A stretch of 38,979 nt of DNA from Actinomycetota bacterium. Its GTDB lineage: Bacteria > Actinomycetota > Thermoleophilia > Solirubrobacterales > 70-9. Position numbers and translations under genes: made by a program. The notes beneath the pieces were generated by a model. That model saw nothing but the letters and a program-made list of their open reading frames with translations, was not told where the DNA came from and made no database searches. The DNA lies in assembly GCA_016870325.1 (NCBI GenBank), contig VGBV01000009.1, positions 1 to 38,979 of the forward strand, given 5' to 3'. Positions 1-38,979 of this stretch are shown here, one piece after another (positions within the stretch are counted from its first letter, which is position 1; each line of letters starts with the position of its first letter).

Positions 1-66
1 GCCACCTCCTCGCGGGCCTCGTGCCCGCGGCGGGCCACCTCCTCGCGGGCCTCCTGGCCGCGGCGG
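1..66. repeat. 33-bp direct repeat encoding an 11-residue coiled-coil unit
   Basis: Positions 1-33 and 34-66 are near-identical 33-bp units with a few differences, in frame with the minus-strand gene. The array is cut by the window edge, so the copy number is unknown. Confidence 0.75.
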
Positions 67-203
67 GCGGCGTCGTCCAGCAGCTCGGCCGCGCGATCGC
101 GCGTCTCCTGCGCGGAGTCGGCGGTGGCGGCGAAGGTGCGCTCGATCGCCGAGCGCAACGCCTCGGAGACACCGCCTCGCTCGTCTCGTCCGGGCTCGGT
201 CAC
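1..203 (-). CDS. Partial coiled-coil protein, possible phasin-like relative (C-terminus beyond window)
   Basis: An open frame runs leftward from a GTG at 203 and leaves the window still open, so only about the first 67 residues are visible. They are Glu/Arg/Ala-rich and helical (start V-T-E-P-G-R-D-E). From about residue 46 the frame enters an 11-residue repeat of the type ARRGQEAREEV, encoded by 33-bp direct repeats at 1-33 and 34-66. Hendecad repeats of this kind form coiled coils. No catalytic motif is visible. It is divergent from the phosphorylase gene at 232, and the two TANNNT hexamers overlap in the 28-bp gap. The charged helical style recalls the small phasin-like protein at 1333-1659, so the two may be relatives; that is inference. 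Function unknown. Confidence 0.6.
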   Translation of the reverse strand, partial: MTEPGRDERGGVSEALRSAIERTFAATADSAQETRDRAAELLDDAARRGQEAREEVARRGHEAREEV

Positions 204-213
204 GACCGCCGAC

Positions 214-223
214 AGCGTAGCGT
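214..223. promoter_or_regulatory. Overlapping divergent -10 hexamers
   Basis: TAGCGT at 218-223 lies 8 nt before the GTG at 232 on the plus strand. TACGCT, read on the minus strand at 219-214, lies 10 nt before the GTG at 203. Neither gene has a Shine-Dalgarno, so both could be leaderless or nearly so. Pattern-based call. Confidence 0.4.
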
Positions 224-231
224 TCGCCGCC

Positions 232-933
232 GTGACCGCCGAGCCGTCTTCGATCCATCTCGAGCCCTCCCAGCCGATCGCCCCGGACGTGCTCCTGCCC
301 GGAGACCCCGGCCGCGCGATGGCGCTGGCCCAGCAGCTGCTGGCGAAGCCGCTGATGAGCAACCACAGCCGCGGGCTCTGGGGATACTCCGGCGAGACGC
401 GGGAGGGGATGCCGCTGACGATCCAGTCGACCGGCATGGGAGGCCCGAGCGCCGCGATCGTCCTGCACGAGCTGGCCGAGCTCGGGGTGCGCAGGGCGAT
501 CCGGGTCGGCACCTGCGCGGCGCTCGAGGGGTCGCTCGAGCTGGGCGAGCTGGTCGTGGCCGAGGCGGCCCTACCCGGCGACGGCGTCAGCCGCGCGCTC
601 GGCCAGCAGGGACCCGTCGAGCCCGACCCGGCGCTGCACTCGAGCCTCGAGCGCGCCGCCGCGTGCAGGCCGGTGCTCATCGCTTCAACGGACCTCTTCC
701 ACGAGTACGACGAGGCGCCCCGGGAGGGCTGGATTCGCGCAGGGGCCGCGGTGGTCGAGATGGAGTGCGCCCCGCTGTTCACGCTCGGTCGCCGGCTCGG
801 CGTGGCGCTGGCCTGCGCCCTGATCGTGAGCGATGTCTTCGCGGGCGCCGAGCGCGTCAGGATCGAGCCCGAGGCGCTGGGCCGCTCGGTGCAGCGGATG
901 GGCGCGGCGGCGGCGGCGGCCCTTGCGTTCTAG
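232..933 (+). CDS. Nucleoside phosphorylase family protein (PNP_UDP_1)
   Basis: This 233-residue protein has the marks of the purine-nucleoside/uridine phosphorylase family: LLPGDPGRA near the N-terminus (phosphate loop), GGPSAAIVLHEL and IRVGTCAAL in the middle, and VVEMECAPLF, the Glu-Met-Glu segment that contacts the ribose. Members split nucleosides with phosphate into base and ribose-1-phosphate in the cytoplasm. The frame is open further upstream, but homology begins just after the GTG at 232, which also has a -10-like hexamer 8 nt before it and avoids overlap with the divergent gene. The stop is a TAG within CTAG. Uridine-type and purine-type members cannot be separated from motifs alone. 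Confidence 0.85.
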   Translation: MTAEPSSIHLEPSQPIAPDVLLPGDPGRAMALAQQLLAKPLMSNHSRGLWGYSGETREGMPLTIQSTGMGGPSAAIVLHELAELGVRRAIRVGTCAALEGSLELGELVVAEAALPGDGVSRALGQQGPVEPDPALHSSLERAAACRPVLIASTDLFHEYDEAPREGWIRAGAAVVEMECAPLFTLGRRLGVALACALIVSDVFAGAERVRIEPEALGRSVQRMGAAAAAALAF

Positions 934-971
934 CCGAGGCGCCGCGGCGCCGATTGCGCCGTCCCGCCGAC

Positions 972-990
972 CCTCGAGCAACGGTCGAGG
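972..990 (+). terminator. Weak hairpin downstream of the phosphorylase gene
   Basis: CCTCGA (972-977) pairs with TCGAGG (985-990) across a 7-nt loop, 39 bp after the stop codon. There is no T tract, so a terminator role is only possible. Confidence 0.3.
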
Positions 991-1006
991 CTAGAGGAGT
1001 GATCAT

Positions 1007-1173
1007 CTAGTGGCCCTTCTCGGAACGTTCGCCAGGAAATGACGCAGGCCAGGCGCCGCCAGGCAAGGACGCAGGGAGTCCGAACAGCAGCGCTATTCGG
1101 ACGACCGAGGACGCAGCATGGTGGTGATCTGGACCAGTCATTTCCGGTGAGACGTTTCGAGGAGGGCCACTAG
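1007..1173. repeat. 167-bp palindromic element, copy 1 (MITE-like), CTAG-bounded
   Basis: The element starts and ends with CTAG. Its outer 37 bp at each end form an imperfect inverted repeat (30 of 37 positions match; outermost bases CTAGTGGCCC). An internal stem GTCCGAACAGC / GCTATTCGGAC with an AGC loop has one mismatch. Copy 2 follows directly and is identical over the 163-bp repeat period. No transposase is encoded. CTAG at both ends fits a 4-bp target duplication. The pre-insertion site can be reconstructed as the stop codon of the minus-strand gene at 1333-1659. Confidence 0.85.
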
Positions 1174-1336
1174 TGGCCCTTCTCGGAACGTTCGCCAGGA
1201 AATGACGCAGGCCAGGCGCCGCCAGGCAAGGACGCAGGGAGTCCGAACAGCAGCGCTATTCGGACGACCGAGGACGCAGCATGGTGGTGATCTGGACCAG
1301 TCATTTCCGGTGAGACGTTTCGAGGAGGGCCACTAG
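1170..1336. repeat. 167-bp palindromic element, copy 2, sharing a CTAG with copy 1
   Basis: This is an exact repeat of copy 1 at a 163-bp period; the CTAG at 1170-1173 serves as the right end of copy 1 and the left end of copy 2. Its right CTAG (1333-1336) contains, on the minus strand, the TAG stop of the phasin-like gene. No gene lies in 934-1332 other than this repeat pair. Confidence 0.85.
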
Positions 1337-1659
1337 TGGCTCGCAGGGCCGGGAGCGCCGCCGCGCAGCGCCGCGATCTCGCGCGAGACCCGGTCGAGGG
1401 CGTCCTCGACCTCCTCGAGCCGCTCCGAGACGGCCCGCAGCCGCCGCTCGAGGCGATCGGTGTCGGAGGCCGTCGGCAGGTTGAGCCCGCGGATCGCGTG
1501 CGCGCCGGCGACCGAGGCGCGCTCGCGCGCGTCGAACGCGACCCCCAGGGCGTGCTTCAGCCAGGGGTTGTCGAGCAGCAGCTGCGCGAGCTCGTTCAGG
1601 GCCTCTTCGCCCCTCGCCGAGAACCTCTCCCTGAGCCCTTCGTCTGCGCTCTGATCCAT
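1333..1659 (-). CDS. Small helical protein, phasin-like
   Basis: This is a 108-residue protein without signal peptide or membrane segment. After an acidic start (M-D-Q-S-A-D-E) it has LLLDNPWLKHALGVAFDARE and then a heptad-like coiled coil (RLERRLRAVSERLEEVEDAL) to residue 95. Short helical proteins of this kind in actinobacteria are often annotated as poly(3-hydroxyalkanoate) granule- or membrane-associated, but no function can be read from the sequence. A ribosome site (GGAG) precedes the ATG at 1659. The stop codon lies in the CTAG that also ends repeat copy 2, so the element begins immediately 3' of the gene. It is divergent from the cell-wall hydrolase. Confidence 0.7.
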   Translation of the reverse strand: MDQSADEGLRERFSARGEEALNELAQLLLDNPWLKHALGVAFDARERASVAGAHAIRGLNLPTASDTDRLERRLRAVSERLEEVEDALDRVSREIAALRGGAPGPASH

Positions 1660-1717
1660 CGCTCCGCGGCCACGTTAGCGCGGGTCGAATCGGGCTTGGC
1701 TGAGGCTCATCCCCGTG

Positions 1718-1854
1718 GGCGGCGAAGTGCACACAAACTTCATAAATCCGCCGCCGTGCTGAGGTAGGTTTCAGGCACGAAGAAGGCCTCCGGCATGGCG
1801 GAGAGTGACTCGTTAGCTTTCAGCCTGCCCGCTGGCGGGGTACTCAAGACTTTG
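1718..1854 (+). promoter_or_regulatory. Structured 5' leader of the cell-wall hydrolase gene, class unknown
   Basis: The stretch before the ATG at 1855 can form successive hairpins: GGCGGC (1718-1723) with GCCGCC (1750-1755), enclosing GAAGT/ACTTC (1724-1728/1737-1741); GTGCTGA (1756-1762) with TCAGGCAC (1771-1778, one bulge); CTCCG/CGGAG (1788-1792/1799-1803); and CCCGC/GCGGG (1828-1832/1835-1839; the two-nt loop makes a CCCG/CGGG pairing with a four-nt loop more realistic). Cell-wall hydrolase genes in actinobacteria are often preceded by c-di-AMP riboswitches, but I did not find that class's conserved blocks here. Candidate cis-regulatory RNA only. Confidence 0.35.
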
Positions 1855-4389
1855 ATGACGAAAAGGCTCCTACTGATCGTTGCGCTGGCCTCGGCCCTGG
1901 CAGTGGCCGTCGCCGGCGTGGCCACGTCCTCGACCTCGGGCGGGGACATGCAGATCGACGTCCCCGCCGCCGCCCCCCTCCCCGAGTGCGCCGACCTGAT
2001 CGACAACGACGGCGACACGCTGATCGACTTCCCCGACGACCCCGACTGCGTCGACGCCAACACCGTCAGCGAGACCCCGATTCCCCCGCCGACCCCCGAG
2101 TGCTCGGACACGGCCGACAACGACCTCGACGGCCTCGCCGACATGGCCGACCCCGACTGCGTCGATCCCTCCGACCCCGCCGAGGCCGCCGACGCCCAGA
2201 TCGTGCCTGGCGCAGACCAGACCACGACCATCCCCGGCGCCCAGCCGAAGGACGGCTTCTTCAAGGACAAGGCCCCCAAGGACGGCTCGGCCCACGGCGG
2301 CAGCGAGCGCGAGAAGTTCGAGTCGGCCCCGATCCGCAATCCCGACGGCTCGCCCTCGGACTCGAACCCGAGCCTCACCCTCGCCCCCTTCGGCGCGGCC
2401 CCGATCGGCGTCCCCAACTTCGTCATCGACCGCTTCGAGATCCCCCCCTTCCTGCTGCCGATCTACCAGGCCTGCGGCACCGAGTACGGGATCCCCTGGC
2501 AGGTGCTGGCCTCGATCAACCGCATCGAGACCGCCTTCGGCACCAACCTCAACGTCTCCTCGGCCGGGGCGCTCGGCTGGATGCAGTTCATCCCCTCGAG
2601 CTGGCGGATGTACGGGACCGATGCCAACGAGGACGGGCGCAAGGACCCCTACAACCCCGTCGACGCGATCTGCGCCGCCGCGCGCTACCTGAAGGCGGCC
2701 GACTGGTCGGAGTCCCCGCGCGACGCGATCTTCGCCTACAACCACGCCGACTGGTACGTCGACGAGGTGCTGCTGTACGCGAACCAGTACGCGAAGCTCC
2801 CCGACGACCTGGTCGGATCGCTGACCGGGCTGACCGAGGGCGCCCACTTCCCCGTCGCCGCCGACGCCCGCTACGCCGACGACATATCAGAGCGCGAGGC
2901 GCTGCGAAAGACCGAGAGCGCCCGCGAGCTGCCGGGCAACGCCGCCGATATCATCTCCGACAGCCCCACCCGCCGAGGCATCAACATCTACTCGAGGGTT
3001 AATGCTCCGGTCGTCGCCGTCAACGACGGCGTCATCACGGAGATCGGCGAGAACGCGAAGCTCGGCAAGTTCGTCGTCCTCGAGGACGCATACGGCAACC
3101 GCTACACCTACGCGCAGCTCGGCGAGCTCTCCGAGCTGCACCCGGTTCCCAGGGACAGGGCGCTGAGCGCGGCGGACTTCGAGATCGTCGGCAAGGGCAA
3201 GGGGGACGAGGACGGCGTGCCCGCCGGGCCCGCGAGCCGCGGCCCTGACCTCAGCGACGCAACCGACTCCGCCCCGGACGCCGGCCCCTCCGGCGACGGC
3301 TCCGGCAAGACCGAGGACGACGCCAAGCCCGAGCCGCTGAACACCGAGGAGATGCGCTCGCGGCTGTTCGCGCTGCCCGAGCGGCCCGCGAACTCCGAGC
3401 TCGCCGGGCTCTCCGGCCAGCTCGACGGCCTCCTGGGCGAGAAGGTGCCGGGCTACGAGACCTTCAAGAGCTACTTCTCGAGCGCGTTCGAGTTCGACTC
3501 CGAGACGATGCAGCTCGCCCCGCTGCGGGTCGGCTCCAAGGTCGCCGGCGGCACCGTGCTCGGGCGCATCGGCCAGGTCACGGAGGCCGCCCCCCACGTC
3601 CACTTCGCGATCAAGCCCGCCGGGCGCGGCGCCCCCAAGATCGACCCGAAGCCGATCCTCGACGGCTGGAAGCTGTTGGAGACCACCGCGATCTACCGCG
3701 CCGCCGGCAAGGACCCGTTCGGCTCCTCGGGCGCGACGGTCGGCCAGATCCTGCTGATGAGCAAGGAGACCCTCGCCCAGCGCGTGCTGGCAGACCCCCG
3801 GATCGAGATCTACTCCTGCGGGCGCACCGACATCGAGTCCGGCCAGATCGACCGCCGCACCCTGGCCACTCTCGCCTACCTGACAGAGCGCGGCTACCGG
3901 CTGACGATCACCTCGCTCAAGTGCGGCCACAGCTACCTGACCTCCTCGGGCAACGTCTCCGCCCACTCCTCGGGCAACGCCGTCGACATCGCCCAGGTGA
4001 ACGGGCTGCCGATCCTCGGCAACCAGGGGCGGGGCTCGATCACCGAGGCGGTCGTCAAGGACCTGCTGCTGCTGCAGGGCACGATGCGCCCGGCCCAGAT
4101 CATCACCCTGATGGAGTTCGGGGGCCCGACCTTCGCGATGAGCGACCATGACGACCACATCCACGTCGGCTTCACCCCCGCCTACGGGGACGGGCGCCCC
4201 TCGACCCAGCTCGCCCAGGTGCTGAAGCCCGGCCAGTGGGAGCGCCTGATCGACCGCCTCGGCGAGATCGACAACCCCGAGGTGCCCGCCAAGGTCTCCG
4301 ACGCGGCCCTGCCCGCCGGCAAGCGCGACATCCCGACGCCCGCCGAGATCGAGAACGACCGCGGCAGCGGGGCTCACCGCGGCGAGTAG
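1855..4389 (+). CDS. Secreted multidomain murein hydrolase: transglycosylase, degenerate LytM, M15-type peptidase
   Basis: This 844-residue protein starts at the ATG at 1855, which opens a good signal peptide (MTKRLLLIVALASALAVAV); the in-frame ATG at 1795 would bury it. Residues 44-104 hold two acidic repeats of the form C-x-D-x(3)-DND-x-DG with a DPDC end, likely calcium-binding. Residues 200-315 are a lytic transglycosylase domain with catalytic Glu225 (INRIETAFG) and GWMQFIPSSW. Residues 371-425 plus 560-600 form a split LytM/M23 fold: the H-x-H motif is present (H581, H583), but the usual first His and the Asp are R374 and N377, and about 130 residues, largely low-complexity, interrupt it. 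Residues 650-775 resemble M15/VanY peptidases, with ligands H704, D711, H768 and H770. It probably cleaves or remodels peptidoglycan outside the membrane. Confidence 0.85.
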   Translation: MTKRLLLIVALASALAVAVAGVATSSTSGGDMQIDVPAAAPLPECADLIDNDGDTLIDFPDDPDCVDANTVSETPIPPPTPECSDTADNDLDGLADMADPDCVDPSDPAEAADAQIVPGADQTTTIPGAQPKDGFFKDKAPKDGSAHGGSEREKFESAPIRNPDGSPSDSNPSLTLAPFGAAPIGVPNFVIDRFEIPPFLLPIYQACGTEYGIPWQVLASINRIETAFGTNLNVSSAGALGWMQFIPSSWRMYGTDANEDGRKDPYNPVDAICAAARYLKAADWSESPRDAIFAYNHADWYVDEVLLYANQYAKLPDDLVGSLTGLTEGAHFPVAADARYADDISEREALRKTESARELPGNAADIISDSPTRRGINIYSRVNAPVVAVNDGVITEIGENAKLGKFVVLEDAYGNRYTYAQLGELSELHPVPRDRALSAADFEIVGKGKGDEDGVPAGPASRGPDLSDATDSAPDAGPSGDGSGKTEDDAKPEPLNTEEMRSRLFALPERPANSELAGLSGQLDGLLGEKVPGYETFKSYFSSAFEFDSETMQLAPLRVGSKVAGGTVLGRIGQVTEAAPHVHFAIKPAGRGAPKIDPKPILDGWKLLETTAIYRAAGKDPFGSSGATVGQILLMSKETLAQRVLADPRIEIYSCGRTDIESGQIDRRTLATLAYLTERGYRLTITSLKCGHSYLTSSGNVSAHSSGNAVDIAQVNGLPILGNQGRGSITEAVVKDLLLLQGTMRPAQIITLMEFGGPTFAMSDHDDHIHVGFTPAYGDGRPSTQLAQVLKPGQWERLIDRLGEIDNPEVPAKVSDAALPAGKRDIPTPAEIENDRGSGAHRGE

Positions 4390-4396
4390 CCCGGCC

Positions 4397-4588
4397 GGCC
4401 CCGGACGCGCAGCGGAGGAGCCGGCCCTGATGGACGGCCCCGGACGCGCAGCGGAGGAGCCGGCCCTGATGGACGGCCCCGGCAGCGCAGCGGAGGAGCC
4501 GGCCCTGATGGACGGCCCCGGCAGCGCAGCGGAGGAGCCGGCCCTGATGGACGGCCCCGGCAGCGCAGCGGAGGAGCCGGCCTGAATG
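4397..4588 (+). repeat. 39-bp tandem repeat, about five units, each with a ribosome site and ATG
   Basis: Units start at 4397, 4436, 4475, 4514 and 4553. Units 1-2 and 3-5 differ slightly (GGACGCGCAG versus GGCAGCGCAG). Each unit holds GGAGGAG followed about 8 nt later by ATG. The last unit has lost one C, so its ATG (4586) becomes the start of the downstream gene and GGAGGAG becomes that gene's Shine-Dalgarno. The array fills the gap after the hydrolase gene. Confidence 0.9.
4430..4585 (+). CDS. Possible small repeat peptide encoded by the tandem array
   Basis: Because 39 bp is 13 codons, the array is open from the first ATG (4430) through 51 codons of the repeat MDGPGSAAEEPAL (RAA in place of SAA in the first two units). 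It ends with TGA at 4583-4585, directly abutting the ATG of the next gene. Each in-frame ATG has its own GGAGGAG. If translated, it would couple translation to the next gene. Nothing shows it is a functional protein, and it may be a by-product of the repeat. Confidence 0.3.
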   Translation: MDGPGRAAEEPALMDGPGSAAEEPALMDGPGSAAEEPALMDGPGSAAEEPA

Positions 4589-5299
4589 CTGCTCCCGTTC
4601 GTACAGCTCGACCTCCCCGGTCTGATCGGCCTGCCCGACGGGCGCTACCTGGCCCGCGAGGGCGAGCGCGAGCAGGTGCTGATCGTCGAGGCCTTCGGCG
4701 CCCCGAAGCCGCCGGGGCGCCTGCAGCGGCGCACCCGGCCCGCCCACGCGGACCCCGACGATGCCGTGCCGGTGACCAGGGTCAGCGTCACCCTTGCCGA
4801 GCGCTTCGAAAGCGAGACCGAGGCCGTGCGCTGGCTCGAGGCGACGGCCGGCGACGCGGCCAAGCGCGCCGCCGAGGTGCGCGCCGCGGTCCGGGTAGTA
4901 AACCGCGCCCTGAACGCGCTCCGCGCCGCCGCCCGCGACCCCCTGGTCCAGGACATCGGCGCCACCCGTGCCCTAGCGGTCAGGGTCGGGTTCGGAAGCG
5001 GCGACGAGCTGATCGAGGGGCGCTGGCAACAGGCGCGCGAGCTCTCCCCGCCCCGCCGCGGGCGCCTCGACGACATTGACCCCCAGAGCCGGGTCGCGGC
5101 AGTGCTCTCCGGCCGCGACCGGGTCCACCCCTCGGAGACCCTGCTCGAGCGCGCCCGCCTCGACATCGAGCAGGACCGTCCCGGGGAGGCCCGCCACGGC
5201 CTGCGCGCCGCCCGCGCCGCCCTGGAGGACTCCCCCGAAGGAGCGCCCTCCGACCTCGCCGAGCGCATCGCCGAGGCCGAGCAGCGCCTCGATCGATGA
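4586..5299 (+). CDS. Conserved-looking protein of unknown function
   Basis: This 237-residue protein has no signal peptide. The first 50 residues (LLPFVQLDLPGLIGLPDGRYLAREG) could be a small beta-rich domain. The rest is charged and helical, with an Ala/Arg-rich segment at about 85-125 and a C-terminal amphipathic helix pair at about 190-235 (LLERARLDIEQDRPGEARHG). I do not recognise the family. The start is the ATG at 4586, with GGAGGAG supplied by the last unit of the 39-bp repeat. The gene follows the hydrolase on the same strand and ends with TGA, 26 bp before repeat copy 3. Confidence 0.65.
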   Translation: MLLPFVQLDLPGLIGLPDGRYLAREGEREQVLIVEAFGAPKPPGRLQRRTRPAHADPDDAVPVTRVSVTLAERFESETEAVRWLEATAGDAAKRAAEVRAAVRVVNRALNALRAAARDPLVQDIGATRALAVRVGFGSGDELIEGRWQQARELSPPRRGRLDDIDPQSRVAAVLSGRDRVHPSETLLERARLDIEQDRPGEARHGLRAARAALEDSPEGAPSDLAERIAEAEQRLDR

Positions 5300-5325
5300 G
5301 CATCCCTCCTCGCGTATTGGGGGCG

Positions 5326-5492
5326 CTAGTGGCCTTTCTCGGAACGTTCGCCAGGAAATGACGCAGGCCAGGCGCCGCCAGGCAAGGAGGCAGGGAGTCC
5401 GAATAGCAGCGCTATTCGGACGACCGAGGACCCAGCATGGTGGTGATCTGGACCGGTCATTTCCGGTGAGACGTCTTGAGGAGGGCCACTAG
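5326..5492. repeat. 167-bp palindromic element, copy 3, CTAG-bounded
   Basis: It has the same length, orientation and CTAG ends as copies 1 and 2, with about seven substitutions. The internal stem here is perfect: GTCCGAATAGC and GCTATTCGGAC flank AGC, because a T replaces the C that mismatches in copies 1 and 2. The right CTAG (5489-5492) holds the TAG stop of the minus-strand cupredoxin gene, the same arrangement as copy 2 and the phasin-like gene. Confidence 0.85.
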
Positions 5493-6070
5493 CCGACTGT
5501 CAGGGTCGCGTTCATGCCGTCCGGCTCGTGGGTCAGCAGGCTGCACCACAGGTACCACTGGCCCGCGCTCAGCGGCACGGTGCGATCCTCGACCCCGAGC
5601 GGCTCCAGCTCGAAGGGAGCGTCCTCGGGAATCGAGTAGACGGGGTCGAATCCGCTCGCCGGGCGCAGGTACAGGTTGTGGGGGTCCTCGCCCTGGTTTC
5701 GCAGCTCGACGTTGACCAGGCCGGCGTCCACGCAGGGGCGGGAGAGCACGTAGCGGGTGCCGGTGACGTCGTAGGCGGTGACCCCGACGGTCGAGGAGGG
5801 CTGCGCGCAGCCGGGCGGCTGGGGCACCGGCTCGCAGGTCCACCAGCGCTTCAGCTTCTTGCGCTTGACCCGCACCCACTTGCCGTTGCGGCGCACCTTC
5901 TTGCGCTTCACGACCGGCTTCGAGTACTGGACGGTGCCGCAGTCGGCGGCCGCCTGGGCGCCGGTGCGAGCATCGCCCGTCTGCGCCGTGCCTGCACCGC
6001 CGGCGCCCGCCGAGGCGGGCGGGGCGGCCAGGACGAGGGACGCCGCCAGCGCCGCGACCGCGGCCCTCAC
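5489..6070 (-). CDS. Secreted cupredoxin-like protein
   Basis: This 193-residue protein starts at the GTG at 6070, whose last two bases are part of the TGA of the upstream DUF1501 gene, so translation is probably coupled. Residues 1-21 form a signal peptide (ALAASLVLAAPPASA). Residues 51-76 are a very basic linker with KRKK and RVKRKK. Residues 95-193 fit a cupredoxin barrel, with candidate type 1 copper ligands H131 (EDPHNLYL), C176, H181 and M186 (WCSLLTHEPDGMNATL). It is the last gene of the DUF1800-DUF1501 operon and probably acts outside the membrane as a copper electron carrier or binder. The stop codon sits in the CTAG end of repeat copy 3. Confidence 0.8.
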   Translation of the reverse strand: MRAAVAALAASLVLAAPPASAGAGGAGTAQTGDARTGAQAAADCGTVQYSKPVVKRKKVRRNGKWVRVKRKKLKRWWTCEPVPQPPGCAQPSSTVGVTAYDVTGTRYVLSRPCVDAGLVNVELRNQGEDPHNLYLRPASGFDPVYSIPEDAPFELEPLGVEDRTVPLSAGQWYLWCSLLTHEPDGMNATLTVG

Positions 6071-7428
6071 GAGACCAGCGTGTAGCGCGGCAGGCCCGAG
6101 GCCCCGGGGATGAGCCCCTCGGCGTCCTCCTCGAGCCACTGCTCGAACAGCGAGCAGTACATGCCGCGGAAGTCGCTGTTCCAGAGCAGGTTGTCGTCGT
6201 GGTCGAAGGAGGTCAGCCCCGGGAACTCGCCGACCATCTCGCCGGCGGCGCGCGTGCCGATCACGAACGCGAGGCCGGCGGCGCCGTGGTCGGTTCCGGC
6301 CGAGCCGTTCTCGTCGGGCCGGCGGCCGAACTCGCTCCACACCTCCATCAGCACACGGTCGTCCTCGCCGCGCGCCTCCAGGTCGCGCTGGAATGCGTAG
6401 ATCGCATCGCAGGTGCGGCCGAGGTTGTTGCCGAAGGACTGCGCCTGGTCGGAGTGGGTGTCGTACCCACCCGGGGCGCTGACGGTGACGCAGGAGAGCG
6501 GCATCCCGCGCCCGATCATCTCGGCGAGCCCCGAGAGCTTCTCGCCGAAGTTCGTGTTCGGATAGGCCACCGGCGGCGTGAAGCCCTCGAAGGTCGCGAG
6601 CAGCTCGCGAAGGTCGCTCGTCTGGGCGGTCGCATTGCGGACCTGGCCCATCGGCTCGGAGTCCGCGGGCAGGTCGCCGAAGTGGCCGAAGCTGTTGTAC
6701 ATCGGCGCGGCCACGGGATCGCCGACCCCGTGCGTGTACATGTCGTAGTCGGTGACGTCGTCAACGGCCGCGACGGGCATCGACGCTGTCGCAATCGAGG
6801 GCGAGAGGCTGCCGTCCAGCGAGAGGCCCTGGAGCGGGTTGTCATCGGCGCCGGTGCGGTCGATGTAGCGGCCGAGCCAGCCGGTTCGCGCTCCCACCTC
6901 GAGCTCGCCGATCTCATAGAAGTGGCGCGAGGTGAAGTGGGACTGGTTGGGGCTGGTGTAGCCGATCGCGGGGAAGGTGGAGACCTTGCCCTCGCCGTGC
7001 AGGGTGGCGAGCGGACTCGCCGACGGGTGCCAGCGCAGGCTCGTGTCCTCGGCGAAGGCGGTCCCCTCGGTCGGCCCCAGCGCCAGCGTCGGGCGCAGCC
7101 CCGCGTACTGCGGATGGCCCGTCGGCGCCAGCACGCTCATCGAGTCGATGCCACCGTCGAAGAAGACCGAGACGAGGATGCGCCCGTTGGTAGCGGCGTG
7201 TGCGATTCCGTCCTCGAAGGCGGCGAAGGGGAGCTTGCCGGCGCCGTAGACGGCGAGCGCCAGCCCGGCGCTGCGCGAGAGGAACGTGCGACGCGAGAGC
7301 CCAGTGCCGGCGGGCAGGGGCATTCCGGTCTCGATCGCCGGCAATCCCTTGCCGGCCTGCGCCGCCGATGCGCGAAGCATCTCCGAGCGGGTGTAGTTGC
7401 TGCAGCAGTTGTGGTTGCGCTGGGGCAT
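6067..7428 (-). CDS. DUF1501 family protein with Tat signal
   Basis: This 453-residue protein has a twin-arginine motif, SRRTFLSRSAGLALAVYG, at residues 45-62 after an unusually long 44-residue N-terminal region, so export in a folded state is likely. The body is typical of DUF1501, a branch of the alkaline phosphatase/sulfatase superfamily: VFFDGGIDSMSVL, GYDTHSDQAQSFG, SEFGRRPDENGSAGTDHG and WNSDFRGMY. No biochemical role is established for the family that I can apply here. The upstream DUF1800 stop is 9 bp before its ATG, and its own TGA overlaps the GTG of the cupredoxin gene, so the three form one transcription unit. Confidence 0.88.
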   Translation of the reverse strand: MPQRNHNCCSNYTRSEMLRASAAQAGKGLPAIETGMPLPAGTGLSRRTFLSRSAGLALAVYGAGKLPFAAFEDGIAHAATNGRILVSVFFDGGIDSMSVLAPTGHPQYAGLRPTLALGPTEGTAFAEDTSLRWHPSASPLATLHGEGKVSTFPAIGYTSPNQSHFTSRHFYEIGELEVGARTGWLGRYIDRTGADDNPLQGLSLDGSLSPSIATASMPVAAVDDVTDYDMYTHGVGDPVAAPMYNSFGHFGDLPADSEPMGQVRNATAQTSDLRELLATFEGFTPPVAYPNTNFGEKLSGLAEMIGRGMPLSCVTVSAPGGYDTHSDQAQSFGNNLGRTCDAIYAFQRDLEARGEDDRVLMEVWSEFGRRPDENGSAGTDHGAAGLAFVIGTRAAGEMVGEFPGLTSFDHDDNLLWNSDFRGMYCSLFEQWLEEDAEGLIPGASGLPRYTLVS

Positions 7429-7437
7429 CGATTCCTC

Positions 7438-9069
7438 TCAGCCGAGCAACAGGTCCGGGGAGATGGCGATCAGCTGCTGCAGGGCGTTCTGGCGCATGGC
7501 GCGATAGGGACTTTTCTGCCAGCTGGCGAGCGAGGCGGGAAAGGCGTTGCCCGAGAAGCTCAGCAGCTCGTTGTGGTGCTCGACCCGAAGCGGCGGGTAA
7601 TCCAATGCCTCCAGAGCCTTCTCGAGCGCGGGATCGCGCTCCTCGGCCGGGTCGTAGTCGGGGCCGTTCCAGGGATCGAAATAGCTCTCCTCCAAGGCCC
7701 AGGTGACGGTCAGCCAGCGCGCGCGCAGGCGCGAGGTGTCGAGCCAGCGGTCGTCGTCCCAGCCCGACACGTTCGGCGGCCAGAAGAGCTGCTGGCCGGC
7801 CATGTCGCCGAGCCACGCCCAGGCCTCGGTATCGACGCCGCGCCCGAGCGCGCGCAGCAGGCTCGCCGTGAACACGACCGGCGGCTTCACCATCGGCGGG
7901 CCCAGATAGAGGTCGGGGTGCATCAGGATCGCCTCGACGACCGGCCTGATCGCGTACGCGTTCGACTTGTAGATCGAGGCCAGCGCGTCGCGGGTGTCGG
8001 CCGACGGGGGCTGGGGGACGAAGTAGCTCCACAGCTTCTCGACGAAGAAGGAGGCGTGAAGGGGATGCTCCAGGCACAGGCGCGGAACGTCGTCCCAGTT
8101 CCAGTTCGCGGCCGGGTTGACGTTGAAGGTCGAGCTCGGACCCGAGAAGATCGCCTTGTTCGCGGTGCTGTGGCGGTTGGGGTCGAAGCGGAAGTTGTGG
8201 GAGCCCAGCTCCGGGGACCAGTCGTTGCGCCAGCCCGTCAGGCCCTTCGCCGCCTCGCGGATGTCGTTCTCCGTATAGGCCGGCGTCGGCTCGCGGTCGG
8301 CACCGAGCGTGAACAGCTCCATCAGCTCACGCGCGTAGTTCTCGTTCGGGGCGTTCTTGCGGTTCTCGTTGCCGTTCAGCCACTGCAGCATCGCCGGGTC
8401 CTTGGTCACGTTCACGGTCAGCGTCAGGAACGAGCCGAGGCAGCCGGCGCGGAACAGGTTCGACTGGTCGATCATGTGCTGCTGGCGCTCGACCCCGGCG
8501 TTCGAGGTCGCGAACCAGTCGTGGAAGACGAGCGCCATCCGCTCCACCAGGGGCTGGCTCGAGCGCACCATGCGGTCGAGCCACCAGAGGTGGTCGTGCC
8601 CCCAGCGGTCGGCCGGGGCGAGCGGGTTGCCGTCATCGTCGTGGGGCGCCGGGCCGGTGAGCTGCGCGGCGCCCGCTGGCCGGGTCAGCGACTGGACCGC
8701 TGCCTGAAGTCCCGCCTGGGCGAGGCCGACCGCCTCGCCACGACGGGCGCCGAACCCGGCCCGGTCGAGCAGGCGTTTGGCCTGCAGCCGCCCGAAGGGG
8801 CCCTGGTAGACGCCGAAGGGCTGCGGGGAAGCGGGGGGCTGGGGGCTCTGCGGCGTCGGCAGCGGCCGGGGCGGGGGGTTTGGTTGCGGCGTGTCGCGCC
8901 ACTCGACGGTCTCGCGCACGAGCCCGTCCCCGGGGTCCGTGTATCCCAGCACGTGCTTGTACTTCTGGGGCGGCTGGGGCGGCTGGGGCTGCTGCTGGGC
9001 GCCCGGCCTCTTCTTCCGCTTCTTCTTGCGCTTGCGCCGTTTCCGGGCCAGCTGGGCGACTTCCGCCAT
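7438..9069 (-). CDS. DUF1800 family protein
   Basis: This 543-residue protein contains the DUF1800 landmarks: LLDRAGFGARRGEA near residue 95, RMALVFHDWFATS, ENYARELMELFTLG, GLTGWR and WPPNVSGWDDDRWL. DUF1800 and DUF1501 genes are regularly found side by side, as here, which supports both calls. Residues 9-21 are thirteen consecutive Arg/Lys, followed by a Pro/Gln-rich tract to about 85. No conventional signal peptide is visible, so how it would reach the exported DUF1501 partner is unclear. The ATG at 9069 is preceded by GGGAG about 9 nt upstream. First gene of the operon. Confidence 0.88.
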   Translation of the reverse strand: MAEVAQLARKRRKRKKKRKKRPGAQQQPQPPQPPQKYKHVLGYTDPGDGLVRETVEWRDTPQPNPPPRPLPTPQSPQPPASPQPFGVYQGPFGRLQAKRLLDRAGFGARRGEAVGLAQAGLQAAVQSLTRPAGAAQLTGPAPHDDDGNPLAPADRWGHDHLWWLDRMVRSSQPLVERMALVFHDWFATSNAGVERQQHMIDQSNLFRAGCLGSFLTLTVNVTKDPAMLQWLNGNENRKNAPNENYARELMELFTLGADREPTPAYTENDIREAAKGLTGWRNDWSPELGSHNFRFDPNRHSTANKAIFSGPSSTFNVNPAANWNWDDVPRLCLEHPLHASFFVEKLWSYFVPQPPSADTRDALASIYKSNAYAIRPVVEAILMHPDLYLGPPMVKPPVVFTASLLRALGRGVDTEAWAWLGDMAGQQLFWPPNVSGWDDDRWLDTSRLRARWLTVTWALEESYFDPWNGPDYDPAEERDPALEKALEALDYPPLRVEHHNELLSFSGNAFPASLASWQKSPYRAMRQNALQQLIAISPDLLLG

Positions 9070-9126
9070 CCGTCAACGCTCCCTCGTTCGCATCCTGCTG
9101 GCGGCCTCGACAATATTGGGGGGGGC

Positions 9127-9132
9127 ACTTTA
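9127..9132 (-). promoter_or_regulatory. Possible -10 of the DUF1800 operon
   Basis: TAAAGT on the minus strand lies about 57 bp before the DUF1800 start, in the divergent gap with the zinc-ribbon gene. It is the most AT-rich hexamer there apart from the CAATATTG just downstream. No convincing -35 was found. Confidence 0.3.
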
Positions 9133-9163
9133 GCCGCGGCTCCGGGCGTGGACATCTGGTCCC

Positions 9164-9169
9164 TACCCT
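9164..9169 (+). promoter_or_regulatory. -10-like TACCCT, leaderless start
   Basis: TACCCT ends 7 nt before the GTG at 9177, with no Shine-Dalgarno. The same hexamer precedes the genes at 10623 and 24270. Confidence 0.45.
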
Positions 9170-9176
9170 CGTTGGC

Positions 9177-9458
9177 GTGGAAGGCGGCGCCTACATCGCG
9201 ATCGCGATCAGCTTCGGGATCGCCACCGGGGTGATCGGCAGGGCCAAGGGCAGCTCCTTCCTGATCTGGTTCGCAGTCGGGGCGGTGCTGCCGTTGCTAG
9301 GCCTGCTGGCCGTCATCCTCTTTCGCTCGGACCGCAACGAGCCCGAGCGCCGGTGCCCCACCTGCAACAAGGTCGTGAAGCTCTACGTCCAGGTCTGCCC
9401 GCGCTGCGGCACCGACCTCTACCTGCCCGACCCCTCCGAGGTCCGGACGCCCGACTGA
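9177..9458 (+). CDS. Small membrane protein with C-terminal zinc ribbon
   Basis: This 93-residue protein has two membrane segments (about 5-21 and 28-49) followed by a zinc-ribbon knuckle pair, C60-P-T-C63 and C74-P-R-C77, on the cytoplasmic or outer side. The GTG at 9177 follows a TACCCT by 7 nt; the frame is open further upstream, but that part overlaps the DUF1800 gene and lacks similar character. Function unknown; the layout suggests a membrane-anchored nucleic-acid- or protein-binding module. It converges on the glycosyltransferase gene with 4 bp between stop codons. Confidence 0.75.
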   Translation: MEGGAYIAIAISFGIATGVIGRAKGSSFLIWFAVGAVLPLLGLLAVILFRSDRNEPERRCPTCNKVVKLYVQVCPRCGTDLYLPDPSEVRTPD

Positions 9459-9462
9459 GCCG

Positions 9463-11801
<2,339 letters not shown>

Positions 11802-11854
11802 CCGCCCGCGGCGACGCCTGGTATCCGCTGACCAGCGCAAGAACCGCCGCTCGC

Positions 11855-11860
11855 TACCAT
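11855..11860 (+). promoter_or_regulatory. -10-like TACCAT, leaderless ilvB start
   Basis: TACCAT ends 6 nt before the ATG at 11867. The spacing would place transcription start at or next to the ATG, and no Shine-Dalgarno is seen. Confidence 0.5.
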
Positions 11861-11866
11861 CGCCTC

Positions 11867-13594
11867 ATGCGCGCTGCCGACGCACTGATGGAGGCCCTCA
11901 AGGCCGAGGGCGTGGAGCATGTCTTCGGGATCCCGGGCGGGGCCAACCTGCCCACCTACGACGCGATCTATGACGCGGACCTGACCCACGTCCAGGCGCG
12001 ACACGAGCAGGGCGCGGGGCATATGGCCGAGGGCTACGCCAAGGCCTCCGGCCGGGTCGGCGTGGCGATGGCGACCTCCGGCCCCGGTGCCACCAACCTC
12101 GTGACCGCGGTCGCCGACGCGATCATGGACTCGGTCCCGACGGTGTTCGTGACCGGCCAGGTGCGCACGGACCTGATCGGAACCGACGGCTTTCAGGAGG
12201 CCGACGTCAGCGGCATCACGCTGCCGATCGTCAAGCACTCGCTGATGGTCAAGGACCCCCGCCAGATCCCCGAGTACATCCACCAGGCCTTCCACATCGC
12301 CTCGACCGGCCGCCCCGGCCCGGTGCTCGTCGACGTGCCCCAGGACCTCTCGCGCGCCGACATCTCCTACGAGCCCAGCACCGAGCCCGTCGAGCTGCCC
12401 GGCTACAAGCCCTCGACCGAGGGCAACATCAAGCAGATCCGGATCGCCGCCAAGGCGCTCGCAAACTCCTCGCGCCCGGTGATCTACGCCGGCGGCGGCG
12501 TGATCAACGCCAACGCCTCCGAGGAGCTGCGCGAGCTCTGCCTCTCCGACAGCTTCCCCGTCACCTGCACGCTGATGGGCCTGGGGGGCTTTCCCGGCAC
12601 GCACGAGCAGTGGCTCGGCATGCTCGGGATGCACGGCACCCGCACCGCCAACTACGCGATGGACGAGGCCGACCTGATCGTCTGCGTCGGCGCCCGCTTC
12701 GACGACCGGATCACGGGCAAGCTCTCGGAGTTCGCGCCGCGCGCCAAGTTCGTCCACATCGACATCGACCCCGCCGAGATCTCCAAGAACGTCCCGGCGC
12801 ACATACCGATCGTGGGTGACGCCAAGCAGGTGCTCCCGAAGCTGACCAAGGAGTATCGGGCGATCAAGGCCGATCCCTCGCGCCTCGAGCCATGGTGGGA
12901 TCGGATCCGCGCCTGGCAGCGCGACTACCCGCTCGACCACGAGCGCTCGGAGACCGGAGAGATCAAGCCGCAGGCGATGGTCGAGGCGATGTACAAGGTG
13001 ACGGACGGCGACGCGATCATCACCTCCGACGTCGGCCAGCACCAGATGTGGGCCGCTCAGTACTACAACTTCGACAAGCCCCGACGCTGGATCAACTCCG
13101 GCGGGCTGGGCACGATGGGCTTCGGGCTTCCCTCCGCGATCGGCGCCCAGGTCGCCTGTCCCGACGAGACGGTCGTCTGCCTGGCGGGCGACGGCAGCCT
13201 GGTGATGACGTGCCAGGAGCTGGCGACCGCGGTCCACCACGAGATCCCGGTCAAGGTCTTCCTCATGAACAACGGCTACTTCGGCATGGTCCGCCAGTGG
13301 CAGGAGCTGTTCTGGGAGAAGCGCTACTCCTCGGTCGAGATGGGCCCGAGCCCCGACTGGGAGAAGCTGGCCGAGGCGTTCGGCGCCAAGGGCATGCGCG
13401 TGGACGACGCCGCCGAGGTCGAGGGGGCGATGCGCGACGCGCTCGCGACCGAGGGCCCGGTGCTGCTGGACGTCCGCGTCGCCCCGCATGAGAACTGCTA
13501 CCCGATGATCCCCGCCGGATCGGCTGCCCGCGACATGGTCGGCGGCCCCGCACCAGAGGCCGACTCCTCCGCTTCGCGTCCGGGGTCGGCCTAG
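11867..13594 (+). CDS. ilvB: Acetolactate synthase, large (catalytic) subunit
   Basis: This 575-residue ThDP enzyme joins two pyruvates, or pyruvate and 2-oxobutyrate, in the first common step of valine, leucine and isoleucine synthesis. The ThDP-activating Glu47 is in ARHEQGAGHMAEGYA; GDGSLVMTCQE to the later NN is the ThDP/Mg motif; GARFDDRITG belongs to the FAD-binding middle domain. The length is normal. The longer frame to 11225 is a shadow of the sulfoquinovose synthase gene. ilvN follows 8 bp downstream, so the two subunits are co-expressed. No Val/Leu/Ile codon run suggesting attenuation is seen upstream; the start looks leaderless. Confidence 0.96.
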   Translation: MRAADALMEALKAEGVEHVFGIPGGANLPTYDAIYDADLTHVQARHEQGAGHMAEGYAKASGRVGVAMATSGPGATNLVTAVADAIMDSVPTVFVTGQVRTDLIGTDGFQEADVSGITLPIVKHSLMVKDPRQIPEYIHQAFHIASTGRPGPVLVDVPQDLSRADISYEPSTEPVELPGYKPSTEGNIKQIRIAAKALANSSRPVIYAGGGVINANASEELRELCLSDSFPVTCTLMGLGGFPGTHEQWLGMLGMHGTRTANYAMDEADLIVCVGARFDDRITGKLSEFAPRAKFVHIDIDPAEISKNVPAHIPIVGDAKQVLPKLTKEYRAIKADPSRLEPWWDRIRAWQRDYPLDHERSETGEIKPQAMVEAMYKVTDGDAIITSDVGQHQMWAAQYYNFDKPRRWINSGGLGTMGFGLPSAIGAQVACPDETVVCLAGDGSLVMTCQELATAVHHEIPVKVFLMNNGYFGMVRQWQELFWEKRYSSVEMGPSPDWEKLAEAFGAKGMRVDDAAEVEGAMRDALATEGPVLLDVRVAPHENCYPMIPAGSAARDMVGGPAPEADSSASRPGSA

Positions 13595-13602
13595 GAGTCG
13601 CG

Positions 13603-14157
13603 ATGGAGGCTGGGACACCCGATCTGATCAAGCTCGAGGACCTGGAGGCGGCCTCGGGGCGCCTTACCGGGCGCAAGCACGTGCTCTCGATCACGACCGA
13701 GAACAAGCCCGGTGTGCTGGCCCGAATCGCCGGCCTCTTCAGCCGCCGCGGATTCAACATCGACACGCTCGCCGTCGGTCCGACCGAGGACCCCGAGATC
13801 GCGCGCTTCACGCTGACCGTGGACGGCGCGGTCCACCCGATCGACCAGGTGACCAAGCAGCTCCACAAGCTGGTCAACGTGATCAAGATCCGCGACATGA
13901 GCCCGGGCGAGACGATCGCCCGCGAGATGGCGCTGTTCAAGGTCTCGGCGCCGATCGAGAGCCGGGCCGAGATCATGCAGTTCGCCGAGATCTTCCGCGG
14001 CAAGATCGTCGACGTCAGTCGCCGCACGCTGACGATCGAGGTCACGGGCAGCGCCGACAAGATCGAGGCCTTCGAGCGCATGATCCGCCCGCACGGGCTG
14101 ATCGAGATGGTTCGCACGGGCGAGGTCGCGATCCAGCGGGCCAAGCCGGAGGCGTAG
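13603..14157 (+). CDS. ilvN: Acetolactate synthase, small (regulatory) subunit
   Basis: This 184-residue protein has an N-terminal ACT domain (about 25-100; HVLSITTENKPGVLARIAGL, SRRGFNIDTLAVGPTED) that binds valine for feedback control, and the ALS small-subunit C-terminal domain (about 105-180; EMALFKVSAP, RTLTIEVTG). It activates and regulates the catalytic subunit just upstream. The ATG is 8 bp after the ilvB stop. Confidence 0.95.
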   Translation: MEAGTPDLIKLEDLEAASGRLTGRKHVLSITTENKPGVLARIAGLFSRRGFNIDTLAVGPTEDPEIARFTLTVDGAVHPIDQVTKQLHKLVNVIKIRDMSPGETIAREMALFKVSAPIESRAEIMQFAEIFRGKIVDVSRRTLTIEVTGSADKIEAFERMIRPHGLIEMVRTGEVAIQRAKPEA

Positions 14158-14215
14158 GCCGCGCGACGATGGGCCCGTCGGATCGCCGGCGCCCTACAGG
14201 CAGCGCGGCCGCCTG

Positions 14216-15625
14216 ATGGCGAAGCCGTCTCTCTCCTCCATCGCGGCTGTCGATGCCGCTGAGGCCGCAATCCGGCGAGCCGCCGAGCGCGACGGCCGCA
14301 CGCTGGCGAGCGCGACCGTCCTGATCGACCCGCTCGACGTGGGCGGGTCGGTGCTCGCATCGCGGCTGGCATCGGACCGCTGGTTCTGCTGGGAGCAGCC
14401 CGAGCGCGACGGCTTCGCGCTGGGCGCGCTCGGCGCCGTTCGCGAGGTCGTCTCCAGGGGCGAGGACCGCTTCGGCGAGGTCGCGGCCGACTGCGCCGAG
14501 CTGCTGGGCGACGCGGCGATCGAGGCTCCTCCGGGGCTGCCGGCCGGCGCCGGGGCGGTCTGGACCGGCGGTTTCGCCTTCTCGCCCGACGGCGGCCGCA
14601 CCCCTGAGTGGTCCTCGCTGCCGCCGGCGCTGATGGTGATGCCCGAGCTCTCGCTGCTGCGCCAGGGCGCCGAATGCTGGCTGACCGTCAACGCCCTGGT
14701 CGCGGGCCCCGAGGATGCCGAGCCTGCGATCGCACGCGTCCGCAGGCGGCTCGAGGGCATGCGCGAGGGCTCGCCCGGACCGCTCGACCCGGACCCCACG
14801 GGGTCCTCGGAGATCGGCGCCCCGCGGCCTCCCGACGACTATGAGCGCATCGTCTCGGCGGGGGTGGAGCGGATCGAGGCAGGCGACCTCGAGAAGGTCG
14901 TGCTGGCGCGCGAGGTGACGGTCTCGGCGCCGGCTGCGCACGAGCCGGGCGCGGTCCTCGGGGCACTGCGCGAGCTGTTCCCGTCGTGCTTCTGCTTCTG
15001 CGTCGGCTCTCCCGAGGCCGCCTTCATCGGCGCCAGCCCCGAGCTGCTGATCCGGCGCCGCGGCGCCGTCGCGGCGACCGTGGCGCTGGCGGGGTCCACC
15101 AGGCGCAGCGCCGACCCCTCCGTGGACGACCACCTGGGCGAGCAGATGCTGCACAGCCCAAAGGTGCGGGAGGAGCACGAGATCGTCGCCCGGCGCATCG
15201 CCCGCTCGCTGCGCCCGATCTCGGTCTGGGTCCGGGACGAGGAGGAGCCCTCGGTCGTGCGCATCGCCAACGTCCAGCATCTCGCGACCCCGATCCAAGG
15301 ACAGCTGGCCGACTCGCGCTCGGCGGTCGAGCTGGCGGGACTGCTGCATCCGACCCCGGCCGTGGGCGGCGAGCCGCGCGAGCGCGCGATCGCCCTGATC
15401 GACGAGCTGGAGGGGCTCGACCGCGGCTGGTACGCCGGCCCTGTGGGCTGGATGGACGCGGCCGAGGACGGCGAGTTCTGCGTGGCGCTGCGCTCGGGCC
15501 TGCTGCGCGATCGCACGGCCCACCTCTTCGCCGGCTGCGGGATCGTGGCGGGGTCGGACCCCGCCTCCGAGCTGGCGGAGACCGAGATCAAGCTCGAAGC
15601 GCTGCTGCCGCTGCTCGCCGGGTGA
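14216..15625 (+). CDS. menF: Isochorismate synthase
   Basis: This 469-residue chorismate-utilising enzyme converts chorismate to isochorismate, the entry to classical menaquinone synthesis. Family marks: LEKVVLAREV with the general-base Lys, FIGASPELLIRRRG, LAGSTRRS, HSPKVREEHEIV, VQHLATPIQG, LHPTPAVGG, GWYAGPVGW and LFAGCGIVAGSDP, with metal-binding Glu in the last part. Salicylate or siderophore isochorismate synthases look similar, but menD, C, A, B and E nearby decide for menaquinone. The N-terminal 200 residues are less conserved, as usual. It converges with menD across a short secreted-protein frame. Confidence 0.92.
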   Translation: MAKPSLSSIAAVDAAEAAIRRAAERDGRTLASATVLIDPLDVGGSVLASRLASDRWFCWEQPERDGFALGALGAVREVVSRGEDRFGEVAADCAELLGDAAIEAPPGLPAGAGAVWTGGFAFSPDGGRTPEWSSLPPALMVMPELSLLRQGAECWLTVNALVAGPEDAEPAIARVRRRLEGMREGSPGPLDPDPTGSSEIGAPRPPDDYERIVSAGVERIEAGDLEKVVLAREVTVSAPAAHEPGAVLGALRELFPSCFCFCVGSPEAAFIGASPELLIRRRGAVAATVALAGSTRRSADPSVDDHLGEQMLHSPKVREEHEIVARRIARSLRPISVWVRDEEEPSVVRIANVQHLATPIQGQLADSRSAVELAGLLHPTPAVGGEPRERAIALIDELEGLDRGWYAGPVGWMDAAEDGEFCVALRSGLLRDRTAHLFAGCGIVAGSDPASELAETEIKLEALLPLLAG

Positions 15626-15633
15626 GGCCGCCC

Positions 15634-15658
15634 CGATGCCCCGATAGCGAGGGCATCG
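15634..15658 (+). terminator. Perfect 8-bp hairpin after menF
   Basis: CGATGCCC (15634-15641) pairs with GGGCATCG (15651-15658) around a 9-nt loop, 9 bp after the menF stop. There is no T tract. It could be a terminator or an operator-like palindrome before the small secreted protein. Confidence 0.45.
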
Positions 15659-15663
15659 ATGCG

Positions 15664-15948
15664 GTGAGACGGCGAAGAGGCCTGATTGCGCTGAGCGGCG
15701 CGGCCACGGCTGCGCTCCTCGTGCTCTCACCGGTGACCACGAGCGCCGCGGCGCAGCGGTTGGTCCCCCCGCCCGGCGGCGGCGTCTACCACGCCGCCTA
15801 CCCCGAGTTCCGGGGCTCCGAGGATCAAGTGCGAACCGCCTGCCGCCGCGGCATCGCCCGCCGGGCGTTCACCGGAACCGCGGCGCTCGGCCAGCTGCTC
15901 GGCCGGTCGAATCCCCGCTCGGACGTCGACTGGGAATCAGTCGTCTAG
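15664..15948 (+). CDS. Short secreted protein, possibly a truncated glycosyl hydrolase remnant
   Basis: The frame encodes 94 residues. It starts best at the GTG at 15664, giving VRRRRGLIALSGAATAALL, a clear signal peptide ending near residue 30 (SAAA). The next stretch, PPGGGVYHAAYPEFRGSEDQV, resembles from memory the opening of secreted GH26-like hydrolases, but the sequence then becomes Arg/Ala-rich and stops. It may therefore be a 5' remnant cut by frameshift or deletion. The TAG stop is in a CTAG whose other strand is the menD stop. Weak support. Confidence 0.4.
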   Translation: MRRRRGLIALSGAATAALLVLSPVTTSAAAQRLVPPPGGGVYHAAYPEFRGSEDQVRTACRRGIARRAFTGTAALGQLLGRSNPRSDVDWESVV

Positions 15949-17720
15949 GCCGCCGACAGAGCCGACGCGGCCGCTTCGGCGAGCTCGCGGTGCAGCTCCA
16001 GGTTGCGGCGGCGGTCGAGCGGGACCACGATCACGCGAGCTTCGCCCGCCAGCGCCGCGGCGAGCTCGGCGGGCGAACGCACCCTGGCGGCGCTGAGCCC
16101 GAACAGGCTCGCGGCGGCGAGCGGATCGAGGCCCGACGGGGTCCCGAGCAGCGCCTCGAACTCCTCGGCGGGGAGGGCCTCGGCCTGCGGCAGGAAGTGG
16201 AAGATGCCGCCGCCGCCGTTGTCGAGCACCAGCAGGCGCAGCTTCGGCGCCCTCGCCGCCAGCGCCAGCCCGCCGATGTCGTGGGCGAAGGCGAGGTCGC
16301 CGAGCACGGCCCAGGTGCGGGCATCGGCGCCGAGCGAGGCGCCCGCGGCGGTGGCGATGAGGCCGTCGATGCCGTTCGCGCCGCGGTTGGAGAGGAAACG
16401 CACACGGGCCCGGCCGGGCGGCAAGAACGACTCCTGGTCGCGCACGGGCATGCTTGAAGCCGCCAGCACCTGGTCGCCGTCGCGCAGCACCCCCGCGAGC
16501 GCGGGCCAGATCCCCGGCTCGCTGAGCTCGTCGCGGTCGGCGAGCAGTTCCGCGAGTGAGGAACCCATCGAATGCTGGGCGTCCACCCAGAGCTGGCGCC
16601 AGGAGCGATCGCCGTCCCCGGCGGTGGCCGCCCGGCGAGCCTCTGCGCCCGCCTTCAGCCTCGCGGCCAGCCCGGCTGCGAGCAGCCGCGGGTCGGCGCG
16701 CACGATCGACTCGGCCCGGCGGGTGGGCTCCTTCCACTCGCCGACCGGGTCGATGACGATCTGCCGCAGCCCGGGGACGGCGCCGAGCCATCGGCGCAGC
16801 GCCTTGCTCGTCGGCAGCTCGCCGACGCGCAGCACCAGCTCCGGCTCGAGATCGGCGGGGCGCGAGCGGGCGATCAGGTCATAGCCCGGCACCGAGCCCT
16901 CGTAGGCGTGAGGCCAGCGGAGCTGCGAGGTCGGCTCGGCGAGCAGCGGATAGCCGGCGGCTTCGGCGAGCGCGCAGACGGGCTCGGCCAGCCCGGCGTC
17001 GGGCTGGCGGCCGGCGAGGACGAGGCCGCGCGGGGCCGACGCGATCCGCTCGGCCAGCTCGTCGAGCAGCAGCGGATCCGGCGCCTCGGGGCCGCGAGCG
17101 ACGGCGCTGAGCGGACGCTCGCCGCGGCCCTCCAGGGCCAGCCGGTCTGTGGCGGTGACGGCGCCCTCGACCGGGATCGGCGCCAGCGGCTCGCGCCAGG
17201 AGACGTTCAGGTGCACCGGCCCGGGGCGTGGGTCTCCGGCCGCGGCGGCGTAGGCCCGGCAGGCGACCGAGCGGAAGTGCAGCAGGCCGTCGTCGTCGGC
17301 CTCGTGGGTGCCGACCTCGCAGAACCAGCGCACGGCGTCCCCGTAGAGCTTCAGCTGGTCGATCGTCTGGCCCGCGCCGACCCCGCGCAGCTCCGGCGGC
17401 CGGTCGGCGGTCAGCACGATCAACGGCACCGAGGCCTCGTCGGCCTCGATCACCGCGGGGTGGAAGTGGCCGGCGGCCGAGCCCGAGGTGCAGAGGACGA
17501 CGGCCGACACCCCGGTCGCCAGGGCCGAGCCGAGCGCGCCGAAGGCCGCGTCGCGCTCGTCGAGCACGACCTCGACCTCGATCGCGGGCTGGCGCCACAA
17601 GGCGAGCGCGAGCGGCGTGGAGCGGGAGCCGGGGGAAAGGAGCGCGCGGCGCACGCCGCACCGCGCCAGCTCCTCGACCATCGCCGAGGCGAGGGCGGTG
17701 TTTCGGTTGGTCGCATCCAC
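15945..17720 (-). CDS. menD: SEPHCHC synthase (menaquinone synthesis)
   Basis: This 591-residue ThDP enzyme adds succinic semialdehyde from 2-oxoglutarate to isochorismate. Marks: LLSPGSRSTPLALAL near the N-terminus, VLDERDAAFGALGSALA with the ThDP-activating Glu, TSGSAAGHFHPAVIEA, LTADRPPELRGVGAGQTIDQ, FLSNRGANGIDG and LDNGGGGIFHFLP. The GTG at 17720 is chosen because family homology begins at once after it (NRNTALASAMVEEL); the open frame upstream overlaps menC and reads as shadow. It is the last gene of menB-menA-menC-menD, 16 bp after menC. Confidence 0.94.
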   Translation of the reverse strand: MDATNRNTALASAMVEELARCGVRRALLSPGSRSTPLALALWRQPAIEVEVVLDERDAAFGALGSALATGVSAVVLCTSGSAAGHFHPAVIEADEASVPLIVLTADRPPELRGVGAGQTIDQLKLYGDAVRWFCEVGTHEADDDGLLHFRSVACRAYAAAAGDPRPGPVHLNVSWREPLAPIPVEGAVTATDRLALEGRGERPLSAVARGPEAPDPLLLDELAERIASAPRGLVLAGRQPDAGLAEPVCALAEAAGYPLLAEPTSQLRWPHAYEGSVPGYDLIARSRPADLEPELVLRVGELPTSKALRRWLGAVPGLRQIVIDPVGEWKEPTRRAESIVRADPRLLAAGLAARLKAGAEARRAATAGDGDRSWRQLWVDAQHSMGSSLAELLADRDELSEPGIWPALAGVLRDGDQVLAASSMPVRDQESFLPPGRARVRFLSNRGANGIDGLIATAAGASLGADARTWAVLGDLAFAHDIGGLALAARAPKLRLLVLDNGGGGIFHFLPQAEALPAEEFEALLGTPSGLDPLAAASLFGLSAARVRSPAELAAALAGEARVIVVPLDRRRNLELHRELAEAAASALSAA

Positions 17721-17736
17721 CGTCAGGGACGGTAGA

Positions 17737-18819
17737 TCACGCCAGGCGCCGGGCCGCAAGCGCGGCTTCGTCCAGCTCGACCCCGAGCCCGGGGGCGTCG
17801 GCCACCAACAGGCGGTCGCGGTCGAAGCCGAGCCCTCTCCCGACCGCGGCGGAGAAGAGGCGCTCGGTCGCGAGCCCGTGGGCCGGCTCCGCGGCGTTTC
17901 CGCGCAGGGGCAGCGCCTGCACGAGGTGGGCGGCCGCAGCGACCCCCACCGGCCCCTCGAGCGCGCTGGACATGTAGGTGGGGATCTCGGCGGCGATCTC
18001 GAGCGTGGCGGCGATTCCGCCCACCTTCGCCAGCTTCGCGTTCGCGAGCTCGCAGGCGCGCAGCTCATACGCGCGCTTGGCGTCGCGCACGGTGACGACG
18101 CTCTCATCGGCCGCCACCCGCACCCCCGCCTGCCTTCGTACCTCGGCCATCTCCTCGAGCCCCCCCACCGGCTGCTCGGCCAGCTCCAGCGTCTGCCTGT
18201 TCATCGCGCGGAGGCGCTCGACGGCCTCGGGCACCGACCACGCCCTGTTGGCGTCGACACGTATCTGCGCCTCGGGCCCGACATGCTCGCGCACGGCGGC
18301 CACCTGGGCGACGTCGCCGGGCAGCCCGGCCTTGAGCTTGAAGGTGTCGAATCCGTCGGCGAGCCAGCGCTCGGTCGCCGCCCGCAGCTGCGCGGGGTTC
18401 GCCGCGGGCAGCGTCGCGTTGCACTTGACGGGCGTGGCCGCGGCGGCGCCCAGAAGCTTCCAGACGGGCATCCCCGCAGCCTTCGCGGCCAAGTCGTGGA
18501 TGGCGATGTCGACCGCCGCCACCGCCTGCGCGGAGGCGCCTCGGCTGCGGCAGCGCGCCAGCGGCGACCAGATCCGCTCGGGGTCGAAGCCCGCCTCCGC
18601 CAGGACGGGCCAGCATGTGCCTTCGATCTCTGCGGCGATCTCGCGCACCCCGGGGCCGCCCCGAAGCGACATCGCCGCGGTCTCGCCCAGGCCCTCGAGC
18701 CCCTCGCCCCTGATCCTGACCAGGACGAGCTCTCGCTCGTGGAGCTGGCCGCTGGCGGTCGTGTACACCTCCCCGAAGGGGAGCGAGTAGGGAATCGCCT
18801 CCAGCTCCTCCAGTCGCAC
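17737..18819 (-). CDS. menC: o-Succinylbenzoate synthase (enolase superfamily)
   Basis: This 360-residue protein has the enolase-superfamily set for MenC: the K-x-K base in FKLKAG, metal ligands in RVDANRAW, LAEQPV and VAADES, and the second Lys in LAKVGG. It dehydrates SHCHC to o-succinylbenzoate. By sequence alone it could be a related MLE/dipeptide epimerase, but its place between menA and menD settles the role. GTG start. A TAGGAT lies 7 nt upstream on the same strand, so a leaderless internal transcript is possible. menD starts 16 bp downstream. Confidence 0.9.
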   Translation of the reverse strand: MRLEELEAIPYSLPFGEVYTTASGQLHERELVLVRIRGEGLEGLGETAAMSLRGGPGVREIAAEIEGTCWPVLAEAGFDPERIWSPLARCRSRGASAQAVAAVDIAIHDLAAKAAGMPVWKLLGAAAATPVKCNATLPAANPAQLRAATERWLADGFDTFKLKAGLPGDVAQVAAVREHVGPEAQIRVDANRAWSVPEAVERLRAMNRQTLELAEQPVGGLEEMAEVRRQAGVRVAADESVVTVRDAKRAYELRACELANAKLAKVGGIAATLEIAAEIPTYMSSALEGPVGVAAAAHLVQALPLRGNAAEPAHGLATERLFSAAVGRGLGFDRDRLLVADAPGLGVELDEAALAARRLA

Positions 18820-18826
18820 AGCGGCG

Positions 18827-18832
18827 ATCCTA
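18827..18832 (-). promoter_or_regulatory. -10-like TAGGAT before menC
   Basis: On the minus strand TAGGAT ends 7 nt before the menC GTG, in the 23-bp gap after menA. It may be an internal promoter giving a leaderless menC-menD mRNA. Confidence 0.4.
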
Positions 18833-18842
18833 GGGCGAGGCG

Positions 18843-19724
18843 TCAGGCGGCGATCACGAGGCCCGCGGCGACGAGCAGGCTGTAGGCGCCGAGCAGCGAG
18901 CCGGTGCCCGCCAGCGCGCCGTTCAGCGCGGGTCCGTCGGTGCGGGTCTGGACCGAGCGCAGCGGCTTGATCGCGAGCGGCGCCGAGAGCGCGCCCAGCA
19001 TCGCCGCCCAGGGACCGCCGTCGGCGGCGAGCGTCACCGTCAGCGCCAGGTAGGCGACGACCAGCAGCGCCAAGTAGAGCCGGCGGGCGCGCTCTCGGCC
19101 GATGCGCACCGCGAGCGTGAGCTTGCCGGCGCGCTCGTCGGTGGCGATGTCGCGGACGTTGTTGACGACCAGGATCGCCGTCGCCAGCGCGCCGACCCCG
19201 ACCGAGAGCCCGATCGGCAGCAGGTCGAGTCGTTCGAGCTGCACGTAGTAGGAGCCGTTGACCGCGACGAGGCCGAAGAAGAGGAACACGAACAGCTCGC
19301 CGAGCCCGGCGTAACCGTAGGGGCGGGGGCCGCCCGTGTAGAGCACGCCGGCGAGGATCGAGACGACGCCGATCGCGATGATCACCCAGCCCGCGACCGT
19401 CGCCAGGTAGACGCCGCAGGCGGCCGCGATTCCGAACGCGACCCAGGTCGCCGTCAGCACCCGCTGCGGCGCGGCCAGGCCCGATGCCGTCACGCGGACC
19501 GGCCCGAGCCGGTCCGCGGTGTCGGCGCCGCGTTTGGCGTCGGAGTAGTCGTTGGCGAGGTTGGTGCCGATCTGGATGAAGATGCTGCCGGCGAGCGCGG
19601 CCAGGGCGGCCCCCAACCGAGGCAGCTCGCCGACCTGCGCAACGGCGCAGGCGGTTCCGACCAGGACCGGGGCCACCGCCGCCGGCAGGGTGCGCGGCCT
19701 CGAGGCTGCCAGCCAGATCCTCAA
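18843..19724 (-). CDS. menA: 1,4-Dihydroxy-2-naphthoate polyprenyltransferase
   Basis: This 293-residue UbiA-type membrane enzyme attaches the polyprenyl tail to DHNA. It has about eight to nine membrane helices and the two Asp-rich motifs: [14 protein letters not shown] (about 54-67) and [14 protein letters not shown] (about 189-202). The start is a TTG at 19724, directly after the menB TAG with no gap, opening with [19 protein letters not shown], typical of MenA. Confidence 0.93.
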
Positions 19725-20606
19725 CTAGGGCCTCTTCGGATACTTGGAGAAGTCGGGCTTGCGGCCCTGCTGGTAGGCGTTGCGCCCCTCCTGGCCCTCC
19801 TCGGTCATGTAGAACAGCAGCGTCGCGTCATGGGAGAGCTGCTGCAGGCCGGTGAGGCCGTCCTCCTCGGCGTTGAAGCTCGACTTCAGCAGCCGCAGCG
19901 AGAGCGGAGAGAGGTGGGACATCTCCCGGCACCAGGCGACGGTCTCGCGCTCGAGCCGGTCCAGCGGCACGACGGCGTTGACCAACCCCATCTCGAGGGC
20001 CTCATCGGCCTCGTAGAGGCGCGAGAGGAACCAGAACTCCTTCGCCTTCTTGACGCCGATGTTGCGGGCCAGCAGGCTGGCGCCGAAGCCACCGTCGAAG
20101 CTGCCCACGCGGGGGCCGGTCTGGCCGAATACGGCGTTGTCGGCGGCGACGGTCATGTCGCAGACCAGGTGCAGGATGTGACCGCCCCCCACCGCATAGC
20201 CCGCGACCATCGCCACCACCGGCTTCGGCAAGCGCCTGATCTGGACGTGCAGGTCGCCGACGTCGAGCCGGCCGACACCGCGGGCCGCGACCTCGTCGTC
20301 GCCGATGTAGCCGTCGTCACCGCGGATGCTCTGGTCCCCGCCCGAGCAGAACGCCTTGTCGCCGGCGCCGGTGAAGATGATCGAGGACACCTCGATGTCG
20401 TCGCGGGCCCGTGTGAAGGCGTCGCGGAGCTCGACCAGGGTCGGGGGGCGGAAGGCGTTGTGCTTCTCGGGGCGGTTGATCGCGATCTTGGCCAGGCCCT
20501 CGGCCCGCTGGTAGAGAATGTCCTCGTAGTCGCCCCCGCCGTCCTCCCAATCGATCGGGGCAAAGAGGCCCTCCTCGGGCGGCGCGTCCTTGTGTCGTCG
20601 CGGCAC
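19725..20606 (-). CDS. menB: 1,4-Dihydroxy-2-naphthoyl-CoA synthase
   Basis: This 293-residue crotonase-fold enzyme cyclises o-succinylbenzoyl-CoA to DHNA-CoA. Marks: [21 protein letters not shown](S), [33 protein letters not shown] and a C-terminal [10 protein letters not shown], all typical of MenB and distinct from general enoyl-CoA hydratases. GTG start at 20606; a TATCGT lies 8 nt upstream and no Shine-Dalgarno is seen. First gene of the minus-strand men operon, divergent from menE with a 32-bp gap. Confidence 0.96.
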
Positions 20607-20614
20607 AATTGCGG

Positions 20615-20620
20615 ACGATA
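20615..20620 (-). promoter_or_regulatory. -10-like TATCGT, leaderless menB start
   Basis: On the minus strand TATCGT ends 8 nt before the menB GTG, within the menB-menE divergent gap. It is the likely promoter of menB-menA-menC-menD. Confidence 0.45.
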
Positions 20621-20638
20621 GCCCCGAGGCTCACAGCG

Positions 20639-21964
20639 ATGCTTCTAGACAACTGGCTGGCACAACGCGCTCAGACCTGCCCCGACCGCCCCGCGGTGGC
20701 AGCGGACGGGCGATCGCTCGACTACGCGACGCTCGAGGCCGAGGCCGTGGCGACCGCGCGGCGCCTGGCGGCGAAGGGGGTTCGCCGCGATTCCCTGGTC
20801 GCGCTGACCATGCCCGCCGGGATCGACTGCGCGATCGCGCTGCACGCGCTGATCAAGCTCGGGGCCGTCATCTGCCCGCTCGACCCGCGCCAGAGCGCCG
20901 AAGAGCTTGAGCGGGCTCTCGCGGGCGAGCGACCCGCGCTGACGATCGCCGCCCACGCCGACCTCGATGGCCCCGAGGCGGACATGCCGCTGCTCGGCGA
21001 GCACGACCTCGACGCCACCTGCACCCGGGTGCTGACCAGCGGCACCGCGGGCTCGCCGAGGCCGGTGCCGCTCACCTACGGCAACCACCTCTGGAGCGCG
21101 GTCGGCTCGGCCTTCAACCTCGGCGTCGATCCCGACGACCGCTGGCTCTGCTGCGCGCCCCTGTTCCACGTCTCGGGCCTGACGATCCTGATGCGCTCGG
21201 CGATCTACGGGACCAGCGCGGTCGTGCACGACGGCTTCGACGTCGACCGAGTCGCGGAGTCCCTGGAGCGCGACGGGATCACGATCGTGTCGCTGGTGAC
21301 GACGATGCTGACCCGGCTGCTCGATGCCGGCGCTGCGATCGAGCGCCCGCGGGCGATCCTGGTCGGCGGCGGCCCGGTCCCCGACGAGGTGCTCTCGGAG
21401 GCGCTGGCGCTGGGGGCGACGGTGGTTCAGACCTACGGGCTGACCGAGGCCTGCTCCCAGGTGACGACCCTCGCCCCCGCCGAGGCCGAGCGCAAGCGGG
21501 GCTCCGCGGGACGGCCGCTGCTGACCACCCACGTCCGCATCGCGGACGGCGAGATACTCGTCCAGGGCCCGACCGTCGCCCCCGGCGCCGCCGACGTCGA
21601 CGGCTGGCTGCACACCGGCGACTCGGGCCGGATCGACTCCGAGGGCTTCCTCTGGGTGGAGGGGCGCCGCGACGACATGATCGTCACCGGCGGCGAGAAC
21701 GTCACCCCCGAGGAGGTCGAGGATGTCCTGACCGCGCACCCCGACGTCGCCGAGGCGGCCGTCGTGGGCCGGCCCGATCCCGACTGGCAGAACGCGGTCG
21801 TCGCTGTGGTGGTTGCGCGCGACGGCGGGCTGCTGGAGCCCGACGACCTGCGCAGCTGGTGCGACTCGCGGCTGGCCCCGTTCAAGGTCCCGAAGCGCTT
21901 CGAGCTCGTCGAGCAGCTCCCCCGCACGGCGTCCGGGAAGTTGCGCCGGGCGGCTCTGCGCTAG
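20639..21964 (+). CDS. menE: o-Succinylbenzoate-CoA ligase
   Basis: This 441-residue adenylate-forming ligase has the ATP loop LTSGTAGSPRPVPLTYGNH, the core motif QTYGLTEACSQV, LHTGDSGRID and RRDDMIVTGGENVTPEEVE, and the C-terminal Lys motif ASGKLRR. It activates o-succinylbenzoate with CoA for MenB, which is encoded divergently. I prefer the ATG at 20639 (MLLDNWLAQRAQTCPDRPA) over an in-frame TTG at 20609, because the longer start would overlap the menB promoter. ilvC follows 12 bp downstream. Confidence 0.92.
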   Translation: MLLDNWLAQRAQTCPDRPAVAADGRSLDYATLEAEAVATARRLAAKGVRRDSLVALTMPAGIDCAIALHALIKLGAVICPLDPRQSAEELERALAGERPALTIAAHADLDGPEADMPLLGEHDLDATCTRVLTSGTAGSPRPVPLTYGNHLWSAVGSAFNLGVDPDDRWLCCAPLFHVSGLTILMRSAIYGTSAVVHDGFDVDRVAESLERDGITIVSLVTTMLTRLLDAGAAIERPRAILVGGGPVPDEVLSEALALGATVVQTYGLTEACSQVTTLAPAEAERKRGSAGRPLLTTHVRIADGEILVQGPTVAPGAADVDGWLHTGDSGRIDSEGFLWVEGRRDDMIVTGGENVTPEEVEDVLTAHPDVAEAAVVGRPDPDWQNAVVAVVVARDGGLLEPDDLRSWCDSRLAPFKVPKRFELVEQLPRTASGKLRRAALR

Positions 21965-21967
21965 CTT
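21962..21967 (+). promoter_or_regulatory. -10-like TAGCTT overlapping the menE stop, before ilvC
   Basis: TAGCTT contains the menE stop codon and ends 9 nt before the ilvC ATG. It may give ilvC its own leaderless transcript besides read-through from menE. Confidence 0.35.
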
Positions 21968-21976
21968 GGAGCGCCC

Positions 21977-22987
21977 ATGGCCGACGAGGGCATCTACTAC
22001 GACTCCGACGCGGACCTGTCCCTGCTCGAGGGAAAGACCGTCGCGATCCTCGGCTACGGCTCCCAGGGGCACGCGCACGCGCTCAACCTGAAGGACTCCG
22101 GCATCGACGTCGTCGTCGGGTTGCGGCCGGACTCCTCCAGCCGCGCCGACGCCGAGGCGCAGGGGCTCGAGGTGCTGGACGTCGCCGACGCCGCCAGCAA
22201 GGGGGACGTCGTCATGATCCTGCTTCCAGACGAGAAGCAGGCCGAGATCTGGAACGCCGAGATCGCGGACGGCATCGCCGACGGCAACCTGCTGATGTTC
22301 GCTCACGGCTTCGCGATCCGGTTCGGCCAGATCGAGCCTCCGCCCGGCGTCGACGTCGGCATGGTCGCGCCGAAGGGGCCGGGCCACCTGGTCCGGCGCC
22401 AGTTCGAGGAGGGAAAGGGCGTTCCCTGCCTGATGGCCGTCCACCAGGAAGCAACCGGCAAGGCGCGCGACCTGGTGCTCGCCTACGCGAGCGGCATCGG
22501 CGGCGGGCGCGCCGGGATCATCGAGACCACCTTCAAGGACGAGGCCGAGACCGACCTCTTCGGCGAGCAGGCCGTGCTCTGCGGGGGCACCACGGAGCTC
22601 GTCCGCGCCGGCTTCGAGACCCTCGTTGAGGCGGGCTACGACCCGCGCCTCGCCTACTTCGAGTGCCTGCACGAGCTGAAGCTGATCGTGGACCTGATGT
22701 ACGAGCAGGGAATCCAGGGGATGCGCCACTCGATCTCGAACACCGCCGAGTACGGCGACATGACCCGGGGGCCCAAGGTGATCACCGACGACACCCGGGA
22801 GGCGATGCGCAAGATCCTCTCCGACATCCAGTCCGGCGAGTTCGCCAAGGAGTGGATCGCCGAGAACCAGGCCGGCGGCGAGAACTTCGACCGCATGCGC
22901 ACCGAGGCGACCGACCATCAGGTCGAGAAGGTCGGCGGCAAGCTGCGCTCGATGATGCCCTGGATCAAGGGCCCGTCAGGTCCCTGA
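21977..22987 (+). CDS. ilvC: Ketol-acid reductoisomerase, class I
   Basis: This 336-residue enzyme performs the second step of valine/leucine/isoleucine synthesis, isomerising and reducing acetolactate with NADPH and Mg. The nucleotide loop is [19 protein letters not shown] after beta-2 (Arg and Ser) favours [29 protein letters not shown] and [11 protein letters not shown] carry the metal and substrate residues. The length and C-terminus fit the short class I form. It follows menE by 12 bp and is separated by 8 kb from ilvBN. Confidence 0.96.
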
Positions 22988-22995
22988 GCCCGGCC

Positions 22996-23033
22996 GTCCT
23001 GACTTCAACCCGCATGCGCGGGCGAGTCAGGAC
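22996..23033. terminator. Two-tier hairpin between convergent ilvC and cupin genes
   Basis: GTCCTGACT (22996-23004) pairs perfectly with AGTCAGGAC (23025-23033), and inside it CCCGC (23009-23013) pairs with GCGGG (23018-23022) around ATGC. It sits 8 bp after the ilvC stop and 14 bp before the 3' end of the minus-strand cupin gene, so it is probably a bidirectional terminator. Confidence 0.75.
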
Positions 23034-23047
23034 AGCCGTTTGCCGCG

Positions 23048-23335
23048 CTACTCCTCGAGCGGGGGCCGGGCGGTGCCTTCGCCCTCGGGCTCGCGGCCGT
23101 CGCGGCCGACGTAGCCGTCCTTGCCGCCGACGACGAGGTAGACGAGGTCCTCGGTCTCGCTCGGGTTCGCGGTGCTGCGCACCGTCGAGGCGTCGACGCG
23201 TGCGGCGCCCCCCTCGGCGATCTCGTGCTCGCTTCCGTCGCCGAACTTGATCACCAGCGTCCCTCGATGCACGAAGTACAGCTCCTCCTGCTCATCGTGG
23301 AAGTGGGGCCCGCTCTGATAGGAGGGCGGCACCAT
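23048..23335 (-). CDS. Cupin-domain protein, 5' end probably frameshifted
   Basis: As drawn it has 95 residues from the ATG at 23335, with cupin motif 1 (GPHFHDEQEELYFVHRG) and a second half RVDASTVRSTANPSE; DLVYLVVGG closes the barrel. The same frame stays open upstream to 23440 and reads like a natural N-terminus (GYAVATSLDALGEGYGFRK) but has no start codon. Two ATGs with a GAGG site lie at 23456 and 23447 in the other frame, just after the DUF4389 stop. Removing one base near 23441 would join them, giving a protein of about 135 residues. This is either a real frameshift or a sequence error. Metal-binding sugar/auxin-type cupin; substrate unknown. Confidence 0.65.
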   Translation of the reverse strand: MVPPSYQSGPHFHDEQEELYFVHRGTLVIKFGDGSEHEIAEGGAARVDASTVRSTANPSETEDLVYLVVGGKDGYVGRDGREPEGEGTARPPLEE

Positions 23336-23461
23336 GATCGCGTTGCCGCCGAAGGCGGTGACGTCGAGCTGCTTGCGGACCTTGCGGAAGCCGTAGCCCT
23401 CGCCCAGCGCGTCCAGCGAGGTCGCGACCGCGTATCCGTCTGGTCATCTCGGCCATCGTCC

Positions 23462-24151
23462 TCAGCTCCCTCCCGGCCGCTTCTTCGCGGCCGCCGGCCT
23501 GCTCGCGGCCGCAGCCACCGGCGCAGGGGCGGAGTCGCTCCCGAGCGCCTTCCGGGCCGGCTCCGGCGCCTCGCTGCCCGCGGGTTCCTGGTCGGAGACC
23601 GGGGGCAGCGTCTCGGTCAGCAGCAGGAAGTAGGCGGTCGTCCGCACCTGGTAGGCGAGCCCGGCGGTGAGCGCGTTGTGGACGCCGCCCGAGGTCCGGC
23701 CAATGAAGACGATGTGGAGCCAGGCGATCATGGCAGCCGTCAGGTACAGGGACTGGAACAGGATCACCATGAACATCGCGGGAATCCCGATGATCAGGCG
23801 GAAGAGGACCTTCCAGCGGTTGTACTTCTCCAGCGGGGGGTCGGCCAGCACCCGCACCGGGTACTTCGCGTCCTGATCGAAGCCGAACGGCGGCCACGCC
23901 TCGGTCTGCAGCATCGCGAACGCGTAGACGCGGCCCATGAAGCGCAGAAAGCCGACGTTGAAGTCGTAGAGCCCTTGCGGATAGCGGGCCGTGAACAGGA
24001 GCGCGAACCAGGCGATCACGGCCACAACCTGGGCGACGAGGGCGTAGACGCTGCCCAGCACGTACCAGGGGATGACGAGCAGCCAGCGGAAGAACGCCTT
24101 GGCGCGGTTCTGGGGCTCGACGTAGTCGGCCTCGTATCGGACGGGGTACAT
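23462..24151 (-). CDS. DUF4389 family membrane protein
   Basis: This 229-residue protein has two similar halves, each with a PVRY/PVRV start and a pair of membrane helices: about 22-55 (FFRWLLVIPWYVLGSVYALV) and about 112-150 (LFRLIIGIPAMFMVILFQ). This fits the DUF4389 pattern, whose function is unknown. The C-terminal 45 residues are a Pro/Ala/Lys-rich, probably disordered tail. The ATG has GGAGG 6 nt upstream, unlike the leaderless neighbours. The cupin gene follows on the same strand. Confidence 0.8.
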   Translation of the reverse strand: MYPVRYEADYVEPQNRAKAFFRWLLVIPWYVLGSVYALVAQVVAVIAWFALLFTARYPQGLYDFNVGFLRFMGRVYAFAMLQTEAWPPFGFDQDAKYPVRVLADPPLEKYNRWKVLFRLIIGIPAMFMVILFQSLYLTAAMIAWLHIVFIGRTSGGVHNALTAGLAYQVRTTAYFLLLTETLPPVSDQEPAGSEAPEPARKALGSDSAPAPVAAAASRPAAAKKRPGGS

Positions 24152-24211
24152 CTGGCCTCCGGGCCGTGGTCAGAAGGAGAGTCGTGTCGCGCCGGAGCCG
24201 CGCAGGCGCAC

Positions 24212-24239
24212 CCTATAGTAGTAGGTCGCTACCCGTCAG
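24212..24239 (-). promoter_or_regulatory. Promoter for the DUF4389 gene
   Basis: On the minus strand, CTGACG (24239-24234) and TATAGG (24217-24212) are 16 bp apart. The start codon lies about 60 bp downstream with GGAGG before it, so this transcript would carry a leader. Confidence 0.5.
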
Positions 24240-24254
24240 GCCCGAGCCTATGAC

Positions 24255-24260
24255 TACCCT
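24255..24260 (+). promoter_or_regulatory. -10-like TACCCT before the aminotransferase gene
   Basis: TACCCT ends 9 nt before the TTG at 24270. No Shine-Dalgarno is present. Confidence 0.4.
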
Positions 24261-24269
24261 TGGGCCCGG

Positions 24270-25469
24270 TTGAGCGCCAACCCCTACATCAAGCAGTACC
24301 TGATGACCGCCGGGCCGACCCCGCTGCCGCCGGCCGTCAGCGGGGTGATGGCCGAGCCGATCGCCTATCACCGCGCCCCCGCCTTCATCGAGGTCCACGC
24401 CTCGGCGCTCGCCCGCCTGCGCGAGGTCTTCCAGACGCGCAACGAGGTGCTCTCCTTCGCCAGCTCGGGCAGCGGCGCCCTCGAGTCCGCTGTCGCCAAC
24501 CTGGCACGCCCCGGTGAGCCGGTCGCCGTCGCCTCGGCCGGCAAGTTCGGCGAGCGCTGGGCCGAGCTCTGCAGCGCCTACGGAGCCGAGCTCACCCACC
24601 TCGATCTGGAGTGGGGCGAGGCGATCGCTCCGGGGGAGCTGGAGCGGACGCTCGCCGGCATGGAGCGGCCCCCGCGAGCGGTCTTCGTGACCCAATCCGA
24701 GACGTCCACGGGCGTCGTCCACGACGTTCGCGCCCTGACCGAGGTCGCTCACGGTCACGATGCGGTGATCTGCGTCGACGCCGTCTCGGGCCTCGGCGCC
24801 GTGGACCTGCCCCAGGACGAGTGGGAGGTCGACGTCGTCGTCGCGGGCTCGCAGAAGTCGCTGATGTGCCCGCCCGGGCTGGCCTTCGCTTCGGTCAACG
24901 AGCGCGCGCTGGCGCTCGCGGCCGAATCGGGCGGGGAGGGCTCCGGCCGCTATTACTTCGACTGGGCCCGGACCGCGGAGGGGCAGGCCGAGGACCCGCC
25001 CAACAGCCCGTTCACCCCCGCCGTCACCCTCTGGCGGGCGCTGGACGTGGCGCTCGGCCTGATCCTGGAGGAGGGGCTGCCGACCGTGTTCGAGCGGCAC
25101 GGACTGCTCGCCCGGGCCGCCAGGGCGGGAGTCGAGGCGATCGGGCTGGAGCGCTTCGGGCCCGACGACGACGACGCCAACGTCGTCACCGCCGCGTCGC
25201 TGCCGGACGGCGTCGACGGCGCCGCCGTGCCGAAGCTGATGCGCGACCGCTATGGCGTCACCGCGGCCGGGGGCCAGGGCCGGCTGAAGGGGAAGATCGT
25301 CCGCATCGCGCACTGCGGCTACTTCGGCGCCTTCGACATCGTGATCGCACTGACCGCCCTCGAAGCCGCCCTGGGTGACCTCGGGGCCGAGGTCGAGCCC
25401 GGCGCCGCCGCCGGCGCGGCCCAGCGGGCCTTCGCCCAGGCGGGGCGGGCCCCGGAGCCCGTCGCCTAG
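24270..25469 (+). CDS. Class V aminotransferase (serine-glyoxylate/pyruvate type)
   Basis: This 399-residue PLP enzyme binds the cofactor at K196 in VAGSQKSLMCPPG, with the preceding Asp in CVDAVSGLGA (D170) and the phosphate-binding SSGSGALES at 65-73. The opening MTAGPTPLPPAV is typical of the serine-glyoxylate/serine-pyruvate branch. It sits 9 bp before serA, so in vivo it may act with 3-phosphohydroxypyruvate as an alternative phosphoserine aminotransferase; that role is inference from context. The TTG at 24270 is chosen because homology starts there (SANPYIKQYLMTAGPTP). Confidence 0.88.
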   Translation: MSANPYIKQYLMTAGPTPLPPAVSGVMAEPIAYHRAPAFIEVHASALARLREVFQTRNEVLSFASSGSGALESAVANLARPGEPVAVASAGKFGERWAELCSAYGAELTHLDLEWGEAIAPGELERTLAGMERPPRAVFVTQSETSTGVVHDVRALTEVAHGHDAVICVDAVSGLGAVDLPQDEWEVDVVVAGSQKSLMCPPGLAFASVNERALALAAESGGEGSGRYYFDWARTAEGQAEDPPNSPFTPAVTLWRALDVALGLILEEGLPTVFERHGLLARAARAGVEAIGLERFGPDDDDANVVTAASLPDGVDGAAVPKLMRDRYGVTAAGGQGRLKGKIVRIAHCGYFGAFDIVIALTALEAALGDLGAEVEPGAAAGAAQRAFAQAGRAPEPVA

Positions 25470-25478
25470 GCCCCCGCC

Positions 25479-27071
25479 GTGAGCGAGCGCGCCAAGGTCC
25501 TGGTCAAGGAGCCGATCGCCGACGCCGGCGTCGATCTCCTGCGCGAGCGCTTCGAGGTCGAGGTCGGGACCGACTGGGACGCCGGCGAGCTGGCGGGCCG
25601 GATAGCGGACTTCGACGGGATCCTGATCCGCTCGGTGACCAAGCTGGACGCGGGCCTGATCGAGCGCGCCCAGCGGCTGCGGGTGATCGGCCGCGCCGGC
25701 ACCGGCATCGACAACGTCGACGTCGAGGCCGCGACCAAGCGCGGGATCGTCGTCGCCAACGCGCCCGAGGCGAACTCGATCGCGGCCGCCGAGCACACGC
25801 TGGCGCTGATGCTGGCCCTCTGCCGCAACGTCCCGCAGGCCCACGGGTCGCTCGCGGGCGGCGCCTGGGAGCGCTCCAGCTTCAAGGGAGCCGAGCTCTA
25901 CGGCAAGACGCTCGGGGTGCTCGGCTTCGGGCGCATCGGCCAGCTCGTCGCGCAGCGCGCGATCGGTTTCGACATGAGCGTCGTCGGCTACGACAAGTTC
26001 GTCACGGCCGAGCGCTTCCGCGAGCTCGGGGTCGAGGGCGTCGAGTCCCCCGAGGAGCTCTATTCCCGCGCCGATTTCATCAGCCTGCACCTGCCGAAGA
26101 CACCGGAGACGGTCGGGATCATCGACGCCGCGGCGATCGCCGCGATGAGGCCCGGCGTTCGCATCGTCAACTGCGCGCGCGGTGAGCTGATCGACCTCGA
26201 CGCGCTGGGCGATGGCCTCGAGGGCGGCCGGGTCGCAGGCGCGGCGCTCGACGTCTTCCCCGAGGAGCCCTTCACCTCGCACCCCATCCTGCGGCGAAGC
26301 GACGTCGTCGCCACGCCCCATCTCGGCGCCTCGACCGAGGAGGCCCAGGACCGCGCCGGCATCGTCACCGCCGAGCAGGTGACGGCGGCGCTGAGCGGTG
26401 GCGTGGTCACCACCGCGGTCAACATCGCCGCCGTGCGGCCCGAGGTGATGGAGGCGCTGGCGCCGTTCGTGCCGCTCTGCGAGAAGCTCGGCGCGCTCGC
26501 ACAGGGCCTGGGGGACGGAGCGGTCGGGCGGGTTGAGGTCGAGTTCCGCGGGCGCCTGGCCGACGCCGACACCCGCATCCTCGGCATCGCGGTGCTCGCC
26601 GGGATCCTCAAGGGCCACACCGAGGAGGCGGTCAACCTCGTCAACGCCCCGCACCTGGCCGAGCAGCGCGGGATCGAGCTGACCGAGACGCGCGAGAGCT
26701 CCTCCGAGGACTTCACGGAGCTGGTCGTGGTCCGTGTGCACTCGGGCGACGGGGCCGTCGAGGTGGCGGGCACGGGCGCCGGACCTCGCAACGCACCGCA
26801 TCTGGTTCGAGTCTGGGGCGATGACTTCTTCCTGCCCTTCGCCGACCACCTGGCCATCTTCCGCTATGCCGACCAGCCCGGGATGATCGGGCGGGTGGGC
26901 ACGATCTTCGGCGAGGAGGGGGTCAACATCGTCTCGGCCGCCGTCGGAGCCGAGACCGAGGGCGACACCGCGGTGATAACGCTGACGACCGACAATCCGG
27001 TCAACCAGTCCACGATCGACCGCATCCTCGAGCTGGACGGCTTCGCGGTCGGCCGCGCCGTGTCCATCTAG
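25479..27071 (+). CDS. serA: D-3-phosphoglycerate dehydrogenase
   Basis: This 530-residue long-form SerA oxidises 3-phosphoglycerate in the first step of serine synthesis. NAD loop GFGRIGQLVAQRA (149-161); catalytic R234 (NCARGELID), E263 (PEEPF) and H281 (ATPHLGAS). An intervening ASB domain (about 315-450) and a C-terminal ACT domain (about 455-530; DQPGMIGRVGTIFGEEGVNI) are present, as in mycobacterial SerA, suggesting serine feedback control. GTG start 9 bp after the aminotransferase stop. Confidence 0.95.
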   Translation: MSERAKVLVKEPIADAGVDLLRERFEVEVGTDWDAGELAGRIADFDGILIRSVTKLDAGLIERAQRLRVIGRAGTGIDNVDVEAATKRGIVVANAPEANSIAAAEHTLALMLALCRNVPQAHGSLAGGAWERSSFKGAELYGKTLGVLGFGRIGQLVAQRAIGFDMSVVGYDKFVTAERFRELGVEGVESPEELYSRADFISLHLPKTPETVGIIDAAAIAAMRPGVRIVNCARGELIDLDALGDGLEGGRVAGAALDVFPEEPFTSHPILRRSDVVATPHLGASTEEAQDRAGIVTAEQVTAALSGGVVTTAVNIAAVRPEVMEALAPFVPLCEKLGALAQGLGDGAVGRVEVEFRGRLADADTRILGIAVLAGILKGHTEEAVNLVNAPHLAEQRGIELTETRESSSEDFTELVVVRVHSGDGAVEVAGTGAGPRNAPHLVRVWGDDFFLPFADHLAIFRYADQPGMIGRVGTIFGEEGVNIVSAAVGAETEGDTAVITLTTDNPVNQSTIDRILELDGFAVGRAVSI

Positions 27072-27086
27072 GGCCAGGCCGGGCCG

Positions 27087-28118
27087 GTGAAGGCGGTCGT
27101 CCTCACGGGCCACGGCGGGCCCGAGGTGTTCGAAGTCCGGGAGCATCCGGATCCCGAGGTCGGGCCCGGCCAGGTCCGAATCGCCGTCCGCGCGGCGGGC
27201 GTCAACTTTGCCGACACGCTCGCCCGGGTCGGCCTCTACCCCGATGCGCCGAAGCCGCCGTGCGTGCTCGGCTACGAGGTGGCCGGCGAGGTGGAGGAGG
27301 TGGGTGGGGGCGTCGCGGACTTCAGCGCCGGAGACCGGGTGATGGCGGGCACCCGATTCGGCGGACAGGCATCAATGGTCTGCGTGGACGCCGACCAGGT
27401 GCTGCCGCTGCCCGAGCGGCTCAGCTTCGAGCAGGGCGCCGCCTTCCCGGTCAACTACGGCACCGCCTACGCGGCGCTCGTGATCATGGGCGGGTTGCGC
27501 ACCGGCGACCGGGTGCTGATCCACGCCGCCGCCGGCGGGGTGGGGATCTCGGCGACGCAGGTCGCCCGCGGGGTGGGGGCCGAGATCTTCGGCACGGCTT
27601 CCGCCACCAAGCACGACGCGATCCGCGCCCAGGGTGTGCAGCACGCGATCGACTACCGCACGAACGACTTCGAAGCAGAGGTGAACGAGATCACCGGGGG
27701 CGAGGGCGTGGACCTGGTCATCGACGCGCTCGGGCCCACCAGCTTCCGCAAGGACTATCGCCTGCTGCGCCCGGGCGGGCGGCTGGTCATGTACGGGCTC
27801 TCGGAGGCCTCGACCGAGACCGGCCGCAGCATCCCCCGAGCGCTCCGGGCGCTGGCCCGGATGCCGCTCGCGACGATGCCCTGGTGGAAGAGCCTGTCGC
27901 TGATGAACGAGAACAAGGGGGTGTTCGGGCTCAACATGCCGGGTTGGTGGGACCGCGAAGGCGACATCAACCGCATAATCGAACCGCTGGCGGCCGGCCT
28001 TGAGTCGGGCGAGCTCGATCCCGTCGTCGCGGAGGCCTTTCCATTCGAGCGCGCGGGCGACGCGCACACCTTCATCGCCGAGCGGCGAAACATCGGCAAG
28101 GTCGTGCTGGTTCCCTAG
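27087..28118 (+). CDS. Zinc-less MDR-type NADPH:quinone oxidoreductase
   Basis: This 343-residue medium-chain reductase has VRAAGVNFADTLARVGLYP, a GroES-like start, and the nucleotide motif HAAAGGVGISATQVARG; it lacks the Cys/His zinc ligands of alcohol dehydrogenases. The insert after LVMYGLSEAS and the C-terminal RNIGKVVLVP resemble the VAT-1/quinone oxidoreductase branch. It probably reduces quinones or enones with NADPH. GTG start 15 bp after serA, so it is probably cotranscribed. Confidence 0.88.
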   Translation: MKAVVLTGHGGPEVFEVREHPDPEVGPGQVRIAVRAAGVNFADTLARVGLYPDAPKPPCVLGYEVAGEVEEVGGGVADFSAGDRVMAGTRFGGQASMVCVDADQVLPLPERLSFEQGAAFPVNYGTAYAALVIMGGLRTGDRVLIHAAAGGVGISATQVARGVGAEIFGTASATKHDAIRAQGVQHAIDYRTNDFEAEVNEITGGEGVDLVIDALGPTSFRKDYRLLRPGGRLVMYGLSEASTETGRSIPRALRALARMPLATMPWWKSLSLMNENKGVFGLNMPGWWDREGDINRIIEPLAAGLESGELDPVVAEAFPFERAGDAHTFIAERRNIGKVVLVP

Positions 28119-28162
28119 CATTCCCCCGCTTCTCGGCCTTCGCGGATTCCACCGGCCGCCTC

Positions 28163-28639
28163 GTGATCACCTCGCCGGACGCCATCACCGAGCCCGACGG
28201 CGACAAGCCGGAGTGCATCCAGGACAGCCCCACCCAGGTCAGCTGCCGCCCGGGCTTCATCGGCGCGGTCGCTGGGGACCTCGGCGACGGCAACGACACC
28301 TTCACGGCGCAGAGCACCCTGATCATCCTGATCGGGATCTCGCTGGTCAGCGAGGAGCGGCCGCTCTCGGGCGGACCCGGCCGTGACTGGGTCAGCGGGG
28401 GGCTCGGCGGCGACCTGGTCAACGGCGGCACGGGCAGCGACGCCATCTTCGGCTTCGGCGGCGACGACCTGCTGCGCGGACAGGGCGGCAAGGACGGACT
28501 CAACGGCGGCGGTTCGGCTGACGTGCTGATGGGCGGCGGCGGGCCCGACAAGCTGCACGGAGGCGCCGCCCGCGACCTTTGCGGCGGCGGCGGAATCGAC
28601 ACGGCCAAGAGCTGCAACGTGACGAGGAAGGTTCCGTAG
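28163..28639 (+). CDS. RTX-type calcium-binding repeat protein, probably 5'-truncated
   Basis: From the GTG at 28163 there are 158 residues. Residues about 70-145 hold hemolysin-type GG-x-G-x-D-x-x repeats (GGPGRDWVSGGLGGDLV, GGTGSDAIFGFGGDD), which bind calcium outside the cell. Two Cys near 38 and 48 and two near the end could pair. No signal peptide is present, yet the same frame reads on upstream as FADSTGRL without a start codon, which suggests the original 5' end with its export signal has been lost. It lies 44 bp after the quinone oxidoreductase stop. It may be a remnant. Confidence 0.6.
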   Translation: MITSPDAITEPDGDKPECIQDSPTQVSCRPGFIGAVAGDLGDGNDTFTAQSTLIILIGISLVSEERPLSGGPGRDWVSGGLGGDLVNGGTGSDAIFGFGGDDLLRGQGGKDGLNGGGSADVLMGGGGPDKLHGGAARDLCGGGGIDTAKSCNVTRKVP

Positions 28640-28642
28640 CTC

Positions 28643-28658
28643 CCGGTTCCCTGACCGG
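28643..28658. terminator. Small hairpin between the RTX and lysX genes
   Basis: CCGGT and ACCGG pair around a 6-nt loop, just after the RTX stop codon and 45 bp before the 3' end of the convergent lysX. A weak candidate without a T tract. Confidence 0.25.
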
Positions 28659-28703
28659 CCGAGGTGCGAGGATGCCGGGCGCTCGCGGCCGAGCCGTCTC
28701 GCT

Positions 28704-31700
28704 CTAGGCGCCCCCCTCGGCGGGGACTGGGGCCACCAGCAGTTTGCCGACGACCGGGACGTCGAGGAAGCCCTCGACGGTTGCGAACAGTACGCCGACC
28801 CTGGGCAGGTCCGCGGCATCCTCGACCACGATCGAGCGTGGCAGCCACTCGGGATCGAGCTTGGCGTTGAAGTCGCGCAGGGACTCGATCTGGAAGAAGG
28901 GGTTGAGCAGGTCGGCGACCCGCTTCAGCGCCCGCTCACCGAGTCCGAGCTCGCGCTGGTCGTCGAACAGGCGACCCCAGGCGGCGAAGTTCATCGAGAG
29001 GCGGGTGAACCCGCGCTCGCCCAAGGCCAGGGCGGCGTTTGCGATCAGCGCCTCCGTGAGGCCGTTGACGGCCTTCGGATCACGGCGCATGAGATCCAGC
29101 GAATAGCCGGGGTTGTCGCCGTAGCAGGGCACCAGGCGCAGAAAGCCGGCGGGGCGGTCGTCCTCACTCATCGCCACGGCCAGCAGCAGGTCGGGCTGAT
29201 CACCCGCGACATCGCGGGCCAATTCCATCGTGAACCCGCGCTCGGCCTCGCCTTCGCGCCACTCGGCGCTGATCCCGTTCAGTTGCTTGACCAGCCTCGG
29301 CGAAGCGTCTGACTCGCGGATCAGCACGAAGCGATGTCGCTTTGCCACCCGCGTCACGGCTTCCCGGACCGCCTTCATGCGGGGGCCGTTGATGCTGAAG
29401 CGGTCGCAGCGGATGATCGCCTCGTCACCGAGGTAGACGGCGTGGAAGCCGCGATCGAGATAGACGCCGTCGGTGTCCTCCCGGACGGCGAGAAAGGCGA
29501 CCTTCCAGGCACGGCGCTGGGAGTACGCGACGAACTCGTCGATCACCAAGGGGATCGAGCCGCGTGCCCCGATCGGGTCAGAGGAGGCGAGCGCGACCCC
29601 GTTCATGTAGGCGTAGGCGATCATCGCCCGGCCGTCGCTCGAGAAGAAGTAGCTCTTGCTCTCGTGCAGGGCGAAGTAGGCGAGGGTGTCGTCGCCGTAC
29701 TCGCGCACCAGGGTTCGGGCCCGGTCGCGGTCGGCGGCCCCGGCCCTGCGGGCCGCGAGTGTGCGGAAGAGCAGGAACAGGGCGAGGGCCACCCCGGCTG
29801 CGCCCAGGGCCAGAAGGGCCGCCTCGAAGAAGTCGCCGAAGAGCTTGCTCTCGTAGCTGTAGGGGCCGTTGAGCCCGACCAGGCCGCCGAAGGTCGTGTC
29901 GACGATGCCGCCGAAGGTGAGGGATGGGGAGAGCTTGTCGCTCTCGATCAACAGCGAGGCGGCGCCGAACACCAGCACGCCGCCGAGGTAGAGCGGGACG
30001 AACACGAGCAGGGCCAGCAACGAGTTGGGGTCGGGGGGAGCGACGAACTCGCGGCGCCACCAGACCAAGGCCAGCAGCATACCGACGCTGAGAAATACAG
30101 TGATCGGGTCCGGGCCCTTGAGCAGGTGCGCGACGGCGGCGACCGCGAACAGCCCCAGCGCCAGCCACCAGGCCGCGCGCTTGCGACGGGCAAGCTGATG
30201 GGCCGTCAGCAGCAGGCCGACTCCGGCCAGCACCGAGGCGACGTGGCTCGCCGAACGGCCGGGCTGGCCCAGCAGGGGCTCGATCCCGAGCGCCTGGTGG
30301 AAGAAGGGCAGGGTCGGCAGGAAGCAGATCACGCCGAGGATCGCCGTCAGCCAGGCGAGCGCGTGTACGGGAGCGCTCGACGCCTCCGTGATCGGATCGA
30401 CGCCCTTCGCCGGCGCGGGGCGTTCGGCTGTCTTCGCGGTCTGCGCGCCGCCGGTCTCGGGAGACCCGGGGTGCGCCGCCGCCCCGTCCCGGGCGGCAGC
30501 GTCTTCCGCCTGCGGCGAGGCGAGCTCTTGTGGCGAGGGGATCGCGCCGCCGACCGAGGAGGGCCCGCCGCGGGGCTTGACCATACCCCCCTCGGGCCGC
30601 ATCGTCGGGAACAGGATCACCTCGCGGATCGCAGAGGCCTCCGCGAGCAGCATCACGAGCCGGTCGAGGCCGATCCCGAGCCCGCCGGTCGGGGGCAACC
30701 CGTACTCCAGGGCCCGCACGTAGTCGTCGTCGGGCTGCTCGGCTTCCTCGTCCCCCGCCGCCTTGGCGGCGGCCTCGGCCTCGAAGCGCTGGACCTGGTC
30801 GACCGGGTCGTTCAGCTCGCTGTAGGCGTTGGCCAGCTCGCGGCCCGCGATCACGGCCTCGAAGCGCTCGGTCAGCGTGGAATCGTCGCGGTGGGCGCGC
30901 GCCAGGGGCGAGACCTCCCGCGGGTGGTCCATGACGAAGGTCGGTTGCACCAGCTTGGCCTCACAGGTGGCGTCGCAGACCTCGGACATGATCTTGCCCG
31001 CTCCCCAGTCCTCGCCGTAGTCCACATCGAAGCGGTCACCGATCTCGCGCGCCTCTGCGATCGGCATCGAGGGATGCATCTTGACCCCGGCGTGCTCTTC
31101 GATCAGCTCTGCCATCGAGGCGCGGCGCCAGGGAGGGGCCAGGTCCACGTCCGCGTCACCCACCTTGACCTTGGTGGAGCCGTGGGCCTCGTGGGCGGCT
31201 CGCGAGACCAGAGCCTCGACCAAGTCCATCATGTCGTGGTAGTCGGCGAAGGCCTGGTAGGCCTCCAGCAGCGTGAACTCGGGGTTGTGCCGACTGTCCA
31301 ATCCCTCGTTACGAAACACGCGCCCGATCTCGAACACGCGCTCCATGCCGCCGACGACCAGGCGCTTCAGCGGCAGCTCCAGAGCGATCCGCAGGTAGAG
31401 GTCGATGTCGAGCGCGTTGTGGTGGGTGATGAAGGGGCGAGCCGCGGCGCCGCCCGCATGGGCGTCCAGCACCGGCGTCTCCACCTCCCTGAAGCCGCGC
31501 TCCAACAGCTCGGCACGAATTGCGGCGATCGTCGCGGAGCGGATCGCGAAGATCCGCCTGGTCGGCTCGTTGACGATCAGGTCCAGGTAGCGCTCGCGGT
31601 AGCGGGTGTCGACGTCGGTGAGGCCGTGGCCCTTGGCCGGCAGCGCGCGCAGGGCCTTCGAGAGGAGCTCGAGCTTGTGAACGCGGACCGAAAGCTCGCC

Positions 31701-32135
31701 GTGCTCGCTGGTCACGACCTCGCCCTCGACCCCGACCCAGTCGCCCAGATCGAAGTGCTTGAACTCGTCATGGGCCTGGGTTCCCACCTCATCTCGCGAG
31801 ACCATCAGCTGGACCTCGCCGGTCCAGTCGTGGAGCTCGGCGAAGATCAGTCCTCCGTGACGGCGTATCAGCATCAGCCGTCCGGCGACCCGGACCGTCT
31901 CGCCGGTGCCCTTGCCCGCGGGCAGGTCGCCGAACTTCTCGCGGATCTGGGCTGCGGTGTGATCTCGGTCGAAGCGGGGCGGATAGGGCTCTATGCCCTC
32001 CTCGCGCAGCCCGGCCAGCTTCTGGAGTCGGTGCGCGCGCTCAGAGACGACTGCGGCGCCTTCGGCGCCCGCTGCTGCTGGCGTCGCGTTCGGGGCGCTC
32101 GCCGCCGGCTGCTCGTCCTCCGCCGGAGTGCTCAT
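28704..32135 (-). CDS. lysX: Lysyl-tRNA synthetase fused to MprF-like lysyl-phosphatidylglycerol synthase
   Basis: This protein of about 1,143 residues has two parts. Residues about 30-510 are a complete class II LysRS: anticodon-binding OB fold, motif 2 (VFEIGRVFRNEGLDSRHN) and motif 3 (GLPPTGGLGIGLDRLVMLL). A linker of about 65 residues follows, then about six to seven membrane helices (about 570-775) and a DUF2156 domain (about 780-1110) of the type that transfers lysine from Lys-tRNA to phosphatidylglycerol. Mycobacterial LysX has these parts in the reverse order. The fusion would charge tRNA and decorate membrane lipid in one protein. I prefer the ATG at 32135, since a TAAGAC lies 7 nt before it; a GTG at 32153 is possible. 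Whether another LysRS exists is outside the window. Confidence 0.88.
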   Translation of the reverse strand: MSTPAEDEQPAASAPNATPAAAGAEGAAVVSERAHRLQKLAGLREEGIEPYPPRFDRDHTAAQIREKFGDLPAGKGTGETVRVAGRLMLIRRHGGLIFAELHDWTGEVQLMVSRDEVGTQAHDEFKHFDLGDWVGVEGEVVTSEHGELSVRVHKLELLSKALRALPAKGHGLTDVDTRYRERYLDLIVNEPTRRIFAIRSATIAAIRAELLERGFREVETPVLDAHAGGAAARPFITHHNALDIDLYLRIALELPLKRLVVGGMERVFEIGRVFRNEGLDSRHNPEFTLLEAYQAFADYHDMMDLVEALVSRAAHEAHGSTKVKVGDADVDLAPPWRRASMAELIEEHAGVKMHPSMPIAEAREIGDRFDVDYGEDWGAGKIMSEVCDATCEAKLVQPTFVMDHPREVSPLARAHRDDSTLTERFEAVIAGRELANAYSELNDPVDQVQRFEAEAAAKAAGDEEAEQPDDDYVRALEYGLPPTGGLGIGLDRLVMLLAEASAIREVILFPTMRPEGGMVKPRGGPSSVGGAIPSPQELASPQAEDAAARDGAAAHPGSPETGGAQTAKTAERPAPAKGVDPITEASSAPVHALAWLTAILGVICFLPTLPFFHQALGIEPLLGQPGRSASHVASVLAGVGLLLTAHQLARRKRAAWWLALGLFAVAAVAHLLKGPDPITVFLSVGMLLALVWWRREFVAPPDPNSLLALLVFVPLYLGGVLVFGAASLLIESDKLSPSLTFGGIVDTTFGGLVGLNGPYSYESKLFGDFFEAALLALGAAGVALALFLLFRTLAARRAGAADRDRARTLVREYGDDTLAYFALHESKSYFFSSDGRAMIAYAYMNGVALASSDPIGARGSIPLVIDEFVAYSQRRAWKVAFLAVREDTDGVYLDRGFHAVYLGDEAIIRCDRFSINGPRMKAVREAVTRVAKRHRFVLIRESDASPRLVKQLNGISAEWREGEAERGFTMELARDVAGDQPDLLLAVAMSEDDRPAGFLRLVPCYGDNPGYSLDLMRRDPKAVNGLTEALIANAALALGERGFTRLSMNFAAWGRLFDDQRELGLGERALKRVADLLNPFFQIESLRDFNAKLDPEWLPRSIVVEDAADLPRVGVLFATVEGFLDVPVVGKLLVAPVPAEGGA

Positions 32136-32142
32136 GGGCACA

Positions 32143-32148
32143 GTCTTA
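32143..32148 (-). promoter_or_regulatory. -10-like TAAGAC before lysX
   Basis: On the minus strand TAAGAC ends 7 nt before the ATG at 32135 and supports that start over the GTG at 32153. It lacks the final T of the consensus. Confidence 0.35.
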
Positions 32149-32204
32149 CGCACGAGCGCGTGATCACAGTGCGATCGCTTTTGGGTGTGAGAGTATCCGC
32201 TGCC

Positions 32205-33659
32205 ATGAGCGGTCCGGGGCGCGATCCTAAAGATGGTGGGGCACTCGAGGCGGCCGTGTCCCAGGCCGAGACGGACCGCGGGCGCCTCGACTCCTCCGCG
32301 ATGGGGCCGTTCAGCCTGACCACGCTGGGAATCGCAAGCGTCGTCGGGGCCGGGATCTTTGTCACCACCGGCGACGCCGCCGCGGAATTCGCCGGCCCAG
32401 CCGTGGTCATCTCGTTCCTGCTCTGCGGAGTCGCAGCGGGAGCGATGGCGCTCTGCTACGCCGAGCTTGCCTCGATGATCCCGGCCGCGGGGAGCACCTA
32501 CACCTACACCTACGCGATCTTCGGGCTGTTCCCGGCCTGGTTCATCGGCTGGGACCTGCTGCTGGAGTACATGTTTGCGGCCTCGACCGTGGCGGTCGGC
32601 TGGTCGGGCTACGCGGTCAGCCTGCTGGGCAACATCGGCATCACCGTCCCGGATTCGCTGGCGAACCCGCCTTTCGGCAACGACCCAGGCACCGTCAACC
32701 TTCCAGCGCTCGCAATCGTCGCGCTCACCTGCGGATTGCTCGCGGTCGGGGTGCGCCAGTCAGCGCGGGTGAACGACTCGATGGTCGTGCTCAAGATGGC
32801 GGTCCTGATCCTGTTCGTGATCGTCGGCGCCACCTATGTGACCACCTCCAACTGGGACCCCTTCGTGCCTTCCCAGGGCGAGGAGTTCGGCGAGTTCGGC
32901 GTTGGGGGCATACTGCGCGCCGCCGGCCTTACCTTCTTCGCCTACGTCGGCTTCGACGCAGTCTCCACGGCCGCCGCCGAGAGCCGCAACCCCCAGCGCA
33001 CGGTGCCTATCGGCCTGATCGCGACTGTGCTGATCTCCACTCTGCTGTACATCGCCGTGGCCCTGGTGCTGACCGGGATGCTCAGCTACACGGAACTGGG
33101 TGTAGCGGACCCGCTCTCGAAGGCGATCGAGGCCCAAGGCGCCGGCCTCGACTGGCTGCAGCGGGTCGTCAACGTGGGGGCCGTTGTCGGCCTCGCCTCG
33201 TGCGTGCTGGTCACCTTCTACGGCCAGACCAGGATCTTCATGCGGATGTCTTCCGACGGGATGCTGCCACCTGCCTTTGGGCACGTCAGCGAGACGCTGA
33301 AGACTCCGGTGTTCGCGACCGTCGTCTGTGCGGTGGTCGGCGGCGCCGTGGCCGGTCTGGTCCCCATCGAAGAACTTGGTCAGCTCGTCTCGATGGGGAC
33401 GCTCCTCGCCTTTCTGTTCGTCTGCTCTGGCGTCATGATCCTACGCCGGCGCCGGCCGGACGTCGAGCGACCGTTCCGGGTTCCCTACCTCAACTTCGTC
33501 GCGTCGCTGGGGATCGTCTCGGCGCTGGCGCTGATGGTGACCCTCCCCGGAGTCACATGGATTCGGCTGGTGGTCTGGCTGGCGATCGGGCTGGCGATCT
33601 TCTACTTCTATTCACGCCACCACGCGGTCAGGCGGACACCGGTGGTCCGGGGGGGCTAG
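32205..33659 (+). CDS. Amino acid permease, APC superfamily
   Basis: This 484-residue protein with about 12 membrane helices opens after a 35-residue cytoplasmic tail with LTTLGIASVVGAGIFVTTG, the unwound helix 1 substrate site of the APC/CAT family. GFDAVSTAAAESRNPQRTVPIG, after helix 6, is the signature loop of cationic amino acid transporter-like members. Substrate not determinable. The ATG at 32205 is divergent from lysX with a 69-bp gap; a lysine or other cationic substrate would fit that neighbour, but this is speculation. Its 3' end overlaps the convergent DMT gene by 32 bp. Confidence 0.88.
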   Translation: MSGPGRDPKDGGALEAAVSQAETDRGRLDSSAMGPFSLTTLGIASVVGAGIFVTTGDAAAEFAGPAVVISFLLCGVAAGAMALCYAELASMIPAAGSTYTYTYAIFGLFPAWFIGWDLLLEYMFAASTVAVGWSGYAVSLLGNIGITVPDSLANPPFGNDPGTVNLPALAIVALTCGLLAVGVRQSARVNDSMVVLKMAVLILFVIVGATYVTTSNWDPFVPSQGEEFGEFGVGGILRAAGLTFFAYVGFDAVSTAAAESRNPQRTVPIGLIATVLISTLLYIAVALVLTGMLSYTELGVADPLSKAIEAQGAGLDWLQRVVNVGAVVGLASCVLVTFYGQTRIFMRMSSDGMLPPAFGHVSETLKTPVFATVVCAVVGGAVAGLVPIEELGQLVSMGTLLAFLFVCSGVMILRRRRPDVERPFRVPYLNFVASLGIVSALALMVTLPGVTWIRLVVWLAIGLAIFYFYSRHHAVRRTPVVRGG

Positions 33660-34491
33660 CTCCCCGCGACCGCGCCAGGACCACCAGTCCGGAGAGCATC
33701 ACCGCGAAGGCCGCGCACGAGACTGCCACGCCGGCGGTGTCCTCGTGAAGCTTCTCCTGGAGCAGGGTCACGCCCAGCACAACGCTCGCGATCGGGTCGA
33801 GGATGCTGGCGGTGGCGATCGCCGGCGCCAGCACCCCCGTCTGCAGGGAGAGCTGGCTCAGGGTCATGCTCAGGTAGCCAACCACCAGGAGCGCGTAGAA
33901 GTGCCAGTCGGTGAGCAGGGCGACCGCCCCCTCGTCCAATTGGTCGACCGTCGCCTTGGTCAGCGCTGCGCTGAGCCCGAACAGGATCCCCGTCGCGCTC
34001 CCGTAGAGGGCGGCTTTCGGGCCCGCTCCGCTGCGCGACCCGGCGAACACCAGCGCGGCACAGACCAGGGCGATCGGGACTGCGGCCTCCAACCACTCGG
34101 CCACCGGGGCGTCGTCGCGGCCACCCGCAGGATCGCTGACCAGCAGGAACGCCGAGATTCCGGCTGTGACGGCCAGCGCCGCCACGATCTCTCGGGGCAG
34201 GATCCTCTGGCCGGTCAGCCAAGCTCCGAGTGGCAGCGCGAAGACGATGGTGGTGGTCAGCACGGGCTGCACGATCGCGAGCCTGCCGACACCGAGCGCG
34301 ATCGCCTGCGCGATGAACCCGAGCGCGTCAGCGACGATGCCGCCCAGCCACACCGGCCGGCGGGCGAGGTTCAGCAGCAGCGCCGCGATCCCGCGCGCGG
34401 ATCGGGCCGGCGCCGCCATCACGCCCTTCTGCTGCAGGGTGGTACCGAGAGCGAACAGGAATGCCGCCAGCGCGGCGAGGGCCACTTCCAT
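33628..34491 (-). CDS. DMT-superfamily membrane transporter
   Basis: This 287-residue protein has nine to ten hydrophobic helices in two similar halves. FLFALGTTLQQKGVM near the N-terminus and SLQTGVLAPAIATASILDPI in the second half resemble the DMT/EamA and NIPA-like families of actinobacteria. Substrate unknown. The ATG at 34491 lacks a strong ribosome site. The last 32 bp overlap the convergent permease gene. Confidence 0.8.
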   Translation of the reverse strand: MEVALAALAAFLFALGTTLQQKGVMAAPARSARGIAALLLNLARRPVWLGGIVADALGFIAQAIALGVGRLAIVQPVLTTTIVFALPLGAWLTGQRILPREIVAALAVTAGISAFLLVSDPAGGRDDAPVAEWLEAAVPIALVCAALVFAGSRSGAGPKAALYGSATGILFGLSAALTKATVDQLDEGAVALLTDWHFYALLVVGYLSMTLSQLSLQTGVLAPAIATASILDPIASVVLGVTLLQEKLHEDTAGVAVSCAAFAVMLSGLVVLARSRGASPPGPPVSA

Positions 34492-34620
34492 CGCGCGAGC
34501 CTACAGGCGGCGTCGCGACCTCGCTGCTGCGCGCGCAACCGATCGCTGCGCGGGCGGGGCTGCGGCCGCTACCACGATCTACCTCCTGCCCGGAACCCCC
34601 GCCCAGAACACGCTCAGGAA

Positions 34621-34639
34621 GGTGCCCTGATCGGGCACC
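34621..34639. promoter_or_regulatory. 19-bp perfect palindrome in a divergent gap
   Basis: GGTGCCC (34621-34627) and GGGCACC (34633-34639) flank TGATC. It lies 42 bp before the ATG at 34682 in the 190-bp gap between divergent genes, with TTGACC at 34647-34652 beside it, so an operator is more likely than a terminator. The rest of the gap (34492-34681) shows no gene. Confidence 0.4.
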
Positions 34640-34681
34640 GGCCGTGTTGACCGCGCCAGCTGAGAGGATCCCGGGCATCCA

Positions 34682-35455
34682 ATGACCGTCACTCTCGCAC
34701 CGCTCCTCGCCAGCATTGGCTCCACCTACCAGGAGGTGATCGTCGACACCAACCGCGAGCCGCAATTCCTCTGCATCCTCGCTTTCCTGGTCGCTTTCGG
34801 GTTCATCCGCACCAGCGCCCACATGATCCGGGCGCAGGTCAGCTGGTGGCCCGGAAACGTCGAAGTGGGGGGGGCCCACATCCACCACTTGGTCTGGGGA
34901 ATCATCGCGCTGCTGGTCTTCGGCTATCTGGGGGTGGCAGTCAACCCCAACCATCCGTGGCGCGAGGTCGCTGCGATTGGCTTCGGCATCGGCGCAGGCC
35001 TGACCCTGGACGAGTTCGCGCTCTGGCTCAACCTAAAGGACGTCTACTGGACCGAGCAGGGCCGTCGCTCGATCGACGCAGTGGTCGCGGCCACCGCGTT
35101 ATCGCTGTTGGCACTGGTCGGGTTCCACGGCTGGGTTCGCGCGGCCGATGACGTGAAGACCGCGGTTTTCACCGTGGTCGGGGTTCAAGGCGTGATGGGG
35201 ATCGCGCTCATGCTCATCAATGTGGCCAAGGACAAGTACGGGTTGGCCCTGCTGGGGCTGCTGTGCTCGTTGATCAGCCTGATCGGAGCTCTTCGCCTTG
35301 GCAAGCCTCACTCACTGTGGGCAAAGCTCTTCTACGGGGACGGGAAGCGGAAGCGCTCGAATGAACGCTACGCGGGGAGCCGCAACCACCCGTTCTGGAA
35401 GCGCGGCCCCGAGCTACTTGGCCGGCTTGGGTTTCGCCGCTTTCGAGACGGCTGA
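34682..35455 (+). CDS. Unknown multi-pass membrane protein
   Basis: This 257-residue protein has about six membrane helices (near 29-45, 66-86, 95-112, 128-148, 160-178, 187-203). GGAHIHHLVWGI places three His at the mouth of helix 2, and GIGAGLTLDEFALWLNLKD puts an acidic pair (DE) in helix 3; together they could bind a metal or protons. The C-terminal 50 residues are basic and soluble. I recognise the pattern as recurring in actinobacteria but know no function. The last 42 bp overlap the convergent AI-2E gene. Confidence 0.75.
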   Translation: MTVTLAPLLASIGSTYQEVIVDTNREPQFLCILAFLVAFGFIRTSAHMIRAQVSWWPGNVEVGGAHIHHLVWGIIALLVFGYLGVAVNPNHPWREVAAIGFGIGAGLTLDEFALWLNLKDVYWTEQGRRSIDAVVAATALSLLALVGFHGWVRAADDVKTAVFTVVGVQGVMGIALMLINVAKDKYGLALLGLLCSLISLIGALRLGKPHSLWAKLFYGDGKRKRSNERYAGSRNHPFWKRGPELLGRLGFRRFRDG

Positions 35456-36562
35456 GCGCCTCTTCGCCGGCTTCCGCGCCGGCTTCTTCTCGTCGTCCGG
35501 ACTGGTCAAGACCAGCTCGTCCAGGATCACCCCGAGCGAGGCGGCGACGGGAATCCCGATCAGCGCGCCCAGCACACCGGCGAGGTTGGCGCCGACCAGG
35601 ACCGCGACGATCGCCACCACCGGGGTCACCTTGAGCGCTCCGCCGCGGTACATGATCGGCTGGACCACCCTGTCCCGGAGCTGTTGGAAGACTAGGAAGA
35701 TCGCGAGCCAGACCAAGGCGTCGTAGGGCTGCCCGTCGATCGCGAGCACGACGGCGACCAGGAGACCGCCGACCATGAGCCCGAACAGCGGTATCAGGTC
35801 GAGGAAGGCGACGACCAGCGCCATCGGGATCGCCAGATGGAATCCCGTTATCTCCAGGTAGGCCCAGGTGAAGAGGCCGGCGAAGAGCGCGAGCAGCAGG
35901 TTGACGCTGACGTAGGAGCGCACCACGGCCGCGATCCGCACGCCGACGCGGCGCGCTCGCTCGCGATGGCCGTCGGGCAATCGCCCGGTGCCGCGCTCGA
36001 ACAGGCCCTTGCCCTCGAGCAGCAGAAACACGGTCAGGGTCAGGATCGTGATCACCGCAAGCAGGTGCTCGAGCACGCTCACTGTCGCCCGGCCCAGGGT
36101 CTGGGCCTCGTCGCCGATCCGCGAGGGCAAATTGCTCGTCTGCTCGTTCAGCTTCGCGGTGATGTCGTACTTCTCGTTCAGCTTCTGGAATTCGTCGTTG
36201 TCCTCGGCCCAGCGCTTGAAGTCGGTGACGTAGGTCGGAGCCTTCTCGGCCAGGGACTCGACGTTGCTGACCATCGCGGGGATCACGTTCAAGACCAGGA
36301 AGGTGAGCCCGACCATGAACGTCGCGAGCACGCCCAGGACCGCGGCGACCCGCGGCACGTTGCGGCCGCGGATCCTGATCTTCTCGATCGAGCCGACCGC
36401 GGGGTCGAAGGCGAGCGCCAGGAACACCGCCGTCACCACCCAGCGCAGCGTCGTGCGCGTATGCAGGATCGCGATCGCCAGCAGCACCGCGATCGCGGCC
36501 CAGAACAGGGCCACCAGCACGATCTTTGCGACGGCACGGGCCTCGATCTCGCTGGCTCGCAT
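35414..36562 (-). CDS. AI-2E family transporter-like membrane protein
   Basis: This 382-residue protein has the seven-to-eight-helix AI-2E/TqsA/PerM layout: two N-terminal helices (about 13-30, 36-50), a further helix at about 67-88, a soluble loop to about 170, and a C-terminal set containing FLDLIPLFGLMVGGLLVAVV and the QQLRDRVVQPIMYRGGALKVTPVVAI stretch, a family hallmark. The last 25 residues are a Lys/Ala/Pro tail. Members export varied substrates; none can be assigned. A TAGTTT lies 7 nt before the ATG, so the mRNA is probably leaderless. Confidence 0.88.
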   Translation of the reverse strand: MRASEIEARAVAKIVLVALFWAAIAVLLAIAILHTRTTLRWVVTAVFLALAFDPAVGSIEKIRIRGRNVPRVAAVLGVLATFMVGLTFLVLNVIPAMVSNVESLAEKAPTYVTDFKRWAEDNDEFQKLNEKYDITAKLNEQTSNLPSRIGDEAQTLGRATVSVLEHLLAVITILTLTVFLLLEGKGLFERGTGRLPDGHRERARRVGVRIAAVVRSYVSVNLLLALFAGLFTWAYLEITGFHLAIPMALVVAFLDLIPLFGLMVGGLLVAVVLAIDGQPYDALVWLAIFLVFQQLRDRVVQPIMYRGGALKVTPVVAIVAVLVGANLAGVLGALIGIPVAASLGVILDELVLTSPDDEKKPARKPAKRRSAVSKAAKPKPAK

Positions 36563-36569
36563 CGCAGCA

Positions 36570-36575
36570 AAACTA
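36570..36575 (-). promoter_or_regulatory. -10-like TAGTTT, leaderless AI-2E family gene
   Basis: On the minus strand TAGTTT ends 7 nt before the ATG at 36562, and there is no Shine-Dalgarno. Confidence 0.45.
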
Positions 36576-36619
36576 GACGCTGCGGGGGACGGCACCGCCG
36601 AGGCCGCCCGCGGCTGCGC

Positions 36620-36625
36620 TACTCT
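36620..36625 (+). promoter_or_regulatory. -10-like TACTCT for the leuA leader
   Basis: TACTCT ends 13 nt before the leader-peptide ATG. A start about 7 nt downstream would fall in or next to AGGAG (36629-36633), so either transcription starts a little earlier or the leader ATG needs no full ribosome site. Confidence 0.35.
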
Positions 36626-36638
36626 GGCAGGAGCTTCG

Positions 36639-36698
36639 ATGAACCTGCGGTGCGACAGCCTGGCGCTTCTCCTTCTCCTCCCCCTCCGGGGGGAGTAA
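36639..36698 (+). CDS. leuL: Leucine leader peptide of leuA
   Basis: A 19-residue frame, MNLRCDSLALLLLLPLRGE, ends with TAA 71 bp before leuA. Eight of 19 residues are Leu, five of them in a row (CTT CTC CTT CTC CTC), whereas the surrounding genes prefer CTG. AGGAG lies 5 nt before the ATG. Leu-rich leader peptides upstream of leuA are a known attenuation device, including in actinobacteria: ribosome stalling at Leu codons reports low leucyl-tRNA. This is too short to be an enzyme and is almost certainly regulatory. Confidence 0.85.
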   Translation: MNLRCDSLALLLLLPLRGE

Positions 36699-36769
36699 TC
36701 GCTGGGCGGCGCGAGAGCCGCGAACGAGTAACAGGTCATCGCAAGTCTTCGGAGAAGGAGGTAGTTCAA
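36669..36769 (+). promoter_or_regulatory. leuA attenuator: Leu codons complementary to the leuA ribosome site
   Basis: CTCCTTCTCC (36669-36678), inside the Leu codon run, is the exact complement of GGAGAAGGAG (36751-36760), which contains the leuA Shine-Dalgarno; a G-U pair extends it by one. A second, shorter register exists at 36666-36672. Further hairpins lie between: CTCCCCC/GGGGGAG (36678-36684/36689-36695) overlapping the leader stop codon, and GCGGC/GCCGC (36706-36710/36717-36721). A ribosome stalled on the Leu codons would keep the leuA site free, while free passage would let it pair. Mechanism inferred. Confidence 0.7.
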
Positions 36770-38374
36770 ATGAGTTATCTGGGCGACGTAAAGGCGGCAC
36801 CCGAGCAGGACCGTGTCCGGGTCTTCGACACGACCCTGCGCGACGGGGAACAGTCGCCGGGCATCTCCCTGAACACCGCGGAGAAGGTCGAGATCGCGCA
36901 GCAGCTCGCCCGCCTCGGCGTGGACGTGATCGAAGCCGGCTTCCCGATCACCTCGCCCGGCGACTTCGAGGCCGTGCAGGCGATCGCGCGCCAGGTCGAG
37001 GGTCCCGTGATCGCCGGGCTGGCACGCACGCACAAAGCCGACATCGACGCGGCCTGGAACGCGGTCAAGGACGCGCCCCGGCCCCGCATCCACACCTTCA
37101 TCTCGACCTCGGACATCCACATCGAGCACCAGCTGAAGACGACGCACGAGGACGTCAAGGGCCAGGCGAAGGCCGCGGTGGCGATGGCGCGGGCCTACAC
37201 CGACGACGTCGAGTTCTCGCCGATGGACGCGACTCGCGCCGACGTCGAGTTCACGGCCGAGGTCTGCGCGATCGCGGTGGCCGAGGGCGCGACCACGATC
37301 AACATCCCCGACACGGTCGGCTACACGACCCCCGAGGAGTATGCGGCCCACCTGACGCGGCTGTATCAGCTGGTGCCGGGCCTGGACGGGATCACCCTTT
37401 CGGTCCACTGCCACGACGACCTGGGGCTGGCCGTCTCGAACTCCTACGCGGGGCTGCAGGCGGGGGCCCGCCAGGTGGAGTGCGCGATCAACGGCATAGG
37501 TGAGCGCGCCGGCAACTGCTCGCTGGAGGAGATCGTGATGCTGCTGCGGACCCGCCGCGACGTGCACGGGTTGGACACGACCGTGGACACGCGCGAGCTG
37601 GCGCGAACCAGCCGCATGGTCTCGCGGCTGACCGGCTACTCGGTGCCGCCGAACAAGGCGGTCGTCGGGCGCAACGCGTTCGCGCACGAGTCCGGAATCC
37701 ACCAGGACGGGGTGCTGAAGGAGCGCTCGACCTACGAGATCATGGACGCGACCGAGGTCGGCCTGGACTCGAACGCGATCGTGCTGGGCAAGCACTCGGG
37801 CCGCCACGCGCTCAAGGACGCGCTCGAGCAGCTGGGCTTCCACGTCGACGGCCAGGAGCTGAGGCAGGCGTTCAAGCGCTTCAAGGAGATCGCGGACAAG
37901 AAGAAGCAGGTGACCGCGCTCGACCTGGAGGCGATCGTCTCCGACGAGATGCGCGAGCGCTCCGAGTCCTACAACCTCGCCTGGTTCGAGGTCGAGGCCG
38001 GCACCCGGCGCGACCCGCTGGCCACGGTCTGCGTCACCCTGCCCTCAGGTGAGGAGTCGCAGGCCGAGGCGACGGGCGACGGGCCCGTGGACGCGATCTT
38101 CGGCGCCATCCGGGAGGCCGTCGGCACCGACGCCGATCTGCGCCGCTACGAGGTCGAGGCCGTGACCGAGGGCACCGACGCTCTGGGCGAGGTGACCGTC
38201 GTGCTGCGCGCCAACGACCGCCTGGCCAGCGGCCAGGGCGTGGCGACCGACATCCTCGAGGCCTCGGCGCGGGCCTACGTGCGCGCGCTCTCGAATGCGC
38301 TCGAGGGCGCCGCGATCCGCGAGGCCGAGGAAGCCACAGCCGACGCCGCCGCCGAGCGCACGCCGGGACCCTGA
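36770..38374 (+). CDS. leuA: 2-Isopropylmalate synthase
   Basis: This 534-residue enzyme condenses acetyl-CoA with 2-oxoisovalerate, the first committed step to leucine. The catalytic barrel (about 15-285) has RVFDTTLRDGEQSPGISLN and HCHDDLGLAVSNSYAG (metal His-x-His); GERAGNCSLEEIVM and NAFAHESGIHQDGVLK follow. The C-terminal LeuA allosteric domain (about 390-520) senses leucine. The ATG at 36770 follows AAGGAGGT, the strongest ribosome site in the window, placed within an attenuator. The first 15 residues before the barrel are short, as in type 1 LeuA. Confidence 0.95.
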   Translation: MSYLGDVKAAPEQDRVRVFDTTLRDGEQSPGISLNTAEKVEIAQQLARLGVDVIEAGFPITSPGDFEAVQAIARQVEGPVIAGLARTHKADIDAAWNAVKDAPRPRIHTFISTSDIHIEHQLKTTHEDVKGQAKAAVAMARAYTDDVEFSPMDATRADVEFTAEVCAIAVAEGATTINIPDTVGYTTPEEYAAHLTRLYQLVPGLDGITLSVHCHDDLGLAVSNSYAGLQAGARQVECAINGIGERAGNCSLEEIVMLLRTRRDVHGLDTTVDTRELARTSRMVSRLTGYSVPPNKAVVGRNAFAHESGIHQDGVLKERSTYEIMDATEVGLDSNAIVLGKHSGRHALKDALEQLGFHVDGQELRQAFKRFKEIADKKKQVTALDLEAIVSDEMRERSESYNLAWFEVEAGTRRDPLATVCVTLPSGEESQAEATGDGPVDAIFGAIREAVGTDADLRRYEVEAVTEGTDALGEVTVVLRANDRLASGQGVATDILEASARAYVRALSNALEGAAIREAEEATADAAAERTPGP

Positions 38375-38388
38375 ATCGGACCGCCCCA

Positions 38389-38394
38389 TAGACT
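38389..38394 (+). promoter_or_regulatory. -10-like TAGACT, leaderless start
   Basis: TAGACT ends 6 nt before the ATG at 38401. It lies 14 bp after the leuA stop and gives the next gene its own promoter. Confidence 0.5.
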
Positions 38395-38400
38395 CGCGCG

Positions 38401-38877
38401 ATGGCGAGCGCCCCAGTGCCGCAGGCCGATTCCCGCTTCTGGTGGTTCTGGGAGCGCTTCACCAGCCTCCACACCGGGCTCTACATGCTCAGCGGCGGGC
38501 GCGTCGGCGGGCGCTTCGGTGACGCCGAGATAGCGCTGGTCGAGAGCGTCGGGCGCAAGAGCGGCAAGCACCGCACCCATCCCCTGATCTGCCGCGACGA
38601 CGGCGCCGACCTCACCATCGTCGCCTCAAAGGGCGGCGTCGACCGCCACCCCGCTTGGTACCTGAACCTGATGGCGAGCCCGGAGACGACCGTGTGGTGG
38701 CGGGGGAAGCAGCGGAGGATGCGCGCCAGGGAGGCCGCCGGCGACGAGCGCGAGCGGCTCTGGGAGCGCATGGTCGAGGTCTACCCCGACTACGCCGCCT
38801 ACCAGCGCCGCACCGAGCGCCGCATCCCGGTGCTCGTGCTCGAGCCGCTCCAGGGCGCCGCGGCCGGCAGGGGCTAG
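38401..38877 (+). CDS. DUF385/Ddn-type F420-dependent nitroreductase family protein
   Basis: This 158-residue split-barrel protein has VGRKSGKHRTHPLI and VASKGGVDRHPAWYLNLMASPE, the two blocks that bind deazaflavin F420 in the Ddn family, and ends with RRIPVLVLEP, typical of DUF385. Members reduce enones, quinones or nitro compounds with F420H2; the substrate here is unknown. F420 use fits an actinobacterium. ATG start with TAGACT 6 nt upstream. Confidence 0.88.
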   Translation: MASAPVPQADSRFWWFWERFTSLHTGLYMLSGGRVGGRFGDAEIALVESVGRKSGKHRTHPLICRDDGADLTIVASKGGVDRHPAWYLNLMASPETTVWWRGKQRRMRAREAAGDERERLWERMVEVYPDYAAYQRRTERRIPVLVLEPLQGAAAGRG

Positions 38878-38947
38878 ATGAGTGATTCCACGACCACGCA
38901 CGCCTGAGGCCCCGCATGGCGCATCGCATCCCGGCGTCCTCGGGCCT

Positions 38948-38968
38948 GCCCTTGGCGCCACCAAGGGC
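38948..38968. terminator. Perfect 8-bp hairpin near the right edge
   Basis: GCCCTTGG (38948-38955) pairs with CCAAGGGC (38961-38968) around CGCCA, 70 bp after the DUF385 stop. Apart from this hairpin I see nothing in 38878-38979 that I can support as a gene. Confidence 0.5.
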
Positions 38969-38979
38969 TGCGCCCTGCG

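What the first reader, a model, noticed from the sequence alone, without database searches (positions are those of the whole stretch)
4397..4588. Tandem repeat that supplies a ribosome site and start codon in every unit
The 39-bp units each contain GGAGGAG and ATG. All are in one open frame (13 codons per unit), which closes with TGA directly against the ATG of the next gene. A single-base loss in the last unit switches the frame to the downstream gene. Changes in unit number would alter the number of ribosome entry sites and coupled translation upstream of the gene at 4586.
Basis: partly seen in the sequence, partly recalled or inferred. Interest (0 to 1): 0.55.

Follow-up and report, generated by a model that had tools for sequence, protein, structure and literature searches.

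The report
Hairpin repeat carrying ribosome-binding signals

Summary
The array is real: TRF finds 4.8 copies of 39 bp at 4396-4582, 98% matches. Each unit carries GGAGGAG and ATG; one open frame ends in TGA against ATG 4586. But the unit is not local. Its 19-nt core, CCGGACGCG(A/C)AGCGGAGGA, recurs in this genome (45 hits, 0 in the reversed control) and in 20 of 36 relatives from the same family, but in 0 of 24 genomes from other families of the order. The core is the tip of a hairpin whose arms differ between sites yet stay complementary (covariation 0.315 against 0.123 shuffled, 0/500). Two genes show a net gain of exactly 39 nt (13 codons) against a sister species; at dxs all 16 relatives aligned lack it. 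Five of five relatives examined lack the window array. GGAGG is intact in 21 of 22 copies antisense inside genes but in only 6 of 10 G000 copies just upstream of a start codon, so ribosome binding does not explain its conservation. Another array in the genome is four mini-ORFs coupled by ATGA overlaps, as reported for MIRUs. Best reading: a MIRU/REP-like mobile palindrome that can pass ribosomes on. The mobiliser is unknown.

The parts
4390..4585 (+). tandem array of about five 39-bp palindromic units filling the junction between two genes
   Evidence: TRF 4396-4582, period 39, 98%; sequence; absent in 5 of 5 orthologous junctions examined
4401..4419 (+). core of unit 1 (CCGGACGCGCAGCGGAGGA)
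   Evidence: RNA model match 4387-4431
4440..4458 (+). core of unit 2
4479..4497 (+). core of unit 3 (CCGGCAGCGCAGCGGAGGA variant)
4518..4536 (+). core of unit 4
4557..4575 (+). core of unit 5
4393..4426 (+). hairpin of unit 1: arms 4393-4399 and 4420-4426, inner pairs 4401-4402/4417-4418 and 4406-4408/4412-4414
   Evidence: predicted fold; covariation of the same structure across 104 sites
4430..4585 (+). open frame through the array, ATG 4430 to TGA 4583-4585, abutting ATG 4586
   Evidence: translation
4586..5299 (+). conserved downstream gene of unknown family
   Evidence: ORF; no Pfam match; orthologous junctions in five relatives
1795..4389 (+). upstream gene with transglycosylase SLT and peptidase M23 domains
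   Evidence: Pfam PF13406, PF01464, PF01551
13565..13583 (-). second copy of the element in the window (core), inside the 3' end of a thiamine-pyrophosphate enzyme gene followed by an acetolactate synthase small subunit gene, antisense to both; shared with the sister species
   Evidence: RNA model match 13553-13597

Best explanation
The array is a tandem expansion of a 39-bp palindromic interspersed element belonging to one family of Solirubrobacterales. The element is a conserved 19-nt core inside a stem whose arms differ between sites but remain complementary. Shown: it is interspersed, found only in one family among the genomes examined, structured, gained at particular sites in this species, and its net insert length at the two clearest sites is 39 nt (13 codons). 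Inferred: it moves or is copied by an unidentified agent, and survives where it does little harm, namely as an in-frame 13-residue linker inside proteins or at gene junctions, where its open frame, its GGAGG when intact and its TGATG-like end can keep ribosomes running into the next gene. At 4390-4585 an insertion between the SLT/M23 gene and the gene at 4586 was amplified to about five units. Ribosomes that finish the upstream gene probably translate the 51-residue array frame and restart at ATG 4586, with the last unit's GGAGG as the binding site.
For: Interspersed and family-specific: 45 core hits with up to 1 mismatch in G000, 0 with the reversed pattern; 21 of 61 genomes have it, all in family f1 (21 of 37), 0 of 24 from other families of the order. 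RNA model R1: 24 of 37 family genomes, 0 of 24 others; 10 of 199 genomes drawn from the class, all family f1. Exact scan of GTDB contigs: 77 stretches, 70 in MAGs labelled Solirubrobacterales, Thermoleophilia, another actinobacterial name or just 'bacterium'; the 7 from clearly other taxa have stems of only 1-2 bp. Structure: stems of 6 bp or more in 70 of 123 arm pairs against about 6.4 when arms are swapped; covariation 0.315 against 0.123 shuffled and at most 0.110 when slid, 186 cells changed on both sides against 76 shuffled. Mobility: net 39-nt gain in dxs and in a metallo-beta-lactamase-fold gene against G001, the 13 residues absent from 16 of 16 dxs relatives aligned; 58 model matches in G000 against 10 in same-genus G001. 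New here: 5 of 5 orthologous junctions lack the array. Frames: 22 of 22 antisense in-gene sites use one frame and 33 of 40 sense sites use PGREAEE. Coupling: in G000, 9 of 11 downstream sense genes start 6-14 nt after the core, whereas starts on the antisense side lie 29, 50 and 58 nt away; array C56 is four MTSIPGREAEEMR mini-ORFs overlapping by ATGA, the last overlapping the next gene.
Against: No mobilising enzyme was identified: no Y1_Tnp in G000, although G015, the genome with the most model matches (66), and G012 do have one. No expression or ribosome data. Four of ten G000 copies just upstream of a sense start lack an intact GGAGG in the core, and these ten cores are the most divergent class (mean 1.1 mismatches against 0.4 for antisense in-gene), so the ribosome-site role is not conserved even there. 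In other genomes start spacing is broad (6 of 17 within 14 nt). Folding energy does not support structure in the window array (z 0.55; unit 1 z -1.2 as RNA, -0.48 as DNA; the second window copy, as cut, folded otherwise). The number of pairs with a both-sided change (10 of 14) did not exceed shuffles (138/500). G.T and A.C mismatches in arms are equal (13 and 13). Five of 16 G001 comparisons were ambiguous.
Confidence: 0.7

Rival explanations
1. The array evolved as a translation-control device for the gene at 4586: each unit is a ribosome entry site and unit number tunes expression.
For: GGAGG and ATG in every unit and TGA abutting ATG 4586; five relatives lack GGAGG there; precedent for repeat length and expression at M. 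tuberculosis fpg1 (PMC2734929, abstract and passages).
Against: The same core occurs across the genome, including inside and antisense to genes, with GGAGG at least as intact there; the motif lies in a predicted stem; none of five relatives has the array, so it is recent.
Confidence: 0.12
2. A structured regulatory RNA (riboswitch-like leader or attenuator) with a conserved loop and covarying stem, copied by duplication.
For: Strong covariation; conserved tip; some copies directly upstream of start codons.
Against: 22 of 37 classed sites in G000 are inside genes, in both orientations; wobble pairs show no strand preference; 39-nt gains in coding sequence; no credible Rfam match in the stretch scanned.
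Confidence: 0.05
3. A classical REP element moved by a RAYT (Y1) transposase.
For: Size, palindrome, complementary stem changes and position near gene ends resemble REPs (PMC3733652, abstract and passages); two element-bearing genomes, G012 and G015, have a Y1_Tnp.
Against: No Y1_Tnp in G000, G001, G002, G003, G004, G005, G013 or G019, all of which have the element; no enrichment of GTAG (13 of 116 sites, shuffled 21.5) and little of CGTC (46, shuffled 41.1) beyond the arms; head-to-tail arrays; more than half of classed G000 sites lie inside genes.
Confidence: 0.13
4. Ordinary minisatellite slippage of a chance GC-rich word, without any mobile element.
For: Units 1-2 and units 3-5 are internally identical, as expected for slippage expansion.
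Against: The core is dispersed with unlike flanks and covarying arms, and arrays at different loci share the 38-39-bp period.
Confidence: 0.03

Closest known systems
MIRU (mycobacterial interspersed repetitive units)
   Same: Short, dispersed, apparently mobile repeats that form tandem arrays at gene junctions and carry a small ORF coupled to the next gene; array C56 uses the same -4 (ATGA) overlap (PMC12548453, passage).
   Different: 39 bp, at or below the 40-100 bp given in PMC2734929; a hairpin with site-specific arms; often inside genes; another branch of actinobacteria. Sequence homology to MIRU was not tested.
REP elements (GTAG/CGTC families)
   Same: 20-40 bp palindromes with complementary stem variation, near gene ends, some intragenic (PMC3733652, abstract and passages).
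   Different: No clear GTAG/CGTC tag beside the stem, no Y1 transposase in G000, direct tandem arrays where that paper reports mainly opposite-orientation dimers, conserved structured 19-nt tip.
Rickettsia palindromic elements (RPE)
   Same: Palindromes inserted in frame in protein genes and also intergenic (PMC2229807, section 9 read).
   Different: 39 bp against 105-146 bp; another taxon; tandem arrays.
Variable tandem repeats upstream of M. tuberculosis fpg1 (ETR-F/VNTR3239)
   Same: Tandem repeats between two co-oriented genes in one lineage and only a short junction in other species (PMC2734929, passages).
   Different: Unit-number variation and its relation to expression were measured there; neither could be measured here.

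Membership tests
MIRU | Short repeats dispersed at many sites, some as tandem arrays | tested here: met
   58 model matches in G000; five arrays listed in G000, two of them possibly one
MIRU | Inserted at start codons with an internal ORF coupled at -4 nt | tested here: inconclusive
   Met at array C56; the window array has adjacent TGA|ATG instead; 22 of 37 classed G000 sites are inside genes
MIRU | Sequence homology to MIRU | not tested
   No MIRU sequence was fetched or compared; no record named Mycobacterium is among the 77 stretches of the exact scan
MIRU | Copy-number variation between strains | not testable with these tools
   The genome search holds one genome per species; metagenome scans were capped at 0
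REP (RAYT-mobilised) | Short palindrome with complementary stem changes | tested here: met
REP (RAYT-mobilised) | GTAG or CGTC tag at the stem foot | tested here: not met
   In the 21 nt beyond the inner arms, either strand: GTAG 13 of 116 sites (shuffled 21.5), CGTC 46 (shuffled 41.1), GGAG 56 (shuffled 43.5)
REP (RAYT-mobilised) | Y1/RAYT transposase in the genome | tested here: not met
   PF01797: 0 in G000 (93% complete); 6 of 37 genomes have one at E<=0.001, of which G012 and G015 also have the element
Rickettsia palindromic element | In-frame insertion in protein genes | tested here: met
   13-residue gain in dxs, absent in 16 of 16 relatives aligned; in-gene frames
Rickettsia palindromic element | 105-146 bp long, Rickettsia-specific sequence | tested here: not met
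   39 bp, found in Solirubrobacterales
Known structured RNA | Match to an Rfam family | tested here: not met
   Window 900-14500: two hits, both far below gathering score and outside the array

The most novel reading that the evidence does not exclude
A minimal mobile cassette of fixed length, 39 nt or 13 codons: a single hairpin that inserts in frame in proteins and, at gene junctions, brings a Shine-Dalgarno-like motif, start and stop so that translation of the next gene is kept. The arms are rewritten at each new site but kept complementary, and arrays in at least four genera repeat at 38-39 bp, which would imply a dedicated insertion mechanism with a built-in ruler, carried out by an enzyme not identified here.
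Probability: 0.3. Interest if true: 0.7.

Novelty: new variant of a known kind. Interest (0 to 1): 0.5.

Why it matters
If it moves as inferred, it is among the smallest bacterial inserting elements (REPs are 20-40 bp), and shows how a repeat can spread through dense operons and protein genes with little damage: a length that is a multiple of three, harmless reading frames, and signals that can pass ribosomes on. It parallels MIRUs in another branch of actinobacteria. Arms that differ between sites yet stay complementary pose a concrete question: how does a new copy get a new but self-complementary stem?

Tried and rejected
Y1/RAYT transposase search: none in G000. Rfam on window 900-14500: nothing credible. 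Folding energy of the whole array: not lower than shuffles, so energy was not used as evidence. Strand preference from wobble pairs: 13 against 13 over 108 sites, no signal. The alignments of L033 and L067 and of L038 and L066 were against non-orthologous places and were not counted; L033 and L038 were redone. An orthologous stretch for L067 was found but not aligned. Whether the arms derive from the target and whether there is a target-site duplication could not be settled: the insert edges at dxs and the metallo-beta-lactamase-fold gene can slide by a few bases. L072 is probably a chance core match in a lysine-rich gene end, yet it was left in the counts. A literature search with the element's own letters found 0 papers; the search joining the taxon with repeat words listed 12 of 2,928 papers, none relevant; some searches gave the four papers cited. 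These cover open PMC papers only, so absence from print is not shown.

For the covariation count I aligned 104 of the 116 distinct sites; the 12 left out were second units of arrays and weakly matching copies, whose arms pair poorly, so one search is somewhat favourable. The swap test used all 123 arm pairs, the 7 from other taxa included. In one search the set of other genomes held one G000 site (L096); one search repeats the counts without it, and the report uses those (83 sites instead of 84; 6 of 17 instead of 7 of 18).

Full report
Check of the observation. The array is as described: 39-bp units at 98% matches, five core copies, GGAGG 11 nt before an ATG in every unit, one open frame of 51 residues from 4430 and a TGA abutting ATG 4586. 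It fills the whole junction (4390-4585) after the stop of a gene with SLT and M23 domains. One nuance: the base missing in the last unit brings the TGA into frame, and the array frame and the gene then share the same phase.

It is not a local feature. A search of the own genome found the unit's core at other places, and the core pattern gave 45 hits with up to one mismatch against 0 for the reversed pattern. With up to three mismatches there were 59 hits against 15 in the control, so the loosest matches are partly chance. Among 61 genomes 21 have it, all in the same family (21 of 37); none of 24 genomes from other families of the order does. A covariance model widened this to 24 of 37 family genomes and still 0 of 24 others, and to 10 of 199 genomes drawn from the class, all in the family. 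An exact scan of the named GTDB contigs returned 77 stretches; 70 carry Solirubrobacterales, Thermoleophilia, other actinobacterial or merely 'bacterium' MAG names, and the seven from clearly other taxa lack complementary arms. Records near the own genome may be left out of that scan.

Anatomy. Outside the conserved CCGGACGCGAAGCGGAGGA the two flanks differ between sites but pair with each other: 70 of 123 arm pairs have at least 6 contiguous pairs, against about 6.4 expected after swapping arms between sites. On 104 aligned sites (of 116) the named structure has covariation 0.315 (shuffled 0.123, 0 of 500; slid versions at most 0.110), and 186 cells changed on both sides against 76 shuffled; the number of pairs with such a change, 10 of 14, does not exceed shuffles (138/500). 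The outer pair of the core also changes on both sides (97 C-G, 6 G-C). The predicted fold is arms, then CC-GGA-CGC-GNA-GCG-GA-GG. G.T and A.C mismatches are equally common (13 each over 108 sites), so the data do not single out one strand.

Insertions. I compared 40 G000 sites with 1.23 Mb of the same-genus genome G001; 17 had a match at the site. I aligned 16. Six lack the element in G001: the window array, dxs, a metallo-beta-lactamase-fold gene, a gene with a 72-nt gain carrying a longer form (L039), a three-unit array (L053), and a junction before a gene with an Aconitase_C domain (L068; leuD by recall). Five have a recognisable, often diverged copy in both: the acetolactate-synthase site in this window, L033, L049, L059 and L073; at L059 the six inner pairs are intact in G001 and broken in G000. 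Five have no recognisable core in G001 but no clear insert edge either (L038, L050, L056, L071, L072). In dxs and the metallo-beta-lactamase-fold gene the net gain is exactly 39 nt. Pfam gives transketolase domains for the first and Lactamase_B for the second; the name dxs is recalled. In dxs the thirteen residues are absent from 16 of 16 relatives aligned (of 24 searched), two of which have one residue more than the rest, while the flanking protein is conserved. In the metallo-beta-lactamase-fold gene that loop varies in length among the ten relatives aligned, so the case there rests on G001.

Where it sits. With a simple codon-model gene caller without any ribosome-site bonus, 22 of 37 classed G000 sites are inside genes (12 sense, 10 antisense) and 15 between genes; in other genomes 40 of 83 are inside (28 sense, 12 antisense). 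All 22 antisense in-gene sites use the SSASRPG frame, and 33 of 40 sense ones use PGREAEE (binomial P about 3e-11 and 2e-10 against one third). In G000, 9 of 11 downstream sense genes start 6-14 nt after the core (the other values are 46 and -29, the latter being the window array's own frame), while starts on the antisense side lie at 29, 50 and 58; in other genomes the spacing is broad, 6 of 17 within 14 nt. GGAGG in the core is intact in 6 of 10 G000 copies just upstream of a sense start and 6 of 6 elsewhere, against 21 of 22 antisense in-gene copies. The gene caller was trained on eight genes of this window and is a rough tool; sites were collected with up to two mismatches, which bounds these differences.

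Arrays. G000 has arrays with spacing 39 (window, C14, C28, C119, the last two possibly one array broken by assembly) and 38 (C56). In other genomes six of eight arrays have spacing 39, four of them in one genome; the others have 48 and 93. Second units in several of these have poorly pairing arms. The C56 array is four identical mini-ORFs, MTSIPGREAEEMR, each overlapping the next start by ATGA, with GAGGAG just upstream; the last overlaps a gene with a MaoC-like domain.

The locus in relatives. In G001, G003, G013, G009 and G020 the same gene is preceded by a short junction with no core and no GGAGG. The array is thus an acquisition of this lineage that placed a ribosome-binding-like motif before the gene.

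Interpretation. The conservation of GGAGGAG follows from the element, not from ribosome binding, because copies inside and antisense to genes keep it at least as well. But a palindrome with an open frame of 13 codons and a terminal ATG can land at a junction without stopping translation of the next gene. A review proposes the same for MIRUs (PMC12548453, passage: they appear mobile, insert at start codons and couple at -4 nt, likely with minimal impact). Repeat length upstream of fpg1 in M. tuberculosis goes with expression (PMC2734929, abstract and passages), so an effect of unit number is possible, but nothing here tests it.

Relation to known kinds. It works like a MIRU at junctions, like an RPE inside proteins (PMC2229807, abstract and section 9) and looks like a REP (PMC3733652, abstract and passages), but fails REP-RAYT membership on tag and, in this genome, transposase, and RPE membership on size and taxon. 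I file it as a new variant of the short mobile palindromic repeats.

Limits. Draft genome; no strains, no expression data; one close comparator, about half of it held; unit number may be an assembly estimate; literature limited to open PMC papers.

Noticed in passing
window 1007-1340 and 5328-5492: A 163-165-bp interspersed repeat with terminal inverted repeats (CTAGTGGCC...GGCCACTAG), twice in tandem at 1007-1340 and once just after the gene at 4586-5299; 53 BLAST rows in the own genome, the best 22 at 94-100% identity, several at contig ends. It looks like a MITE family.
   Followed up: partly
L065, G000:C56:12195-12330 (-): Four identical 13-residue mini-ORFs with ATGA overlaps between a gene ending RGV and a MaoC-like gene starting MNVGDSIPELRTTPDKYLPHRYAG: a cleaner example of coupled repeat ORFs than the window array.
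   Followed up: yes
L181 and G012:C37:37864-38001: In genus g12 the element recurs at 93-bp spacing in two genomes (G012, G019).
   Followed up: no
L033, L039, L044, L066, L067 upstream of the core: A longer form with a further hairpin-like stretch upstream (GGTTGCCAGGGCA..GCGCCC type, by inspection); at L039 the net gain against G001 is 72 nt.
   Followed up: partly
L059 and its G001 orthologue: Six inner arm pairs are intact in G001 and broken in G000, so pairing can decay at a site without being restored.
   Followed up: no
window 4586-5299: Conserved gene with no Pfam family; its orthologues in five relatives follow a similar upstream gene end.
   Followed up: no
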